Assembly (NCBI RefSeq): GCF_038024105.1 | Contig: NZ_CP150661.1 | Location: 1,054,001-1,118,000 of the forward strand | Length of the DNA stretch: 64,000 nt | Reading direction: 5' to 3' | Source: Polaribacter butkevichii | GTDB taxonomy: Bacteria; Bacteroidota; Bacteroidia; Flavobacteriales; Flavobacteriaceae | Translations under genes and position numbers: made by a program | Shown: piece after piece, positions 1-64,000 of the stretch | Layout of the letters: each line of letters opens with the position of its first letter | How positions within the stretch are numbered: the first letter of the stretch is position 1 | Notes under the pieces: generated by a model | Database searches by the model: none | Seen by the model: only the letters and a program-made list of their open reading frames with translations | Told to the model about the DNA's origin: nothing

Positions 1-286
1 CGGTTTTATTTAAAGACGAATTTAAAACATGAGCCACACCATTATGCTCAGAAATTCCTCTAATTGCATCTACTTGATTTTTCATCAAAGCAATTAAAGG
101 AGAAACTACAATTGCAGTTCCCTCTGTCATTAATGCTGGTAGCTGATAGCAAAGAGACTTACCTCCACCTGTTGGCATTATTACAAAAGTATTATTATTC
201 TCTACAATACTTTTAATTACTTGCTCTTGTAATCCTTTAAATTTACTAAATCCAAAGAATTTTTTTAGAGGGCTGTATAAATCCAT
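1..286 (-). CDS. recQ: ATP-dependent DNA helicase RecQ, N-terminal part (cut by window edge)
   Basis: An open minus-strand frame starts at the ATG at 286 and runs off the left edge, giving about 95 residues. RecQ is a 3'-5' superfamily 2 DNA helicase acting in recombination and replication-fork repair. The visible part has the RecQ N-terminus: [17 protein letters not shown] (motif 0), then the Walker A motif [15 protein letters not shown] around residues 38-52, then [13 protein letters not shown] (motif Ia). The DEAH box, RQC and HRDC domains lie outside the window. The gene is divergent from kdsD, with 140 bases between them. A TAnnTTTG-type element on the minus strand at 323-330 could drive it. 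The family call is firm even though only the start is seen. Confidence 0.93.
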
Positions 287-322
287 TTATATAAATATTC
301 GTTTAACTTTAAAATCAACGCA

Positions 323-330
323 CAAACATA
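323..330 (-). promoter_or_regulatory. candidate -7 element for recQ
   Basis: Read on the minus strand this is TATGTTTG, an exact match to the Bacteroidota -7 consensus TAnnTTTG, about 37 bases before the recQ start. I see no good TTTG box at the usual distance upstream of it, so the call is tentative. Confidence 0.35.
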
Positions 331-338
331 CTATTATA

Positions 339-369
339 TTTGCTCTAACTATAATTTATAGTAAATTTG
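339..369 (+). promoter_or_regulatory. Bacteroidota-type promoter for kdsD-tatC
   Basis: TTTG at 339-342 is followed after exactly 19 bases by TAAATTTG at 362-369. This matches both boxes and the spacing of the known Bacteroidota housekeeping promoter (TTTG, about 19 bases, TAnnTTTG). Transcription would begin near 375, giving a leader of about 50 bases before the TTG start at 426. Confidence 0.7.
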
Positions 370-425
370 CTTGTTTCTTAATCTAAAGATATAACTTTTT
401 TTTATTCTGATAAAATACCAAACAT

Positions 426-1394
426 TTGAAAAAGACAAACACAATTATAAATACTGCCAGAGAAACTATTTTAACAGAGAGTAATGCTATTGCTAATTTA
501 GCAAAATTAATTGATGCTGACTTTGAAGAAGCCGTTAAATTTATTTTAAATTCTAATGGTAGAGTAATTGTTACCGGAATTGGAAAAAGTGCAAATATTG
601 CAACTAAAATTGTTGCAACCTTTAATTCTACGGGTACTCCTGCTATTTTTATGCATGCTGCAGACGCTATTCATGGAGATTTAGGAAACGTACAAAAAGA
701 TGATGTTGTAATTTGTCTTTCTAAAAGTGGTAATACGCCAGAAATTAAAGTTTTAGTTCCGTTTATTAAAAATTATGGAAATAAAATAGTGGCAATTACA
801 AGTAATGTTGATTCTTATTTAGGCGAACATGCAGATTTTACACTAAATGCTTATGTAGAAAAAGAAGCATGCCCTAATAATTTAGCTCCTACTACAAGCA
901 CCACTGCACAATTAGTTTTAGGTGATGCGTTGGCTGTTTGTTTATTAGAGCTAAGAGGTTTTACTAGTAAAGATTTTGCAAAATATCACCCTGGAGGTGC
1001 ATTAGGAAAACGTTTATACTTAAGAGTTTCTGATTTGGTAGAAAACAACCAAATACCTAAAGTAAATGATACCGATAGTATTGCAAAAGTAATTGTAGAA
1101 ATATCTGAAAAAAGACTTGGCGTTACAGCGGTTCTTACTAAAGATAAATTGGTAGGAATTATTACCGATGGTGATATTAGAAGAATGCTTTCTAAAACCA
1201 CACAAATATCTCAATTTACAGCAAAAGATATTATGGGAAAAAGTCCTAAAACAATTCATGAAGATGCAATGGCAATAGATGCTTTAAATACCATGGAAAA
1301 AAATAGTATTACCCAAATGTTAGTTGTTGATAATAAAAATAATTATGTGGGCGTAGTACATTTACATGATTTAATTAAAGAAGGAATTTTCTAA
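426..1394 (+). CDS. kdsD: KpsF/GutQ-type D-arabinose-5-phosphate isomerase
   Basis: This 322-residue cytoplasmic enzyme would convert ribulose 5-phosphate to arabinose 5-phosphate, the first step towards Kdo for lipopolysaccharide. A SIS sugar-isomerase domain occupies about residues 35-175, with phosphosugar-binding segments GIGKSANIATKIVATFNSTG and SKSGNTPE, and the family signature KYHPGGALGKRL near residue 190. Two CBS domains follow at about 205-322. The length is normal for the family. No ATG gives a better N-terminus, so the TTG at 426 is taken as the start. The stop overlaps the tatC start by one base (TAATG), which implies translational coupling. A consensus promoter lies about 55 bases upstream. 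The exact substrate is inferred from the family. Confidence 0.9.
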   Translation: MKKTNTIINTARETILTESNAIANLAKLIDADFEEAVKFILNSNGRVIVTGIGKSANIATKIVATFNSTGTPAIFMHAADAIHGDLGNVQKDDVVICLSKSGNTPEIKVLVPFIKNYGNKIVAITSNVDSYLGEHADFTLNAYVEKEACPNNLAPTTSTTAQLVLGDALAVCLLELRGFTSKDFAKYHPGGALGKRLYLRVSDLVENNQIPKVNDTDSIAKVIVEISEKRLGVTAVLTKDKLVGIITDGDIRRMLSKTTQISQFTAKDIMGKSPKTIHEDAMAIDALNTMEKNSITQMLVVDNKNNYVGVVHLHDLIKEGIF

Positions 1395-2212
1395 TGGCAG
1401 AAAAACAAAAAGAAATGTCCTTTTTAGGTCATTTAGAAGAATTAAGGTGGCATTTGGTAAGAAGTGCATCAGCAATATTTATTATTGCTATTGTATTATT
1501 TGTGTTTCAAAAAGAAGTGTATGAAAACTTTTTACTAGCACATAGAAAACCAGACTTTATAACTTACCAATTATTTTGTGATTTTTTTACTTATTTTGGT
1601 TTGGATAGTGGGTTTTGTCATGTGGCTTTTAAAGATCACTTAATAAGTTTAAAACCAACACAACAGTTAATGAATTCTATTTGGTCTTCATTTATATTGG
1701 GTATTATTTTATCGTTTCCTTATCTTTTATGGGAGATTTGGCGATTTGTAGCACCAGGTTTAACAAAAAATGAAATAAATAAATCTAGAGGATTTATTTT
1801 TATAGCTTCTTTTCTATTTTTCTGTGGAATTGCTTTTAGTTTTTATGTAATTGCACCTATTTCGATACATTTTTTATATAATTATCAAATTACAGATTTA
1901 ATTCAGAATAACTTTACATTAGATTCACATATAGGACTCGTAACCAATATGCTACTAGGAGTTTCTATATTATTTGAATTACCTGTTTTAATTTACTTTT
2001 TAACAAAAATAGGGTTAGTAACGCCAGATTTTTTAAAGAAATATAGAAAACATGCCTTAGTAGTTGTTTTAATTTTAGCAGCTATTATTACACCACCAGA
2101 TGTTGCTAGCCAAGTAATTGTAGCAATTCCTATTCTTATTTTATATGAAGTAAGTATTAAAGTTTCAAAAGTAGTAATAAAAAAACAGCAAAGAGATGCA
2201 CGACAAAGTTAA
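1394..2212 (+). CDS. tatC: Twin-arginine translocase subunit TatC
   Basis: TatC is the multi-spanning inner-membrane receptor for twin-arginine signal peptides and works with TatA-type subunits to export folded proteins. The 272-residue protein begins with the family hallmark FLGHLEELRWHLVRS (residues 10-24) and has about six hydrophobic segments. It also carries FPYLLWEIWRFVAPGLTKNE in the first cytoplasmic loop and LAAIITPPDVASQ near the end. A periplasmic stretch at about 45-85 is longer than in E. coli TatC, as is common in Bacteroidota. The gene is coupled to kdsD by a TAATG overlap and overlaps the next gene by 17 bases in another frame. No tatA is visible in the window. Confidence 0.95.
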   Translation: MAEKQKEMSFLGHLEELRWHLVRSASAIFIIAIVLFVFQKEVYENFLLAHRKPDFITYQLFCDFFTYFGLDSGFCHVAFKDHLISLKPTQQLMNSIWSSFILGIILSFPYLLWEIWRFVAPGLTKNEINKSRGFIFIASFLFFCGIAFSFYVIAPISIHFLYNYQITDLIQNNFTLDSHIGLVTNMLLGVSILFELPVLIYFLTKIGLVTPDFLKKYRKHALVVVLILAAIITPPDVASQVIVAIPILILYEVSIKVSKVVIKKQQRDARQS

Positions 2213-2540
2213 AGAGTTTAATGACTATCGTCAGAAAATGAACGATAAAATTCTAGAAGCAGATAATAAAGTAATTAAAAGAATCTATAATTTAGATACC
2301 AACACCTTTAAAGAAGGGCACTTACCTGTTAAAACAAAAGAACTTTTAGGTTTGGTAGCTTCTGCTGTTTTACGTTGCGATGATTGTGTACAATATCATT
2401 TAGAAGCAGCAATGAAAAATGGTGTTACCAAAGAAGAAATGATGGAAACCATGTCTATTGCTACTTTAGTTGGTGGTACAATTGTAATTCCTCATTTAAG
2501 AAGAGCTGTAGAATATTGGGAAATGTTAGAAAATAAGTAA
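2196..2540 (+). CDS. Carboxymuconolactone decarboxylase-family (AhpD-like) protein
   Basis: This small cytoplasmic protein of 114 residues belongs to the CMD/AhpD family, whose members are often thiol-based peroxide-defence proteins. The key motif is the CxxC with a following histidine in LRCDDCVQYHLEAA at about residues 58-71, with the usual KTKELLGLVASA helix before it and IPHLRRAVEYWE after it. The start overlaps the end of tatC by 17 bases, so it is probably translated from the same message. The redox pair is intact, but its physiological substrate cannot be read from the sequence. There is no sign of the decarboxylase role the family name suggests. Confidence 0.85.
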   Translation: MHDKVKEFNDYRQKMNDKILEADNKVIKRIYNLDTNTFKEGHLPVKTKELLGLVASAVLRCDDCVQYHLEAAMKNGVTKEEMMETMSIATLVGGTIVIPHLRRAVEYWEMLENK

Positions 2541-2678
2541 TTAATTTTCAGTTGCAGTGGCCAGTAATAAAAAGAATCTTATGAATCTATTAAGATTTTA
2601 AAAAACAGAATTTATTACTTTTACACAAACCTACAATTACACATTTCAACAAATACACGATTACACATTTTTTAAAAT

Positions 2679-3416
2679 ATGATCTTAAGAGCAGAAAACA
2701 TAGAAAAAATTTACGGAAGTAGAAAAGTAGTTACTGGCATTTCTTTAGAAGTTCAGCAAGGTGAAATCATCGGGCTTTTAGGACCTAACGGAGCAGGAAA
2801 AACAACTTCTTTCTATATGATTGTTGGTATGATTAAACCTAATTCTGGTAAAATTTTTTTAAATGATGAAGAAATAACCGAAGATGCCATGTACAAACGT
2901 GCACAAAAAGGGATTGGGTATTTAGCACAAGAAGCTTCTGTTTTTAGAAAACTATCTGTAGAAGACAATATAATGTCTGTTTTACAATTTACAGATTTAT
3001 CTAAAAAAGAACAAAAAATTAAATTAGAGTCTTTAATTGAAGAGTTTAATATTGGTCATGTTCGTAAAAATAGAGGAGATTTATTATCAGGAGGAGAAAG
3101 ACGAAGAACAGAAATTGCACGTTGTTTAGCTTCCGACCCTAATTTTATTTTATTAGACGAACCTTTTGCTGGTGTAGACCCTATTGCAGTAGAAGATATA
3201 CAAAGTATTGTAGCGCATTTAAAAGACCGAAACATCGGTATTTTAATTACAGATCATGATGTACAAGCAACTTTAGCCATTACAGATAAAACTTACTTAA
3301 TGTATCAAGGAAGTATCCTTAAAAGCGGAACACCAGAAGAACTAGCTGCTGATGAAATGGTACGTAAAGTATATTTAGGTAAAGATTTCGAATTGAAAAA
3401 GAAGAAAGTTTTTTAA
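2679..3416 (+). CDS. lptB: LPS export ABC transporter ATP-binding protein LptB
   Basis: LptB is the cytoplasmic ATPase that, with LptF and LptG, powers extraction of lipopolysaccharide from the inner membrane into the Lpt bridge. The 245-residue protein has Walker A GPNGAGKTTSFYMIVG (about 34-49), the Q-loop segment YLAQEASVFRKLSVEDN that is typical of LptB, the signature LLSGGERRRTEIARCLA, Walker B FILLDEPFAGVDPIAV and the switch histidine in ITDHDV. Length and motifs match the family closely, apart from a lysine-rich C-terminal tail. It is separated from the preceding gene by 138 bases. It converges with the histidine kinase gene, overlapping it by 4 bases at the stops. LptF and LptG are not in the window. 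Confidence 0.93.
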   Translation: MILRAENIEKIYGSRKVVTGISLEVQQGEIIGLLGPNGAGKTTSFYMIVGMIKPNSGKIFLNDEEITEDAMYKRAQKGIGYLAQEASVFRKLSVEDNIMSVLQFTDLSKKEQKIKLESLIEEFNIGHVRKNRGDLLSGGERRRTEIARCLASDPNFILLDEPFAGVDPIAVEDIQSIVAHLKDRNIGILITDHDVQATLAITDKTYLMYQGSILKSGTPEELAADEMVRKVYLGKDFELKKKKVF

Positions 3417-4642
3417 TCTTTACAGATTGATAATTTATCTTCTTTTTTAGAAATATTAAAATAGAAACAAACTCCTTTTTTACCGTTACCTCTTTTCTTT
3501 AACACTATTTCTCCGCCTAATCTTTTTACAATAGATTTAACGGTTGCTAAACCAATACCTGTATTGTTACTGTTGGTACTGCCTAAGGTTTCAAACATTT
3601 CAAACACCTTTGTAAAATATTTTTCATCAATCCCAGGCCCATTGTCTTCGTAAGTAAAGTAATAATATTCTTTATCTTCTTTACACGTTACTGTTATTAT
3701 CGATTTTTCTTCATCTAAAAACTTCCTTGTATTGGAAATCAAATTCTGAAAAATTTGTAAAAGACCTATTTTAGAACTAAAAACATCTAAATCTAAACCA
3801 GAGGTCTCTAAAAACAACTTTTTTTCAAAATCGATATTAGCAATAATACTATCTAAAAACTCATTTAAATTAAAATGTTCAAAAACAATATTTTCACTTG
3901 TTACTTTAGCATAATTTAAAATTTCATTAATTAGAGTTTCTATATAAACAATTCTATCTCCAATTAAACCAATGTATTCTTCTGCCCCCGTGTTTTTAAA
4001 GAGAGCGCTATGATCTTCTTTTAAAACATCTAACAAAAAACTAACGCCATTTATTGGCGATTTTAAATCGTGAGTTAATCGATATGCAAAGTTATTTAAT
4101 TGATCGTTTAACTTTATAACATTACTATTAGATGCCGCTAATTCTTTATTTTTTTTTCTAAGCTCCAAAAGAATAACAACTTGTTTCGATAATAATTTTA
4201 AAGCATCTTTTTGATTTTGGGTAAGTATTCTTGGTTTATTATCAACAACACACAAAGTACCTAAAGGATATCCTTCTGAAGTATTTAACGCTGCACCAGC
4301 ATAAAAAATAACATTAGGGGCATTTATCGTTAAAGGATTATCAAAAAAACGTTTATCCTTTGTTGTATCATTTACAATAAACAGTTCGTCTGGTTCTAAA
4401 ATAGTATGTGCACAAAAAGCAATTTCTCTAGGTGTTTCTGTTACCTCTATACCATGTGTAGATTTAAACCACTGTCTATCTTTATCAATAATAGAAACAA
4501 GGGCAATTGAAGTGTTACAAATACTAGATGCTATTTTTGTAATAGCATCATATTCTTCTTCTGGTAAAGAGTCTAAAATATTATAACTTTTTAAAACATC
4601 TAACCTTTCTTTTTCATTTTGGGGGATTCTGGCTATTTCCAT
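3413..4642 (-). CDS. GAF-domain sensor histidine kinase
   Basis: This is a soluble histidine kinase of about 409 residues with no signal peptide or membrane segment. A GAF domain fills about residues 20-160 (IALVSIIDKDRQWFKS, then FCAHTI and YAGAAL). A short coiled linker leads to the dimerisation/phosphoacceptor helix with FAYRLTHDLKSPINGV, whose histidine is the likely phosphorylation site. The ATPase domain has N box LISNTRKF, G1 DNGPGID and G2 GIGLATVKSIV. I prefer the ATG at 4642 (MEIARIPQNEKERL) over the one nine bases upstream because the family begins this way. The gene overlaps the pssA 3' end by about 29 bases. No response regulator is adjacent, so its partner is unknown. Confidence 0.85.
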   Translation of the reverse strand: MEIARIPQNEKERLDVLKSYNILDSLPEEEYDAITKIASSICNTSIALVSIIDKDRQWFKSTHGIEVTETPREIAFCAHTILEPDELFIVNDTTKDKRFFDNPLTINAPNVIFYAGAALNTSEGYPLGTLCVVDNKPRILTQNQKDALKLLSKQVVILLELRKKNKELAASNSNVIKLNDQLNNFAYRLTHDLKSPINGVSFLLDVLKEDHSALFKNTGAEEYIGLIGDRIVYIETLINEILNYAKVTSENIVFEHFNLNEFLDSIIANIDFEKKLFLETSGLDLDVFSSKIGLLQIFQNLISNTRKFLDEEKSIITVTCKEDKEYYYFTYEDNGPGIDEKYFTKVFEMFETLGSTNSNNTGIGLATVKSIVKRLGGEIVLKKRGNGKKGVCFYFNISKKEDKLSICKD

Positions 4643-5357
4643 TAAATACAATTATTTTGTTAATAAGTGATATTATAATGTACAATATAATAATAAATGG
4701 AATAGAAATGAAATGTAAAGTGTAAATTAAAATGAAAGACGCAAAAAGGAAAGAATACACAATTATGTTCTTTTTAAATGAATAATCTTTAAATTTTAAA
4801 GAAAATAAAGGTAATTCTGCATTCATTAAATAGGTTAAAATCAAAGTAACTGCAATTAAAAAGTAATTACTTGTTATTAACTCCTGAGCAAACTCTATTG
4901 TAGAGTATTCTTGAATTAGAGGTAAAGAAATGATAAATAAACTCATTGCAGGTGTTGGTAAACCTATAAAAGAATCCGATTGTCTTGTATCAATATTAAA
5001 TTTAGCTAATCTATAACAAGCTCCTAAAGTTAGTAATAACCCTATAAAAGGTAAATAACTTTGTTGATTACAATCTTGAACACTATCAGTACTTTCTATT
5101 AATAATTTATAAACGATAATTCCGGGTACAACTCCACTTGTAACCATATCTGCCAAAGAATCTAATTGTTTCCCTAACTCACCAGAAACCTTTAATAAAC
5201 GTGCTGCAAAGCCATCAAAAAAGTCAAATAAGATTCCTAAAACCACAAATAAACCAGCGTAAACATAATCACCCTCAACAGCAAAAATAGTTGCCACTGT
5301 TCCACAAAAAAGATTACCAAGTGTTATTAAATTAGGAATGTGTTTTTTTAAATTCAT
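4614..5357 (-). CDS. pssA: CDP-diacylglycerol--serine O-phosphatidyltransferase
   Basis: PssA makes phosphatidylserine from CDP-diacylglycerol and serine in the inner membrane, the precursor of phosphatidylethanolamine. The CDP-alcohol phosphotransferase motif DG-x2-AR-x8-G-x3-D-x3-D is complete at about residues 48-71 (FDGFAARLLKVSGELGKQLDSLAD). The first two aspartates and the last two are the expected metal and catalytic residues. About seven hydrophobic segments span the remaining 247 residues, and the N-terminus KKHIPNLITLGNLFCG is standard. The gene leads a two-gene minus-strand unit with the histidine kinase. A phosphatidylserine decarboxylase is not in the window. Confidence 0.93.
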   Translation of the reverse strand: MNLKKHIPNLITLGNLFCGTVATIFAVEGDYVYAGLFVVLGILFDFFDGFAARLLKVSGELGKQLDSLADMVTSGVVPGIIVYKLLIESTDSVQDCNQQSYLPFIGLLLTLGACYRLAKFNIDTRQSDSFIGLPTPAMSLFIISLPLIQEYSTIEFAQELITSNYFLIAVTLILTYLMNAELPLFSLKFKDYSFKKNIIVYSFLFASFILIYTLHFISIPFIIILYIIISLINKIIVFNGNSQNPPK

Positions 5358-5592
5358 TTTTTAGTTTGATTGAAAAGCTAAAATAAGAAATCAAATTTGG
5401 GTGGTTTTAATTATTCTATATTTTTTTATGATATTTGTATGTCTTTTTAAAGAATTACAAGAAATAATATTACAGATTCAATTATTTTTTGAATAAAAAA
5501 CGTATTATTTTTTATAGTATTCTCGTTACAAAACAAAATTCATAAAAGTGAATTTGTAACTTACATTTTATTTAATAGTTTAAAACAAATAA

Positions 5593-6576
5593 ATGCCCGT
5601 ATTTACATCAGACTTCTCACCTACTTTACCTTTTAAAAATGGTCATTTTAACACCATGTACAGACCTCTTTTTATGAAAGATACTTGTAGCTTTTTACGA
5701 AAAAGAATTACTACTTGGGATCATGATTTTATAGATTTAGATTTTTCTTTAGTCGGTTCTAAAACAATTGTCATCTTAATTCATGGTTTAGAAGGAAGTT
5801 CTGAGTCTAAATACATAGCATCAACTTCTAAACACCTAAATAAAAAAGGTTTAGATACTGTTTGTTTTAATTTAAGAGGTTGCTCTGGTGATGATAATTT
5901 ACTTTTAGGCACCTATCATAGTGGAAAAACAGAAGATGTAGACTTTGTAGTAAAACATATTTTAGAAAATTACAAATATGAAAACATTATTATTATCGGC
6001 TTTAGCCTTGGAGGTAATTTAACTTTAAAATATATTGGTGAACAATCAGAAAATATATCCCCTAAAATAAAAGGTGCTATTGCCATTTCTGTTCCTATTG
6101 ATATTGCTTCTGGAGAAGTAGAGATGGAAAGATTAAAAAATAAATTATATCTAGAAGTATTTTTTAAAACCATGAAAAATAAAATTTTAGAAAAGGCTCA
6201 TAAATTTCCAGAATTTAATTTAGATAAAGACAAGTTGTTTAAAGCTACTAAATTTAAGCATTTAGAAAAGTTATATACAGTACCTGTTTTTGGTTTTGAG
6301 AGTCCGGAAGATTATTGGGCAAAAGCAAGTGCAAAACCACATTTATTAAAGATTAAAAGGCCTACTTTATTGATTAATTCTAAAGATGATACTTTTTTAT
6401 CTACAGAATGTTATCCTTATGATGAGGCACATAATTCTGATTTTTTCTTTTTTGAAGCTCCAAATTACGGTGGTCATTGTGGTTTTATGACATCTTTTAA
6501 ACCCTCAGAAAACACATGGTTAGAGCATAGAATAGAACGATTTATTAGAGAAAACATTCAGATTAACATCTTATAA
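5593..6576 (+). CDS. YheT-family alpha/beta hydrolase
   Basis: This 327-residue cytoplasmic hydrolase is of the YheT/AB-hydrolase-4 type, a family related to eukaryotic ABHD1/ABHD3 esterases. The oxyanion segment is ILIHGLEGSSESKY (about 62-75), and the nucleophile elbow is GFSLGGN near residue 138 with serine as nucleophile. The acid is probably in NSKDDTFLS and the catalytic histidine in GGHCGFM near the end. The first residues, FKNGHFNTMYRPLF, are typical of the family. The true substrate is unknown. It stands alone, 236 bases from the divergent pssA and 70 bases before the PorV-like gene. Confidence 0.85.
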   Translation: MPVFTSDFSPTLPFKNGHFNTMYRPLFMKDTCSFLRKRITTWDHDFIDLDFSLVGSKTIVILIHGLEGSSESKYIASTSKHLNKKGLDTVCFNLRGCSGDDNLLLGTYHSGKTEDVDFVVKHILENYKYENIIIIGFSLGGNLTLKYIGEQSENISPKIKGAIAISVPIDIASGEVEMERLKNKLYLEVFFKTMKNKILEKAHKFPEFNLDKDKLFKATKFKHLEKLYTVPVFGFESPEDYWAKASAKPHLLKIKRPTLLINSKDDTFLSTECYPYDEAHNSDFFFFEAPNYGGHCGFMTSFKPSENTWLEHRIERFIRENIQINIL

Positions 6577-6646
6577 ACAATATCTTTAAAAAACTACTGT
6601 TATTTTAGTATGTTTTTAGATATTTGTTACTGATAATTTTAGGCCT

Positions 6647-7717
6647 TTGAAACACAAAATATTATTTTTTATACTACTTACTCCACTCCTTTTAAGTGCA
6701 CAAGCATTTAGAAGTTACTCTAATGAGTTTTTAACCATTGGTGTTGATGCAGCAGGTCTGGGAATGAGTAAAAGTGTTGTTGCCACAACAAATGATGTAA
6801 ATTCTATATACTGGAATCCTGCGGGATTAGTTGGTATAGAAGATTATCAAGGATCATTAATGCATGCGTCTTACTTTGCAGGAATAGCCAATTATAACCA
6901 TGCAAGTTTTGCAATGCCCATAGACCGAGAAAGTGCCGTTGGTGTTTCTGTAATTCGTTTTGGTGTAGATGATATTTTAAATACTACCGAATTAATTGAT
7001 AATGATGGGAATATCGATTATAATAGAATTCAACTTTTTTCTTCGGTAGATTACGCTTTTAACTTTGCCTATGCTAGAAATTTAATATTTAAGGATGTTA
7101 AATTTGGTGTAAATGCAAAAATTGTAAGAAGGGTTATTGGAGATTTTGCTTCTTCTTGGGGATTTGGTTTTGATGCGGGTATTCAGTTTGAACGTAATTC
7201 TTGGAAATTTGGATTGATGGCAAGAGATATTACCACAACCTTTAATAGTTGGGCAATAAATGAAAATGAATTTGATAAAATTAAAGATGCCATTCCTGGA
7301 CAAAATCAAGATTTACCAGAAACCACAGAAATTACAAAACCAAAATTACAATTAGGTGTTGCAAAAAACTGGAGAGTAGGCACTTTATTTAACCTATTAG
7401 CAGAGGCAAATGCAAATATGCGATTTGCAAAAACAAATGATATTTTTTCTTCGGATGTTGTTAGTATAGATCCTGCAATGGGTTTTCAGTTAGATTATGA
7501 TGAGTTAGTGTATTTAAGAGCCGGAGTTGGTAATTTTCAATACATAACAGAATTCGACAACTCTAAATCTCTTTCTATGCAACCCAACTTTGGCCTTGGT
7601 TTTAAGTATAATGGTATTAAAATAGATTATGCTTTAACCAATATTGGTAGTGTTGGTAATGCTTTATATTCAAATATTTTTTCAATTACAATAGATTATA
7701 GTTTTTTTAGACCTTAG
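6647..7717 (+). CDS. PorV/PorQ-family outer-membrane protein
   Basis: The 356-residue product has a signal peptide (about 1-19, cleaved after LLSAQA). It then shows the PorV/PorQ pattern LTIGVDAAGLGMSKSVVATTNDVNSIYWNPAGL, a FadL-related barrel start. Repeated amphipathic strands continue to a terminal aromatic, DYSFFRP, as expected for an outer-membrane barrel. Family members include PorV, which shuttles type IX secretion substrates, and PorQ. Which of them this represents cannot be told, and a general PorV/PorQ paralogue is the safest call. Translation appears to start at a TTG because no ATG precedes the signal peptide. It lies 5 bases before the Lnb gene, so the two are co-transcribed. Confidence 0.8.
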   Translation: MKHKILFFILLTPLLLSAQAFRSYSNEFLTIGVDAAGLGMSKSVVATTNDVNSIYWNPAGLVGIEDYQGSLMHASYFAGIANYNHASFAMPIDRESAVGVSVIRFGVDDILNTTELIDNDGNIDYNRIQLFSSVDYAFNFAYARNLIFKDVKFGVNAKIVRRVIGDFASSWGFGFDAGIQFERNSWKFGLMARDITTTFNSWAINENEFDKIKDAIPGQNQDLPETTEITKPKLQLGVAKNWRVGTLFNLLAEANANMRFAKTNDIFSSDVVSIDPAMGFQLDYDELVYLRAGVGNFQYITEFDNSKSLSMQPNFGLGFKYNGIKIDYALTNIGSVGNALYSNIFSITIDYSFFRP

Positions 7718-7722
7718 TTTTT

Positions 7723-8904
7723 ATGAACAAAAAATTCTTTTTTTTATTATTTCTTCTTTCAATATATTCTCCTTTAAAGGCACAAATTCAACTCTCTAAA
7801 TCTGCAGACGTAAGTATTGTTACCGCAGGACCAGGAGAAGAATTATACGAAGCTTTTGGACATTCTGCCATAAGAATTAAAGACCCTGTTTTAAATTTAG
7901 ATTTAATTTACAACTACGGAATGTTTGATTTTAATCAGCCTAATTTTTATACAAATTTTGCTAAAGGAAACATGATTTACAGTTTAGCTCGTTATGATTT
8001 TAAATACTTTATAGCTAGTTACAGAAGAGATAGCCGTTGGTTAAAAGAGCAAATTTTAAATTTAAATCAACAAGAAAAACAAGCCTATTTTACTTTTTTA
8101 GAAAATAATGCATTACCACAAAACAGCAATTATAGATACGACCCCTATTTTGATAATTGTGCCACAAAATTAAGAGATATTACAAAAAATGTTTTAGGAG
8201 ATAAAGTATTTTTTAATGAAAATGCTATAGAAAAAGGTTTAACCTTTAGAGAATTAACCAATCATGAAATCCCTTGGAATTCTTGGGGTACTTTTGGTTT
8301 AAATTTAATTGCAGGCACAAAATTAGATGAACAAGCAACTTTTGAACAATATATGTATTTACCAGATTATGTATATAGTTCTTTTAAGAATGCAACCCTT
8401 TTTATTAAAAATCAACCTAGAGAATTAGTAAAGCAAGAAGTTGTACTTTTAAGTTTTAAAGAAAAAGAAGCAAAAACGTCTATTTTTAATCCCTTTTTAA
8501 TATTTAGTCTTATGGCTCTTTTAGGTATTTATATTACTTATAAAGACCTTAAAAATGATAAAAGAACCAAATCATTCGATTTTATTTTATTCTTTGTAAC
8601 CGGATTAATTGGTTGTATTCTTGTTTTTCTTTGGTTTTTCTCAACACATTCTACCGCACCAAATAACTTTAATTTATTATGGACTTTTGCTCCTAATTTA
8701 ATTGTTGCTTTTCTATTGTTAAAATCAGATCAAAAAAAATGGATGCAGAAATATTTATTTATATTACTCTCCTTTTTATTAATAATTCCTATTCTATGGA
8801 TTATTAAAATTCAGGTTTTTCCAATAACAATAATCCCCTTATTAATCTTACTATTTGTTAGGTATTTCTATTTATCAAAAAAATTATTGACCTTTAAAGT
8901 ATAA
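7723..8904 (+). CDS. lnb: Lipoprotein N-acyltransferase Lnb (DUF4105 protein)
   Basis: The 393-residue protein has a signal peptide (1-20), a periplasmic DUF4105 domain (about 25-225) and four or five membrane helices (about 245-385). In Bacteroides, DUF4105 proteins of this layout were shown to N-acylate lipoproteins, replacing the absent Lnt. The conserved residues are present: histidine in EAFGHSAIRIKD near residue 47 and cysteine in YFDNCATKLRDIT near residue 145, the expected catalytic pair of a thiol acyltransferase. A KLDEQATFEQYMYLPDY segment, also typical, follows. It is co-transcribed with the PorV-like gene. Its last 21 bases overlap the 3' end of the convergent sugar transferase gene. 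Function is assigned by family, with no direct evidence here. Confidence 0.8.
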   Translation: MNKKFFFLLFLLSIYSPLKAQIQLSKSADVSIVTAGPGEELYEAFGHSAIRIKDPVLNLDLIYNYGMFDFNQPNFYTNFAKGNMIYSLARYDFKYFIASYRRDSRWLKEQILNLNQQEKQAYFTFLENNALPQNSNYRYDPYFDNCATKLRDITKNVLGDKVFFNENAIEKGLTFRELTNHEIPWNSWGTFGLNLIAGTKLDEQATFEQYMYLPDYVYSSFKNATLFIKNQPRELVKQEVVLLSFKEKEAKTSIFNPFLIFSLMALLGIYITYKDLKNDKRTKSFDFILFFVTGLIGCILVFLWFFSTHSTAPNNFNLLWTFAPNLIVAFLLLKSDQKKWMQKYLFILLSFLLIIPILWIIKIQVFPITIIPLLILLFVRYFYLSKKLLTFKV

Positions 8905-10266
8905 AACTGTAGTAAACGTTTTTATAAAAATTTTAAAGTCTAAAAAAGCACTTCTTTCTTTTATATAATAAAGATCGTAGCGTAGTTTTGTTTCTTGTTC
9001 TTCTATTGTATTTGCATACGGATAATTTACTTGAGCCCATCCTGTTAACCCTGGTCTAATAACGTGCCTAATTGCATAAAAAGGTATTTTATCTTCTAGG
9101 TCTTTTACAAATTCTGGTCTTTCTGGTCTTGGTCCAATTAAACTCATATCTCCTTTTATAATATTAATAAACTGAGGCATTTCATCTAATCTAGTACGTC
9201 TTAAAAACTTACCAAAAGAAGTAATTCTTGCATCATTTTTCTTAGCCCAAACTGCACCACCTACCTCTGCATTCTTTATCATAGACCTCAACTTAAAAAT
9301 CCTAAAATGCTTACCGTTCTCACCTACTCTTAATTGCGTATAAAATAAAGGACCTCTATTAGCAAAAAGGTTCCCTAAAACAACAATTGGTAGAAAACAC
9401 AAAAATATTATTATACCTATAATAGAAATAAATATATCTACTAACCTTAAACCAAAAAGGTAAAAGTTATTGGTATTATTTTCACTAAAATTAAGATGTC
9501 TATAAAAATCATGATTTAAATACTCTCTTGGTATTCTAACATTTACATTTTCATAAAAAGTTTCGTAACTAATTATATTTACACCTTGTTCAAATAACAA
9601 AATGAGTTCTTTGTTAATTGCCTCTACAACCTCTTTAGATAGGTCCCTTTTAGAAACAATAACTTCCGTAATATGGTTTTCTGCAACAATAGAAGATATT
9701 GTAGTTTTTGTAATATCATTATAACCTTTTATACCTTGTACTTCTTTATCTGATAAATACGCAGAAACATCATGAATAGCATCATTGTGTACTTGCGTAA
9801 GTAGTTTTTTAATTCTTTCTGAACAGCCTACAAAAATTACAGATTTAAAATACTTTGGTGAGAATATTACAGACATATATATAAACCTCCAAAGTAAAAT
9901 AGGTATAAACGTAAGTAGAAAAAAGTAGACTATTTGAAGCCTATTGGCGGGTAATTCTGGCGAAAAATAAGGCGTAAAAACATATAAAATTGTTGTTGAA
10001 AAAGCGGTAAGAACAGTTGCTTTAACAACTAAATACTTATTGTTAGATACATTTAAATTGTAAATTTGAAAAATTTGACCAAAAATTAAATAATAAAAAA
10101 CCAATAACAGTAACCAATTTAAAATGGCACTGCTTTTAAAATTAATGTAATTAAAATTAATAAATGATGATGATAAATACAGACTAGAAATAAGAATAAT
10201 GATGTCTATAATTCTTAAAAAAATGATTCTTTCTGATAAATTAAAGTAGGATATCTTTTTTGTCAA
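8884..10266 (-). CDS. Polyprenyl-phosphate glycosyl-1-phosphate transferase (WcaJ/WbaP type)
   Basis: This inner-membrane enzyme would start a surface polysaccharide by moving a sugar 1-phosphate from a nucleotide sugar to undecaprenyl phosphate. The 460 residues hold four to five N-terminal membrane helices (about 10-130), a nucleotide-binding-like domain (CoA_binding_3, about 135-250) and a membrane-dipping helix near 275. The catalytic bacterial sugar transferase domain has RTRLDEMPQFINIIKGDMSLIGPRPERPEF and the DE pair, then GLTGWAQVNYPY and DLYYIKE. The full-length WcaJ-like layout is complete. It is the last gene of the long minus-strand locus, overlaps lnb by 21 bases tail to tail, and has its own 377-base upstream gap. 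The sugar is not predictable. Confidence 0.9.
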   Translation of the reverse strand: MTKKISYFNLSERIIFLRIIDIIILISSLYLSSSFINFNYINFKSSAILNWLLLLVFYYLIFGQIFQIYNLNVSNNKYLVVKATVLTAFSTTILYVFTPYFSPELPANRLQIVYFFLLTFIPILLWRFIYMSVIFSPKYFKSVIFVGCSERIKKLLTQVHNDAIHDVSAYLSDKEVQGIKGYNDITKTTISSIVAENHITEVIVSKRDLSKEVVEAINKELILLFEQGVNIISYETFYENVNVRIPREYLNHDFYRHLNFSENNTNNFYLFGLRLVDIFISIIGIIIFLCFLPIVVLGNLFANRGPLFYTQLRVGENGKHFRIFKLRSMIKNAEVGGAVWAKKNDARITSFGKFLRRTRLDEMPQFINIIKGDMSLIGPRPERPEFVKDLEDKIPFYAIRHVIRPGLTGWAQVNYPYANTIEEQETKLRYDLYYIKERSAFLDFKIFIKTFTTVLYFKGQ

Positions 10267-10643
10267 GTGTTTATATTTTATTTTATTTATGCGTACATTT
10301 TAGTACATAAATACAATTGAAAAAATTATTTAAAAGATATTGAGGAACAGGGCAAATCTATAAAAAAGAATACTAATTTATAAGTGATTTAAAATTATTT
10401 ATAAAAAATAATGTACGCTGTTCTATTTCTTTCTTCTTTACAAATATCTTATCAAAATATTATTTTTAAACGGCTACATGGTTTATTATAAAATATTCTA
10501 ATTTAATATTAAAAGTAAACTTTTCTTACGAATAAGCAGCTTTATTTAGTATTAACTTATTATTATTCTTATATAAATTATTTTCTACTTCTTTAATTCT
10601 TTTTTTTTTAATTTCTACACTAAAATTTTAACATTCTTCTTAT
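10267..10643. other. AT-rich intergenic stretch before the initiating transferase gene
   Basis: These 377 bases hold no convincing reading frame. On the minus strand CAAATCTA at 10353-10360 reads as TAGATTTG, an exact TAnnTTTG element about 87 bases before the start at 10266, so an internal promoter is possible, but no matching TTTG box is clear. An 8-base inverted pair, GCGTACAT at 10291-10298 and ATGTACGC at 10411-10418, may be chance. Confidence 0.4.
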
Positions 10644-11816
10644 TTATATAAAATTTTGAAACTTTTCCATTTGTAGTTCTAAGTTAAATTCGTTTAAATG
10701 AGCATTAATGTTATTCTTAGAATACATAATATAATCACTATTATTCATTTCTTTAAAAAATGAAATGTTTGCTTTTAACCTTTTAACATCATTAGGATCT
10801 GAAAATACACCTAATTTTTGATTTTTTATCAACTCTACAGCTTCACCAGAACCAACATACAAAATAGGAATTCCTAATTGCATTAATTCGAATATTTTAG
10901 AAGGTACAGCTCCGTATATTTTATTTTTAAGAGGCACAAAACCAATATCATATTTTCTTATTTCATCTTTAATTTCTGATGCTGTTCTTACACCATAGAA
11001 AAAAACATTATTATCTGCATTTGCTGCAAATTCTTTAATTTCATTTTCTTCCATACCTGCTCCATAAATATGCAACTCTACCCCTAGTTCTTTAAAATTT
11101 ATTTCATCACAAATTTTTAGAATTCCTTGTGCGTATCCTAATAAACCGGCATATACAATTTTTAAATTACCTCTACTTTTTTCTTTTACGTCATATTCTC
11201 TATAAACGGGCACATTTCTATAAACCAAAAATTCTTTTGTAATAACGGCTTTTATATGGGTTATAATCTCTTCTGATTGCCCTATTATTTTATCTGCCAA
11301 TTTATAATTGGTTTTTTCAATCTTTTCTAAGAAGCTATAAAAGAATCCTTTTTTTATCACTTCTAACTCTAAAGCAGATAAAGGCCAAATATCAGAAACA
11401 TTTAAAATATTTTTACAACCTAACACCTTACTTAAAAGCAAACCAGATAACGCAACCAGTAAAGGTGGAGATTGAATAATAAAAACATCTGGTTTTTTTC
11501 TTACTAAGCTAAAAATAGAAAACCAAAAAGACCAAGCAAACGATAACATACTAAATAAACGTACAATGGCATTTTTAGATTTAGAAGGAAAAATCCAATA
11601 TCTTTTTACAGTAATTTCTTCAATATTTTCTTTTACAAAAAACTTTCTGCTATATTTTTCAAAAATTTTTCCTTTAGGATAATTAGGTAACGGACAAATA
11701 ACAGTAACCTTATTTCCTTTGTTTTTTAAGCCTTCTGCTAAGTTTTTTATGCGATTAGCTGCTGCCCCCATTTCTGGCGGATAATAATTAGATATAATTA
11801 CAATATTTTTACTCAC
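10644..11816 (-). CDS. WbuB-like family 4 glycosyltransferase
   Basis: This 390-residue cytoplasmic GT-B glycosyltransferase starts with ISNYYPPEMGAAANRIKNLA, the N-terminus of the WbuB group, which includes L-FucNAc transferases of O-antigen clusters. A GT4 donor-binding half follows, with VYAGLLGYAQGI and AVPSKIFELMQLGIPILYVGSGEA, where the KxxE arrangement is typical of this subgroup. A hydrophobic segment near residues 90-130 suggests membrane association. In many clusters such a gene sits directly before the initiating sugar transferase, as here, so it may add the second sugar. The precise donor cannot be inferred. It is the last gene before the 377-base gap. Confidence 0.8.
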   Translation of the reverse strand: MSKNIVIISNYYPPEMGAAANRIKNLAEGLKNKGNKVTVICPLPNYPKGKIFEKYSRKFFVKENIEEITVKRYWIFPSKSKNAIVRLFSMLSFAWSFWFSIFSLVRKKPDVFIIQSPPLLVALSGLLLSKVLGCKNILNVSDIWPLSALELEVIKKGFFYSFLEKIEKTNYKLADKIIGQSEEIITHIKAVITKEFLVYRNVPVYREYDVKEKSRGNLKIVYAGLLGYAQGILKICDEINFKELGVELHIYGAGMEENEIKEFAANADNNVFFYGVRTASEIKDEIRKYDIGFVPLKNKIYGAVPSKIFELMQLGIPILYVGSGEAVELIKNQKLGVFSDPNDVKRLKANISFFKEMNNSDYIMYSKNNINAHLNEFNLELQMEKFQNFI

Positions 11817-11825
11817 AGTTCTATT

Positions 11826-13154
11826 CTATTTTTTTAAAAGCTTAGACTCTACTATTTGTGGTTTTCCTGATTTTGCAGCAGCAATAAAATCTACTTCTTT
11901 ATAAAAAATTTTAAACTCATTATCTAAAATATATTTTTGTAATTCTTTTGTAACACGTAATAAAACATCTTTATTAAATCCTTTATCTTTAATATATTCA
12001 ATAAGTATTTCACCTTGTTTTTCTTGAATTACTTTAAATTGTTTTATTTCTGTAACATACTCAAAAATTCCGGTAAAAGAATGTACGGTAAGCTTTTTAT
12101 TATCAGACAAAAGAACAACATCTGTATCTCTACCAATAATTTTTTCTAAAAGAGGATAATTAAATTCTCTATTCTTCGGATATTTTTCTTTAGGTAGTTT
12201 CATAGCTAAATCTCCAATTTTATAACGAATTAATGGCATCGAATACCCATCTAATCTTGTAACAACTACATGCCCTAATTCTCCGTCTGGTAATGGTTTA
12301 TTATTATCATCTAAAATTTCTAAATACACATGTGGAGACATAATGTACTTATATTCTAAATCTTTTTGCGCCGCTATTAGAAAACCTTCATTACAACCAT
12401 AAGTATCATATACTTTGGTTTTAAAAGCATTTTCTATATTTTTTTTATAGTGATTAAACATTTTATCACCAAAACTAATGGCAGCCTTAAAATGTACCTT
12501 GTAATTGTGTGCTAAAGCATATTCTGCAATAATATTAAGAGAAGAAGCATAACCTGCTAAATAATAATTTTTAGTATTATGTAACTCTTTAAAGAGGTTT
12601 TCTAACTGTGTATCGGTTAATGAAAAAGCGGTTATATACTTTGTTTTAAACAAACCATCTTTTATCGATTTTAAAAGACCTCTGTTGGGAGACATTCCGG
12701 TTTGTACTACAGAACTACCAATTCTATAACCACTCCACTCCCACCAATGAGATAAAATAGCTCTAATAATAGACTGTTCTTTTTTATCCATAAAAACAGT
12801 ACTTTGTATACCAGAAGAACCACTACTAGAATAAGATATTAAATTAGCTTTATTTACTTTATTAGAAAGTAAACTGTCGGAATTCCCCCTAATATCATCT
12901 TTTGTTAAAATAGGGAAACTATTTAACCAACCATAAGGATCTTTCCCTTCTAATTGAATAGAACTGTACTTAGAAACGGTATTTACGGTGTGCTCTAAAA
13001 TATTTTTTAAATTCTTTTTTTGAAGATTTTCTAATTCAATTTCAGTGAAAGTATCTAACTTTCTCCAATATTTTAATTGTTTTAAATAGGATGATTTATT
13101 TATAAAATCTCCAATAGGTAAAAAAATATTTTCAATTAATTTATTATAAATCAT
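11826..13154 (-). CDS. CapK/phenylacetate-CoA ligase-like adenylating protein
   Basis: This 442-residue member of the ANL superfamily resembles the CapK proteins of capsule clusters. The adenylate P-loop SYSSSGSSGIQSTVFMDKKE lies near residues 108-127, followed by the aromatic/acid motif DTYGCNEGFL near 250 and RYKIGDLAM with the conserved aspartate near 325. The C-terminal PaaK-type domain is present and ends in the lysine segment AAKSGKPQIVESKLL. PaaK relatives activate aryl acids. In polysaccharide loci the substrate is unknown and may be an amino or fatty acid used for decoration. It overlaps the downstream-transcribed neighbours closely (4 bases with the gene starting at 14164). Confidence 0.8.
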   Translation of the reverse strand: MIYNKLIENIFLPIGDFINKSSYLKQLKYWRKLDTFTEIELENLQKKNLKNILEHTVNTVSKYSSIQLEGKDPYGWLNSFPILTKDDIRGNSDSLLSNKVNKANLISYSSSGSSGIQSTVFMDKKEQSIIRAILSHWWEWSGYRIGSSVVQTGMSPNRGLLKSIKDGLFKTKYITAFSLTDTQLENLFKELHNTKNYYLAGYASSLNIIAEYALAHNYKVHFKAAISFGDKMFNHYKKNIENAFKTKVYDTYGCNEGFLIAAQKDLEYKYIMSPHVYLEILDDNNKPLPDGELGHVVVTRLDGYSMPLIRYKIGDLAMKLPKEKYPKNREFNYPLLEKIIGRDTDVVLLSDNKKLTVHSFTGIFEYVTEIKQFKVIQEKQGEILIEYIKDKGFNKDVLLRVTKELQKYILDNEFKIFYKEVDFIAAAKSGKPQIVESKLLKK

Positions 13155-14164
13155 TTTAAAATTTTAAACCATTTATACTTTATAATTTCCCAATCGAATG
13201 TTTCTGCTTTTTCTCTTGCTTTTTTTGATAATGTAGCGTATTTACCTTCAATAACATCAATAATAGCCTTTGTCATCTGACCTACATTCTCTTTATCTAC
13301 TAACAAACCATCTACCTTATTATCAATTAAATATGGCATTCCGCCTACATTGGTACTAACAATAGTTAAACCTAAAGCCATCGCTTCAATTACACTTATA
13401 GGTGTATTATCAAAATTAGTTGTATTTATAAAAATATCATATTCTTTTGCTTTTTTATGCCAATCTTCTTTTGTTAAAACACCTGTAAACTCAACAGAAT
13501 CTTCTAAATTATATTTTTGAGCTAAACTTACAGTCTGCTGATATGAACCATCTAAAAACGGACCAACCATACATAAAGTAGCTTCTGGATACTCTTTTTT
13601 TAACTCTAAAAGTACCTTAATTGCTAAGGTAGGATTGTACAGATGTTTAAAAGATCTTACCCATAATAATTTAGGTTTTATGTTAGTTCTTTCTACATAC
13701 AGATAATCACTTAAAGGAATCGTATTAGCTATAAACTCTGAATTAAAGTTTTCTTTTTTAAATGCTGTTTTTAAATAATTTGAAGGAGCTACATTTTTAT
13801 AAGCGTTACTAAAAATAGTTTTTGATAATACTGGATTATTAAGTAGTCTTTTTGGTAAATCTCCTCCTCTTAAAATAGGAATATATTTTAAAGAGAAAAA
13901 CTTACATATTAAAGCTATTATATAAGCATAATAAAAATTTAGTGTGCTAAATGTATCTATTAATACAAAGTCTACCTTATTTCTTAATAATATAGTCTTA
14001 TACATCATATCTAACAACCTAATTAATTTATTGGGTTTGTTAGATACTACTGTTAATTGAAAACGTTCTTTTTCTAAAAGTTCTGAAAGAATAGCTATAG
14101 AAGTTTTATATTTAGATTTTTTTGAAAGATTATTACCTATATAAAGAATTCTTTTATTTGTCAT
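13151..14164 (-). CDS. Family 4 glycosyltransferase
   Basis: This is a 337-residue GT-B glycosyltransferase that retains stereochemistry if it follows its family. The N-terminal half has RILYIGNNLSKKSKYKTSI. The C-terminal donor domain has LLWVRSFKHLYNPTLAIKVL, VEFTGVLTKEDWHKKAKEYDIFINTT and the EAMALGLTIVSTNVGGMPYLI block that supplies the ExxxxxxE-type donor-binding acids. There is no signal peptide, so it would act at the cytoplasmic face. It overlaps the O-antigen ligase-like gene by 11 bases and the CapK-like gene by 4. Donor and acceptor are unknown. Confidence 0.82.
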   Translation of the reverse strand: MTNKRILYIGNNLSKKSKYKTSIAILSELLEKERFQLTVVSNKPNKLIRLLDMMYKTILLRNKVDFVLIDTFSTLNFYYAYIIALICKFFSLKYIPILRGGDLPKRLLNNPVLSKTIFSNAYKNVAPSNYLKTAFKKENFNSEFIANTIPLSDYLYVERTNIKPKLLWVRSFKHLYNPTLAIKVLLELKKEYPEATLCMVGPFLDGSYQQTVSLAQKYNLEDSVEFTGVLTKEDWHKKAKEYDIFINTTNFDNTPISVIEAMALGLTIVSTNVGGMPYLIDNKVDGLLVDKENVGQMTKAIIDVIEGKYATLSKKAREKAETFDWEIIKYKWFKILK

Positions 14165-15497
14165 CTATTAAACCGTTTTCTATGTGTGTAATTCTTATCA
14201 AACTTAAAGCATAAATAAAACCAGGTAAGGCTACTCGCATTGCTGAGTGATTTATCGTTAAAAACCACATTAAATAAAATGTAATGATAAATGCTTTTTG
14301 CAGGTTATTGCTCTTAAAAAAATTAATGAGAGGCATAATTAACAGCAAAAGTAATAGTACAAAACCAATTAAACCATGCTCTTCCACCAACCTACCTACC
14401 TCATTATGAGACGCTGCCGTAATTCTTTGATTAGATTTCATTCGTTCATATTTACCATTACCAACACCAATTCCCAAAGGGTGCTCAAAGAAACTTGTAA
14501 ATTGAAAAAATAATAGATCTCCTCTACCTGTAGTTATATCTTCCTTTTGTTTTCCTGCAGCATTTTTACCTGTATATCTATTATCTAACATACCCCCTGT
14601 AATATTTGAAGTATAAACCCAAATACCAACAATAAAAAAAACTAGAATTAGCAGGTACTTAAAAATAACTTGCATGCTCATTTTTTTATATAAAATGAAA
14701 AAAAATGAAAAAAAGATTAATGCAATAACCGCCGTAAAAATACCTCCTCTAGAAAAAGTTAATAACCCCCTGTATGTAAAATAAATTAGAAAAAAAGCAT
14801 CTAAATACAGATAACCTGTTAGTTTTTCTTTAGAGAAAATAAAGATGGTTAAAATTACCATACCAAGACCAACGGCTGTAGCAACTTGATTAGGTCCAAA
14901 GCCTCCTGTGGTTTCAAACATTGCTGCAGTACCAAACACAATTTCTTTTAAATCTGGAGTTCTAAAAAACAAAAAAGTAACCATTGAAAATAAGGGCAAT
15001 AACATAAAAAACAAACCGTCCATTAATTTTTGCTTGCTAATAGGTCTTAGGTAAAAATATAATGCAGAAAACCCTAAAACAATAGGTCCACTTAAATTAA
15101 AAACAATATTAGTTCTTAAAGATTCTCCTTCTGGCACTTGCGTAAAAACAATACCTAACAATAACAATAAAATATAAAAAAGATAATGAATTGAAAATTT
15201 TTGCTTAAACGGTCCCATAAAAATACCTAGTGCTAAAAATAATACAACACCATATTTACCTGTTTCATATAAAAAGAAACCACCAATCATCCGTACAAAT
15301 ATCTCTGCACCTACAATATAAGCAGCAAATAAAAAAGATTCTTCATTTCTATTATTTGTACTTATTATTAAAATAATAGGTACAATAAGACAAACCAACC
15401 CAAAAGCTTTAGGAAAAAATGAAAACGTGCCTAAATACCCAAATAGTATATGAATAAATATGAATAATAACTTGTTATTTAATATTTTTTGAATCAA
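14154..15497 (-). CDS. O-antigen ligase/polymerase (WaaL/Wzy-like) membrane protein
   Basis: This 447-residue integral membrane protein has about eleven hydrophobic segments and one long loop, the Wzy_C/O-antigen ligase layout. The loop (about 310-380) holds the family hallmarks TGRGDLLFFQFTSFFEHPLGIGVGNGKYERMK and SHNEVGRLVEEHGLIGFVLL, with the conserved arginine, GxGxG-like turn and HN..E. It could ligate polymer to lipid A core or polymerise repeat units. Because the locus exports through an ABC transporter, a ligase is the more likely role, but sequence alone does not separate the two. It lies between two GT4 genes without gaps. Confidence 0.8.
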   Translation of the reverse strand: MIQKILNNKLLFIFIHILFGYLGTFSFFPKAFGLVCLIVPIILIISTNNRNEESFLFAAYIVGAEIFVRMIGGFFLYETGKYGVVLFLALGIFMGPFKQKFSIHYLFYILLLLLGIVFTQVPEGESLRTNIVFNLSGPIVLGFSALYFYLRPISKQKLMDGLFFMLLPLFSMVTFLFFRTPDLKEIVFGTAAMFETTGGFGPNQVATAVGLGMVILTIFIFSKEKLTGYLYLDAFFLIYFTYRGLLTFSRGGIFTAVIALIFFSFFFILYKKMSMQVIFKYLLILVFFIVGIWVYTSNITGGMLDNRYTGKNAAGKQKEDITTGRGDLLFFQFTSFFEHPLGIGVGNGKYERMKSNQRITAASHNEVGRLVEEHGLIGFVLLLLLLIMPLINFFKSNNLQKAFIITFYLMWFLTINHSAMRVALPGFIYALSLIRITHIENGLIDDK

Positions 15498-15498
15498 A

Positions 15499-16575
15499 TT
15501 ATTGTGTATAAATTTTTACTAATTGATTTATAAAACTTTCTTGAGAGTAATTTTTATTTACATTTTTATAATGTTGCCCTCCATAAGCTTTTCTCTTTTC
15601 TTCTGAATTAATCAACTCTTCTAAAGCTTTTTCTAATACTAAACTATTTTCACTCTCTACAACAATACCAGATTCACCATTCATTATCACCTTGCTACAC
15701 TCCCCAACATTTGTAACTACAACAGGTAATTTAGCTAATCCGTATTCTAATAAAGAAATAGGTAACCCCTCTGATTTAGATGATAATACTCCAATTGTAG
15801 CTTGTTTAAGTATGTATTCTATATCTAAACATAAGCCATAAAAAAACACGTTTTTATCTAATTCTTTTTCTAAAATAAATTTATTTAATTTCTTAGAATA
15901 TTTATCTTTAAAATCTTTTCCAATTATGTGTAAAGTCCAATCAGGGTGTTTTTTATGTATTAATTTAAATGCCTTTAAAAGACTTACATGATTCTTTACC
16001 TCTCTTAAAGAAGCCAAAATTACAATTCTTTTATTTTCTTTTCCAAATAATTTAGTTGTACTACTTTTATTAATAAATTGTGGAAAATTATCTAATTTTA
16101 CTGATTTTTTATGTTTTAGTCTTTTTATAGCCCAGGTATTAAGCTCTTCATTTACATTAATAATTGCATCAAAAAAAACACTTATATTTTTAATTATAAA
16201 AAATTTAAACCCTTTTAATTTAATATAATTCCCTGTGTGGTTATGCCAAAATATCTTTACTTTTGGGTAGATCAATTTTACGCAAACGGCAAAAAAATAA
16301 GATGTTGTATGAGCATGAATAATACCAATATTGTTTTTCTTTAAATACTTCTTAAATCTAATAATTGCAGAAAAATCGATACTTTTTTTTCTTTCTAAAA
16401 ACAAGAAACCTATATTTTCTTTTAAATTAGTTTTTAAAACTCCCTCTTTTCTTGTTGCACATAAATGAGCATTAATACCTTTATTGCAAAGGGCATTAGC
16501 AATATTAACCGCTAACACTTCTGCCCCACCTGCATCTAAAGAATCTATAAGCTGTACAACTCCTATTTTATGCAT
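15499..16575 (-). CDS. Family 4 glycosyltransferase
   Basis: This 358-residue GT-B enzyme begins with VVQLIDSLDAGGAEVLAVNIANAL, the classic GT4 opening with the glycine-rich acceptor-side loop. The C-terminal domain has VILASLREVKNHVSLLKAF, LHIIGKDF and SSKSEGLPISLLEYGLAKLPVVVTNVGECSKVI, where the glutamates of EGLPISLLEYG would contact the donor. No membrane segment is visible. It overlaps the next upstream gene by 8 bases. Donor and acceptor sugars cannot be read from the sequence. Confidence 0.85.
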   Translation of the reverse strand: MHKIGVVQLIDSLDAGGAEVLAVNIANALCNKGINAHLCATRKEGVLKTNLKENIGFLFLERKKSIDFSAIIRFKKYLKKNNIGIIHAHTTSYFFAVCVKLIYPKVKIFWHNHTGNYIKLKGFKFFIIKNISVFFDAIINVNEELNTWAIKRLKHKKSVKLDNFPQFINKSSTTKLFGKENKRIVILASLREVKNHVSLLKAFKLIHKKHPDWTLHIIGKDFKDKYSKKLNKFILEKELDKNVFFYGLCLDIEYILKQATIGVLSSKSEGLPISLLEYGLAKLPVVVTNVGECSKVIMNGESGIVVESENSLVLEKALEELINSEEKRKAYGGQHYKNVNKNYSQESFINQLVKIYTQ

Positions 16576-17695
16576 TTAAAAGTGTTTTTTTAATTTCTGA
16601 TGAAAACTTTTCTAGAGTATATTCTTGCGACCAATTTTTTGCGTTTAGAGCTTCTTTTTGATACTCATTATAATTACTAATATAATTTTCAACAATAGTA
16701 ACAATTTCATTTTCACCTACATTACTTTCTACTATTGTTCCTCTAGTACCAAAACCTAACATATTTTCTATACAAGAAACTTTAGATGAAATGGGTAAAC
16801 ATCTCCAAAACATTGCTTCTGCTACTACTTTTGGCCACCCCTCTGATTTTGATATAAAAATTAAAAAATGTGCTTTTTGAAACCCTTTTTTAACAACCTC
16901 TTTTGTTTGATTACCATGTAAAATAATATTTTCTTCGAGCTTATGTAACTTTACATAATTTTGAACCTGCATAAACTCCAATCCATTACCATACATATCT
17001 AACTGAACGTTTATGTTTTTTGATAAAAGATTTTCTACAACTTTAACACTTAACATCGGTTGTTTCCCTTTTGTAAATGCACCAACAAAGATAAAGTTAA
17101 TTTTAGATGAAAAACCTTTTTCAGGTATTTCTCTTATTTCATTATTACTATAAGACGCTGTAAAAAAAGGAACTATATTTTTTGATTGGTTTTTCCATTC
17201 TCCATATACTAACACCTTACAATTTCTTGTTAAAAAAGTATTTGAAATTATCCATTTTTGAATTCTATAACTTACAGGTTGTTTACTTTTAGGATCCCAA
17301 TTGCCAGCATATTTTACAGTTTTAGGTGTAAATGGAAAAAGAACCTGTACAAAACAACCTAATAAACCTACATTACCAGGGCATCTTAAATGAATATGAT
17401 CTGCCCATAAACATGTTTTTGCAATTTGAAACAAAATAAGAGGCATTTTAAATATTGAAAAAAATTTGGTTTTTAATGATAACATATTAAAAGCAGGAAT
17501 ATTTTTTACTGTAATATTATCTGCTTTGTAGGCTACTTCTATTGCAGAAGTTTCATCCCTAGAAACAGGAGCTACAATTCTAGTTTCTGATACATTTTGC
17601 AACCAAAGATTCATTTCACGAACGTAAGGTTCATAAGCATAAAACCGTTGATTTTTACTTTTATGCTTCGTATGGGTTATAATTGCAAACTTCAT
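16568..17695 (-). CDS. Family 4-like glycosyltransferase
   Basis: This is a GT-B glycosyltransferase of 375 residues. The N-terminus FAIITHTKHKSKNQRFYAYEPYVREMNLW is unlike the neighbouring GT4 proteins, but the C-terminal half is ordinary: FIFVGAFTKGKQPMLSVKVV, NIILHGNQTKEVVKKGFQKAHF and FISKSEGWPKVVAEAMFWRCLPISS, with both donor-contacting acids. A motif HIHLRCPGNVGL near residue 100 may form part of the acceptor site. It overlaps genes on both sides (8 and 4 bases), so it is in the same transcript. Substrates are unknown. Confidence 0.8.
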   Translation of the reverse strand: MKFAIITHTKHKSKNQRFYAYEPYVREMNLWLQNVSETRIVAPVSRDETSAIEVAYKADNITVKNIPAFNMLSLKTKFFSIFKMPLILFQIAKTCLWADHIHLRCPGNVGLLGCFVQVLFPFTPKTVKYAGNWDPKSKQPVSYRIQKWIISNTFLTRNCKVLVYGEWKNQSKNIVPFFTASYSNNEIREIPEKGFSSKINFIFVGAFTKGKQPMLSVKVVENLLSKNINVQLDMYGNGLEFMQVQNYVKLHKLEENIILHGNQTKEVVKKGFQKAHFLIFISKSEGWPKVVAEAMFWRCLPISSKVSCIENMLGFGTRGTIVESNVGENEIVTIVENYISNYNEYQKEALNAKNWSQEYTLEKFSSEIKKTLLNA

Positions 17696-18690
17696 ACTTT
17701 TAAAGGTTTATTAAAGATTAAACTAACCCATCCCATTTTTCGTCCTAAAGCTTCTGTAAATGCTTCTTTTTTCTTAGCCCCTTTTAAACAATTGGTAAAA
17801 CGAATTGTCATTAATAACAAAACAATAGCATTCCATTTTAGTCTTGCTTTTAAAGATGGGTTCGGAAATTTTGTTCTCCAAACATACCATCCATTTCTAA
17901 TTACCATTTTTCCGTAAGCAAACTTATTCGGTCTTCCACCATCTTCATGATAATGATATAAAGTGGCAGATGTATTTACAAACAATTTATATTTTCTAGA
18001 TACTCTTAAACAATATTCTAAATCTTCATACAAACCATAGCCTTCAAAATATTCCGAGAATTTGATAGTATCTACCACATCCTTTTTAAAAGAAGATACT
18101 CCTCCCATAAAATATTCTACATTATATATTTTATTATTTGGAGGTAAGTTACCCACAGAAAATCCATTTGAAAATTCTGGCATTATACAAGGTGGTTTAT
18201 CAGATAGTAATCCTAGTTGCTTTCGTAAAACATTTCTACTTCCTAAATTTCTAACATATCCATCTATTTCATACTCTTTAAAACTTGGCTTTTCACCTTT
18301 CTTTAAAGCCTTCCATTTTACTTCATTTAAAATATAACCTCCTACTCCACCTGCCTCTGGATATGTTTTATAAGTAGCTATTAAATTTTTAAAATAAGGT
18401 TCTTCTAAAATAATATCATCATCTAAAAAACAAACAACGTCCATATTTTCTGATACTTTATGTATACCAAAATTACGTTGTTTTGTTAAACCTCTATCCG
18501 AATCATCAACTTTAAAATAATTAAGATTTTTAAACTTATTTTCATTTAAAACAATGGTTGTTTTATCATCCGTAGAACCATCAACAATAATAATTTCATT
18601 GGGATACAATTCTTGTTTTTCTACAGATTTTAGCAATTTTATAATTGCAACAGAACGCATATATGTACAAATAATTAAGCTAAACTTCAT
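17692..18690 (-). CDS. Family 2 glycosyltransferase
   Basis: This 332-residue GT-A inverting glycosyltransferase opens with FSLIICTYMRSVAIIKLLKSV and IIIVDGSTDDKT. The metal-binding acids are in VVCFLDDDIILEEPYF near residue 93. The acceptor-side ED motif appears as EGYGLYEDLEYCLRV near residue 225, and the C-terminal tail is basic and weakly hydrophobic. All parts expected for the family are intact. The gene overlaps the next one upstream by 11 bases and the one downstream by 4. The sugar transferred is unknown. Confidence 0.85.
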   Translation of the reverse strand: MKFSLIICTYMRSVAIIKLLKSVEKQELYPNEIIIVDGSTDDKTTIVLNENKFKNLNYFKVDDSDRGLTKQRNFGIHKVSENMDVVCFLDDDIILEEPYFKNLIATYKTYPEAGGVGGYILNEVKWKALKKGEKPSFKEYEIDGYVRNLGSRNVLRKQLGLLSDKPPCIMPEFSNGFSVGNLPPNNKIYNVEYFMGGVSSFKKDVVDTIKFSEYFEGYGLYEDLEYCLRVSRKYKLFVNTSATLYHYHEDGGRPNKFAYGKMVIRNGWYVWRTKFPNPSLKARLKWNAIVLLLMTIRFTNCLKGAKKKEAFTEALGRKMGWVSLIFNKPLKV

Positions 18691-20074
18691 TCTTATTCAA
18701 TATAAAATTCCACATTCTTTTATTTGTATCTTCAATTGGTAACGTTGTAATTGTTTTTATCCACTGTTCCCTACCTGCTAAGGTTTTAACTGGGTTTTCT
18801 AAAGCATCCTTAACTACATTATACACATCTTCTCTTTTATTTATCCAAAAAACAGGGTTTATTTTTTTTATCATATCAAAATGGATAAATCTATAAATTC
18901 TTTTAACCGTCCAATTATAGTTACTTTCTACATCATAATTAATGTAACAAGATGGTTTACCTAATAAAGCTGCGTCTAGAGCCATTGTAGACCCCATATT
19001 TACAACTAATTCTGAATGAAAAATAGTATTTACTAATAAAACAAGATCACTTTTACTTGGCCCTCCTTTATTCCATAAAAAAGTTTCGCTTCCAAACCAT
19101 TCTGGTTTTAGCTCTGTTATAAGATTGGGATACTCTGCTAAAACTTCATCAAACCCATCATTTCTATCAATAGGATTCGGACGAAATATAATTCTATAGT
19201 TGTCCTCATTACTGTTAAGTTGTAACACTGCTTTACAAAGATCTTGTAAAAAAACAGGATCATTAGGTGAGGTGGTCTTATCGTTTCCAGAGAAAAGAAT
19301 AAACTTTTTAGCGGTTTCTAAATTAAATTGTGATAAAAAATCAGCTCTTTGTAACAAATAATTTTTATCAAAATAAGGTACAAACTGTGGTGTTCCTGTT
19401 ATTTTAATATGAGTTGATTCTAAAAAAGGATAATGCGTTAACATTTCTTTTTTCATATAAGAACTCCATACAAAATATTCATCTGCTTTAATTAATTGAA
19501 CTCCCTTAGGAATATTATCCCAAGAATGGATAAAACAAATGGTTCTTATTCCTAAATCTTTAGCAGCCAACATAGGTGCAACCCCACTACTAGCTCTCTG
19601 ATGCGTACAAAAAACAACACTAGGTTTGTGTTTTAACAGTTGCGTTTTACAGGCTTTATAATAACTTGTTTTTCTTGTAGCTTTATAAAATGGTTGGTCT
19701 AAATATTCAATTCCTTTTTGGGTAGAAAAAACTTTAGCGATTATTGTAATTACTATTTTTTTTAAACGTAATTTAAGATTGTTATTCTTATTAATTCCTA
19801 TTAAATAAAATAAATAATCCTTATTTTTAAATGTTTTAACGTTAAAAAAAAGCTCTGCTTTGTTTTTTATTTTCTGAATAAAATTTAATTTCCCATCATA
19901 ATCATACTTGGGTAATTTTACAATTTTATTATCAATATTGTACTGAGCTATATAATCTTGATCTGACCAAAAAGTAATTTTGGCTTTCTCTTGGTTTAAA
20001 AAACCCGATAACACAAAGTTTTTAGCGCTATACCCAGATTGTACTAATAAAAAAATATTTTTACCTTCTTGCAT
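18680..20074 (-). CDS. Putative GT-B-fold surface-carbohydrate transferase
   Basis: I do not recognise a named family for this 464-residue protein. It has the look of a GT-B enzyme related to CDP-glycerol glycerophosphotransferase-like or UDP-sugar transferases. PSVVFCTHQRASSGVAPML and ICFIHSWDNIPKG lie in the middle, then a TGTPQFVPYFDK linker, then a donor-like half with FILFSGNDKTTSPND, RIIFRPNPIDRND and SELVVNMGSTMALDAALLGKPSCYINYD. The last segment resembles the donor-contact region of such enzymes. No signal peptide or membrane helix is seen. It is followed upstream by a poorly coding stretch and then asnB. Function is inferred only as transfer to a glycan. Confidence 0.6.
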   Translation of the reverse strand: MQEGKNIFLLVQSGYSAKNFVLSGFLNQEKAKITFWSDQDYIAQYNIDNKIVKLPKYDYDGKLNFIQKIKNKAELFFNVKTFKNKDYLFYLIGINKNNNLKLRLKKIVITIIAKVFSTQKGIEYLDQPFYKATRKTSYYKACKTQLLKHKPSVVFCTHQRASSGVAPMLAAKDLGIRTICFIHSWDNIPKGVQLIKADEYFVWSSYMKKEMLTHYPFLESTHIKITGTPQFVPYFDKNYLLQRADFLSQFNLETAKKFILFSGNDKTTSPNDPVFLQDLCKAVLQLNSNEDNYRIIFRPNPIDRNDGFDEVLAEYPNLITELKPEWFGSETFLWNKGGPSKSDLVLLVNTIFHSELVVNMGSTMALDAALLGKPSCYINYDVESNYNWTVKRIYRFIHFDMIKKINPVFWINKREDVYNVVKDALENPVKTLAGREQWIKTITTLPIEDTNKRMWNFILNKNEV

Positions 20075-20084
20075 TCACTATTGT

Positions 20085-20357
20085 TTATATATATAAATTT
20101 TCTACCTTAAAAGAATTCCGTTTAACAGAAACTTGATAAACGACATCTTTAAATGGGATTAATTTTTGATGAAAAAAAATATTTATTTTTACCAAAGGAA
20201 TGCTAAATCCCTTTATTTTTTTAATTGAAGAATAAAGAAAGGAAGCTACGTCTTTGCAACAAAAAATGTTTGTTTTTTTAAAAACAATACCATTAAATTG
20301 ATTACCAACCTTATTTACTCTTCCTAAAACGACTACTTTTTTATAAAACTGATCTTT
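20085..20357 (-). CDS. Small hypothetical protein, doubtful
   Basis: The 423 bases between the GT-B-like gene and asnB hold one minus-strand frame that could encode about 90 residues from the ATG at 20357 (MKDQFYKKVVVLGRVNK), or 100 from 20387. The composition is rich in lysine, phenylalanine and valine, with no domain, signal peptide or membrane helix that I recognise. It lies 10 bases before the next gene in the same direction, which favours a real gene. It could equally be a decayed remnant of a larger transferase. I give no function. Confidence 0.35.
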   Translation of the reverse strand, partial: KDQFYKKVVVLGRVNKVGNQFNGIVFKKTNIFCCKDVASFLYSSIKKIKGFSIPLVKINIFFHQKLIPFKDVVYQVSVKRNSFKVENLYI

Positions 20358-20497
20358 CATTACGCTCCCTAAAACACTTATAAACAATTATATAATTGCA
20401 TTTTTTATCTATTTTTAATCTTTGTGGAGGCTTCATTAAAAATCGCTTGCAAGGTAGTTATTCTATCATTTACTAACAAAAGAACCATCAATAAAAA

Positions 20498-22201
20498 TTA
20501 ACTATTCATTAACAAACTAAAGTTTAACCATTGCCAAATATGAAAACTAGATTGATTATCTCCGTCTACATAATTTTTCCATTCTTGCTTTAAAACTTCG
20601 GTATCAAACCAACTAGAAAATTCTGATTTCTCTATTTTTTCTATTTCCTGATCTACAAATGTTTCTAACTCGGTACCCAACCACTCTCTTTGAGGGGTTT
20701 GCAATGGTCTTTTAGGTGCATAAGATATAGAATCACTTAAATGTTCTGACACGATATTTCTAAGTAAATATTTTTGAATACCGTTTTTAATTTTATATTC
20801 TAAGGGTTGTGCAAATGCATATTCTACCAACCTGTAATCTAAAAAAGGCTCTCTTAATTCTGTACTAGATGCCATTGATACTCTATCATTAAACCTTAAA
20901 GCTCTTGGTATTTTTGTATAAAACAAATCTCTATATTGTTTATTTAAAACCTCATCTTTAAAAGGTTTTGGATACTTAGGTTTTTGAGCTAAATCTAGAA
21001 TTTCTTTAGACAGAACATTTGTTTTAAAAGGAGATTTATTTACTCCTTGAATTATAGAATTATTATTTTGTGTATAATAATCGTAACCCGCCCACTGCTC
21101 ATCCATTCCTTGACCATCTAACAAAACCAACGTTTTATCTTTTCTTGCTTGCTCAAAAATCTTAGCATAGGCAATTGTTGGTATACCACCATAAGGCTCG
21201 TCTTGAAAATACGATACTTTTTTTGATCTCTCACAAACTTCACCAGACAATAATTTTACTTTTTCTAATGGATTTTTTGTTAAAGAAATCATTTCTTCTA
21301 CCCAAGGTAACTCATCATACCTTTCATCTTCTGTGTAAAAACTATATGCTTTTATAACTTCTTTTTTACGCGGATTCAGTTGGTTTACAAAAGCAAGTAA
21401 GGCAGAACTATCTAAACCTCCGCTTACATTAAAACCTACAGAAACATCTGATCTAAATCGTAAAGAAATACTATTGCTTAATAGTGCTGTATATTTCTTC
21501 TTTACAATTTTATAAGGTTCTATTTGTTGGTGTTTTTTAATTTCCTCTTCAAAGAAATACCATTTTTTTATTTGTAAATTCCCTTGTTTTAACTCTAAAA
21601 AATGTCCGCCTGGTAATTGATTTATTTTATCAAAAAAAGTTTCTTCTGGCATACCATAACTACCATAGGCAAAATAACTTGCCCAAACTTTTTTATTTGG
21701 CAGCTTATCAATTCCGGCAGCATGCAGTGCTTTAATTTCTGATGAAAAGTAGAGGGTATTTTCTTTTAAATGATAAAAAAAAGGTTTTACTCCAAAACGA
21801 TCTCTAGCCGCAAAAAGGGTTTTATTTAAAGTATCCCAAATTGCAAAAGAAAACATACCGTTTAAGCGTTCTAAACATTTTGTACCCCATTTTATGTATG
21901 CTGCTAATAATACTTCTGTATCTGAATTGGTGCTAAAATTATAATCTAACTCCTTTTTTAATTCGATATAATTATAAATTTCACCATTAAAAATTATCTG
22001 ATATCTTTGTGAGGAATCTGTAAATGGTTGATTTGCTTCTTCTGATAAATCTATAATAGACAACCTATTATGACCTAAAAAAACATTATCATTACACCAA
22101 CTTCCTGTATTATCTGGACCTCTATGTTTTTGAGAATCTAACATTTTAAACAGCAATTCTTTACTCGAAAGATCACCAACTATCCCTGCAATTCCACACA
22201 T
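20498..22201 (-). CDS. asnB: Asparagine synthase-type amidotransferase (glutamine-hydrolysing)
   Basis: This 567-residue class II glutamine amidotransferase has its N-terminal nucleophile cysteine at position 2 (MCGIAGIVG), then HRGPDNTGSW, IFNGEIYNY and the SDTEVLLAAY segment. The synthetase half has the PP-loop SGGLDSSALLAFV near residue 262, DGQGMDEQWAGYDYY near 350 and STELREPFLDYRLVEYAF. It is shorter than many AsnB proteins only at the C-terminus. In O-antigen loci, relatives such as WbpS are linked to amidation of uronic acids. That role is plausible here because the gene sits between glycan genes, but plain asparagine synthesis cannot be excluded. It follows the SGNH gene directly. 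Confidence 0.85.
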   Translation of the reverse strand: MCGIAGIVGDLSSKELLFKMLDSQKHRGPDNTGSWCNDNVFLGHNRLSIIDLSEEANQPFTDSSQRYQIIFNGEIYNYIELKKELDYNFSTNSDTEVLLAAYIKWGTKCLERLNGMFSFAIWDTLNKTLFAARDRFGVKPFFYHLKENTLYFSSEIKALHAAGIDKLPNKKVWASYFAYGSYGMPEETFFDKINQLPGGHFLELKQGNLQIKKWYFFEEEIKKHQQIEPYKIVKKKYTALLSNSISLRFRSDVSVGFNVSGGLDSSALLAFVNQLNPRKKEVIKAYSFYTEDERYDELPWVEEMISLTKNPLEKVKLLSGEVCERSKKVSYFQDEPYGGIPTIAYAKIFEQARKDKTLVLLDGQGMDEQWAGYDYYTQNNNSIIQGVNKSPFKTNVLSKEILDLAQKPKYPKPFKDEVLNKQYRDLFYTKIPRALRFNDRVSMASSTELREPFLDYRLVEYAFAQPLEYKIKNGIQKYLLRNIVSEHLSDSISYAPKRPLQTPQREWLGTELETFVDQEIEKIEKSEFSSWFDTEVLKQEWKNYVDGDNQSSFHIWQWLNFSLLMNS

Positions 22202-23149
22202 TTATTCTATTTCTTTTTTTAGATTCTCTATTAATTTCTTAGTCCTAATAACTCTTCCTTTACCATTTAAATGATAGCTACTATCATAAAAAAAATCAGA
22301 CGTATACACATTATCACTAGGTAACCCCATAAACTTAATATTTGTTTCTTTTTTTACAATATTTATATCTTTTAAGAAACCTGTATCAAATTGAGATTTT
22401 TCAATTGGGGGAAAAGCAATAATAAACCTTGCTCCTTTTTGAATGCAGAATTCATTCATTTTTTTTATTGCAGTTATAAAATTACCGCTAACTTTCATTC
22501 CGTTTAATCCCTGGTAACGTGTTTTATCTTGAGGTTTAATTTTAGAATCATTATTATAAACTAAACTAATATTATCCCCCATATAATTATAAGAAGCTCT
22601 ATTGTATTGTAAAGAAGTAGCTGTTTTTTTAGCTTTAAAAAGCTTTCTAATAGCACCAATATAAAAATCTATTGAAAGTTTAGTTATTTTATTTCTTAAA
22701 TTTATTTTTTGTGATGCATTAAAATCTTTCACTATTTTTGGATAATAAAAAAAGGTGGTGTACAAAAAATCGTCTCCGTTTTCATTTCTATAATAAAATT
22801 CATATTCAGGAATATATAAAACAATATCATTTTTTGTTATATAATCTTTTGTAAGGTTTAACTGAAAATTACTCCCTAAACTCATTGCTAGACTGGTATT
22901 TACAACGGGAATATGAAAGTTTTTCTGAATTAATGCACTGTTAATACCATAAGCAGAACTAGAACCACCACAAATTATAAGTTTTTGGGTGTGTTTTAAA
23001 GAATCTAATCTTTCGTATTTATTTTTTATTGCCGCAGGATAATCTTCTTTATGATTAAAATTAAATAATATAGCCCCTCCAATAAGTAATATTATCAGAG
23101 AAATAAAAATTACGATTTTAACAATTACCTTAAAAATAAATTTTTTCAT
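22202..23149 (-). CDS. Membrane-anchored SGNH-type esterase/acetyltransferase partner of MBOAT
   Basis: The 315-residue protein has one N-terminal membrane helix (about 8-30) and an extracytoplasmic domain. The serine motif is IICGGSSSAYGINSAL near residue 62, a GDS-like block. The closing motif DSSYHLNGKGRVIRTKKL near residue 290 provides the DxxH expected of SGNH hydrolases. Such proteins work with MBOAT membrane acyltransferases (PatA/PatB, AlgI/AlgJ/AlgX) to O-acetylate polysaccharides outside the inner membrane. The MBOAT gene lies 16 bases upstream in the same operon, which supports that role. Sequence between the motifs is divergent, so the exact family is left open. Confidence 0.7.
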   Translation of the reverse strand: MKKFIFKVIVKIVIFISLIILLIGGAILFNFNHKEDYPAAIKNKYERLDSLKHTQKLIICGGSSSAYGINSALIQKNFHIPVVNTSLAMSLGSNFQLNLTKDYITKNDIVLYIPEYEFYYRNENGDDFLYTTFFYYPKIVKDFNASQKINLRNKITKLSIDFYIGAIRKLFKAKKTATSLQYNRASYNYMGDNISLVYNNDSKIKPQDKTRYQGLNGMKVSGNFITAIKKMNEFCIQKGARFIIAFPPIEKSQFDTGFLKDINIVKKETNIKFMGLPSDNVYTSDFFYDSSYHLNGKGRVIRTKKLIENLKKEIE

Positions 23150-23165
23150 CTACTTAAGTTGCCTT

Positions 23166-24590
23166 TTAAAATTGAAAATAAATAAATGAAGATTTATCAT
23201 CCGCAGAAATAAAATATAATAGTACAAAAACAAAGAAAACATAAAAAAAGTTTCGATATTTTTTATCAAATACTAAAGGATACTCTTTTTTTCTAGACCA
23301 CCATTCTATAATAATAAAAATTACGAGTAAAGGTATGGCCTTTTTATGGCGAATTACAGTTGGAAAAAAACTACCAAAATCTACTATTTTTTGAATATAG
23401 TGTATAGCATCTGTTATGGTTTCTGACCTAAAAAATATCCATGCAAAAGTTGTTAAGAAAAAAGTAAATAGTATTTGTAAAAGCTCTTTTAAACTTGGTA
23501 ACAAACTATTTTCTGCAACTTCATTTAAATTATTTCTATTCTTATTACTTAATAGTAAAGGTAAAAAAAACAAAGCATTCAATCCGCCCCAAGCAATAAA
23601 CGTCCAATTTGCTCCATGCCAAAAACCACTAACTAAAAATATTACAAATACGTTTCTAATTTTTAATTTTAAAGTGCCTCTAGAGCCTCCTAAAGGAATG
23701 TATAAATAATCTCTAAACCAAGTACTTAAAGAAATATGCCATCGCCTCCAAAACTCTGCTATATCTCTAGAAAAATACGGATAATTAAAGTTTCTCATTA
23801 ATTTAAACCCAAATAACCTTGCTGTACCAATAGCAATATCTGAATACCCAGAAAAATCACAATAAATTTGAAAAGCGAAATAAATAGCGCCCATAATTAA
23901 AGCTAACCCAGATTCATTTTGGTAATCTGCAAATATTAAATTTACTAAAGTTGCACAAGAATCTGCAATAACCACTTTTTTTACCAATCCCCATAAAATT
24001 AATTTCATTCCAGAAACTGCTAAAGAATAATCGAATTCTCTTTTTCTAAAAAATTGAGGTAATAAATTTGTAGCTCTTTCTATTGGTCCTGCAACAAGTT
24101 GCGGAAAAAAAGACACAAAACTTGCAAAAGAAATAAAATCTTTTGTAGGTTCTAATTTACCTTTATAAATATCGATGGTATAACTTAATGTTTGAAAAGT
24201 ATAAAAAGAAACTCCTACTGGTAATATAATATTTAAAGAGCTTACGTGCATTGTTACTCCTAAACTAGACCAAGCTTCTACCCAACTATGAATAAAGAAA
24301 TTATAATATTTAAAAAAGCCTAACATTCCTAAATTAAAAAGCAAACTACTATATAATAATAATTTTCTTTTTTTAACATTAGCTGTCTTTTTTAACATTA
24401 ACCCTAATGTATAATCTACTAAAGTGCTTAAAAAAATAAGAGATAAAAATCGCCAATCCCACCATCCATAAAAAACATAACTGGCTACTAAAATTAATAT
24501 ATTTTGAGTTTTTAATTTTTTAAAAACAAACCAATATAAAATAAATACAATAGTTAAAAAGACAAGAAATTCAAACGAATTGAACAACAT
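23166..24590 (-). CDS. MBOAT-family O-acyltransferase (AlgI/PatA-like)
   Basis: This is a polytopic membrane O-acyltransferase of 474 residues with about eleven hydrophobic segments. Family landmarks include LPVGVSFYTFQTLSYTIDIY, VAGPIERATNLLPQF, DFSGYSDIAIGTARLFG, FWRRWHISLSTWFRDYLYIP and the active-site histidine in VSGFWHGANWTFIAWG near residue 320. AlgI-like proteins pass an acetyl group from the cytoplasmic side across the membrane for glycan O-acetylation. With the SGNH gene next to it, this is a two-component acetylation system, probably acting on the polymer made by the surrounding glycosyltransferases. Confidence 0.9.
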   Translation of the reverse strand: MLFNSFEFLVFLTIVFILYWFVFKKLKTQNILILVASYVFYGWWDWRFLSLIFLSTLVDYTLGLMLKKTANVKKRKLLLYSSLLFNLGMLGFFKYYNFFIHSWVEAWSSLGVTMHVSSLNIILPVGVSFYTFQTLSYTIDIYKGKLEPTKDFISFASFVSFFPQLVAGPIERATNLLPQFFRKREFDYSLAVSGMKLILWGLVKKVVIADSCATLVNLIFADYQNESGLALIMGAIYFAFQIYCDFSGYSDIAIGTARLFGFKLMRNFNYPYFSRDIAEFWRRWHISLSTWFRDYLYIPLGGSRGTLKLKIRNVFVIFLVSGFWHGANWTFIAWGGLNALFFLPLLLSNKNRNNLNEVAENSLLPSLKELLQILFTFFLTTFAWIFFRSETITDAIHYIQKIVDFGSFFPTVIRHKKAIPLLVIFIIIEWWSRKKEYPLVFDKKYRNFFYVFFVFVLLYFISADDKSSFIYFQF

Positions 24591-24593
24591 AAA

Positions 24594-25289
24594 TTAAATA
24601 TTATTTTTTAATAATAATTCTGCTTTTTCCCAGTCTTTTAAGGTATCAATATTAACATAAAATTCTTTAGGAGATTCTATATAAGAAATACTATTACCAA
24701 AAAGCGAATTTTGTTTTTCTATAACAGCCGTTTTAGTGATATAAATACTACCGTCTCTATGATAAGCTTTTGGTAACTCTTGTCTTCTAGTTATAATTTC
24801 GGTTTCTCCTGTAGCTATTTTTAGATTGCCTTGTTTATTTAATTCAAATGTCCAATGCGGATTATATTCATGAGGTACTTCTTGCACCGAGACTAAAGAA
24901 TCTGTATCTGAATTTATAAACTTATTTAAAGCTTCATCTAAAAACGTTAATGTTCTAAAAGGACTTGTTACTTGTAATAAACAAACGGCATCAAAAAACT
25001 CTCCTTTAGCCTTGTAATAATCTAGTACATGTTTTATTACAGGCAATGTTGGCGAACTATCTTCTGCCAAATTAGAAGGCCTTTTAAAGGGTATTTCTAC
25101 TCCTAAACTTTTAGCTACTTCTATAATTTTATCATCATCAGAACTTAATACTGTTTTTACCAAATAGTTAGATTGCAGTGCTATTTCAGAAGTATACGCT
25201 AACAATGGCTTATTACCTAGTAACTTTATGTTTTTACCAGGTACTCCTTTAGAACCTCCTCTAGCCGGAATTAAACCTAAAATTCTCAT
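24594..25289 (-). CDS. neuA: CMP-nonulosonic acid synthetase (NeuA-like cytidylyltransferase)
   Basis: This cytoplasmic enzyme of 231 residues would join CMP to a nine-carbon keto acid. The CTP-binding signature LIPARGGSKGVPGKNIK is at residues 6-22, followed by KRPSNLAEDSSPTLPV, the product-binding LLQVTSPFR near 105 and the C-terminal YVNIDTLKDWEKAELLL with the metal-binding aspartate. It is a single-domain form, close in size to the legionaminic and sialic acid enzymes of other bacteria. The start overlaps the neuC stop by one base. Together with neuC and neuB it forms a complete late nonulosonate pathway. Whether the sugar is sialic or legionaminic acid is open. Confidence 0.87.
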   Translation of the reverse strand: MRILGLIPARGGSKGVPGKNIKLLGNKPLLAYTSEIALQSNYLVKTVLSSDDDKIIEVAKSLGVEIPFKRPSNLAEDSSPTLPVIKHVLDYYKAKGEFFDAVCLLQVTSPFRTLTFLDEALNKFINSDTDSLVSVQEVPHEYNPHWTFELNKQGNLKIATGETEIITRRQELPKAYHRDGSIYITKTAVIEKQNSLFGNSISYIESPKEFYVNIDTLKDWEKAELLLKNNI

Positions 25290-26449
25290 TAATATGTAAT
25301 TGTTTTATGAAATTTTAAAGGTATTTTAGATAAAACATCTGCCATTTTTTGTCCAGATGCTCCATCTCCATAAATTGTAGACGAACTGATCTTGGTGTTC
25401 TCTATTTGATTAAGTATTGCTTCTTTAATACCTTCTTTATCATAACTAACATCTACAACATTGTTGCCTCTTTGTCTTCTATTTTGACGAGTACCAATAT
25501 TAACAACAGGTACTCCTAAATAAGAACATTCTCTAATACCAACACTAGAGTTTCCTATTAAACATTTACTATTTACTAAAAGTTTTAAAAAATCTTGTGG
25601 TTCCATATTTTTAAAAAAATGGATATTCTGCGGTTTATTTATTTCTCTAAAAGTTCTAATACCATTAGAAGTTCCGTCTGCACCTGCATCTACATTTGGC
25701 CAAAACCAAAAAGTGGGTATATCTAACTCTGTAACCGCTTCTAATGTTTTTAAAACATCTTCTTTTGCCGCTTCATACTCTGTAGTTACGGGATGTTGCA
25801 TTACAACAATATAGCCTTTATTTTGCCAATCTACATTAGCACCTACTCCTCCATATTTTTCTAGAGGATTAAATGTTAATTTAGGATTTTCTTTTATTTC
25901 CTTCGCTAAATCTATTGATGGACAGCCTGTATTAATTACAAAATCTGGTTCTTCGCCTAATTTTATAACTCTTTCTTTTGCTTCTTCAGAGGCTACTAAA
26001 TGAATATCTGCTAACTTGGTATTTGCATGCCTAACCTTTTCATCTATATTACCCGTTACCTCACCTCCTTGTATATGAATTAATGGAATATTCTGATAAG
26101 CTGCCGCTATAGATGTTGCAATTGTTTCAAACCTATCTGCAATTGTAATTACCGCATCTGGTTTTAATTTATAAAATACATTTGCTAATTCCATAACACC
26201 TAAACCAGTAGTTTTTGCCATAGCGGTTTTATTTTCACCTTCTAAAACCATAAAAACTTTTTCATCAACAACAAATCCGTCTTTTTCTATAAAATCTACA
26301 GCATTACCATAACGCCCTAACAAAGCAGAACCCGCAACTACTAATTGCAATTCTAATTCTGGGTGATTTTTAATTGCTAAAAGTGCTGTTTTTATTCTAC
26401 TGTACGAAGGTCTAGCTGTTACTACAGCACATATTTTTCTTTTGCTCAT
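25289..26449 (-). CDS. neuC: UDP-N-acetylglucosamine 2-epimerase, hydrolysing (NeuC-like)
   Basis: This 386-residue GT-B-fold enzyme would release ManNAc (or a 2,4-diamino analogue) from UDP-GlcNAc with inversion at C2. Signals are VVTARPSYSRIKTAL at the start, ITIADRFETIATSIAAAYQNIPLIHIQGGEVTGNIDEKVRHANTKLADIHL in the middle, and the donor half MQHPVTTEYEAA, KCLIGNSSVGIRECSYLGVPVVNIGTRQNRRQRG, typical of hydrolysing epimerases. It overlaps neuA by one base and neuB by four. No legB/legC-type dehydratase and aminotransferase accompany it, which slightly favours UDP-GlcNAc as substrate. Confidence 0.88.
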   Translation of the reverse strand: MSKRKICAVVTARPSYSRIKTALLAIKNHPELELQLVVAGSALLGRYGNAVDFIEKDGFVVDEKVFMVLEGENKTAMAKTTGLGVMELANVFYKLKPDAVITIADRFETIATSIAAAYQNIPLIHIQGGEVTGNIDEKVRHANTKLADIHLVASEEAKERVIKLGEEPDFVINTGCPSIDLAKEIKENPKLTFNPLEKYGGVGANVDWQNKGYIVVMQHPVTTEYEAAKEDVLKTLEAVTELDIPTFWFWPNVDAGADGTSNGIRTFREINKPQNIHFFKNMEPQDFLKLLVNSKCLIGNSSVGIRECSYLGVPVVNIGTRQNRRQRGNNVVDVSYDKEGIKEAILNQIENTKISSSTIYGDGASGQKMADVLSKIPLKFHKTITY

Positions 26450-27444
26450 ATAATATCCGACTCATTTAAGAAGTCCCATTTTAACATAGAATTTTTTAGT
26501 TTTTTTCCAATAACTTTTTCATAATCCGAAGCTAAAATACCAAAATCTTTCGGTTTTTTCGCCTCTAAATCATCAAAAGTAAGTATGTGGTTTTTAGGTA
26601 AATCTTTATTAATAGCTAACGATTTTTCGAAAATACTCTTTAATTCTAAAAAAGCAGAATTATCATTTTTATCAATCGGAGCAAGTAAAGATTCATGAAT
26701 ATTTTTTACAGCTTTTATTAATTGTGTAGTTTCATTAATTGTTAATGATGATTTTGCATCGGGACCAAACATTTCTTTATCAAAAACTACATGAAATTCT
26801 AAAATTTCGGCCCCTAAAGCTACTGCAGCAATACATGCTTCTATAGAAGATGAATGATCTGAAAAACCAACTTTAACTTTGTATTTATTTTTTAACTGCT
26901 CTATAATATTTAACCCAAATTGAGCTGGTTTTGTTGGGTAAGAAGTAGTACATTGTAATATTGAATACGCTACATTTCTTGTTTTTAAAAAAGCTACCGT
27001 AGCATCTAATTCTTTAAAAGAACTCATACCCGAAGAAATAATTACAGGTTTACCTGTTTTTGCAATTTTTTCTAACAGTAAAAAATTATTAACTTCTCCA
27101 GAGCCTACTTTATATCTTTTTACCCCTACTTTTTCTAATAAATCTACAGCTGCATTGCTAAAAGGAGAACTCATAAATTCTAAGCCTACTTCATCACAAT
27201 GTGCTTTTATTTCTTTCCATTGCTCTAAAGAAAACTCCATACGTTTCCAATAATCAAAACGTGTTTTATCTTGTTTAGAAAACTTTACTCTAAAAGGTTC
27301 GTAAATACTACTTTCTGCTGCTGCAATATGCGTTTGAAATTTAATTGCATCTACTCCTGTTTTAGCAACTGCATCAATATAAGAATGTAAAACCCCTAAA
27401 CTGCCATCATGTGCTTGTCCTATTTCTGCAATTGTAAATATCAT
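26446..27444 (-). CDS. neuB: N-acetylneuraminate/nonulosonate synthase (NeuB-like)
   Basis: This 332-residue enzyme would condense phosphoenolpyruvate with ManNAc or a related sugar. A TIM barrel fills about residues 1-270, with IAEIGQAHDGSL, DAIKFQTHIAAAESS, FMSSPFSNAAVDLLEKVGVKRYKVGSGEVNN, ISSGMSS, LQCTTSYPT and GFSDHSSSIEACIAAVALGAEILEFH. The SAF antifreeze-like domain at the C-terminus is shorter than usual but present (LTFDDLEAKKPKDFGI). It is the first of the three contiguous nonulosonate genes in transcription order and lies 12 bases after a GT2 gene. The exact product cannot be fixed from sequence. Confidence 0.88.
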   Translation of the reverse strand: MIFTIAEIGQAHDGSLGVLHSYIDAVAKTGVDAIKFQTHIAAAESSIYEPFRVKFSKQDKTRFDYWKRMEFSLEQWKEIKAHCDEVGLEFMSSPFSNAAVDLLEKVGVKRYKVGSGEVNNFLLLEKIAKTGKPVIISSGMSSFKELDATVAFLKTRNVAYSILQCTTSYPTKPAQFGLNIIEQLKNKYKVKVGFSDHSSSIEACIAAVALGAEILEFHVVFDKEMFGPDAKSSLTINETTQLIKAVKNIHESLLAPIDKNDNSAFLELKSIFEKSLAINKDLPKNHILTFDDLEAKKPKDFGILASDYEKVIGKKLKNSMLKWDFLNESDII

Positions 27445-27456
27445 ATGCTATTTATT

Positions 27457-28992
27457 TTATATCGATTTAATTCCTTCTTCAATATTTATTTTTACTTTAT
27501 CTTTTAATATTTCATTTGCCCAGAAAAGAGATTTATTCCACCTTTTGTTAAACAATGAAAGTTTCCAAATTTTAAATTTATAATATTTAAAAAAAACAAA
27601 CATTTTGTATCCCTTTAATTGATTTTTAGAGGCATATTTTATGTATCTATATAAGGTAACCGGACCAGGTAGCGGTACTATTAAATCATCCTTATACCAA
27701 GGTAAATATTCTCTTGCATCAAAACGCCAACCTCCCATCGGAGCTTTTAAATGGTTCATATACTCTTCACTTGTAAAAACAACACGTTGAGCATTATGAT
27801 GTACATTAAAATTATATTCCTGATCATCAGAACCAAAACCTTCTATTTGAATATTAAAAGGCAAAATATCTTTATTTTTAAATAAAGTAGAACAACCCGC
27901 TACTGTGTAAGATAATTGTGCAGCAATATTTCCTTGAATATTGTTGGTTGCAAAAGAAATCATTTTTGATTTTGTAAATTCTAGTTTTTTAATTAAATTT
28001 TCAATTAAATTAGGTTGGTTGTCTATTAAAATATCATCATCAAACATAATAATATAATCTGCATTACTACTAGATAAACCAACGTTTCTAGCATTACATA
28101 AGCCTAATTTATCTAATAAAACATGTTCTATTTTAAAACTCCATTTTCTAGATAAAACGGCATCTAATAATGTTTTTTCTTGACCTGGTAATTTTTGCTC
28201 TACAATAAAAAATTTATCTATTGGGAAATTATTATCCTCTATAGATTGTAATGTTTCTAAAACAAAATTGGGTCTTCCTAAGGTAGGAATAAAGGCATCT
28301 ACCTTAATCTTATTCATATCAATTTCTTGCTGATGAATCTCTTTCCAAATTGCTTTCTTATGCTGAAAACCTTGATAGTTATTTTTAAAAATATTTGTTC
28401 CAGGTAAAACTAATTTTTTATCAAAAATAAGTTTACTTAAAAGATAATAAAAAACCCATTTTTTCTTTTTTGAGTAACTAATAAAATCTATATATTCTTT
28501 GTTAGTTAATCCCTCTATAAAAAAATTAGAAAACCGTTTATCATTTGAAACACTAACAATAGCACCTATAAAAAAAGAAGCATATCCTAAAACAGCAAGG
28601 GCAGATTTGTAGTTTTTAGGAAAACTATAAACCGCTAATTCATTAACTACAGAGGCACTAATAATACCTATATTAGATCGAACCCGCCAAGTATCAAATG
28701 TATTGGTATCGTTTTTACTAAATTTATTAAAATAAACATTACTAAACTCTAAATACTCTGTATTTTCTAAAAACAAATGAGACCCAAAAGTGATTAATTC
28801 TGGTATATCACCAAAATTATTTTCATCTAAGTAAGCATCTAATTCTTTTTGATCTTTAGCATTATAACACCAAGCTACCACCTTATTGGTTAAAGACAAG
28901 TCTTTTAACCCTTCAAAAAAAGAATTGTATGTTTTATTTAAATACTGCCATTTAAGCGTTTTAATATTATATGATAAAATTACATTATTCAT
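27457..28992 (-). CDS. Family 2 glycosyltransferase with long uncharacterised N-terminal region
   Basis: The 511-residue protein has a GT2 domain from about residue 230: KVDAFIPTLGRPNFVLETLQSIED, then ADYIIMFDDDILIDNQPNLI with the metal-binding aspartates near 318, and FGSDDQEYNFNV as the likely catalytic-acid region. The first 225 residues match no domain that I know. They hold VVAWCYNAKDQKELDAYL, a stretch WRVRSNIGIISASVVNEL and a hydrophobic patch near 130-150, and may bind the acceptor or a partner. It directly precedes neuB in transcription order, so it may transfer the nonulosonic acid or its neighbour, though GT2 enzymes are not usual sialyltransferases. It overlaps the gene upstream by one base. 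Confidence 0.78.
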   Translation of the reverse strand: MNNVILSYNIKTLKWQYLNKTYNSFFEGLKDLSLTNKVVAWCYNAKDQKELDAYLDENNFGDIPELITFGSHLFLENTEYLEFSNVYFNKFSKNDTNTFDTWRVRSNIGIISASVVNELAVYSFPKNYKSALAVLGYASFFIGAIVSVSNDKRFSNFFIEGLTNKEYIDFISYSKKKKWVFYYLLSKLIFDKKLVLPGTNIFKNNYQGFQHKKAIWKEIHQQEIDMNKIKVDAFIPTLGRPNFVLETLQSIEDNNFPIDKFFIVEQKLPGQEKTLLDAVLSRKWSFKIEHVLLDKLGLCNARNVGLSSSNADYIIMFDDDILIDNQPNLIENLIKKLEFTKSKMISFATNNIQGNIAAQLSYTVAGCSTLFKNKDILPFNIQIEGFGSDDQEYNFNVHHNAQRVVFTSEEYMNHLKAPMGGWRFDAREYLPWYKDDLIVPLPGPVTLYRYIKYASKNQLKGYKMFVFFKYYKFKIWKLSLFNKRWNKSLFWANEILKDKVKINIEEGIKSI

Positions 28993-30212
28993 TATTTTTT
29001 CATCTTTAAAATAAAATTTTTTACCCTTACAAATTGCGATTCGTGTGAAAAATTTTCTTGATAACTATTAAATCCATTATTTGAGAGTTCCTTTCTAAAA
29101 TTAGTATCATTATAGCATTTAATAATACTTTTAGCATAATCTGCCCAATTATCACTTAATATTGCATTAAAATTATTTGTTATTTCTGCAGTTCCGCCTA
29201 CTCCATTTTTCATAGCAACTAAACATTGTTTATTATAAAAAATTAGCGGAATTCTTGTTCTAACACCAGTGTCTTGATTCCAAGGAATTAAATGTATATC
29301 ATAAGGATGCATAACCGCAGTTAAATCTTCTACAAAACCATGTACTTTAATATTTTTATCTTGATCAATTAAACAAATCAAATCGTTATCATTGTCTGGC
29401 ATTTCACCAATTATTTCTAATAAAACATTAGGCAATTGTTTTTTTATACTGGGCCAACAGTTTCGTAAAAAGTTTTTTAACCCCACTCTATTGGCGGTTG
29501 TATTTAAACTTCCTAAATGCACTAATGATGCGGTACTTTTAGCTGTACTTTTTTTAATATGATTAAAACTATAAGTTACAGGCAGGTAAATAGAGCTGTA
29601 TTTTAACTCATTAAAATACTGATTATCTGAATCAGAAACAGAAATAATAGCATCAATATTTTTAATCATTTTATTTTCTATTCTTTTTTTAGAAAATGTT
29701 ATAATTGATGTTTTAAAGCTTTTTTTATTTTTAAATTTCATTAATTTATACTGCCAATCATGGTGTACATAAAAAGAAGTAATATTTAAATTTACAGCTA
29801 ATAAACCGGCATAATACCACTGTGCCCAAACAAAATGAAAATTATTTTGTTCTATATACTTATTTAAAAAAGAATTGTTTTGATCATTTATAAATTTATA
29901 ATAATACCCTGTAGGATTGCCTAGTATTTGAGTAATTTTTGTAAATATATTTACTTTTACATTTGTTAAACTTAAAGCAATTTCATCTACTAAAATAGGA
30001 TGATCTTTAAAAAAAATAGTTTTATTTTTTGAAACAAAACGAGGAGCATTATTAGAGAAATTACCTGTGTTTACATAAAGAATTTTAATAGCATATCCTA
30101 ACCCCAATAGTATTGATAAGTGACTTTTTTGCACTACAGAACCGCCTGAAAAATCATTTTTTAAAAATAATAAATCTGTTGTAATGTAGAGAATTGTTTT
30201 TTTTACCATCAT
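28992..30212 (-). CDS. Family 4-like glycosyltransferase
   Basis: A GT-B glycosyltransferase of 406 residues. The N-terminus TILYITTDLLFLKNDFSGGSVVQKSHLSIL carries the glycine-rich acceptor loop. Downstream are IDAIISVSDSDNQYF, ASLVHLGSLNTTANRVGLKNF, NVLLEIIGEMPDND, and DIHLIPWNQDTGVRTRIPLIFYNKQCLVAMKNG in the donor-binding part. The usual EG-x7-E motif is replaced by the GVRTRIPLIFYN arrangement, as in some outlying GT4 groups. The start overlaps the gene upstream by 4 bases, and its end overlaps the following GT2 by one. Substrates are unknown. Confidence 0.75.
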   Translation of the reverse strand: MMVKKTILYITTDLLFLKNDFSGGSVVQKSHLSILLGLGYAIKILYVNTGNFSNNAPRFVSKNKTIFFKDHPILVDEIALSLTNVKVNIFTKITQILGNPTGYYYKFINDQNNSFLNKYIEQNNFHFVWAQWYYAGLLAVNLNITSFYVHHDWQYKLMKFKNKKSFKTSIITFSKKRIENKMIKNIDAIISVSDSDNQYFNELKYSSIYLPVTYSFNHIKKSTAKSTASLVHLGSLNTTANRVGLKNFLRNCWPSIKKQLPNVLLEIIGEMPDNDNDLICLIDQDKNIKVHGFVEDLTAVMHPYDIHLIPWNQDTGVRTRIPLIFYNKQCLVAMKNGVGGTAEITNNFNAILSDNWADYAKSIIKCYNDTNFRKELSNNGFNSYQENFSHESQFVRVKNFILKMKK

Positions 30213-31375
30213 TTTTTATCAATAATTTGTTTATTGATTTTTAAATACGCTTTTAAGGTATTTTTCTTAATAATTTCTTTATCTAACTTTACCTTTATTT
30301 CTTGATTAAGTTTATAAGCTTTACAAAGTAAATCTGGCGAATTTAATGCTTTTATTATAAGTTGGGAAATTTCAAAAGCATCTTCTGGATTTTTAATTAA
30401 AAATCCATTTTCACCATCTTTTATATAATCTTCTGAAGCTCCACCTGGATTTGATTGAATAGGAAAAGCACCAGAAATAATAGCTTCTAAAAGTGTATTT
30501 GGCACACCGTCTGAAATATTGTTACCAATAGCAATTTTTGCACTTCCAAACTTTTTTAATAATTCATCATGACTAATTTGATTGTCTCTGGTTGAATATT
30601 GAATATTTAAATTGTATTTTAAATTGATTCGTATAATTTCTTCTTCAACACTTCTATGGGCAGAATATACATAAATATCAACATCTTTTAATTTATCAAT
30701 AATTAAAACCAATGCTTTTAAAACAAATAATGCTCTGCCAAAATTATGTTGATACCCTTTTAAAATGATTAAATTTCTTTGTTTAACAGGTATATTAAAT
30801 TTTTGATAGTGTTGTATATCATATCCTCCTCCTCCAGGAAAATTAATTCCTAAAATATTAGATTGCATAGAAATTGATTTTATCAATTCCTTATCTCTTT
30901 TACATTCTAGAAAAAAATAATCTATTGTATGCACACAATTAATAATCTTTAACTTATGCTCTTGTTTATCCTTAAAAAAATAAATATCATTTCCCCAACA
31001 CGAATATGCCCATTTAAAATCAATTTTTTGTCTAACTTTTAACAAAGGATAAGTTTGCGATTGCATTTCTAGAGAATGCACCAAATCTGGCTTTATTTCT
31101 TTGATTAATTCTTCTAGTTTTTCTGAAGCAGTAACTTTTAAATAAGGCTCTATTTTTTTAAAAACTCTTGGCATTTTTTTTTCTAAAAAATACTCTCCTT
31201 TCAAATAAGGAATTTTTCTCTTATTCCAATTTGTAGTATAATTTGTCCATAATAAATCTTTATGAATTTTGTTGTCTAAACAATCAAAAACATAAATTTC
31301 ATGTCCAGAATCTTTTAACTGATTGATCCACCTAGCGGCATGAATATATTGAAGGCAAACGAAGAGAATTTTCAT
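30209..31375 (-). CDS. Family 4-like glycosyltransferase
   Basis: This 388-residue GT-B protein starts with ILFVCLQYIHAARWINQLKDSGHEIYVFD and has KPDLVHSLEMQSQTYPLLKV and WAYSCWGNDIYFFKD in the acceptor half. The donor half shows LIILKGYQHNFGRALFVLKAL, YNLNIQYSTRDNQISHDELL and IGNNISDGVPNTLLEAIISGAFPIQSNPGGASEDYI, in which DGVPNTLLEA supplies the donor-binding acids. There is no signal peptide. It is packed 3 bases from its upstream neighbour and overlaps the downstream one by 4 bases. Donor and acceptor are not predictable. Confidence 0.82.
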   Translation of the reverse strand: MKILFVCLQYIHAARWINQLKDSGHEIYVFDCLDNKIHKDLLWTNYTTNWNKRKIPYLKGEYFLEKKMPRVFKKIEPYLKVTASEKLEELIKEIKPDLVHSLEMQSQTYPLLKVRQKIDFKWAYSCWGNDIYFFKDKQEHKLKIINCVHTIDYFFLECKRDKELIKSISMQSNILGINFPGGGGYDIQHYQKFNIPVKQRNLIILKGYQHNFGRALFVLKALVLIIDKLKDVDIYVYSAHRSVEEEIIRINLKYNLNIQYSTRDNQISHDELLKKFGSAKIAIGNNISDGVPNTLLEAIISGAFPIQSNPGGASEDYIKDGENGFLIKNPEDAFEISQLIIKALNSPDLLCKAYKLNQEIKVKLDKEIIKKNTLKAYLKINKQIIDKK

Positions 31376-31378
31376 AAT

Positions 31379-32545
31379 TTAATTATCCTTATTACGAATT
31401 GTTTCCATCATAATTCCTCTCATTTCTTTTCCCCAAACATCCCAATTTAATTCTTTTTTAAATTTTTCTAGAGAGTTTTTTACCATTTCATTTATTAAAT
31501 TTTGGTTATTTAATAAATTTTCAATTTGATTAGCATAGGCTAACGGAGTTGCATTATAAGGCAAGGTATAACCATTAACCCCATTTTTAACAATGGTACT
31601 TACACCTCCTGTATCGGTAGTTATAACCGGAATACCAAAAGCGGCTGCCTCACAAAAAACGATACCATAACACTCAGACCTTGTAGGTACAAATAACAAA
31701 TGACTTTGATAAAGTAACTCGTGAAACTCTTCCATTTCTTTATCTAAATTTTTATTTAAAAAAGGAATTACTTTCATTTTAGTGTGCTGAACAGGAGGTA
31801 CACAACCACAAACCGTTAGTGTTACGTTTAGTCCTTTTTCAAGAAGGATTTTTAAGGTTTCAAATGCAATATCTCCCCCTTTTCTTTCCCAATTTCTACC
31901 TAAAAAAAGCAAATTAATCTCAGAATTATAGGCTTTATTTAAAATCTTAGATACATCGGGCACATAATCCATATTAGCACCAAATTTTACTACATGAACT
32001 TTTTCTTTTTTTAGATTGTATTTTTTTATTTCGAAATTTGCTGCCCAATCTGAAGGAAACACGTAACTATGAGATTTATCAATTGCTTTTTTCATAATAA
32101 ATCTAGATTCTGATATAGAAAATGAAGCGAAGTTTGAGTAGTTAGGATAATATCCCAATAATTGATCGAATGAAGCGTCGGCTAAATAACAAATTGGTAT
32201 TTTAGTTTGAATAAAAGAAATTTCAGGTCCTGCAGAAGAAGAAAAAATAAGATCTATTTTAGAGTTTTTAATTTTCTTTTTTACAAAAAAATAATAGTAA
32301 ATACTTTTTAAGATATTCTGTTCTCTATTATACTTTTTCTTAAAAAAAAACTGAGTTACCCTATCTATACGCACTACTATACCTCCAATTATTCTTGGTC
32401 TTGGTATTGGCCCTAATATAACAACCTCTTCAAATTCTTTTTCTAGAGCAGTTAACATTCTATATTGTGTGCCAGACCAAGATCGTTTGTCTTTAGGGTC
32501 TAAACTAGTTAAAAAACCTATTGTTGCTTTTTCTTTCATTTTCAA
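31379..32545 (-). CDS. Family 4 glycosyltransferase, first gene after an internal break in the locus
   Basis: A 388-residue GT4 enzyme with TIGFLTSLDPKDKRSWSGTQYRML at the start, and INLLFLGRNWERKGGDIAFETL, LTVCGCVPP and FVPTRSECYGIVFCEAAAFGIPVITTDTGGVSTIV in the donor domain. The motif ECYGIVFCEA gives both expected glutamates. The ATG at 32545 or the one six bases later could be used. Upstream lie 208 non-coding bases that include a perfect 13-base-stem hairpin at 32724-32752, so this gene probably starts a separate transcript or receives only read-through from the genes above it. Its sugar is unknown. Confidence 0.85.
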   Translation of the reverse strand: MKMKEKATIGFLTSLDPKDKRSWSGTQYRMLTALEKEFEEVVILGPIPRPRIIGGIVVRIDRVTQFFFKKKYNREQNILKSIYYYFFVKKKIKNSKIDLIFSSSAGPEISFIQTKIPICYLADASFDQLLGYYPNYSNFASFSISESRFIMKKAIDKSHSYVFPSDWAANFEIKKYNLKKEKVHVVKFGANMDYVPDVSKILNKAYNSEINLLFLGRNWERKGGDIAFETLKILLEKGLNVTLTVCGCVPPVQHTKMKVIPFLNKNLDKEMEEFHELLYQSHLLFVPTRSECYGIVFCEAAAFGIPVITTDTGGVSTIVKNGVNGYTLPYNATPLAYANQIENLLNNQNLINEMVKNSLEKFKKELNWDVWGKEMRGIMMETIRNKDN

Positions 32546-32723
32546 TTTTCATTATATTTTACTTTAACTTCTCAAAACACTCTATCCACTAATTACAATC
32601 AACTTAAATAATATTCACTTAACAGATTTCAAAAGACTTCTTATATACTATACTAGTATAATTATATTTTAGAAATCCTCTTTATGTTAAAACATACCTA
32701 ATTTTTATTGATGTAGAGAAGCT

Positions 32724-32752
32724 CTTATTTATCCTTATGAAGGATAAATAAG
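32724..32752 (-). terminator. Perfect 13-bp hairpin just after a glycosyltransferase stop codon
   Basis: CTTATTTATCCTT at 32724-32736 and its exact complement at 32740-32752 flank a three-base loop, one base after the stop codon of the gene ending at 32754. Position and stem favour a transcription terminator on the minus strand, but the uridine run that normally follows is missing. An RNA-stability hairpin or a protein site is possible. Confidence 0.5.
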
Positions 32753-32753
32753 A

Positions 32754-33917
32754 TTAACTTAAAGAATTAAAAATAGCAGTAAATTTTTTAAAATAATTTT
32801 CTTTGCTATACTCATTAATTTTTATTTTATTATTTAAACCTACTCTTTCTCTTTCTGCACTATTATTTATAAGATATTCTAATTTATTATATAATTCTAT
32901 TGAATTATTTGTAATTAACATTTCTTTATCCTTAAGTAATTTTTCACATCCAGAATGATTGGTAGAAACTACAGGTACCCCGTATAACATGTACTCTAAA
33001 ACTACATTTGGGGTTCCTTCTAAGGTAGAAACTAATACAGCAATATCTAACATATTTAATACTTTCTCTACCGGTACATCAGATAACAAACTAACTTTAG
33101 AGTTAACGTTTAAAGTTTTAATTTGATCTTTTAATAAATTAAAGTTGAATTCTGTTTCCAAGCCACTTTTTTTATCTCCCAAAAGCACCAAGTGTATGTT
33201 ATTATATTTAGTACTTAATTTATTAAATACTTCTAACAATAATTGATGTAACTTTTCTTTTCTATAATGAGATATCATTCCTATCACAAGATCTTTTTGA
33301 TCTATCTGAAATTCATTTTTTAAAGTAATTTTATTTAAAACCTGTTTATCTATAGAAATATATTGTGGTAAACAAAATAATTTAGAAGGCGGTACATTGT
33401 AATCATTTGTAATTAAATCTAAACCATTGTAAGCATTAGCAATAAACAAAGGTGTTTTGCGAATAGCATATTTTTCTAACAAATCTTTTGTAAAAAAATC
33501 TAAGCCTAATTGATGCCAAAATGTGTATTTGGCTCCTGTAAATTTATAAATTAACACCGCTAGTTTAGATGGTGGGTTTAAAAAAGGGACAAGCATATAA
33601 GGTTTTTTCTTTCTTACATGGTAAATCATTTTAATTAAATACCGTACTGTTTTTAAAATGTCTTTTAAATTTTTAATAGAAAATTGATTATCAATTTTTA
33701 GAATAAATTTTCCATAATAACTAACTTCATCAAGTTCAATTTCATTTAAAAAATTTTTAAATTCTGTAGACATTTCTCCAGAATGGGTAGCTATAAAAGA
33801 GACATTACAATTTAACTCTTGTTTTGCAAATTTAGCAAAACCAATTGCTTGTCTTTCTGCTCCTCCTAAAACAGGTGCTTTTATAATTAATACAATATTT
33901 TTGTTTCTTAAATCCAT
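32754..33917 (-). CDS. Family 4 glycosyltransferase
   Basis: This 387-residue GT4 enzyme has VLIIKAPVLGGAERQAIGFAKFA at the start, including the GGAE acceptor loop. The donor half carries DLVIGMISHYRKEKLHQLLLEVF, IHLVLLGDKKSG and LVSTLEGTPNVVLEYMLYGVPVVSTNHSGCEKLL, where EGTPNVVLEYM holds the two conserved acids. A hydrophobic KKPYMLVPFLNPPSKLAVLIY near residue 100 may touch the membrane. It ends one base before the hairpin at 32724-32752 and lies 4 bases from the GT2 gene upstream. The transferred sugar is unknown. Confidence 0.85.
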   Translation of the reverse strand: MDLRNKNIVLIIKAPVLGGAERQAIGFAKFAKQELNCNVSFIATHSGEMSTEFKNFLNEIELDEVSYYGKFILKIDNQFSIKNLKDILKTVRYLIKMIYHVRKKKPYMLVPFLNPPSKLAVLIYKFTGAKYTFWHQLGLDFFTKDLLEKYAIRKTPLFIANAYNGLDLITNDYNVPPSKLFCLPQYISIDKQVLNKITLKNEFQIDQKDLVIGMISHYRKEKLHQLLLEVFNKLSTKYNNIHLVLLGDKKSGLETEFNFNLLKDQIKTLNVNSKVSLLSDVPVEKVLNMLDIAVLVSTLEGTPNVVLEYMLYGVPVVSTNHSGCEKLLKDKEMLITNNSIELYNKLEYLINNSAERERVGLNNKIKINEYSKENYFKKFTAIFNSLS

Positions 33918-33921
33918 TTAA

Positions 33922-34881
33922 CTACGTTATTTGAAGTAATTTTTTAAATTTAAATTCTCCTTTTTTTAAACACTTCATTAAATAATAATACGTTTTTATT
34001 TTGTATAAATTTTTATGATAAATGGTTTCTTTGTACTCTACGTTTATAAATTTTATAATTTCTGTAGCTTTATGATACTCTCTTTGTTTAATTAAATATC
34101 TAAATACTTTTAAAATTTGTATTAGAATAATTTTTGAAATTTCTTTATTTTTTAATGAAGAATCAAGTATTAAAATTCTTCTTTTTACTTCTAAAAAGGA
34201 AGCTATATGATACTGTCTTTTATTATTTTTTACTGTAATTGATTCATTATTTTCTCTTACATAAATTAAAACCTCATCTATAAAATCAATTGATTGCTCT
34301 TTATCTATTATTCTAGAATACAACTCTAGGTCTTGGTTTTGTTTAATGGTTTCATCAAATAGGTTATATTTTAATAGAAGAGATTTTCGCCACATAGGGC
34401 TAACCATAAGTATGGTTGTTTTTCCTGAAATATAATTTTCAAATAAATCTCCCGTCATTAACATATTAGACTTCCATCCTTTTTCGTCTATTTTATCATC
34501 AAAATTTTGACTTTTACAAATTACAAAATCATTCTTTTTATTTTTAATAAAACAGGTTACTTTTTTTTCTAAGTGTTCTCGGTGCATCAAATCATCACTA
34601 TCAAACCAATTTATATATTCTCCTTTTGATACTTTAAATCCGTAATTTCTACAGGCATTTGCTCCTTTAATGCTATCATTAGGTCTTTTATAATATTGAA
34701 AACGATTGTCTTTTTGCAAATACTCATCTAAAACAGCCAATGTGTTATCTGTAGAGCCATCATCTACCACAATACACTCCCAATTGGTATACGTTTGAGC
34801 TACAATAGAATCTAACGTTTCAGTAATTAAATGAGCTCGGTTATACGTTGGTATAATTATAGAAACCAATGGGTTATTCAT
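33922..34881 (-). CDS. Family 2 glycosyltransferase
   Basis: A 319-residue GT-A enzyme. MNNPLVSIIIPTYNRAHLI and CIVVDDGSTDNTLAVL form the nucleotide site, and YINWFDSDDLMHREHL near residue 92 carries the metal-binding aspartates. The domain after about 200 is basic and without known motifs. Its first eleven residues are the same as those of the GT2 gene ending at 36198 apart from the later part, which suggests a duplication within the locus. It overlaps the upstream GT4 gene by 8 bases. Donor and acceptor are unknown. Confidence 0.85.
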   Translation of the reverse strand: MNNPLVSIIIPTYNRAHLITETLDSIVAQTYTNWECIVVDDGSTDNTLAVLDEYLQKDNRFQYYKRPNDSIKGANACRNYGFKVSKGEYINWFDSDDLMHREHLEKKVTCFIKNKKNDFVICKSQNFDDKIDEKGWKSNMLMTGDLFENYISGKTTILMVSPMWRKSLLLKYNLFDETIKQNQDLELYSRIIDKEQSIDFIDEVLIYVRENNESITVKNNKRQYHIASFLEVKRRILILDSSLKNKEISKIILIQILKVFRYLIKQREYHKATEIIKFINVEYKETIYHKNLYKIKTYYYLMKCLKKGEFKFKKLLQIT

Positions 34882-36127
34882 AGTAATATACTTTATCTAT
34901 TAAATCTTTTGTTAATTTAGTTGTTGTAAAATGATTATTAACATACCTCATTCCGTAATTTCCCATTATTTGCCTCACTTCTTCATTCTCTTTCAAATAA
35001 ATTATTTTATTTACAAAAGCATTTATATCTTTTTGCGGTAGTACATACCCTGTTTTACCATCTATCATACCATATTGCATACCACCAGCATCAGACACTA
35101 AAACAGGCAATGCCATAGCTTGCGCTTCTTGTATTACCAAACCTTGTGTTTCTGCTCTTTTAGTAACTTCATCTTCGATACCTGGTGATATAAAAAGATG
35201 ACTTTCTTTAAATATATTTTTTATTTTTTCTTGAGACAGCCCTCCATAAAATTTAATAAAATTCTCAAGGTTAAAATCTTTTGTTTTTTGTTGTAGCTCG
35301 TCCATTAATTCTCCTTCGCCAATAATATTCATTTTAAAAGAAATCTCTTTTTCTTTTAAAACCTTAGCAATATCAATCATTAAACAACTCCCTTTTAAGT
35401 TAATAAGCCTGCCACAATAAGAAATATTAATAGGCTCTTCGGTATTTCTTTTGTTCGCTTTTTTTACCTTAAACAACTTTAAATTAGGTCCCATTGGTAA
35501 TAATTCTATATTTTTTAACCGAGGGTTTACAGCCTTTAAAAGGTTTTTTAGATAAACCGTATTTACTGTAAAAACAGTTGCTTTTTTAAAGAGTAATTTA
35601 TATTTATTTCGATAAAATGTTTCTTTATTTGGAAACAAATCATAGCCATGAAATGTTACTACTATTTTAACTGATGATGGAATAATATTTAGGTCTTTTA
35701 ATTCCGAAAATTTAATTCCGTTATGTCCAAAATGAACATGAATAATATGAGGCATTTTATTAAAAACAAAATAAATACTTTTATAAAATAGGTTTAAATT
35801 ATAAGCTTCTTTTTTATGTTTTTTAATATTTAACGTATTAAATAATATCCTCCATTGTATTTTATAAAACTTAGAAATAAGTAACGTTAACGCATACAAT
35901 ATTCGCTTATATTTTTTTACAGGAATACGTATTGTATTATAATATGTTTTTTCTAATAAACGGTATTCTTTAATTACTTGATGTATTTTTACTTTTTTGT
36001 TTTCTGCAATAGAAAAAATACGGATATCATATCCCTCATCAATTAATCCAGTAATTTGATTAACAATAAAAGTTTCTGATAATGTAGGAAAACTGTCTAC
36101 TATAAAAAGTATTCTTGTTTTTTGCAT
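34874..36127 (-). CDS. Family 4 glycosyltransferase of the colanic-acid (WcaL/AmsK) type
   Basis: This 417-residue GT4 protein opens with ILFIVDSFPTLSETFIVNQITGLIDEGYDIRIFS, the recognisable start of WcaL/AmsK-like transferases. IIHVHFGHNGIKFSEL and VTFHGYDLFPNKE follow, then the donor domain ISYCGRLINLKGSCLMIDIA, IKFYGGLSQEKIKNIFKESHLFISPG and TQGLVIQEAQAMALPVLVSDAGGMQYGMID. A basic hydrophobic segment near 70-90 may associate with the membrane. The 70 bases upstream separate it from the next GT2 gene, a slightly larger gap than elsewhere. It may extend a side chain, but the sugar cannot be inferred. Confidence 0.87.
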   Translation of the reverse strand: MQKTRILFIVDSFPTLSETFIVNQITGLIDEGYDIRIFSIAENKKVKIHQVIKEYRLLEKTYYNTIRIPVKKYKRILYALTLLISKFYKIQWRILFNTLNIKKHKKEAYNLNLFYKSIYFVFNKMPHIIHVHFGHNGIKFSELKDLNIIPSSVKIVVTFHGYDLFPNKETFYRNKYKLLFKKATVFTVNTVYLKNLLKAVNPRLKNIELLPMGPNLKLFKVKKANKRNTEEPINISYCGRLINLKGSCLMIDIAKVLKEKEISFKMNIIGEGELMDELQQKTKDFNLENFIKFYGGLSQEKIKNIFKESHLFISPGIEDEVTKRAETQGLVIQEAQAMALPVLVSDAGGMQYGMIDGKTGYVLPQKDINAFVNKIIYLKENEEVRQIMGNYGMRYVNNHFTTTKLTKDLIDKVYYYE

Positions 36128-36197
36128 TAGTTAAAAAGTTTTACATTTTTTTGAATCATAGACTACTAAAATCGTAATTTACTGGCAATAAACGTTA

Positions 36198-37175
36198 TTA
36201 AAAACGACAAACCTTTCTTATTTTTACTAATATTTTTACAGAATTCTTATAAATAATTGTTCCGTAAAACAACCCAAACCATTCAATACAAATCCAATAT
36301 TTTTTCTTTTTACTTAAAAAACTATTTGCTTTTAATTTATCAAACTCTTTTGCTGCTTTTTTTGATAGTGATGGGTATTCCTTTTCTGCCCACATGTACA
36401 AATAATAATACATTCGTTTAGAGTAACTTAATAAATCTGTATTTTTATCCTTTTTTAATAACTCTGTTATTAATTGATAACTTTTAAAAGCAGACTCAAA
36501 TTTATTTAATGAGTTTAAACTACTTAAACTATCTGTAGGTAATACTCTGTAATAACCTAAAATTTCATCAATACAAATTACTTTTTTAGAATGATACAAA
36601 ATTCTAGAAAAATACTCTCCATCATCATTATTTGTAATATTTACATTCCATGCTCCTGCCTTTTCTATAAGACTTCTATGTACTAACCAACAAAAAACAG
36701 GCATAAACCAGTTGTCCATTCCAAAACTGGCCATTAATTCTTTGCCTGTCCTTGTTTTAGAATAATTATAATCTTTGAACCTAAAAACACCGTGCTTTGT
36801 GGTGTTTGTTGAAAATTGTGCCCAAGTACTATAAGATAATTCTGCTTTTTCTAGCAACATCTTTTTAATCTGAAATTCAATTTTGTTTTTATGTAAAATA
36901 TCGTCAGCATCTAAAAACTGAATGTAAACTCCTTTTGCTTTAGAAAGCCCAATATTACGAGCATTAGAGGCTCCTTTATTTTTTATTTTATAACATTGAA
37001 CTCCTTTTCTCTTAAAATTATCAAATAAAGTTTGCGTATTATCCGTAGAGCCATCATCAATTACAATAACTTCAATATTCGTATAACTCTGGTTAAGTGC
37101 ACTTGCTACCGTTTCTGGCAAAAAAACAAAAGAATTATAAGCAGGAATTATAATACTTACTAAAGGATTGTTCAT
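36198..37175 (-). CDS. Family 2 glycosyltransferase
   Basis: This 325-residue GT-A enzyme is taken from the ATG at 37175 (MNNPLVSIIIPAYNSF). That start gives the same N-terminus as the GT2 gene at 33922-34881 and removes an overlap with the upstream gene. The longer form from 37199 would add eight residues. VIVIDDGSTDNTQTLF and YIQFLDADDILHKNKIEF hold the nucleotide and metal sites, and WFMPVFCWLVHRSLIEKAG follows. The C-terminal part is basic with one weak hydrophobic segment. It sits tightly behind another GT2 gene. The substrate is unknown. Confidence 0.83.
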   Translation of the reverse strand: MNNPLVSIIIPAYNSFVFLPETVASALNQSYTNIEVIVIDDGSTDNTQTLFDNFKRKGVQCYKIKNKGASNARNIGLSKAKGVYIQFLDADDILHKNKIEFQIKKMLLEKAELSYSTWAQFSTNTTKHGVFRFKDYNYSKTRTGKELMASFGMDNWFMPVFCWLVHRSLIEKAGAWNVNITNNDDGEYFSRILYHSKKVICIDEILGYYRVLPTDSLSSLNSLNKFESAFKSYQLITELLKKDKNTDLLSYSKRMYYYLYMWAEKEYPSLSKKAAKEFDKLKANSFLSKKKKYWICIEWFGLFYGTIIYKNSVKILVKIRKVCRF

Positions 37176-37176
37176 G

Positions 37177-38025
37177 CTAATTTCTTTTTTTAAAGACATC
37201 TTTTGCTTTTAATAGAAACATCAGTGTTTTTAGCCATTGTCTGTTTAACTTTTTTAAAAGAAAAGTATCCTCTAAGCGTGTAAAAATCAAAAAACTCTTT
37301 CGTTTCATTAACGATTCTAAATGATTTAACCTCTGATAGTCTTTGTAAATTGGTGTAGGTATTAATTCTTTTATTACTTTTTCGCGTTCTACTTTTCTTA
37401 AATTTAAATTACTATTACTTATTCCTGTCATATCAAAATATGAAATTGTAATATCAATATATTTTACACGAGAGGTATTTAACCCTAAAACTAATAAAAA
37501 GAATTTCCAATCTGAAACAATCTTTAGAGTTTCATCATAAAATCTATATTTATAAAACAAATCTCTTTTTATAAATGAAGAACCATGGTTTAACGTTCCT
37601 TGTATAAAAGTGTTTAGTGTAATTGGTATTCCATTTGGCCCTTTGTCTACTTTAACAGTACCATCAGTAAAAACTTTGGCTAAGTTACCATACAAAACAT
37701 CTGTATTAGTTAATTTACAAATTACACATTCTAAAACTTTTGTATTATACAAATAATCTCCACTATTTAAAAATAACAAATAATCTCCTGTAGCCTTTTC
37801 AATTCCTTTGTTCATGGCATTATAAACCCCTTTATCCGATTCACTTACCCAATAATCTATAGCTGCATTTTGACTTTTAATATAAGCAGTACTACCATCT
37901 GTAGACCCCCCATCAATTATAATGTATTCTAACTCTTGGTGTGTTTGATTTATAACACTTTCTACAGTACTTTTTAGTCCGTTAAGGTTATTGTAATTTA
38001 TTGTTATTATTGATATTTTAGTCAT
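37177..38025 (-). CDS. Family 2 glycosyltransferase (WcaE-like)
   Basis: A GT-A enzyme of about 282 residues from the ATG at 38025 (MTKISIITINYNN), or 287 from 38040. It resembles the WcaE/PgaC-related group: LEYIIIDGGSTDGSTAYI, YWVSESDKGVYNAMNKGIEKATGDYLLFLNSGDYL, with the acid pair in the latter, then FIQGTLNHGSSFIKRDLF near residue 165. The lysine-rich tail may contact membrane phospholipids. It lies between two other GT2 genes with almost no spacing, so it belongs to the same transcript. The sugar donor is unknown. Confidence 0.85.
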   Translation of the reverse strand: MTKISIITINYNNLNGLKSTVESVINQTHQELEYIIIDGGSTDGSTAYIKSQNAAIDYWVSESDKGVYNAMNKGIEKATGDYLLFLNSGDYLYNTKVLECVICKLTNTDVLYGNLAKVFTDGTVKVDKGPNGIPITLNTFIQGTLNHGSSFIKRDLFYKYRFYDETLKIVSDWKFFLLVLGLNTSRVKYIDITISYFDMTGISNSNLNLRKVEREKVIKELIPTPIYKDYQRLNHLESLMKRKSFLIFTRLEDTFLLKKLNRQWLKTLMFLLKAKDVFKKRN

Positions 38026-38041
38026 TGTGTTTTTTATCAAA

Positions 38042-38926
38042 TTATAACATCCCTTTAATTGTCTTAATTTCGTGAGTAGAATACAATTTATATTTTTTGT
38101 AGTTCAACATTTTAATAAACTTAACTTTAGAAACCCCTTTTCTATAAAGTAAATTACAAATACGTAAAACTATTTTTTCTATAAATGAAATATTAAAATT
38201 TTGATTTCTTACCAATTCATATAATGTTGCATATTTTATACTATAAAGCTTATAGACTTCTAATAATTCTTCTTGTCTTTTTTTTCCTCCTACACCACTT
38301 TTGTGAGCATCATGAATACGATATATTGAAATCACTTTATCAATGGGATAAAAAGGGATGTTTTTTACTTTAGCCCTTAAAAACCATTCCCAATCAAATC
38401 CAAAATGAAAATTATCTGCTAAATTTCCATTTTTTAACCATACTTTTTTACTCCAAAAGGAAGATGGTTGAATTATAGTATCTGCTAACTCTAAAGGAAT
38501 CGAATTAAATGAAGCCTTAACATTACTACCTCTTGCTAATAAATTACCGTTTAAACTTTCTTTAAAATGAATACAATTTCCAAAATAAATCCCATCGCCT
38601 TTTTCTATATACTGTGCTGCAATATAATGTAAAACATTTGGCATTAATATATCGTCACTATTTAACCACATTAATATTTCTCCTGTAGCCTTTGTAAAAC
38701 CTTTATTAATTGCATCAGCCTGTCCATTATCTTTTTCCGATACCCAGAAAGAAATATCTTTTTGGTACTTTTTAATAATATCAACAGAATTATCTGTACT
38801 AGCGGCATCATATATTAAGTATTCTAAATTTAGATATCCTTGTCCTAAAACAGATAAAATAGTTTCTTCTAAATATTGACCTTGATTATAGGATGGTGTT
38901 ACTATTGATATTTTTGGGTAATTCAT
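38042..38926 (-). CDS. Family 2 glycosyltransferase
   Basis: This 294-residue GT-A enzyme has ISIVTPSYNQGQYLEETILSVLGQ, then LEYLIYDAASTDNSVDII and ISFWVSEKDNGQADAINKGFTKATGEILMWLNSDDILMP, which carries the metal-binding SDD near residue 92. IIQPSSFWSKKVWLKNG and FDWEWFLRAKVKN form the acceptor-side part. This pattern, with the Q-A-D-A-I-N-K-G stretch, is common in polysaccharide clusters. The gene lies one base after the following gene's alternative start and 5 bases from the GT4 gene upstream. Donor and acceptor are not predictable. Confidence 0.86.
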   Translation of the reverse strand: MNYPKISIVTPSYNQGQYLEETILSVLGQGYLNLEYLIYDAASTDNSVDIIKKYQKDISFWVSEKDNGQADAINKGFTKATGEILMWLNSDDILMPNVLHYIAAQYIEKGDGIYFGNCIHFKESLNGNLLARGSNVKASFNSIPLELADTIIQPSSFWSKKVWLKNGNLADNFHFGFDWEWFLRAKVKNIPFYPIDKVISIYRIHDAHKSGVGGKKRQEELLEVYKLYSIKYATLYELVRNQNFNISFIEKIVLRICNLLYRKGVSKVKFIKMLNYKKYKLYSTHEIKTIKGML

Positions 38927-38931
38927 TTTAA

Positions 38932-40083
38932 TTAAATTTTTGTTATAACTTCTAAAAAATTTTCACCAAACAAATTCAATTTTTCTTTATAATTAAATTC
39001 TGGTTTGTCTATTTTATTTTCTAAAAAAAGTTTCATTTTAACAATTAATTCGTCTTCACTTTTTGGACTAAAATAATACCCTTTATCCCCTAGTTGTTCT
39101 TTATGCACCTTTAATGAAGATACAATAAGGTTTTGATTCATCGCTTTGGCGTCTTCAACTACACTACTCCAACCTTCAAATAAAGAAGGTTGTATTACTG
39201 CTAAAGTATTCTTCATTAAACACAGTTGTTCTTTTCTATCAATAAAACCTAAAAATTTCACCTGTTTTTGTAACTTATTTTTTTCAACAAAATCTTTTAA
39301 TTCATTAAAATAATTTGGGTTTCTAGGATCTAATTCTTTACCTGAAAAAAGAATTTGAAAATTAAAATTGTAATCTTCTTTTATCTTTTTAAGAGCATTT
39401 AAAACAACTATATGATTTTTATGTTTCCAAAATTGATTTGGAGAAAAAAAGTATGGAATATCTTCTAGTTTAAATTTTTCTTTAAGTTGTTCTAAATTAA
39501 CACCTGAAAAATCAGGATGAAAAACAGAGAAATTAACCACATGTTTTTTTGTTTTTGCAAATGGATATAATTTTTCAAAATCTGTACAAGCATCTTTACT
39601 ACTAAATAAAACATGTTTATCACTAGATAACAATTCTTGTTGCGACTTCTTTCTAAAAGCCAAATACTCTTTCGAAAATAAGTGAGGTAAATGAACTTCT
39701 TGAAAATCTGGCACCCAATACAAATGCTTTTTTATGGTATTTGGTATCTGTACTTCACTAGCATGAAATAAAACATCAATTCCAAAATTTATTTTTTTAG
39801 TAGGAATTACGCTTCTTGGAAAAAAAATCCTTAAAATTTTATTTCTGCCTCTTTCGAAAAATGACAGCCGATTATCACTTAAATTTTTATAGGTTACAAA
39901 TGGATAATTTAATGTTTTTATAGAATCAAAAGAAGTTGTATTACTACTTAAAATAACCAGTTCTGGTTTCTTGTTGTCTGATAACAAATTAAGTGATTGA
40001 ATTAAATTTTGATAATAATATGTACCTCCAATCCAATTTTCATTATAAGAATAAATAATTCCTACTTTAATTCTTTGAGCCAT
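38932..40083 (-). CDS. Family 4 glycosyltransferase
   Basis: A 383-residue GT-B enzyme. KVGIIYSYNENWIGGTYYYQNLIQSL begins the acceptor half, which also has LYWVPDFQEVHLPHLFSKEYL. The donor half has IPYFFSPNQFWKHKNHIVVLNAL, FQILFSGKELD and VIQPSLFEGWSSVVEDAKAMNQNLIVSSLKVHKEQL, with EGWSSVVEDAK giving the conserved glutamates. It starts inside the last 22 bases of the epimerase gene, in another frame, so translation is probably coupled. There is no signal peptide, and the sugar is unknown. Confidence 0.84.
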   Translation of the reverse strand: MAQRIKVGIIYSYNENWIGGTYYYQNLIQSLNLLSDNKKPELVILSSNTTSFDSIKTLNYPFVTYKNLSDNRLSFFERGRNKILRIFFPRSVIPTKKINFGIDVLFHASEVQIPNTIKKHLYWVPDFQEVHLPHLFSKEYLAFRKKSQQELLSSDKHVLFSSKDACTDFEKLYPFAKTKKHVVNFSVFHPDFSGVNLEQLKEKFKLEDIPYFFSPNQFWKHKNHIVVLNALKKIKEDYNFNFQILFSGKELDPRNPNYFNELKDFVEKNKLQKQVKFLGFIDRKEQLCLMKNTLAVIQPSLFEGWSSVVEDAKAMNQNLIVSSLKVHKEQLGDKGYYFSPKSEDELIVKMKLFLENKIDKPEFNYKEKLNLFGENFLEVITKI

Positions 40084-40958
40084 GTTGTATATTTAGTAAT
40101 TCCTGAATTTAAATTAAATTTAGGTTTAAAACCGTATTCTTTTAAGAGTTGCATATCTGCAAGCCAATGATTAGGGTCACCAACTTTAATTTCATTATTA
40201 AAAATAATCTTTTTACCAGGCAAAAAAGAAGTTACAAAAACTTCTGCTGCTTCTTTAATTTTAGTTTCTATTTGATTTGCAACATTATAAATAGAACCTT
40301 TGAAAGAAGAGTTTAGGATAACTAAATTTAGTATTTGTAATAAATCATCAATATAGATAAAATCTCTTGTTTCTGTTCCTGTTCCAAAAAGTAAAACAAC
40401 TTCATTCTCTACAGATTTTTTATATAAATCCCAAAATAACTGTTTTTTTAATCTAGGTCCATAAGCAGAAAAAACACGTAAACTACAGGTTTTTAAACCA
40501 AAAAAATTATGGTATTCTGTTAGCAACAACTCGCTTTGTAATTTATGAAAACCATACGGAGACAAGGGTTTACAAATACTATTTTCATTAATAGGTAAAG
40601 ATTTTGGATTACCATATACCGCTGCACTAGAAAAATTAATAAACTTACAATCAATATTGTAATCTCTTATTGCCACTAAAATTTTCTGTACATTTACTAC
40701 ATTGAGTTCAAAATCTTTAGATGGATTTTCAAATGAAAAACCAACATGTGCAGAACCTGATGCATTAATACAAACATCAAACTTGTGTTCTTTAAACGGT
40801 TTAGAAAAATCTGAATTAAAACGTGCTATTTTGTATTGATTATGTGTCTCTGACGAAACCCTAACATCTGCTTTCCATACCTCATCTCCTTTAGATTCAA
40901 AAAAATCTACGCAATGACTTCCTATAAAACCGTTAGCTCCTATTATTAATATTTTCAT
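40062..40958 (-). CDS. NAD-dependent sugar epimerase/dehydratase
   Basis: This extended short-chain dehydrogenase of 298 residues would act on a nucleotide sugar. The Rossmann motif is ILIIGANGFIGSHCVDFF at the start, and the active-site triad is FINFSSAAVYGNP (serine) with SPYGFHKLQSELLL (YxxxK) near residues 140-150. FGTGTETRDFIYIDDLL and IYNVANQIETKIKEAAEVF follow, as in UDP-glucose 4-epimerase relatives. It is shorter than GalE or RmlB and may be a 4-ketoreductase or a C4 epimerase. The first four bases overlap the methyltransferase gene. Its substrate cannot be named. Confidence 0.8.
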   Translation of the reverse strand: MKILIIGANGFIGSHCVDFFESKGDEVWKADVRVSSETHNQYKIARFNSDFSKPFKEHKFDVCINASGSAHVGFSFENPSKDFELNVVNVQKILVAIRDYNIDCKFINFSSAAVYGNPKSLPINENSICKPLSPYGFHKLQSELLLTEYHNFFGLKTCSLRVFSAYGPRLKKQLFWDLYKKSVENEVVLLFGTGTETRDFIYIDDLLQILNLVILNSSFKGSIYNVANQIETKIKEAAEVFVTSFLPGKKIIFNNEIKVGDPNHWLADMQLLKEYGFKPKFNLNSGITKYTTWLKELK

Positions 40959-41833
40959 TTTTTTACAGCAATATATGAATACATTCTACCAGGTATTCTA
41001 CTTTCATCATAAACATTTTCTTTGAAAAGACCTATTCTCCTGAAATACATTTTTTGGATAAAAGAAAATTTAGATAAAAACCCAATTTTTTTATCTAAAC
41101 TTAGTATAGCTTTCGATTGTTTAACTTTAAACATGTTTATAATATCTTCTTTAGAACTTGGAAAATAGTTAATAATAGAATCATAATATTTAAGTTCTTT
41201 AACGACTTCTAATCCTGCTTTTTCCATAGCATTTTTATACTCTTCTGGTTTAAAAGCATTTTCTCCTCCATAAAATTTATGCAAAGGATGTTTTTCTAAA
41301 AACCATTCTTTATCCTTTTTATTAAAAATCACATGATCTCTTATGGTCATAAAAAAACCATCTTTTTTTACCACACGGCTTGCTTCGGCCACAAACTTCT
41401 CTAAATCATAAGCATGATGCATACATTGTCTAGCATATACAATATCAAAACTTTCATCGGCAAAACCAATTTCTTCAGCAAAAACTTCATGAATTACAAG
41501 GTTGGTTATATTATAATGAGCTTTTAATTTTCTGATAGCTCCAGCTCCAATGGTATCACTCTCATCTGGCTCTACAGTAACTACATTAAATCCTTCTAAT
41601 GCTAATGCAATAGCACTAATTCCGTTTCCACTACCAATATCTAATATCTCTTTTGCATTGGGGTGATGTTTTTTTAATAACTGTAAGGTCTCTATAAACT
41701 CTTCACTTTTTCTAAAACGCTCTACATTTAAGGCTAAATTTTCTTCAAAATAAGCTTTTTTAACTAAATATTTATACTCTGGTTGAGTACGAATAAATTT
41801 TATGGTTTCCTCCCAAGTCATACTACCTTTCAT
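40955..41833 (-). CDS. Class I SAM-dependent methyltransferase
   Basis: This 292-residue protein has a methyltransferase type 11 core. Motif I is AKEILDIGSGNGISAIALAL near residue 60, followed by the acidic VVTVEPDE and the later DIVYARQCMHHAYDLEKFVAEASRVVKKDGFFMTIRDH. The N-terminal 50 and C-terminal 90 residues are less conserved and probably bind the acceptor. In ABC-transporter polysaccharide loci such enzymes can methylate a terminal sugar and set chain length. The position in the wzm-wzt operon fits that idea but does not prove it. It overlaps its upstream neighbour by 11 bases and the epimerase by 4. Confidence 0.8.
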   Translation of the reverse strand: MKGSMTWEETIKFIRTQPEYKYLVKKAYFEENLALNVERFRKSEEFIETLQLLKKHHPNAKEILDIGSGNGISAIALALEGFNVVTVEPDESDTIGAGAIRKLKAHYNITNLVIHEVFAEEIGFADESFDIVYARQCMHHAYDLEKFVAEASRVVKKDGFFMTIRDHVIFNKKDKEWFLEKHPLHKFYGGENAFKPEEYKNAMEKAGLEVVKELKYYDSIINYFPSSKEDIINMFKVKQSKAILSLDKKIGFLSKFSFIQKMYFRRIGLFKENVYDESRIPGRMYSYIAVKK

Positions 41834-42473
41834 TCTCTGGTATTTCTCTAATAATTTTTGCTGGATTTCCTGCTACAATAGTCCAATCAGGAACATCTTT
41901 TGTTACTACACTTCCAGCTCCAACTATTGCTCCTTCTCCAATTGTAACTCCTTTTAAAATAACAACACCAAAACTTATCCAAACATTATTCGAAATAGTA
42001 ATTGGTTTTGTTTTAATAAAGCCTTTATCCTGCCAATGTCCATTGATTAATAAATCCTTGTATCTTTTGGATCTTTCTAAATAATTAATTTCATGAGAAT
42101 TAGTATCCATAATATTGACATTATGAGATATTAAAACATCATTACCTATAATGATATTTTCTCCAGACCAAATTTTTGTATTATCACCAACATAACAATT
42201 ATCACCAATTGATATTCTACCTCCATATTTAAATATTAAAAGTTCTCCTCTAGTATGGGTATTATTACCTACTTTAATTTTTAATTTATCATTTTGATAA
42301 TTATTAACAATAGCATTCTCATAAAAAATAGATTTTTCACCAATAGTTATCTGCTCTAAACATTTCTTTATTTTAATTTTATTAAATTTTGAATTTAATA
42401 ACTCTATATCAATTAAACTTGTAATGTTTTTAATTCCAATTAATTTTAATAAAAACTTTCTAATTAATCTCAT
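41823..42473 (-). CDS. Hexapeptide-repeat acyltransferase
   Basis: This 216-residue left-handed beta-helix enzyme has isoleucine/valine-led hexapeptides from about residue 60 to 200 (GNNTHTRGELLIF, SIGDNCYVGDNTKIWSGENIIIGNDVLISHNVNIMDTNSHEINY, ITISNNVWISFGVVILKGVTIGEGAIVGAGSVVTKDVPDWTIVAGNPAKIIRE). The histidine in DTNSHEI is the likely catalytic residue of the maltose/xenobiotic acetyltransferase type. It would add acetyl to a sugar hydroxyl or amine in the cytoplasm. It lies between wzt and the methyltransferase and overlaps the latter by 11 bases. The acceptor sugar is unknown. Confidence 0.85.
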   Translation of the reverse strand: MRLIRKFLLKLIGIKNITSLIDIELLNSKFNKIKIKKCLEQITIGEKSIFYENAIVNNYQNDKLKIKVGNNTHTRGELLIFKYGGRISIGDNCYVGDNTKIWSGENIIIGNDVLISHNVNIMDTNSHEINYLERSKRYKDLLINGHWQDKGFIKTKPITISNNVWISFGVVILKGVTIGEGAIVGAGSVVTKDVPDWTIVAGNPAKIIREIPENER

Positions 42474-42492
42474 ATTTTTAATTACAAATAAT

Positions 42493-43773
42493 TTATATAT
42501 TTATTGTTGTTAAATTCTCCCATTTACAATCAATAAATACACATCCATAATCATTTCCTTCATGTACATGAAATTCAGAACCAGTTTCTGCAATTTCAAA
42601 GGATAAACAATCTTCTAAATATTCAATAATTTCTACATTGGGTATATGAAGGCCAAAAGACATTTTAAAAGAATTAGGCACTAAAACCTTACTTGGTATC
42701 GAAACGTTGAATTCATATATTCCTGCTTTATTTACAAAATCTAAAATTTTTAGTTCGGAAGAAAAAATGACTTGCTCTTTAACATCAACGACTCTAAATC
42801 CAACATTTCCCTTTAGTGCTTCATTTGCTACTTTAATTTTAATTTTAAGACAGACTTCTTCTTCAAAACCAAATTCTGTTCTATCTCTATTCTTTTTGTC
42901 TATAATTCTTATCTCTTCAAAACACGATTTTTTTTCTTTTTCGTTTTCATTTTTATAAACTCCTTGATACCCTGAATACAAATTAGACTGTAAATAAAAA
43001 TCAATACCTGCTTCGGTTGGACCTTCAAAAGCTACTTTACCATGCTCTAAAACTATTGTTTTAGTACACAAACTCTTTACTGCCGCCATATTGTGGCTTA
43101 CAAACAAAACGGTACGTCCATCTCCTTTAGAGATATCTTGCATTTTACCAATGGCTTTCTTCTGGAATTCGGCATCACCTACAGCCAATACCTCGTCTAT
43201 AATTAAAATATCTGGTTCTAAAAAAGCGGCAACAGCAAATGCCAAACGAACCGTCATACCACTAGAGTATCGTTTTACGGGTGTATCAATATAACGTTCA
43301 CATCCAGAGAACGCTACAATTTCATCTAATTTACTTGCTATTTCTTTTTTAGTCATTCCTAAAATAGCACCGTTTAAAAAGATATTTTCTCTCCCTGTCA
43401 TCTCTCCATGAAAGCCAGTACCAACTTCTAACAAAGAAGCAATTCGTCCACGAGATTTTATACTACCCGTAGTTGGGTTTGTTATTTTAGAGAGTATTTT
43501 TAACAAGGTAGATTTCCCTGCTCCATTTTTACCTATAATACCAACTACTTCTCCTGGTTGTACTTCAAAATTGATATCTCTTATTGCCCAAACATAGTTA
43601 GATGTTCCTTTAGTAGCACGGTCGTTTACATCTCCAATTTTTAAAAACGGATCTTCTTTACCTCGTACAACATACCACCAACGCTTTAGATCATCTGCTA
43701 TTGTACCCGTACCTACCAAACCAAGGCGGTATTGTTTACTTAGGTTTTCTATTTTTAAAATAGGGTTACTCAT
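42493..43773 (-). CDS. wzt: Polysaccharide ABC transporter ATP-binding protein Wzt with C-terminal extension
   Basis: The 426-residue protein has an ATPase domain (about 1-255) followed by a beta-rich domain (about 275-425) of the Wzt_C type. The ATPase has Walker A GIIGKNGAGKSTLLKIL near residue 80, signature VKRYSSGMTVRLAFAVA and Walker B DILIIDEVLAVGDAEFQ, plus the switch histidine in VSHNMA. The front insertion GTIADDLKRWWYVVRG is typical of polysaccharide exporters. In E. coli O8/O9a the C-terminal domain reads the modified non-reducing end of the finished chain. The same role is inferred here, with a methyltransferase and acyltransferase just downstream. Its partner Wzm lies 83 bases upstream. 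Confidence 0.9.
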   Translation of the reverse strand: MSNPILKIENLSKQYRLGLVGTGTIADDLKRWWYVVRGKEDPFLKIGDVNDRATKGTSNYVWAIRDINFEVQPGEVVGIIGKNGAGKSTLLKILSKITNPTTGSIKSRGRIASLLEVGTGFHGEMTGRENIFLNGAILGMTKKEIASKLDEIVAFSGCERYIDTPVKRYSSGMTVRLAFAVAAFLEPDILIIDEVLAVGDAEFQKKAIGKMQDISKGDGRTVLFVSHNMAAVKSLCTKTIVLEHGKVAFEGPTEAGIDFYLQSNLYSGYQGVYKNENEKEKKSCFEEIRIIDKKNRDRTEFGFEEEVCLKIKIKVANEALKGNVGFRVVDVKEQVIFSSELKILDFVNKAGIYEFNVSIPSKVLVPNSFKMSFGLHIPNVEIIEYLEDCLSFEIAETGSEFHVHEGNDYGCVFIDCKWENLTTINI

Positions 43774-43816
43774 ACTTTTATTCTTATTTTTAAACTAAAC
43801 ACTTTTACAGGCTCAG

Positions 43817-43837
43817 TGTCATATTTTAAATATGACA
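43817..43837. other. Short perfect palindrome between wzm and wzt
   Basis: TGTCATATTT at 43817-43826 pairs with AAATATGACA at 43828-43837 around a single T, in the 83-base gap between wzm and wzt. The minus-strand message could form a hairpin with a small loop here, which might adjust the wzm to wzt ratio. As a DNA palindrome it could also bind a regulator. No uridine tract follows, so a terminator is unlikely. Confidence 0.45.
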
Positions 43838-43856
43838 ATTTTAAAATATTAACTTG

Positions 43857-44711
43857 TTAAATAGTGTCTATAAAACTTTTTTCTGCTTTGTTAAAAACCA
43901 CAATTCCAAAAAACAAAACAACTACGGTTGTAATTATGGTATAAATAAACATTTTAACATCAAAAACACCCGTATTTAAAAGCATATACCTTACAGATTC
44001 AACAACAAAAGATAATGGGTTGTATTTTACTACCCATGCATATTTAGGTAACTTTTCTACAAAAAAGGAAACGGGATACATAACTGCAGAAACATACATT
44101 AACAAACGCATACCAAACCCAATTAAAATATTTAAATCTCTATATTTGGTTACCATTGCAGAAATAATCATACCTAATCCTAAACCTAACATTCCCATAA
44201 TTAAAACCATTACAGGAAACAATATTAAATATTTATTAATACTAATATCTGCTCCTTGATTATAATAATAGATAAAAAATACCATAAAGATTAACAGCTG
44301 AATTCCGAATTTTACTAAATTAGAAATGATAGCAACCAAAGGCATAATTAATCTTGGAAAATAAACTTTGCCAAAAATACCTGCATTGGCACTAAAAGTA
44401 TTTGAAGTACCAGAAAAACAAGCTGTAAAATAATTCCAAATAGTAATACCTGCAAGGTTAAATAAAAACGGCGGAACAGCCCCTGTTGAGATACTGGCTA
44501 CATTGTTAAATATTAAGGTAAATATTACCGATGTAAATAAAGGTTGAATTAAATACCAAAGCGGACCTAGTATTGTTTGCTTATATAAAGTAATAATATC
44601 TCTTTTTACAAACAAAATTAACAAATCTCTATATTGCCAAACTTCTTTTAAATTTAAGTCTAAAAGACTTGTTTTTGGCGTTATTTCAAAAAGCCATTTT
44701 TCTTTCTTCAT
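43857..44711 (-). CDS. wzm: Polysaccharide ABC transporter permease Wzm
   Basis: This 284-residue ABC-2 type permease has about six membrane helices. It starts with a cytoplasmic segment LNLKEVWQYRDLLILFVKRDIITLYKQTILGPLWYLIQPLFT, the characteristic Wzm interface, and has GIFGKVYFPRLIMPLVAI and KYRDLNILIGFGMRLLMYVSAVMYPVSF. With Wzt it would export a lipid-linked polymer across the inner membrane. A minus-strand TATATTTG element at 44733-44740, 22 bases before the start, suggests a local promoter in the 288-base gap above. The partner ATPase follows directly. Confidence 0.92.
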   Translation of the reverse strand: MKKEKWLFEITPKTSLLDLNLKEVWQYRDLLILFVKRDIITLYKQTILGPLWYLIQPLFTSVIFTLIFNNVASISTGAVPPFLFNLAGITIWNYFTACFSGTSNTFSANAGIFGKVYFPRLIMPLVAIISNLVKFGIQLLIFMVFFIYYYNQGADISINKYLILFPVMVLIMGMLGLGLGMIISAMVTKYRDLNILIGFGMRLLMYVSAVMYPVSFFVEKLPKYAWVVKYNPLSFVVESVRYMLLNTGVFDVKMFIYTIITTVVVLFFGIVVFNKAEKSFIDTI

Positions 44712-44732
44712 TTATTAATTTTTCTAAGAAAA

Positions 44733-44740
44733 CAAATATA
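44733..44740 (-). promoter_or_regulatory. Candidate -7 element for wzm-wzt
   Basis: On the minus strand this reads TATATTTG, an exact TAnnTTTG match 22 bases before the wzm ATG, in one of the few gaps of the locus (44712-44999). A clear TTTG box about 19 bases upstream is absent. The rest of the gap shows nothing I can name. Confidence 0.4.
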
Positions 44741-44999
44741 ATTCAATTTATGATTTTAACATTTAATATCAACCATAATTCTATTTTTTTATCTGCTTAA
44801 GAAAATTATTTTCTTTGTTAGATAAAAAAACAACGTATAAAAAAACTATCAAATAGCAGCTGGGGAATGATATTAGAAAAATTAATATCAATGCAAATGT
44901 AATAAAAATGATTGATGCTCTAAAGCTTTTAAACAGTATTACTTAATTTTTTAGAGAGTTATAAAATTCTTCTTAAAATTACTAATTAATCTACACAAC

Positions 45000-46211
45000 T
45001 TAAAGTAAACTAATAATTGTTCTTACATTAAATAACAAAACCGTTATCAGCGAAATGCTTATAATTAAAAATTTTGGTTGTTTTTCTTTTATGTTTTTTA
45101 AATACATATATCCTCCTAAAAACATTAAAATATCATATCCCCAAAACCATCTAAACTCGGTTACCGTAAAACCTACAGCAGAAATAATCATTAAAAAAGT
45201 AAAATAAGCTACCAAATACTTATTAAATAACTTTATTTTATAGAAAAAAGGAACTATCGCTATTACTCCAGAAAACCGAAGGGTCCATACTAAATTTCTA
45301 CCTACATTATAAAAGAATGCTTTTATAAAAACAGCAGGATCGTTAGTTATAACACTTGTTATTGATTGAGGTATAAATTTTGCTGTTTGGGTATATTCCT
45401 CTACCATCGTCCAAGAATATGACCAAACACTATCACTTGAAAACACTAAACCTTGTTCAAAAATTCGTTTTAAACCTAAGTAATTTCTTGTAATCCAATT
45501 ATAAGTAGTAGAATTGGGTTCTTTAGAGTAAAAACTTAATGTATGATTTTCTATAATTGCAGGAAAATGAAATACTAGTAAAATCAACAAAAAAGACACA
45601 CCTGTTTTTATGTAATTTTTAAGCTTGTATTGATCAAATACCAATATAAAAAACAACGGAAAAAACAATATAAAAGATTTTCTAATTGATAATGAAATAG
45701 CCATTAAAACCCCTATTTTTATATCTGAAATAACGTTTTTTCTAGATTTTACAATTTCATAAAGAATCCAAATAATAAATACGGATAACAAATAATCATT
45801 ACTACTCCCAGAATAGGCTTTCATTTGAAATGCTTTTACTAAAAAAAGCGATAAAACGGAAGCATAAATTATTTTACTTTCTTTACTTTTTTCTTTATTT
45901 AGTACTTTAACACCAATAAAAATAAAAGCTACTTGACTTATCAGATTTAATAGAAAGAAGCTATTATTGATATTATTTAAAAAGAAGTTTAAAAATTTTA
46001 AAGCTAAAAAATAAACCACAGAAGTACCTGAAGCGATACCGGTATATAAATTAGTGTTATTAAAAATAGCAAAATTTTTAATATAACCATCATTTTCGCC
46101 AACCTTAAGATTAAAAGGGAAATTCCAAAATATGGTTAATAATACGCCAACTAACAAAAATAAATATAAAACTCTCTTTGTATTTTTTGGTGTGAAAATT
46201 TTTACGAACAT
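45000..46211 (-). CDS. Multi-spanning membrane protein, possible GT-C glycosyltransferase
   Basis: No family is recognised with certainty. The 403-residue protein has about ten hydrophobic segments spread over its length. An early acidic motif KVGENDGYIKNFAIF near residue 36 follows the first helix, the place where GT-C enzymes keep their catalytic aspartate or glutamate. A loop at about 220-275 holds YSKEPNSTTYNWITRNYLGLKRIFEQG. The neighbouring GT2 gene (47993-48925) resembles polyprenyl-phosphate sugar synthases, which feed GT-C enzymes, so a glycan side-chain transferase outside the inner membrane is plausible. It is the last gene before the gap upstream of wzm. Confidence 0.6.
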   Translation of the reverse strand: MFVKIFTPKNTKRVLYLFLLVGVLLTIFWNFPFNLKVGENDGYIKNFAIFNNTNLYTGIASGTSVVYFLALKFLNFFLNNINNSFFLLNLISQVAFIFIGVKVLNKEKSKESKIIYASVLSLFLVKAFQMKAYSGSSNDYLLSVFIIWILYEIVKSRKNVISDIKIGVLMAISLSIRKSFILFFPLFFILVFDQYKLKNYIKTGVSFLLILLVFHFPAIIENHTLSFYSKEPNSTTYNWITRNYLGLKRIFEQGLVFSSDSVWSYSWTMVEEYTQTAKFIPQSITSVITNDPAVFIKAFFYNVGRNLVWTLRFSGVIAIVPFFYKIKLFNKYLVAYFTFLMIISAVGFTVTEFRWFWGYDILMFLGGYMYLKNIKEKQPKFLIISISLITVLLFNVRTIISLL

Positions 46212-46212
46212 C

Positions 46213-47334
46213 CTATTTTAAACTATCAGAATTAATGTTTAAAACACATTTTTGATCTAACTCATAAAACAGCGGCATTCTTACCAAAGTATCTGCATAC
46301 TTATCGCAATTAGGTAATTTTCTACCATCGTGCTTGTCTTTAAAATAAGGACTAGAATGTAAGCTTACATAATGAAAAACAGGATTTATTGCTCTTTCTT
46401 TATACCCAGAAATAAACTCATTTCTTTTTTTTAAAGATGCTAAAAGCACATAAAACATGTGTGCATTATTTGTTGCATAATCTGGCACCATTGGTAATGA
46501 TACTTTTTCTTCTTCTTTAAAAAATTGATAATATGTATTCCAAATTTCTTTTCTTCTTTGCTGAATATCGTCTAAGTTTTCTAATTGTGCCCATAAAAAA
46601 GCCGCTATAATTTCTGATGGTAAAAAAGAAGACCCTACATCTACCCATCCATATTTATCTATTTCTCCTCTAAAGAAAGCAGAACGATTGGTTCCTTTCT
46701 CCCAAATAATTTCTGCTCTTTCTATAAATTGTTCATCATTAATACCCAACAAACCTCCTTCTCCACTAATTACGTTTTTTGTTTCGTGAAAAGAAAATGC
46801 CGACAAATGCCCAATACTTCCTAATGCTTTTCCTTTGTAAAAAGATTCTATCGCCTGGGCTGCATCTTCTACAACATAAATTCCATATTTTTTAGCCAAT
46901 GCCATAATTGTGTCCATTTCGCAAGCCACGCCTGCATAATGTACTACAACAATTGCTTTTGTTTTTGATGTTATTAAATCTTCTAATGTATTTTCATCAA
47001 TATTTGGTTGATCTGTTCTAGAATCTGCAAACACTATTTTAGCGCCTCTTAATACAAATGCATTTGCGGTAGACACAAATGTGTAAGAAGGCATAATAAC
47101 CTCATCTCCTTCTTTTATATTTAAAAGGATGGCACACATTTCTAAAGCATCTGTGCAAGAAGTTGTTAATAAAGCTTTTTGAATACCGTAACGTTCTTGA
47201 AAAAAATGTTGACATTTTTGCGTAAAAATTCCATTACCCGAAATTTTACCAGAAGCAACCGCCTCTTCTATATATTTTGTTTCGTTACCTGTTAAATAAG
47301 GTTTGTTAAATGGAATTACAGTATTTACCTCCAT
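46213..47334 (-). CDS. wecE: dTDP-4-amino-4,6-dideoxygalactose transaminase (WecE/RffA)
   Basis: This PLP-dependent DegT/DnrJ/EryC1/StrS enzyme of 373 residues would aminate dTDP-4-keto-6-deoxyglucose to dTDP-Fuc4N. The match to WecE is close: IPFNKPYLTGNETKYI, GKISGNGIFTQKCQHFF, LLTTSCTDALEMCAILL, GDEVIMPSYTFVSTANAFVLRGAKIVFAD, VHYAGVACEMD, VEDAAQAIESFYKGKALGSIGH, and the PLP lysine in FSFHETKNVISGEGG near residue 183. It is followed by a GNAT gene that overlaps it by 10 bases, giving the WecE-WecD order. The rmlA and rmlB genes that make its substrate are not in the window. Confidence 0.9.
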   Translation of the reverse strand: MEVNTVIPFNKPYLTGNETKYIEEAVASGKISGNGIFTQKCQHFFQERYGIQKALLTTSCTDALEMCAILLNIKEGDEVIMPSYTFVSTANAFVLRGAKIVFADSRTDQPNIDENTLEDLITSKTKAIVVVHYAGVACEMDTIMALAKKYGIYVVEDAAQAIESFYKGKALGSIGHLSAFSFHETKNVISGEGGLLGINDEQFIERAEIIWEKGTNRSAFFRGEIDKYGWVDVGSSFLPSEIIAAFLWAQLENLDDIQQRRKEIWNTYYQFFKEEEKVSLPMVPDYATNNAHMFYVLLASLKKRNEFISGYKERAINPVFHYVSLHSSPYFKDKHDGRKLPNCDKYADTLVRMPLFYELDQKCVLNINSDSLK

Positions 47335-47996
47335 AAATGATAGATATATTCTTTTTGCACAATGTTATATTTTATTCTCTTATAAAATGCGACAGCAATT
47401 TTATTTTGTTCTTGAGTTTCAACCAATATTTCTTTACATTCATTTTCTAATGCCCACTTTTCTGCTGCCAACATTAACTTACTCCCTATTTTTTTACCTC
47501 TTTGACCTTCATCAACAGCCAACAAACCAATTTTACAGATTTCTTTATCCTTTTTTAAGGTAATCATACCTACTTCAATTCCGTCAATTTTATAGGTAAA
47601 TACCTCATCACTAAAACTTCTATTTACAGAGTTTAAAATCCATAATTTATAAAATTCTAAAAATTTATCATTAGGTATTTTAGGATCTATTTTAAATCTT
47701 GAATACTGACCACTTTGGTAAGTTAAATTAAGTAATTCTTTAGAAACCTTGTTATGTAAAGGATAAGAAATTATTTGAGGGTCTATTTCTAGTTTATTTT
47801 TTGTGAGGCTTTTAGCAAAAGTGATCTTAACATCGTATAAAGATTTCTCTTGTAACTTTATCTCTTCTTTACAAAACAAATAAGTCAATCCTTTTTTAAG
47901 CTGTATTTCGTTTGCTTTTACAAGATTTTTGCATTTATTTTTATAAACATCAACTCCAAAAAAATTCGAATCCCATTCTAAATATTCCGTTATCAT
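47325..47996 (-). CDS. GNAT acetyltransferase, WecD/RffC-like
   Basis: This 223-residue protein has a GNAT domain in its second half: GMITLKKDKEICKIGLLAVDEGQRGKKIGSKLMLAAEKWALENECKEILVETQEQNKIAVAFYKRIKYN. The RGKKIGSKL stretch is the acetyl-CoA pyrophosphate loop. The N-terminal LEWDSNFFGVDVYKNKC is also found in WecD proteins. WecD N-acetylates dTDP-Fuc4N to dTDP-Fuc4NAc, and the overlap with wecE makes that the likely role. The overall sequence is divergent, so the symbol is left blank. Confidence 0.8.
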   Translation of the reverse strand: MITEYLEWDSNFFGVDVYKNKCKNLVKANEIQLKKGLTYLFCKEEIKLQEKSLYDVKITFAKSLTKNKLEIDPQIISYPLHNKVSKELLNLTYQSGQYSRFKIDPKIPNDKFLEFYKLWILNSVNRSFSDEVFTYKIDGIEVGMITLKKDKEICKIGLLAVDEGQRGKKIGSKLMLAAEKWALENECKEILVETQEQNKIAVAFYKRIKYNIVQKEYIYHLWR

Positions 47997-48925
47997 AGAT
48001 TCTTTTTTTGATCTATAATGTAAAAAGGTCTTGCTTTTACTTTGTCAAATACTTTACCTAGATACACACCAATAACCCCCATAATAGAAATTAAACAACC
48101 CGATAAAAACCATATTGAAATAATAATACTCGAATATCCCTGCACTACAATATGATTAGACAAGTGTAAATATAAATTATACACAATCATTAAAACAGAT
48201 ATAAATACTAGTAAAAAACCAAATTTTACAAAAATCTTTAAAGGTTTATTAGAAAATGACACAATATTATCAAACGCCAAACTTAATAGTTTACCAAAAC
48301 TGTAACTAGATGTACCTGCTAGCCTTTTTGCATGTTTTACAGGTACAATTATTTTCTGATACCCAACCCAATTAATCATGGTAGGTAAAAACTTTATAGC
48401 ATCTCCTAGCGATAAAACAGAAAGAATAACATCTTTACGATACACCCCAAAATTACCTACTTGATGTGATAAATTAGAACCTGTAAAAAAGTTTAAAATC
48501 TTATAAAACACTAACGAACCTAACTTTTTTGTAAACGTGTCTTTTCTTTCTTCTCTTGCTCCTAAAACAATAGGAAATCCCTCTAAGGCTTTGTTGTATA
48601 ATTTTTCGATTTCTTCTGGCACATCTTGTAAATCACCATCCATAACCACAACCCAATTTCCTTTTGAAAATTCTAATCCACAAAAAATTGCTGGATGTTG
48701 CCCAAAGTTTCTGCTTAAATTTATAGATTTTATTTCGTTATTTCCTTCGGATAATTTTGAAGCTACCTCCCAATCATTTTCTGGACTAGCATCATTTATT
48801 AAAATAATTTCATAAGAAATATCTAACTTAAAAAAAACCTTTTTTAGCCTTAAACATAACTCTTCTATAGTTTTAGAACACCTATATAAAGGGATTACAA
48901 CCGATATTTCTATTTCTTTTTTCAC
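47993..48925 (-). CDS. GtrB/DPM1-type family 2 polyprenyl-phosphate glycosyltransferase
   Basis: A GT2 enzyme of 310 residues with two C-terminal membrane helices (about 230-255 and 265-295). ISVVIPLYRCSKTIEELCLRL, IILINDASPENDWEVA, INLSRNFGQHPAIFCGLEFSKGNWVVVMDGDLQDVPEEIEKLY and KRLAGTSSYSFGKLLSLAFDNIVSFS are the standard pieces of GtrB, ArnC and dolichol-phosphate mannose synthase relatives, with DGDLQD as metal site. Such enzymes make an undecaprenyl-phosphate sugar that is flipped and used by a GT-C. The GT-C-like gene at 45000-46211 is nearby, though no GtrA flippase was seen. It overlaps the GNAT gene by 4 bases. Confidence 0.87.
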   Translation of the reverse strand: MKKEIEISVVIPLYRCSKTIEELCLRLKKVFFKLDISYEIILINDASPENDWEVASKLSEGNNEIKSINLSRNFGQHPAIFCGLEFSKGNWVVVMDGDLQDVPEEIEKLYNKALEGFPIVLGAREERKDTFTKKLGSLVFYKILNFFTGSNLSHQVGNFGVYRKDVILSVLSLGDAIKFLPTMINWVGYQKIIVPVKHAKRLAGTSSYSFGKLLSLAFDNIVSFSNKPLKIFVKFGFLLVFISVLMIVYNLYLHLSNHIVVQGYSSIIISIWFLSGCLISIMGVIGVYLGKVFDKVKARPFYIIDQKKNL

Positions 48926-49339
48926 CTACAAAAAACTCTCAATTCCTAATTCATAACTCTTTAAACCAAAACCTAAAATAACCCCTTTACAAACCGGAGA
49001 TAAATAAGATTTATGTCTAAAAGTTTCTCTATTATGTACATTAGAAATATGCACCTCTACAACTGGTGTTGTAATACCACTTATAGCATCTGCAATAGCT
49101 ACAGAAGTATGTGTATAAGCACCTGCATTAATAACAACGCCATCAAAACTAAAACCAACTTCGTGCAATTTATCGATGATAGCTCCTTCACTATTCGACT
49201 GAAAATAAGACAACTCTACATCATTATATTGTAATTGAAGAGTTCTAAAATAATCTTCAAAAGTTTGTGAACCATAAATTTCTGGTTCTCTTTTTCCTAA
49301 TAAATTTAAATTAGGTCCGTTTAGTATAAGTAGCTTCAT
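48926..49339 (-). CDS. aroQ: Type II 3-dehydroquinate dehydratase
   Basis: AroQ removes water from 3-dehydroquinate to give 3-dehydroshikimate in the shikimate pathway. The 137-residue protein carries the family signature LLILNGPNLNLLGKREPEIYG, the tyrosine in EIYG, NSEGAIIDKLHE, VINAGAYTHTSVAIADAI (asparagine and threonine of the active site) and EVHISNVHNRETFRHKSYLSPVC with the catalytic histidine and arginine. Length is a little below the usual 145-150 but complete. It is the first gene of the long minus-strand locus but has nothing to do with polysaccharide. A minus-strand TATTTTTG element at 49344-49351 could provide an almost leaderless start. Confidence 0.94.
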   Translation of the reverse strand: MKLLILNGPNLNLLGKREPEIYGSQTFEDYFRTLQLQYNDVELSYFQSNSEGAIIDKLHEVGFSFDGVVINAGAYTHTSVAIADAISGITTPVVEVHISNVHNRETFRHKSYLSPVCKGVILGFGLKSYELGIESFL

Positions 49340-49343
49340 ACAT

Positions 49344-49351
49344 CAAAAATA
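49344..49351 (-). promoter_or_regulatory. Candidate -7 element before aroQ
   Basis: The minus strand reads TATTTTTG here, an exact TAnnTTTG match, only 4 bases before the aroQ ATG, so the message would be nearly leaderless. It lies just past the terminator of the preceding gene. No matching upstream box at 19 bases is clear. Confidence 0.3.
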
Positions 49352-49369
49352 CATTTTTTAAACAAAAAA

Positions 49370-49391
49370 ACGGAAGCTTTTCAGCTTCCGT
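49370..49391 (-). terminator. Intrinsic terminator of the outer-membrane protein gene
   Basis: ACGGAAGCT at 49370-49378 pairs with AGCTTCCGT at 49383-49391 around a TTTC loop. On the minus strand a run of seven T follows (A run at 49364-49370 on the plus strand). It lies 27 bases after the stop of the gene ending at 49418. Confidence 0.85.
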
Positions 49392-49417
49392 TCGTAAATA
49401 TAATCAATATTTCTATT

Positions 49418-49921
49418 TTAGATTCCGAACATTACGCCCAAACTAATATTATTAACATCTATTCCGTCATTTGTAATTCCAGAATATGAAAGATTTAACT
49501 GTGTAGTATTTCCTATCTTATAACCAACAACTGGTCTGTAATAAAAACCACCATCTAAATCATCACTTAAACCTATTGCATAACCAAGGTTTGCGCCCAA
49601 AATAAATTTCTCTGAAACATTAAACCTTGCTGCACCAGATATTGGTAAAAAAGAAGCATCAGAAACCTCTATAGATTCACCTCCAAATACATCTACATCT
49701 TTTCCAAAAAAGTGAGAATATTGTACAGATGGACCTAAAGTAAAGCCTTCTGCAACAGGAAACATATAATTTAACTCTGCTCCTAAAGTTAATCCATAAA
49801 AATCATTGGCATCACCTGTAGGTATCCCTATATTTAAACCTCCATTTAAAACACCTTCTTGTGCATTTACACTACTTACACTCATGATTGCTAAAAAAGC
49901 AACTACCATTAATTTCTTCAT
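49418..49921 (-). CDS. Small outer-membrane beta-barrel protein
   Basis: This 167-residue protein has a signal peptide (1-20, ending VNAQ) and then alternating strands with glycine and aromatic residues: GGLNIGIPTGDANDFYGLTLGAELNYMF, FTLGPSVQYSHFF, AARFNVSEKFILGANLGYAIG and a final NNISLGVMFGI. This is the pattern of an eight-stranded OmpW/OmpX-like or porin-family barrel. No ligand or function can be inferred. A TAGTTTTG element lies 26 bases before the start on the minus strand and a strong terminator follows, so it forms a single-gene transcript that may be highly expressed. Confidence 0.8.
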   Translation of the reverse strand: MKKLMVVAFLAIMSVSSVNAQEGVLNGGLNIGIPTGDANDFYGLTLGAELNYMFPVAEGFTLGPSVQYSHFFGKDVDVFGGESIEVSDASFLPISGAARFNVSEKFILGANLGYAIGLSDDLDGGFYYRPVVGYKIGNTTQLNLSYSGITNDGIDVNNISLGVMFGI

Positions 49922-49946
49922 AATTTTTAAATTTTTAAGTTCTCTA

Positions 49947-49954
49947 CAAAACTA
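49947..49954 (-). promoter_or_regulatory. Candidate -7 element of the outer-membrane protein gene
   Basis: The minus strand reads TAGTTTTG here, an exact TAnnTTTG match, 26 bases before the ATG at 49921. The upstream box at about 19 bases is weak. Confidence 0.4.
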
Positions 49955-50093
49955 AGTCGATACTACTTTTTACATGAACGGTAAAGATTTAAAAGTTGAC
50001 TCAAATGAAATAGTTTGACTTTTGGGCATAAAAAGTATCTCATAATTATTAGATTCCACCAATTTGATAATTATGTTTTTATACATTTACATC

Positions 50094-50990
50094 ATGAAAT
50101 GGAAAAATGCAATTAGAGATTTTCAACTATTTTTAAAAATAGAAAGAGGCTTATCTCAAAATACAATTGATAGTTATACACGAGATTTAGAGAAATTGAT
50201 TTTGTTTTTAGAAGAAAACGAAATCTCTCACTCTCCTATTACTATAAATGAAGATTCCATTCAGCAATTTATTTATGAGATTGCTAAAAAAGTAAACCCT
50301 AGAAGTCAGGCACGAATTATTTCGGGTTTACGAAGTTTTTTCGATTATCTCATTTTTGAAGATTATAGAGAAGTTAATCCCACAGATTTAATTGAAGCAC
50401 CAAAAATTGGAAGAAAATTACCAGATACCTTGTCTGAAGACGAAATTAATCAATTAATTACTGCCATCGATTTAAGTCATCCGCAAGGAGAAAGAAACCG
50501 AACCATTTTAGAAACCATGTACAGTTGTGGTTTGCGTGTTAGCGAACTTATCACTCTAAAAATTTCTGATTTATTTTTTGAAGAAGGTTTTATACGTGTT
50601 ATTGGTAAAGGAAATAAACAGCGTTTTGTGCCGATTCATTATAATGCTCAAAAATATATTTTAAGCTACATTAAAGCTATTAGAGCACACATAAACCCAC
50701 AAAAAGGTTTTGAAGATACTGTTTTCTTAAACAGACGCGGTAAAGGATTAACCAGACAGATGATTTTTATCATTCTAAAAAATCTGGCTACAGAGATAGA
50801 CTTAAAAAAGAAGATTAGTCCGCATACGTTGCGTCATTCTTTTGCCACGCATTTATTAAAAAACGGAGCAGATTTAAGAGCTATACAACAAATGTTGGGA
50901 CACGAAAGTATTACCACCACAGAAGTATATGTGCATTTAGATAAAAGTTATTTAAAAGAAATTGTAGAAACCTATCATCCTAGAAAATAA
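50094..50990 (+). CDS. xerD: Site-specific tyrosine recombinase XerD
   Basis: XerD with XerC resolves chromosome dimers at dif. The 298-residue protein has the SAM-like N-terminal domain (FQLFLKIERGLSQNTIDSYTRDLEKL) and the catalytic domain with arginine in SCGLRVSELITLK, lysine in VIGKGNKQRFVPI, HxxR in SPHTLRHSFATHLL, the histidine in MLGHESITTTEVYVH and the nucleophile tyrosine in EVYVH. I start it at the ATG at 50094 (MKWKNAIRDF); an upstream TTG at 50064 would add an untypical hydrophobic decapeptide. It stands alone without attachment sites, phage genes or repeats, so it is the housekeeping recombinase. Confidence 0.92.
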   Translation: MKWKNAIRDFQLFLKIERGLSQNTIDSYTRDLEKLILFLEENEISHSPITINEDSIQQFIYEIAKKVNPRSQARIISGLRSFFDYLIFEDYREVNPTDLIEAPKIGRKLPDTLSEDEINQLITAIDLSHPQGERNRTILETMYSCGLRVSELITLKISDLFFEEGFIRVIGKGNKQRFVPIHYNAQKYILSYIKAIRAHINPQKGFEDTVFLNRRGKGLTRQMIFIILKNLATEIDLKKKISPHTLRHSFATHLLKNGADLRAIQQMLGHESITTTEVYVHLDKSYLKEIVETYHPRK

Positions 50991-51029
50991 AAAAGACTGT
51001 CTAAAAAGTAAATTTTTAAACAGTCTTTT
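50991..51029. terminator. Bidirectional terminator between xerD and the phosphatase gene
   Basis: AAAAGACTGT at 50991-51000 pairs with ACAGTCTTTT at 51020-51029. The hairpin lies directly after the xerD stop and 21 bases beyond the stop of the convergent phosphatase gene, with A and T runs on both sides, so it can serve both. Confidence 0.75.
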
Positions 51030-51050
51030 AAAATACCATAAATTGTTTAT

Positions 51051-52157
51051 TTATTTTATAAAATAAAACGGCTTCCCAATAGAATCTGTTGGTATTTCTA
51101 CCTTTAAAAGTTTGGCTACAGAAGCCGCTACTTGATTGGTATATAATTGTTCTTTAACTACAATTTCTCCTTTGGCTGCAACATTTTTACCAAATGCAAT
51201 TACCCAAACCTGATCTGTGTTTTTTATTGAACTACCATGATGTTTCCACGTTTCTAAAGGCTCGGTACCTCTACCATGATCTGTTGTAATTATAAACGTA
51301 GTTTTTCCTTTGTAAAAAGGATCTTGTTGTGCAAAATACCAAAGCTTTTTAATAAATTGATCTGTTCTGTTTGCCGATTTTAAATACGCATCATATTTAC
51401 CATTGTGGGCAAAATCATCGGTTTCTCCGTAAGAAATATATACCAATTTAGGGTGTTTCTTTTTAATGGTTTCCATGGCGTAATGATGTGTAAAAACGTC
51501 TAAACGAACTCCTCCCCAAGGACTCGGAGTTTCAGCTTGCAACTCGTTTAAAAAATTTTCTTTCTCAGATAAATCCAATCCTTTCGCCTCTCTAAAACCT
51601 GCATTTACATACAAACCGCTTCTTTCTTCATTAATAATAAAAGGAAAAACATCCCAACTACCAAAAGCAGCAACTTTACCTTTAAAAGCGGGTGTTTTCT
51701 CTGCAATTTCTAAAATGGTTGTATTCGGATTCGGAATCTTACGGTTGCTATCAATTCTTTTATCATCTGCTTTACCTGTTAAAATTTCATTATAGCCAGG
51801 GTACGAAAAATGCATTCCGTTGGTTAAATTCATTTTACTTCCTTGCCTACGATTTCCGTGAATTTGCCCCATAACGGCAATTTCGCTCCAAATAAAAGGA
51901 AATAATACTTCTCTTCTTTCGGTAACTTTATCTTTCCAAAATTGTTTTTTTAATGCAATGGTATCATCCACATACTCTTTATTAGCAATTAATAAAGAAT
52001 CTGCACCAGAAAACAGTTCTTGCCAACGCAAACCATCTAACGTAATTACAAAAACTTTAGGTGCCGCCTGTTCTATTTCTTTTTTCTTTTTTTCTTCGGA
52101 TGAACACGCGGCCAATATCAATAAAAATAATATAGCTACCAATTTTATATTTTTCAT
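51051..52157 (-). CDS. Alkaline phosphatase superfamily lipoprotein
   Basis: This 368-residue protein has a lipoprotein signal (FLLILAACSS, cysteine near residue 18), so it is probably anchored in the outer membrane. The core is of the alkaline-phosphatase/nucleotide pyrophosphatase type: metal site VFVITLDGLRWQELF near 38, a likely nucleophile threonine in GYNEILTGKADD near 125, GETDDFAHNGKYD near 245 and IITTDHGRGTEPLETWKHHGSS near 290, which brings the second set of histidines and aspartates. Substrate may be a phosphomonoester or diester. Its start overlaps the stop of the purple-acid-phosphatase-like gene (TAATG), showing coupled translation. The SusC/D remnants upstream suggest that both were once part of a phosphate-ester uptake locus. 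Confidence 0.85.
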   Translation of the reverse strand: MKNIKLVAILFLLILAACSSEEKKKKEIEQAAPKVFVITLDGLRWQELFSGADSLLIANKEYVDDTIALKKQFWKDKVTERREVLFPFIWSEIAVMGQIHGNRRQGSKMNLTNGMHFSYPGYNEILTGKADDKRIDSNRKIPNPNTTILEIAEKTPAFKGKVAAFGSWDVFPFIINEERSGLYVNAGFREAKGLDLSEKENFLNELQAETPSPWGGVRLDVFTHHYAMETIKKKHPKLVYISYGETDDFAHNGKYDAYLKSANRTDQFIKKLWYFAQQDPFYKGKTTFIITTDHGRGTEPLETWKHHGSSIKNTDQVWVIAFGKNVAAKGEIVVKEQLYTNQVAASVAKLLKVEIPTDSIGKPFYFIK

Positions 52158-53743
52158 TACTTAATGGTTTTAAATGTTTTTACTGCCGACCAATTACTCC
52201 AATTTAAAAACTGGTCTCTATAACGTACACGCACATAATAAGTAGTATCATTATTTAGTTTTCTATCTACAACTTCATCAGTTAAATCATCGTCTTTTTG
52301 TCTGTTTTCTCTGTAATACCAATTCTCATGTTGTTTCCAAGAATTGTACACTATTTTAGAGAAATCTTTGGTAGTAGAAACTTGCCAATTAGAAGCGGCA
52401 TGAAACGCTTTATCCTTATCTGTTTTAAAAGAATTTGCTTTTAAAACAACTTTATAAATAGGTTGTTTTTCTGTATCAAAATCATTTAAAAGAGGGGTAT
52501 TGGGTTGAATCGTTTTCTTAAAAACCGTAATACTATCTCTGAGTTCGTTATTTCTAAATTGAATGTTATTCCCTCTACTAATTCTTTTTAAGGTAAAAGA
52601 AGGGTTTTCTTTATTCGGGTCTATCGTTGCCAATACAAAACCATACTCGTCTTGTGTTACGGTAAATTCGTCGTAATCTCTACCTTCAAATTCTCCCCAA
52701 TTATCAATAGCGCCTCCGGCGGATGCCACATTTACCCAAAGGTGTTTGTGTTCTTTAGATTGCCCTCTAGAATACCCATGTGTGTGCCCAAAAAAGTGCA
52801 AACTTGGCTTGTTAGATTTCTCACTAAACTCCTCTAATAACTTTACTACTTTTCCTGAAAAATCTTCTTCTCCCGGAATCCATAATTCTGATTTATGTGG
52901 ATGATGTAATTGTGCAAAAACAAAATCTATCTCATCATTTTTAGCTGTTTTTTCTAACAACTCTTTTAACCACACTAATTGTTGTTTTATATCTCTATAA
53001 CCATCGTTAGAATCTAAACCAATAATTCTAGTATTTGCATAATCTTTAAACCACCAATGTTCGGCATATTCTGGACTCCCATTTTTTGGAAGACTAAAAT
53101 ATTTAAAGAAATAATCAGAATTTCGCTCATGATTTCCAGGAACTGGATATACAGGTACTTTAGAAAATAATTTTTCTGATTGCTTAAAAAAATCTTCTTC
53201 CCATTGATTGAAACTAGTTCCTCTTTCTACTAAGTCTCCAGGAATAACTACCATGGCTAAATTGTCTGAGATATCGCCTTTATAATGTTTATCAAAATAC
53301 GTTAAAACCCCTTTTTCTACTACTTCTTTAAACTTTGTTGGATGTTGCCAATCGTTTTGCATATCACTCATAGCTACCAAATTTATTTTTTTGGTGGTTC
53401 CTGCAAATGGAGGTGTTTTAAATTGATAAATTTCTGATATTGCTTTACCTGTTTGTACTTTATAGTAATAGGTTGTAAATCTTTCTAAACCAGACAAAGC
53501 AACTTCATGTACTCTTTTTTCCGTAAAATTAACATCAAAAGAAATACCTTTTGTTTTGTTTTTTAATTTGTTCTTTTTGGTACCCCAATACACAATTGCC
53601 TCTTCACCAGAATTAGTTTGCCACATAATTTTGATTGAAGTTGGTTCTGCATCTTGCAAATAAGGTTTTATTTCTATTTTTTGAGCTAGCAAAAACTGTG
53701 TAAACATAACAACAGCAAGTGCTAACATTCTATTTTTTTTCAT
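52157..53743 (-). CDS. Purple-acid-phosphatase-like metallophosphoesterase
   Basis: The 528-residue secreted protein has a signal peptide (1-20), a fibronectin-III-like N-terminal domain (about 25-110) typical of purple acid phosphatases, a calcineurin-like domain (about 120-385) and a further beta-domain with VRYRDQFLNWSNWSAVKTF. Metal-site motifs are all visible: AMSDMQND, VIPGDLVERG, PVPGNHERNSD, FAQLHHPHKS and HFFGHTHGYSRG. The protein would hydrolyse phosphate esters in the periplasm or outside. It is translationally coupled to the alkaline phosphatase gene after it. Between it and the SusD remnant lies a hairpin at 53760-53786. Confidence 0.87.
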   Translation of the reverse strand: MKKNRMLALAVVMFTQFLLAQKIEIKPYLQDAEPTSIKIMWQTNSGEEAIVYWGTKKNKLKNKTKGISFDVNFTEKRVHEVALSGLERFTTYYYKVQTGKAISEIYQFKTPPFAGTTKKINLVAMSDMQNDWQHPTKFKEVVEKGVLTYFDKHYKGDISDNLAMVVIPGDLVERGTSFNQWEEDFFKQSEKLFSKVPVYPVPGNHERNSDYFFKYFSLPKNGSPEYAEHWWFKDYANTRIIGLDSNDGYRDIKQQLVWLKELLEKTAKNDEIDFVFAQLHHPHKSELWIPGEEDFSGKVVKLLEEFSEKSNKPSLHFFGHTHGYSRGQSKEHKHLWVNVASAGGAIDNWGEFEGRDYDEFTVTQDEYGFVLATIDPNKENPSFTLKRISRGNNIQFRNNELRDSITVFKKTIQPNTPLLNDFDTEKQPIYKVVLKANSFKTDKDKAFHAASNWQVSTTKDFSKIVYNSWKQHENWYYRENRQKDDDLTDEVVDRKLNNDTTYYVRVRYRDQFLNWSNWSAVKTFKTIK

Positions 53744-53759
53744 CTTTTTTTTAATTAAA

Positions 53760-53786
53760 AGAAGGCCGTAAAAATTACGACCTTCT
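53760..53786 (-). terminator. Hairpin between the SusD remnant and the phosphatase operon
   Basis: AGAAGGCCGTAA at 53760-53771 pairs with TTACGACCTTCT at 53775-53786, with one mismatch and a three-base loop. It lies 15 bases after the SusD remnant stop and 17 bases before the metallophosphoesterase start. The following T-run is imperfect, so it may attenuate rather than stop transcription. Confidence 0.55.
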
Positions 53787-53800
53787 CTATTTTTATTCTT

Positions 53801-54106
53801 TTATTTTAACCACCAAGTAATTTCTCTAATTCCGTCGTTAGAACCTCCAAATTGTCTTTCAATAGCTTCAGTTACATTTGCTGAATTGTTATTGTATTCG
53901 TCTAAAGGATAAATCCATCTTGTTGGTGGTGTGTCTGAACCTAAATAAGGAAACTCAGGAACCCCTGTTCTTAAATGATCAAAGTACATTTTCCATCCTC
54001 CTTGTAAAAAAGACGTTAAATACTTTTGAGTTAAAATTAATTCTAATTTTTCTTCATCTGTAGTTGCATTTAAAAAGTTCACTTTTTCTAATGATACTTT
54101 TTTCAT
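53801..54106 (-). pseudogene. C-terminal remnant of a SusD/RagB-family protein
   Basis: Only the last 101 residues of a SusD-type outer-membrane lipoprotein remain. LEKVNFLNATTDEEKLELILTQKYLTSFLQGGWKMYFDHLRTGVPEF is the well-conserved C-terminal block (the EKLELILTQKY and GWxxYFDxRRTGxP signatures). The end, RWIYPLDEYNNNSANVTEAIERQFGG, is the usual SusD close. The lipoprotein signal and about 400 preceding residues are missing. The frame upstream of 54106 soon reaches a stop and runs into the SusC remnant in another frame, so this is the downstream edge of a deletion. The product should not be functional. Confidence 0.85.
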
Positions 54107-54305
54107 CTTTATACTCTATCTTAAAATTTCCATCAAAATCAGTGGTTGTCCATTTATTTTCTTTTAATACACGAACACTTGCTTCCGGTAATAAAGCTCC
54201 AGTTTCATCTACCACCTTTCCCTTTAAAACTTGCTGAGAAAAAACTGCTGTCCCCAGAAATAGTAAGATTAAAATTAAAAAATCACTTAAAAATTTGTGT
54301 TTCAT
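54054..54305 (-). pseudogene. N-terminal remnant of a SusC/TonB-dependent receptor
   Basis: The 83-residue frame begins with a signal peptide (FLILILLFLGTAVFSQQ) and a carboxypeptidase-regulatory-like domain, LKGKVVDETGALLPEASVRVLKENKWTTTDFDGNFKIEYKDE, the standard start of SusC receptors. Homology ends there, near 54106. The next residues (KSIIRKSELFKCNYR) are the SusD remnant read out of frame. The plug, barrel and nearly all of SusD, normally about 4 kb, are absent. A simple deletion with one edge in the SusC N-terminal domain and the other in the SusD C-terminal part explains the arrangement. The promoter region, 54306-54540, may still be active. Confidence 0.83.
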
Positions 54306-54480
54306 TTTGTAGTTATGTTTAGTATTACAATTGGCTACAAAGCAAAAAACATTAAGTTAAAATAACGTGTTTTGAACGTTAGTATATTGCTTCTAAAAAT
54401 CTAAAGCAGGGTAAGATTATGTTATCTAGAAGGTCTTTTTTTAACTATAATTAACATTAAATTAAGAATTAGAAAGCATA

Positions 54481-54512
54481 AAAAAACCTTGAGTTTAAAT
54501 TCAAGGTTTTTT
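54481..54512 (-). terminator. Intrinsic terminator of the head-GIN gene
   Basis: AAAAAACCTTGA at 54481-54492 pairs perfectly with TCAAGGTTTTTT at 54501-54512 around an eight-base loop, 29 bases after the stop at 54541. The A run before the stem gives the minus-strand uridine tract. It could also work on the plus strand. Confidence 0.8.
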
Positions 54513-54540
54513 TTATACTATTTTATAATAAAATTTTAAA

Positions 54541-55284
54541 CTAAAGGAGTTTACGTATCGTAGATTCTCCTATAACAATTCCTTTTTTTAATTGTGCACC
54601 TCCTTTATAAAGTACTGTAGATTCTCCGTAAGAATTTACTTTTATTTTTTCGGACACGTTAAACTGAAAAGTTCCATCTCCGTAAGCCGTTATTTTAGTT
54701 TCTTTTGAAACTACATCTACAGCCATAACTTTACTAGGTCCGTAAGCAGTTATTTTTTGTTTATTAATGGTTCCTTTTTCTATATTTAAAAAACTATCAC
54801 CATAAATAGAAACATCTAATTTATCTACATCCATTTTCTTTATTGTAACTTCGGATTTACCGTATATACGTAATTTACATTCATCTTGAACAAGAGGTGT
54901 TTGAAATGTAATTTTCTCTTCACCTCGTAAAGAAAATATTTTTACATCTACATACGTAATAATAACTTTTACTACTCTATTATTATATAAAGGTACTTTC
55001 TTCTGATAATTATTAGTTACCTTTTTATTTTTAGTATATGTTTTAGCACCTTCTAAATACACTTGCAGTGTTCCTTTATTTAATTCATATTTAAATTTTT
55101 CTATTGGTACTGAAATATCTTCAATTATAATGCTTGGTACAGCTCCTTTCTTAAAGATTGCTTCTATATGTGGACTAACAATAACTTTATCAAAATCATT
55201 CTCTAACTTTATTGTTGTTTGTGCACTTACATGAGTATTTATAAATAGTAAGGAGATTACAAGAGTGATAATTTTTATTTTCAT
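54541..55284 (-). CDS. Secreted head-GIN (DUF2807) domain protein
   Basis: The 247-residue protein has a signal peptide (1-21, ending HVSAQ) and a DUF2807 putative auto-transporter adhesin head-GIN domain. From about residue 120 it is a run of beta-helix-like turns, each with a Y/I-G-x-S/D unit: IYGKSEV, IYGDSFL, AYGPSKV, AYGDGTF, SYGESTV, IGESTI. Family members are predicted to lie in the periplasm or on the surface, and no biochemical role is established. It has its own terminator and is divergent from an AraC-family regulator with 278 bases between them. A minus-strand TACATTTG element at 55476-55483 might drive it. Confidence 0.82.
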   Translation of the reverse strand: MKIKIITLVISLLFINTHVSAQTTIKLENDFDKVIVSPHIEAIFKKGAVPSIIIEDISVPIEKFKYELNKGTLQVYLEGAKTYTKNKKVTNNYQKKVPLYNNRVVKVIITYVDVKIFSLRGEEKITFQTPLVQDECKLRIYGKSEVTIKKMDVDKLDVSIYGDSFLNIEKGTINKQKITAYGPSKVMAVDVVSKETKITAYGDGTFQFNVSEKIKVNSYGESTVLYKGGAQLKKGIVIGESTIRKLL

Positions 55285-55562
55285 AATTTCTATTTTATAA
55301 TTCGTTTATTCTTGTTAGTTCTAATTTTATAACTACGCTATTACTACGTAAAAGACTACACCTATTTTAAATTGTGACGAATTCTTTTATATTTACCCAC
55401 TAATTTAAATATTTAATTAATTTATGAGCTTTTAAAAAACTTTATGTTGGGCACTTGCCAATGATAAATTGGATACAAATGTATACATTCTTAAAAAGAA
55501 TAATCAAGAGATATCCTTTCTAAAAAACAAAGTTTCCTAAATAAAAATCACCTTAAAAAAGC

Positions 55563-56372
55563 ATGAATTTTAAATTTCTAGATAAAAAAGATTCTAGAGG
55601 TATCGTAAATAATTTATTTAGTATCTCTTTTACAAAAGAAGATTTACCTTTTAAAACAATTATAATACCTATTGGCTTACCATCACTTGTATATATTTTT
55701 AGTAAAAACCAAACAGTTCTTTTTAATAAGAAAATAACACCTTTACAAGGACTTACAGTAAGTGGCCAATTTTCAAGCACTTATCATTATCATGTAAATG
55801 ACGAAAGTTATAATGTAGGCATTAATTTACACCCAACAGCTTTATATAAAATACTACAAATAGATATTTCTACCTTAACCAATAGACTTGTTCCTTTAAT
55901 AGAAATTGATAAAGATTTATTTAAAAGAATGAATCCATTTTTTTTAAATTATAAACAAGACCCTTCTAGTTTTATAACTAACATTATAGCGTTTATAGAA
56001 AGTTTAGAGTTAATTGATGATAAAGATGTAAAACATATAGATAAAGCAATTGCCTATATTGATAAAAATGAAGGCATGATTAATGTTTTAGATTTACTAA
56101 AAATACTACCTTTTTCACAAAAATCATTAGAAACAAAATTTAAAAAAATTATTGGTATAACTCCGGGTAAATTTATTAGGTTATCTCGCTTTACAAAGCT
56201 TATGCGTAAATACGAAGACAAAAAATTAAGTTTAAAAGACCTCATACATAAATACAATTATTACGATCATTCTCATTTTTTAAAAGACTTTAAGTTATTT
56301 ATGCCAGAATCTCCTAAGTCTTACTTTAAAAATGAGTATCCGCTTATAAAGTCATATTCTAAAGATTTATAA
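55563..56372 (+). CDS. AraC-family transcriptional regulator
   Basis: This 269-residue DNA-binding protein has an N-terminal ligand or dimer domain with a beta-rich segment (DLPFKTIIIPIGLPSLVYIFS, SGQFSSTYHYHVNDESYNVGINLHPTALYKIL), of the DUF6597-like kind, and a C-terminal AraC helix-turn-helix pair at about 175-265. The second helix-turn-helix ends KYNYYDHSHFLKDFKLFMPESPKSYFK, the family signature. There is no membrane segment. Its place between the divergent head-GIN gene and the secreted repeat protein makes those two the obvious targets. This is inferred only from position. Confidence 0.85.
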   Translation: MNFKFLDKKDSRGIVNNLFSISFTKEDLPFKTIIIPIGLPSLVYIFSKNQTVLFNKKITPLQGLTVSGQFSSTYHYHVNDESYNVGINLHPTALYKILQIDISTLTNRLVPLIEIDKDLFKRMNPFFLNYKQDPSSFITNIIAFIESLELIDDKDVKHIDKAIAYIDKNEGMINVLDLLKILPFSQKSLETKFKKIIGITPGKFIRLSRFTKLMRKYEDKKLSLKDLIHKYNYYDHSHFLKDFKLFMPESPKSYFKNEYPLIKSYSKDL

Positions 56373-56495
56373 TTACGATTTTTTACAACATTATAGCAAT
56401 AACTCTTATTATTTTTGCGGCATTATTAATAACATAATAAATGTTTTGGGGGAAATATTTATGTGAATTTATTTTTAATAGATTGCTATGAGTCT

Positions 56496-56530
56496 AAAAA
56501 GATCAAATTTAATTATTTGGTCTTTTTTAC
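56496..56530 (+). terminator. Terminator downstream of the AraC-family gene
   Basis: AAAAAGATCAAAT at 56496-56508 pairs with ATTTGGTCTTTTT at 56515-56527 (one G-U pair) around a six-base loop, followed by T residues. It lies about 120 bases after the regulator stop and 97 bases before the next gene, so it probably ends the regulator message. Confidence 0.65.
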
Positions 56531-56626
56531 GTTTAAGAAAAAATATTTTTCAATAATATTTAAAATAGTGTCACAACTTTTAAAAAAATAGGTCATTATA
56601 ATGTAAACCTTTTAATGCCTTAAAAA

Positions 56627-57421
56627 ATGAAAAATAAAATTACACTGCTAGCATTCTCTTTTCTTTTTATAACTACAGTTGCTCTTGCTCAGAAAAAAGT
56701 AAAAGCCTCTGATATTATGAAAGATATAAAAGCAGGTAAAGCAATTTCTATAAACAACGCAACTATTATTGGTGTTTTAGATTTTACTTATATGGATGAT
56801 GCTGTAAAAAAAATGCCCATTAAAAAGAAAAGTAGCTGGTTTAATTGGAGCTCAAATAGTTCTACAAACGAAATTAAAAAAATAATAGACGTTCGTATTT
56901 CTTTTATAAACTGCACTTTTAAAGATGATGTTTTAGCTTATATACCCAATGAAGCATCTGGACTTACATATACAGCTAGTTTTAAAGATGAAACTATTTT
57001 TAAAAACTGCATTTTTAAGCATAAAGCCATGTTTAAATACTCTCGTTTTGAAAGAAAAACTGATTTTTCTGGAACTTCCTTTAATGATGACAGCACCTTT
57101 AAGTATGCCAAATTTGACAATAAAATTAGCTTTTCGAATACCATTTTTAATGAAATTGCAACTTTTAAATATGCCAAATTTAGTAATAATGTAAGTTTTA
57201 ACAATGCTTTATTTAAAGACACTGCAACCTTTAAATATACTAACTTTTCTAATGGAGTATCATTTAATAACACAACTTTTAAAGAGGATTTAAATATTAA
57301 ATACATGAAAGTTTCGGGTGATTTTAACATTACAAACATGCACGTAGCTTATGAAATAGACGCTAAGTACACCAAAATTAACGGAAAAAGCTTCAATAAA
57401 ACTTCCATTGATAAAAATTAG
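56627..57421 (+). CDS. Secreted pentapeptide-like repeat protein
   Basis: This 264-residue protein has a signal peptide (1-21, ending ALAQ), a linker region, and from about residue 90 repeated F-x4/5-F units of the pentapeptide-repeat type, for example FINCTF, SRFERKTDF, AKFDNKISF and AKFSNNVSF. Residues 134-221 form four near-identical 22-residue repeats in which phenylalanines are spaced 5, 6, 5, 6, slightly longer than the canonical 5. A quadrilateral beta-helix outside the cytoplasm is expected. No enzymatic motif is present. Together with the head-GIN protein across the regulator, it suggests a secreted pair of beta-helix proteins under one AraC regulator. Confidence 0.8.
   Translation: MKNKITLLAFSFLFITTVALAQKKVKASDIMKDIKAGKAISINNATIIGVLDFTYMDDAVKKMPIKKKSSWFNWSSNSSTNEIKKIIDVRISFINCTFKDDVLAYIPNEASGLTYTASFKDETIFKNCIFKHKAMFKYSRFERKTDFSGTSFNDDSTFKYAKFDNKISFSNTIFNEIATFKYAKFSNNVSFNNALFKDTATFKYTNFSNGVSFNNTTFKEDLNIKYMKVSGDFNITNMHVAYEIDAKYTKINGKSFNKTSIDKN
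57026..57289 (+). repeat. Four 66-bp imperfect tandem repeats inside the repeat-protein gene
   Basis: Codons 134-221 consist of four 22-codon units (starting AMFKY, STFKY, ATFKY and ATFKY) with high similarity at protein level and moderate similarity in DNA, best between the last three. This is the coding trace of repeat duplication in the beta-helix, and it could change length by slippage. Confidence 0.75.
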
Positions 57422-57433
57422 GTATTTCTACCT
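57420..57433. promoter_or_regulatory. Dyad operator candidate, copy 1
   Basis: AGGTATTTCTACCT is a perfect 5-base inverted repeat (AGGTA, four bases, TACCT). The first base overlaps the last base of the stop codon of the repeat-protein gene. It lies 37 bases, start to start, before a TAAATTGC element, the same distance as in copy 2 at 57769. Confidence 0.6.
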
Positions 57434-57456
57434 GTATTTTATTGTTTTTTAAATTA

Positions 57457-57557
57457 TAAATTGCACCCATAATGGAGATAGTTAGAATTAAGGGGCTAAC
57501 AAAAACCAAAACTAACTAGCTTTTTTTTAAATAAAAAAGCTAGTTTTTTATTTTTAG
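57457..57557 (+). ncRNA. Candidate small RNA unit, copy 1
   Basis: The unit begins with a TAAATTGC element at 57457-57464, which resembles a Bacteroidota -7 box, and a conserved GCACCCA. A hairpin has stem GTTAG/CTAAC (57481-57485 and 57496-57500) and a ten-base loop ending GGGG. The unit closes with a perfect 13-base terminator stem (57514-57526 and 57533-57545) and a T-run. A possible 15-codon frame from the ATG at 57472 is broken in copy 2, so the conserved product is RNA rather than peptide. The transcript would be about 75-85 bases. Function is unknown. An Rfam search including the flavobacterial motifs would be the first test. Confidence 0.5.
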
Positions 57558-57768
57558 AAAACTATCAATTAATTATCAACATTATTATAACGTAAAACAA
57601 CTTTTAAAGGTTTAAAAACACTATTCTTCTTTACTCTCTTTTCCTATAAAATTACATTTTTTTCTTATGTAATAACTATAAAACCTATAATTTTCTGCTA
57701 AATAAAAAGCACCAAAATGGCCTCATAAAACATTTAAAATAGTGCAGCAAATAAAATTATTATAAAAC
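57558..57768. other. Spacer between the two small-RNA-like units
   Basis: These 211 AT-rich bases show no frame, hairpin or promoter that I can support. They are not part of the duplicated unit. Confidence 0.4.
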
Positions 57769-57782
57769 AGGTATTTATACCT
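57769..57782. promoter_or_regulatory. Dyad operator candidate, copy 2
   Basis: AGGTATTTATACCT has the same AGGTA, four bases, TACCT dyad as the one at 57420 and the same 37-base offset to the TAAATTGC element (57806-57813). The sequence between dyad and element differs between copies while its length is kept. Confidence 0.6.
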
Positions 57783-57805
57783 ATTTCTTATTCATTAATA
57801 AATTA

Positions 57806-57900
57806 TAAATTGCACCCACAATGGAATAGTTAGAATTAGGGGGCTAACTAACACCAACACTAACTAGCTTTTTTTAACAAAAAAGCTAGTTTTTCATTTT
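57806..57900 (+). ncRNA. Candidate small RNA unit, copy 2
   Basis: This is the second copy of the unit at 57457. It has TAAATTGC (57806-57813), GCACCCA, the GTTAG/CTAAC hairpin (57829-57833 and 57844-57848) with a ten-base loop ending GGGGG, and a 13-base terminator stem (57862-57874 and 57879-57891) with the same AACTAGC core but a different loop. A one-base change in length after the ATG puts a stop at the third codon, so no peptide is shared. Differences lie mainly in the loops and linkers, as expected for a structured RNA. Confidence 0.5.
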
Positions 57901-58087
57901 TAAACAACACTTTTTTAATATTTAACTCATTTTTAAGTAACGTAACACTCTTTAAACAAAGTTTCTCTAAAAATAGAATTAGTACTATAAGACAACAATT
58001 TAAGTAAATATATTAATCATTATTAATAAATAAATAATGTAGTATAAATATTAAATTATTCACAATAAAGAACTCTTATAATAAGTA
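57901..58087. other. AT-rich stretch before the acyl-CoA synthetase promoter
   Basis: No reading frame, repeat or hairpin of note is seen in these 187 bases. Confidence 0.4.
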
Positions 58088-58118
58088 TTTGTTAAATCAA
58101 TCAAAAATTCCTAATTTG
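58088..58118 (+). promoter_or_regulatory. Candidate promoter of the acyl-CoA synthetase gene
   Basis: TTTG at 58088-58091 and TAATTTG at 58112-58118 are 20 bases apart, close to the TTTG-N19-TAnnTTTG consensus but one base short in the second box. The start codon follows 19 bases later. Confidence 0.45.
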
Positions 58119-58137
58119 CCTATTCAAATGATAAACT

Positions 58138-59913
58138 ATGGCAGTAGAAATTACAAGATTATTCGATTTTCCTTATTATCAATTAGAAACCTATAATTTA
58201 GAAAAAGCGTTTACATCTAAAATAAATGGTAGCTGGAAATCTATTACAACACAAGAATATGTAGATCAAGCCAACCGAATTAGTCGAGGATTAATTAATC
58301 TAGGCATAAAGCCTAACGATAAAATTGCCGTAATTTCATCTACAAATAGAACAGAATGGAATATTTTAGATATCGGAGTTTTACAAACAGGAGCACAAAA
58401 TGTACCTATTTACCCTACTATTTCGGAAGAAGATTACGCATATATTTTAAACCACTCTGAGGCAATTTATTGTTTTGTTTCAGATAAAGATGTTTTAAAA
58501 AAGGTAAATAAAATAAAAAAAGAAACCAATTTAATAGCTGTTTATACTTTTGATGATATTAAAGGTGAAAAAAGTTGGAATGAAATTATAGAATCTGGAA
58601 AAGATAAAAGCAATCAACATATCCTTGACGAAAGAAAAAACAATGTAAAAACAGATGATTTAGCTACTTTAATTTACACATCTGGTACAACAGGTAAACC
58701 TAAAGGTGTAATGCTTTCTCATAAAAATATTGTTAGCAATGTTTTAAGTTCAGAAAAACGGGTACCGTTTGATTATGGTAAATCTGTAGGTTTAAGTTTT
58801 TTACCTATTTGCCATATTTTTGAACGCATGATTTTATATTTATATCAATATTGTGGTGTTTCTATTTATTTTGCTGAATCTATTGAAAAACTTGCCGAAA
58901 ATGCACAAGAAGTAAAACCACACGTTATGACCGCCGTACCACGTTTGTACGAAAAAATTTATGATAAAATAATTTTAAAAGGAGAAACGTTAACGGGGTT
59001 TAAAAAAGGGTTGTTCTTTTGGGCTGTAAATTTAGGTTTAAAATACGAACCGTATGGAGTAAACGGTTGGTGGTATGAACTACAATTAAAGTTAGCTAGA
59101 AAATTAATTTTTTCTAAATGGCAAGCCGTTTTAGGTGGTAAATTAAAATTAATGGTATCTGGTAGTGCAGCATTACAACCAAGATTAACACGAGTTTTTG
59201 CAGCAGCAGGAATGCCAATAATGGAAGGTTATGGTCTTTCTGAAACATCGCCTGTAATCTCTGTTAACGACGAAAGAAATGGAGGTTTTAAAGTTGCAAC
59301 TGTAGGTAAAATTATTGATGGTATTGATGTAAAAATTGCAGAGAATGGCGAAATTTTAATAAAAGGCCCTAATGTAATGTTAGGATATTACAAAGACGAT
59401 GAAAGAACCGCAAACGTAATAAAAGGTGATTATTTTTACTCCGGTGATAAGGGAGAATTTGATTCTGATGGCTTTTTAAAAATTACTGGACGAACTAAAG
59501 AAATGTTTAAAACTTCTGGAGGTAAATATGTAGTTCCACCATTATTAGAAGGAGAACTTAAACAATCTTTATTTATAGAACAGGTAATGGTTATTGGTGA
59601 AGGTGAAAAAATGCCCGCAGCTTTTATTCAACCAAATTTTGATTTCATTAAAGAATGGATTCATCATAAAAACTTAAATATTGGTACTACAAATAAAGAA
59701 ATAGTAGCTTCTGACATCGTTATAAAACGTATTCAAAAAGAAGTAGATAAATGTAATAAAAACTTTGGTAAATGGGAACAAATAAAACGTTTTGAACTTA
59801 CACCAGAAGTTTGGTCTATAGAAGATGGTCATTTAACACCAACCATGAAAATGAAACGAGCAGTTATTAAAGAAATCTATAAAGATTTATTCGATAAAAT
59901 TTATAGATCATAA
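58138..59913 (+). CDS. Long-chain fatty-acid--CoA ligase (AMP-forming)
   Basis: This 591-residue ANL-family enzyme would activate long-chain fatty acids as acyl-CoA through an acyl-adenylate. The P-loop is LATLIYTSGTTGKPKGVMLSH near residue 180, followed by SFLPICHIFERM, LMVSGSAALQPRLTRVFAAAGMPIMEGYGLSETSPVIS near 345, the ATP-binding aspartate in YFYSGDKGEFDSDGFLKITGRTKEMFKTSGGKYV near 445 and the C-terminal lysine region PTMKMKRAVIKEIY. The LSETSP and long-chain type spacing match the FadD15/FAA group of Bacteroidota. It has its own promoter and terminator, so it is probably a single-gene unit. Confidence 0.9.
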   Translation: MAVEITRLFDFPYYQLETYNLEKAFTSKINGSWKSITTQEYVDQANRISRGLINLGIKPNDKIAVISSTNRTEWNILDIGVLQTGAQNVPIYPTISEEDYAYILNHSEAIYCFVSDKDVLKKVNKIKKETNLIAVYTFDDIKGEKSWNEIIESGKDKSNQHILDERKNNVKTDDLATLIYTSGTTGKPKGVMLSHKNIVSNVLSSEKRVPFDYGKSVGLSFLPICHIFERMILYLYQYCGVSIYFAESIEKLAENAQEVKPHVMTAVPRLYEKIYDKIILKGETLTGFKKGLFFWAVNLGLKYEPYGVNGWWYELQLKLARKLIFSKWQAVLGGKLKLMVSGSAALQPRLTRVFAAAGMPIMEGYGLSETSPVISVNDERNGGFKVATVGKIIDGIDVKIAENGEILIKGPNVMLGYYKDDERTANVIKGDYFYSGDKGEFDSDGFLKITGRTKEMFKTSGGKYVVPPLLEGELKQSLFIEQVMVIGEGEKMPAAFIQPNFDFIKEWIHHKNLNIGTTNKEIVASDIVIKRIQKEVDKCNKNFGKWEQIKRFELTPEVWSIEDGHLTPTMKMKRAVIKEIYKDLFDKIYRS

Positions 59914-59933
59914 AATTTATTATTTAAAAAGAT

Positions 59934-59960
59934 AGCCTAGATTAAATTCTAGGCTTTTTG
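59934..59960 (+). terminator. Intrinsic terminator of the acyl-CoA synthetase gene
   Basis: AGCCTAGA at 59934-59941 pairs perfectly with TCTAGGCT at 59948-59955 around a six-base loop, followed by a T-run, 20 bases after the stop codon. Confidence 0.85.
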
Positions 59961-60286
59961 TTTGAAACAAAATAAAGTATTGTGCAATTAATAATACTTC
60001 TTTTGAAATTAACTTAAACATTTATTTTAGAGCATAAAAAATTATACTATCTATAAAAAGATAGTAAAATAAATTAATTAAAACTGTAAATTGTTTAACT
60101 TACATTAGAAAAAAGGTCTAATTCAACTTTTTAGCTATAGTTTTACAAAACCTTTTGTAAATTAACGCTTTAAATAATTTAAATGAGATTTTAGTGATAC
60201 TTTTTGGGTAAATTGTTTTAGCTGTTTTTTAATATTTTAATATTTTTACTCTTTAAACTCAACCAACCTAATACCAATTAATTAAA
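59961..60286. other. AT-rich leader region before the hybrid sensor gene
   Basis: These 326 bases contain no convincing reading frame. A sensor promoter must lie here, but I find no exact TTTG-N19-TAnnTTTG pair; TAAATTGT near 60210 is only a partial match. Confidence 0.4.
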
Positions 60287-63200
60287 ATGATTAAATATTT
60301 TAAATTAACAACTTTTTTAATTTTTATTATTTGCTCTTTTAATTATTGTTTTTCTCAACAAATTTCTAATTTTAAATTTGTTGAAATAAAAGAAGGCATA
60401 ACAAAACGAGCTGTAACAGCAATAAAGCAAGATAAAGAAGGTTTCTTATGGTTTGGTACCAATGGAGCTGGTTTGTATCGTTATGACGGTATTACTTATA
60501 AATTGTATGAATACCATTGGGATAATTATAACTCTATAAATAGTGGATTTATAAACGCTATTTTTGAAGATAGTACAGGTAAATTATGGATAACTACCGA
60601 TGAAGGACTTAATTTATATAATAAAGAATCTGATAATTTTAAAAGAATAGATTTAAACAGTGCTTTTCCTGCAACAGAAAATTACTCCATTCAAATTAAA
60701 TCTATTGCAGAAGCAAATACAAAAGAACTTATTCTTGGTACTTATGGTCATGGTTTATTTCTGTTTAATAAATCTACCTATAAATCAAAAAAACTTCCTT
60801 TTACAAAATCACATCATAATGGTTTTTTAGTAAATTCAATTATTAAATTTAAAGAAAAAGATTTTTTTATAGGTACTTCAGAAGGTCTTTATCAATTTAA
60901 TTTTCTACCTAAAGAAAAAAAAACAAACACAAAACAACTAACTAAAAACCAGTTAATTGAATCTCAATACATTGATAGTAATGATAACTTGTGGATTGGA
61001 ACTCAAAGAAATGGCCTATTAAAAATAGATTTAAAAAAGCCTCAAAAAACAGTTTCTACCTATAATATTACAGATAAACGAATATTATCAATCACAGAAT
61101 TCGAAAACACAATTATTTGCGGAACAGAAAACGAAGGTTTAATTATAGTAAATAAAAATGGTAAAATTCTTAAACAATACCTCCATAATAAATTTGATGA
61201 CACTAGTTTAAAATCTAATTCAGTTTGGTCTTTATTAGTAGATAGAGAACAAAGAATTTGGTTAGGTTTTTATAATCAAGGTGTTTCTGTAATCGATAAA
61301 TTATATACTAAATTTAATACAATAGAATGTTTAAATAATAATACAAATTCTTTACAATCTAGTTCTGTTACAGGTATTAAAGAAGATAAACAACATAGAC
61401 TATGGATTACCACAGATGGTGGTGGTGTTGATGTTTTTAACAAAGAGAATGGCAAATTTATTCATATAAATAACAAAGAAACTTCTAAATATGGTAAAAT
61501 TTTAAGCAATGATGTTACCGCCATTTATATAGACAAAAAAGACCAGGTGTGGTTAGGTGCTTGGACCAGTGGTTTAACCAAGATTAATATAAAAACCAAA
61601 CAAAACATAAATTATTCTACCCAAAATAGTAATCTTAAATCAAATAGAGTTTTAAGTATACAAGAAGATTCTAAAGGTAAAATTTGGATTGGTACTTTTT
61701 TAAAAGGACTGCATTATTTAGACCCAAAAACCAATACAATTACACATTGTAATACCCAACCTTTTTTAGATTGGAATTTAAATGATGAAGATATACGTAG
61801 AGTTTTTGTAGACATAGATGATGATATATGGCTTGGAACCCTAAACGGGTTATTTCAAATTAAACAACTTAAAGACAACAAATTTCAAGTAATTTCTTTA
61901 CGAGATAAAATGTCTGTTAAGCTTAGAAACCATACAAGTACACACAGAATTCTATCTATTTATCAATCTAATGACAAACTTATCTGGATAGGAACCGATG
62001 GCGGAGGCTTATTTAGTTACAATAAAACCACAAAAAAATTTAATTGGTATAATAAAATAGACGGTTTTAACGAACTATACGTAAGCTCTATCATAGAAAG
62101 TAATAATAATAATATTTGGGTTGCGGGTACTGGCGGAATTACAAAATTAGACAGAAAAAACAATACCGCCTTTAATATTACTAAAGATGACGGTTTGTTA
62201 GCAAATGATTTTAATTATAATGCAGTCTTTAAAAATAGCCAAGGTAAACTCTACTTTGGTAATTATTTGGGAGTAAATTATTTTAATCCAGATAAATTAA
62301 AAAAGAATACAACAGAACCTAAATTGTTTTTTACTGATTTTAAATTATTTAATAAATCGGTTAAACCAAGTGATCAAAACTCTCCCCTATCTAAATCTAT
62401 CACCTACACAAAAAAAATAGTATTAAATAGTAATCAATCTGTATTTACCATAGATTATATAGGTTTAAATTATACGCGACCAGAAAAAAACAAATATGCC
62501 TATTTTATGGAAGGAGTAGATCCTGAATGGAATTTTGTAGGTAATGCTAAAAATGCTACCTATACTAATTTATCTCCCGGCAACTATACTTTTAACGTAA
62601 AAGCTGCCAATAATGATGGTGTGTGGAACAAAACACCTCTAAAACTTTATATTAAAATATTACCACCTTGGTACGCTAGTAACTTTGCTTATTTTTTATA
62701 CTTTTTAGTATTTTTAGCTTTGATGTTTTTAACAAACTGGCTGCTACAAGAGCGTTTTAAAGAAAAACAAGCCGTTGAATTTGAACGAGATAAAAGAATA
62801 CAAGAAGAAAAGTTAAACGATAAAAAATTACAATTTTTTACAAACATTTCTCACGAGTTTAGAACGCCACTAACCCTAATATTAAACCCTTTACAAGATT
62901 TAATAAAAGATAAAAATCTTAATTTACCTACGGCAGCAAACGAAAAACTACAAATTGTACAAAAAAATGCAGATAGATTAAATAGACTGATTAATGAACT
63001 GATGGATTTTAGAAAACTAAAATTTAATAAAATTAGTTTACAATCTAAAAATATAGAAATAGTAAGTTTTGTTAAAGATTTAGTTAGCCATTTTAAGCAA
63101 GAAGCTTCTCATAGAAAAATAGATTTAGTGTTTACTTCTAACGAAGACCTTTTTACATCATACATAGACAAAGAAATGATAGAAAAAGTTTTGTTTAACA

Positions 63201-64000
63201 TTATTTCTAACGCTTTTAAAGTAACTCCAGATAAAGGTAAAATTATTATTTCCGCTCAAAAAACCAAAAAACCAGTTTACTTAGAACTGTTTAACGAAAT
63301 TAAAAAAGTAGAAGCCTTTGAAATTGTAGTGCAAGACACAGGAGCAGGATTAAATAAAAAAGAACTCACAAAAATATTTGAACGTTTTTATCAGTTAAAT
63401 AAATTAAATAAAGGTTATTACGGTAGTACCGGTATTGGTTTAGAAGTAGTTAAAGATTTTGTAGAACTACATAAAGGAAAAATAGACGTAAGTAGTAAAG
63501 TTAACGAGGGTACAAAGTTTAAAGTAACACTACCTTTAATAACAGAACATGTAGAAGTTAAAGAAGAAATAAATAACGAAGAACTTACAGAAAACATTAA
63601 TGATAATCAAACTAATATCATTCCAGAAAATGAAATTGCAAAAATACAAGAATCTGATAATAAATCTTATACAGTTTTAATTGTTGAAGATAATATTGAA
63701 TTATCTCACTATTTAAAATCATCATTAAGTCCTTTTTATAAAATAATAACAGCCTCAAATGGTAAAATAGGTTTAGAAAAAGCAATTTCTAAATTACCAG
63801 ACATTATTTTAACAGACCTTGTTATGCCAGAAATGGATGGAATTGCTTTATGTAAAGCCGTTAAAACAAACATAAAAACAAGTCATATTCCGTTACTTAT
63901 GCTTACTGCAAAATCTATGATCGAAGACAAAATAAAAGGAATAGATTCTGGTGCAGATGCATATATTAGCAAACCATTTAATATGGAATTCTTAAAATCT
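60287..64000 (+). CDS. Hybrid two-component system sensor/regulator (cut by window edge)
   Basis: An open frame of 1238 codons from the ATG at 60287 runs to the right edge. The order is signal peptide (1-24), a periplasmic two-component-regulator propeller with repeated WxGT/L-x-GL units (GFLWFGTNGAGLYRYDG, KLWITTDEGLNLYN, LWIGTQRNGLLKI), a Y_Y_Y domain near 720-790, one membrane helix near 795-820, the phosphoacceptor His856 in NISHEFRTPLTLILNP, an ATPase domain with FERFYQLNK and GSTGIGLEVVKDFV, and a receiver domain from about 1128 with Asp1177 in LTDLVMPEMDG. The AraC-type output domain expected at the C-terminus is beyond the edge. Such proteins usually sense glycan fragments and switch on a nearby utilisation locus, presumably outside this window. 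Confidence 0.92.
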   Translation, partial: MIKYFKLTTFLIFIICSFNYCFSQQISNFKFVEIKEGITKRAVTAIKQDKEGFLWFGTNGAGLYRYDGITYKLYEYHWDNYNSINSGFINAIFEDSTGKLWITTDEGLNLYNKESDNFKRIDLNSAFPATENYSIQIKSIAEANTKELILGTYGHGLFLFNKSTYKSKKLPFTKSHHNGFLVNSIIKFKEKDFFIGTSEGLYQFNFLPKEKKTNTKQLTKNQLIESQYIDSNDNLWIGTQRNGLLKIDLKKPQKTVSTYNITDKRILSITEFENTIICGTENEGLIIVNKNGKILKQYLHNKFDDTSLKSNSVWSLLVDREQRIWLGFYNQGVSVIDKLYTKFNTIECLNNNTNSLQSSSVTGIKEDKQHRLWITTDGGGVDVFNKENGKFIHINNKETSKYGKILSNDVTAIYIDKKDQVWLGAWTSGLTKINIKTKQNINYSTQNSNLKSNRVLSIQEDSKGKIWIGTFLKGLHYLDPKTNTITHCNTQPFLDWNLNDEDIRRVFVDIDDDIWLGTLNGLFQIKQLKDNKFQVISLRDKMSVKLRNHTSTHRILSIYQSNDKLIWIGTDGGGLFSYNKTTKKFNWYNKIDGFNELYVSSIIESNNNNIWVAGTGGITKLDRKNNTAFNITKDDGLLANDFNYNAVFKNSQGKLYFGNYLGVNYFNPDKLKKNTTEPKLFFTDFKLFNKSVKPSDQNSPLSKSITYTKKIVLNSNQSVFTIDYIGLNYTRPEKNKYAYFMEGVDPEWNFVGNAKNATYTNLSPGNYTFNVKAANNDGVWNKTPLKLYIKILPPWYASNFAYFLYFLVFLALMFLTNWLLQERFKEKQAVEFERDKRIQEEKLNDKKLQFFTNISHEFRTPLTLILNPLQDLIKDKNLNLPTAANEKLQIVQKNADRLNRLINELMDFRKLKFNKISLQSKNIEIVSFVKDLVSHFKQEASHRKIDLVFTSNEDLFTSYIDKEMIEKVLFNIISNAFKVTPDKGKIIISAQKTKKPVYLELFNEIKKVEAFEIVVQDTGAGLNKKELTKIFERFYQLNKLNKGYYGSTGIGLEVVKDFVELHKGKIDVSSKVNEGTKFKVTLPLITEHVEVKEEINNEELTENINDNQTNIIPENEIAKIQESDNKSYTVLIVEDNIELSHYLKSSLSPFYKIITASNGKIGLEKAISKLPDIILTDLVMPEMDGIALCKAVKTNIKTSHIPLLMLTAKSMIEDKIKGIDSGADAYISKPFNMEFLKS

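Follow-up and report, generated by a model that had tools for sequence, protein, structure and literature searches.

A conserved family of small RNAs in Polaribacter with a candidate activator site at its promoter

Two similar units lie between a pentapeptide-repeat protein gene and an acyl-CoA ligase gene in the window (the whole stretch of 64,000 nucleotides that was analysed, positions 1,054,001-1,118,000 of a 4.08-Mb genome), each made up of a dyad, a promoter-like box, a hairpin and a terminator. A sequence-only reading of this DNA had proposed that they are diverged copies of a small RNA gene with its own operator. Are they separate genes or parts of the transcripts of their neighbors, and how might their expression be controlled?

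Two tandem units in the window

The units and their flanking genes are all on the plus strand. The pentapeptide-repeat gene (56627..57421) encodes a 264 aa protein (PF13576) with a start that resembles a signal peptide by eye, and its TAG stop codon (57419-57421) overlaps the copy 1 dyad, an overlap absent from the sequence-only reading. This dyad, AGGTA-N4-TACCT (AGGTATTTCTACCT, 57420..57433), and its counterpart in copy 2 (AGGTATTTATACCT, 57769..57782) are the proposed activator sites. The -7 box TAAATTGC, of the TAnnTTGY type described in a study of F. psychrophilum (PMC9723704), begins exactly 37 bases after the start of the dyad in both copies (57457..57464 and 57806..57813), as had been claimed. 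Small RNAs of ~81 nt (57469..57549) and ~79 nt (57818..57896) are predicted to follow, with both start and end estimated and with +1 placed by setting the box at -12 to -5.

The copy 1 hairpin (57473..57508) is closed by outer UGG/CCA pairs (57473-57475/57506-57508) and carries the loop AAUUAAGGGG (57486-57495) on an inner GUUAG/CUAAC stem (57481-57485/57496-57500). The copy 2 hairpin (57822..57856) has the same outer pairs (57822-57824/57854-57856) and the same inner stem (57829-57833/57844-57848), with the loop AAUUAGGGGG (57834-57843). Both loops are ten bases long with GGGG or GGGGG at the end, and an intrinsic terminator with a 13-bp stem containing AACTAGC follows in each copy (57514..57545 and 57862..57891), in agreement with the original description. 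Blastn matched the two units to each other at 85-87% (E 1.9e-37 and 7.2e-37), and among the matches listed these were the sole long ones in the 4.08-Mb genome. Folding z-scores for the whole RNA stretches were -2.86 (copy 1) and -3.54 (copy 2); the first hairpin is in the minimum fold of copy 2 and absent from that of copy 1.

A short peptide had been noted as possible in copy 1 and broken in copy 2, and this was the case, with 15 codons in copy 1. Across the 37 copies of the RNA described below, this peptide ranges from absent (no ATGG start) to 27 residues. We rejected a peptide-coding role because the reading frame is not conserved across these copies.

Elsewhere in the window, two short frames on the minus strand at 53801-54305 encode a C-terminal piece of SusD (101 aa) and an 83-aa piece that by eye is like the start of a TonB receptor. 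Together they look like the remnant of a SusC/SusD pair.

Distribution, structure and loop of the RNA

We ran a covariance model (R1) made from the RNA part alone, with the dyad left out, over 166 Polaribacter genomes. The model matched 33 genomes at E 1.1e-6 or better. Matches in two further genomes, G243 and G318 (E 2.7e-4 and 3.4e-4), were accepted because they are flanked by the same neighbors. This gave 37 copies in 35 of the 166 genomes, with two copies each in the window's genome and in its near relative G273, the only genomes in which the duplication was found. The other 131 genomes, some of them incomplete, had no accepted copy. At E up to 0.1 the model matched 58 genomes, and the 17 weaker matches inspected beyond the accepted copies were terminators only; the large genome searches used stricter filters and may lose weak members.

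Blastn over the 166 genomes of the genus likewise gave long matches in several species, and a family-wide blastn search of 199 genomes from 198 genera found the units in the window's genome only (E 1e-5). A second model (R2), run over 397 genomes of the family including at least three of Polaribacter, found no real homolog outside the genus; its four matches there (E 1.6e-4 to 5.2e-4) were rejected as terminators lacking the hairpin, the dyad and the neighbors. Phage and plasmid collections contained no match to the units. An Rfam search, which the sequence-only reading had suggested, gave 0 matches to any Rfam 15 family in the 64-kb window, and a permissive search gave 8 matches, all far under the cut-off and none reaching a gathering score. 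We conclude that this is a real, conserved small-RNA family that is absent from Rfam 15.

RNAalifold was run unguided on 18 copies aligned with MAFFT, an alignment that does not lean toward the structure. It returned the outer UGG/CCA pairs, the GUUAG/CUAAC stem and the terminator. The structure tested on these rows was that of RNAalifold with one pair added by hand; 97.1% of cells pair, 10 of the 20 pairs have changed on both sides, and none of 500 shuffles scored as high. When the partner was slid along the alignment, pairing fell to 14-59%. Among the 35 model-aligned copies, whose alignment does lean toward the structure, 97.0% of cells pair and both sides have changed in 16 of 20 pairs (0/500 shuffles). 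The covarying pairs that had been sought in homologs are thus present in both alignments. A conserved secondary structure with compensatory changes and without a conserved reading frame is what marks a bacterial trans-acting small RNA. The RNA also has its own promoter and an intrinsic terminator, as judged by sequence.

The loop hardly varies: GGGG is present in 35 of 35 copies and UUAGGGG in 32, the two weakest members, with diverged loops, lying outside this set of 35. We searched for sites that such a loop could pair with. The string CCCCYTAAT occurred 24 times in the window's genome and its reversed control 32 times, which is no excess. The only occurrence close before a start, at pheS, overlaps a -7 box by eye, is probably not transcribed and was set aside. 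In nine RNA-positive genomes, GCCCCTAA-N0-30-ATG had 105 matches against 22 for the reversed control, which has a CG step, so that the excess is not trusted. Five recurring strings were read at 11 places, and those shared between species were antisense within genes or lay in unrelated contexts.

A lead was obtained in a single species, G206, in which three paralogous genes for secreted-looking proteins (L367, L368 and L369) carry GCCCCTAATCTAATG at the start, with GCCCCTAATC in the start region. Both strings are perfectly complementary to the loop of that species, GCCCCTAATCTAATG over ten bases with the closing base included. Two of the three frames can also extend upstream through GCCCCTAATCTAATG. 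The predicted duplexes have energies of -24.2 to -24.9 kcal/mol, and the strongest among 716 other ATG windows reaches -23.3 kcal/mol, a biased comparison because the sites were chosen by seed.

The loop might instead bind and sequester a protein rather than pair with mRNA. Protein-binding RNAs, too, combine a covarying stem with an unchanging loop, and no target recurs across species, as would suit such a role. However, the target patterns tested were narrow, no candidate protein is at hand and, to our knowledge, there are no CsrA-like systems in this phylum. Of the alternatives to our preferred reading this one keeps the most weight, and we still regard it as rather improbable. Pairing of the loop with mRNA is the mode of action that we favor.

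The dyad and its spacing to the -7 box

A dyad matching at 8/10 positions or better lies upstream of 36 of the 37 copies, compared with 44 of 1042 random 90-base stretches from the same loci. Since the dyad had been left out of the search model, finding it here tests the family largely independently, and the expectation that other copies would have it upstream was borne out. The exception, L104, has a diverged yet palindromic dyad (AGGGGAAAACCCCT), placed by hand, and in L103 both halves have changed together (AGGTGTAAACACCT). A -7 box was found in 36 of 37 copies, at an offset from the dyad start of 37 (31 copies) or 38 (5 copies); the sequence is TAnnTTGY in 32 copies, TAnnTTTG in four and neither in one.

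For F. psychrophilum, one study gives the sigma-A -7 box as TAnnTTTG at -12 to -5, and places TAnnTTGY (motif SM5) at the same position, where an alternative sigma factor is proposed to use it (PMC9723704). If this box position is carried over, transcription would start at 57469 and 57818, and the dyad would span -49 to -36 with its center at -42.5. Most of the RNA promoters have no conserved TTG in the -33 region, by eye. TTG is present there in L107, L109 and L110, three divergent species that have ~30 extra bases between box and hairpin and have kept both dyad and box. An operator fixed near -41.5 at several promoters is characteristic of class II activators, and these promoters show this arrangement when the predicted start site is used.

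We asked where else the dyad occurs by searching ASGTATNNATACST in 16 RNA-positive and 6 RNA-negative genomes. The RNA-positive genomes had 49 sites, of which 14 belong to the RNA itself, and the reversed control pattern had 37 there; in the RNA-negative genomes the counts were 4 and 15. In the RNA-positive genomes, dyads outside the RNA are thus not in excess of the reversed control in number, and the case for an activator therefore rests on spacing. Contexts were read for 36 sites, 33 of the 35 outside the RNA in RNA-positive genomes plus three of the four in RNA-negative ones, and open frames assigned them as 23 intergenic and 13 genic. A -7-like box (5/6 letters) was present at exactly 37 bases, an offset predicted from the RNA unit, in 11 of the 23 intergenic dyads and in none of the 13 genic ones; the mean was 1.2 such boxes per offset with both orientations pooled. 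These 11 cases reduce to six independent ones after orthologs and one duplicate are taken into account. A further three non-RNA sites have the box at 38, and the three RNA-negative sites read have no box of this kind. The best boxes of these other dyad promoters are TAnnTTTG, and several of the promoters precede secreted-looking proteins by eye.

One such promoter is in the window's own genome (L005, ~C1:2159775), where TAATTTTG lies at 38 from a 9/10 dyad (AGGTATAAATACCC) and an ATG lies at 100. The protein encoded there, of at least 474 aa, had no Pfam or NCBIfam match. G264 (L243) encodes a protein 51% identical to it over 481 positions, behind a promoter of the same arrangement.

An activator site is the best explanation for a dyad that keeps an exact distance to the -7 box in promoters unrelated to each other, and we consider that the dyad is best read in this way, near -42.5. 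The sequence-only reading had placed an activator at about -43, and the exact 37-base spacing in promoters outside the RNA supports this position relative to the predicted start. Its suggestion of a NarL/FixJ-type activator was not supported. NarL sites are inward-facing TACYNMT heptamers with a spacing of 2, and the half-sites of AGGTA-N4-TACCT face the opposite way with a spacing of 4. The 5-4-5 form of the dyad is closer to that of CRP/FNR sites. We sought CRP-family (PF00027) proteins with an ortholog in both of two RNA-positive genomes and in neither of two RNA-negative ones; the sole candidate was rejected, as its occurrence, in 17 of 166 genomes, does not match that of the RNA. A CRP-family protein common to all species is a possible regulator.

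The dyad could also be the operator of a repressor, and a protein bound at -49 to -36 might indeed block polymerase. However, a repressor site would tolerate other positions, in contrast to the exact spacing seen in unrelated promoters, and the lack of a conserved -33 TTG in most RNA promoters is what an activator contacting polymerase demands. Repression is therefore unlikely, and the activator site remains our reading of the dyad.

Two further observations were made among the dyad promoters. At L240, L261, L263 and L267 (G220, G247, G259 and G287), a dyad with a -7-like box at 37 is followed by ~100-120 bases without a nearby reading frame and by a conserved terminator (AAAAGCCTCATTTC...GAAATGAGGCTTTTT in L263); this stretch is a candidate second small RNA with the same kind of promoter. 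At L253 (G274), a ACGTATTTATACGT dyad lies 49 bases before a gene that by eye resembles nirB (nitrite reductase), and is possibly the site of a related but different regulator.

Genomic neighbors and independence of the unit

The gene downstream of the RNA is conserved. In the window it encodes an AMP-binding, FadD-like acyl-CoA ligase (58138..59913), for which no NCBIfam model scored at or above the cut-off. A ligase gene follows the RNA on the same strand in 33 of the 33 loci with room for it, the other locus being at a contig end. It is the ortholog of the window's gene or a paralog, at a distance of 54-284 bases from the RNA (extrapolated from a partial match in L112).

This constant order would suit a cis-acting leader, in which readthrough into the ligase gene would be set by the hairpin together with a conditional terminator. 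In 24 of 33 loci a weak pairing between one half of the hairpin and an arm of the terminator also has a lower energy than the average of shuffles (-5.43 vs -4.30 kcal/mol in the mean), the chief remaining argument for a leader. However, this alternative pairing is small, and the ligase gene does not appear by sequence to depend on a leader promoter. Its separate promoter in the window (58089..58119, identified from the sequence and from relatives) has a TTG at 58089-58091 and the box TAATTTGC at 58112-58119, and a -7 box 20-33 bases before the ligase start was found in 32 of 33 RNA loci and in 20 of 21 RNA-negative ones, counts made without a shuffled control. TTG is upstream of this box in 18 RNA loci and 14 RNA-negative loci, and the promoter often differs little in sequence between loci that have the RNA and loci that lack it. 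The varying distance to the ligase, the paralogous neighbors in some species and the two tandem promoter-to-terminator units in the window's genome and in G273 also fit poorly with a single leader. The ligase's own promoter thus makes a leader quite unlikely, more so than repression through the dyad. The box of this promoter, in the window and in relatives, is itself of the TAnnTTGY (SM5-like) type.

Of 34 loci, 31 have a pentapeptide-repeat gene or its remnant upstream of the RNA. In 21 of them the stop codon of this gene overlaps the dyad, so that the RNA is nested there in the 3' region of the gene. The RNA is kept in L098, L104 and L111, in which no pentapeptide gene was found, and in L042 and L046 (G287 and G282) only remnants of the gene lie beside an intact RNA unit. 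Although the overlapping stop codons, and the simple terminator seen by eye at the same place in RNA-negative species, would agree with a unit that is only the 3' UTR and terminator of the pentapeptide gene and has neither promoter nor function itself, this is very improbable, given the loci that keep the unit without the gene (one of them, L104, with a diverged dyad) or beside its remnants, the position of copy 2 in the window away from the pentapeptide gene, and a dyad, fixed box and constant loop that a plain terminator would not need; nesting with its own promoter agrees with a separate RNA gene.

Among 28 RNA-negative loci that were read, 21 keep both genes adjacent with a plain terminator between them by eye. 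In L174 (G350) a decayed RNA unit follows the pentapeptide gene, with the dyad-like AGGTATTCACACCC kept and the hairpin and terminator degenerate, again by eye. A quick ligase tree with 34 RNA-positive rows and 18 of the 28 RNA-negative loci (the rest were dropped, having no qualifying match) needed 4 changes of RNA state compared with 15.1 in shuffles; its deep branches are weak. The tree suggests vertical inheritance of the RNA with losses, or a few gains.

Proposed function and comparison with known systems

The computations establish conservation, covariation, a fixed spacing of dyad and box, the absence of a conserved reading frame and a separate ligase promoter. Homologs found by a dyad-free model, covarying pairs and a dyad at fixed distance also uphold the original proposal of a duplicated small RNA with its own operator. 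The likely explanation is that each unit encodes a short regulatory, non-coding RNA of ~80 nt, driven by an activator and acting in trans through its loop; that it is transcribed, that the dyad serves activation and not repression, and that the RNA acts in trans are what we infer. A putative dimeric activator would bind AGGTA-N4-TACCT near -42.5, substituting for a good -33 element, and recruit RNA polymerase to the TAnnTTGY -7 box. The transcript would fold into a hairpin that displays the almost invariant G-rich loop (UUAGGGG in most copies), and end at its own intrinsic terminator. The loop would then act in trans, most likely by pairing with mRNA. The gene, nested at the 3' end of the pentapeptide-repeat gene in most loci, would have passed vertically through Polaribacter, with a duplication in the lineage of the window.

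A broader and more tentative suggestion, to which we give less than even weight, is that one Polaribacter activator, recognizing dyads like AAAACAGGTATTTATACCTGTTTT with the -7 box locked at 37, controls a regulon of secreted-protein genes and two small RNAs: the hairpin RNA, with UUAGGGG as an mRNA-pairing seed, and the second RNA of at least four species. Our estimate of this single-activator regulon is lowered because the dyads show no excess in number. If true, it would be a regulon centered on small RNAs in a major group of marine bacteria. Polaribacter is known for breaking down algal blooms, and our searches left the impression that little has been mapped of small RNAs and activator sites in marine flavobacteria. 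The RNA family itself is compact and vertically inherited; it covaries strongly, its promoter architecture is defined, and its motif hints at a regulon.

Searches of the open-licence literature gave no description of the RNA or its dyad among the matches listed. The string AGGTANNNNTACCT was absent from it; of the listed matches to motif strings, none contained AGGTATTTATACCT and none was relevant by title, and a search for Polaribacter with small RNA gave nothing relevant by title. One motif string in PMC5715377 is part of a primer and is irrelevant here. The kind of RNA is already known; what appears to be new is the family, together with its operator and the signs of a regulon.

The closest parallels by description are the Rfp RNAs of F. 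psychrophilum, which are also independent structured flavobacterial small RNAs. Rfp18 is reported to be conserved within the genus; deleting it lowers the mRNAs of two metalloproteases, and pairing is predicted to involve one of its stem-loops (PMC9723704). The likeness is one of description, and the part of the account consulted mentions no activator dyad (PMC9723704). The SM5 promoters in the same text (PMC9723704) share the TAnnTTGY box found in 32 of 37 RNA copies; the Polaribacter RNA differs in adding an upstream dyad, and four copies use TAnnTTTG.

The dyad also resembles the sites of class II promoters of the CRP/FNR type, being a 14-bp 5-4-5 dyad with A/T-tract flanks at about -42.5, whereas its half-site AGGTA is not known to match a site of that family. 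In their arrangement, the two units of the window are like OmrA/OmrB, PrrF1/PrrF2 and LhrC, which are adjacent, diverged copies that each have a promoter and a terminator and have kept their structure. The resemblance to OmrA/OmrB and PrrF1/PrrF2 is one of arrangement, and the score for LhrC (22.7 bits, against an Rfam cut-off of 110) is far below what membership of that family would require.
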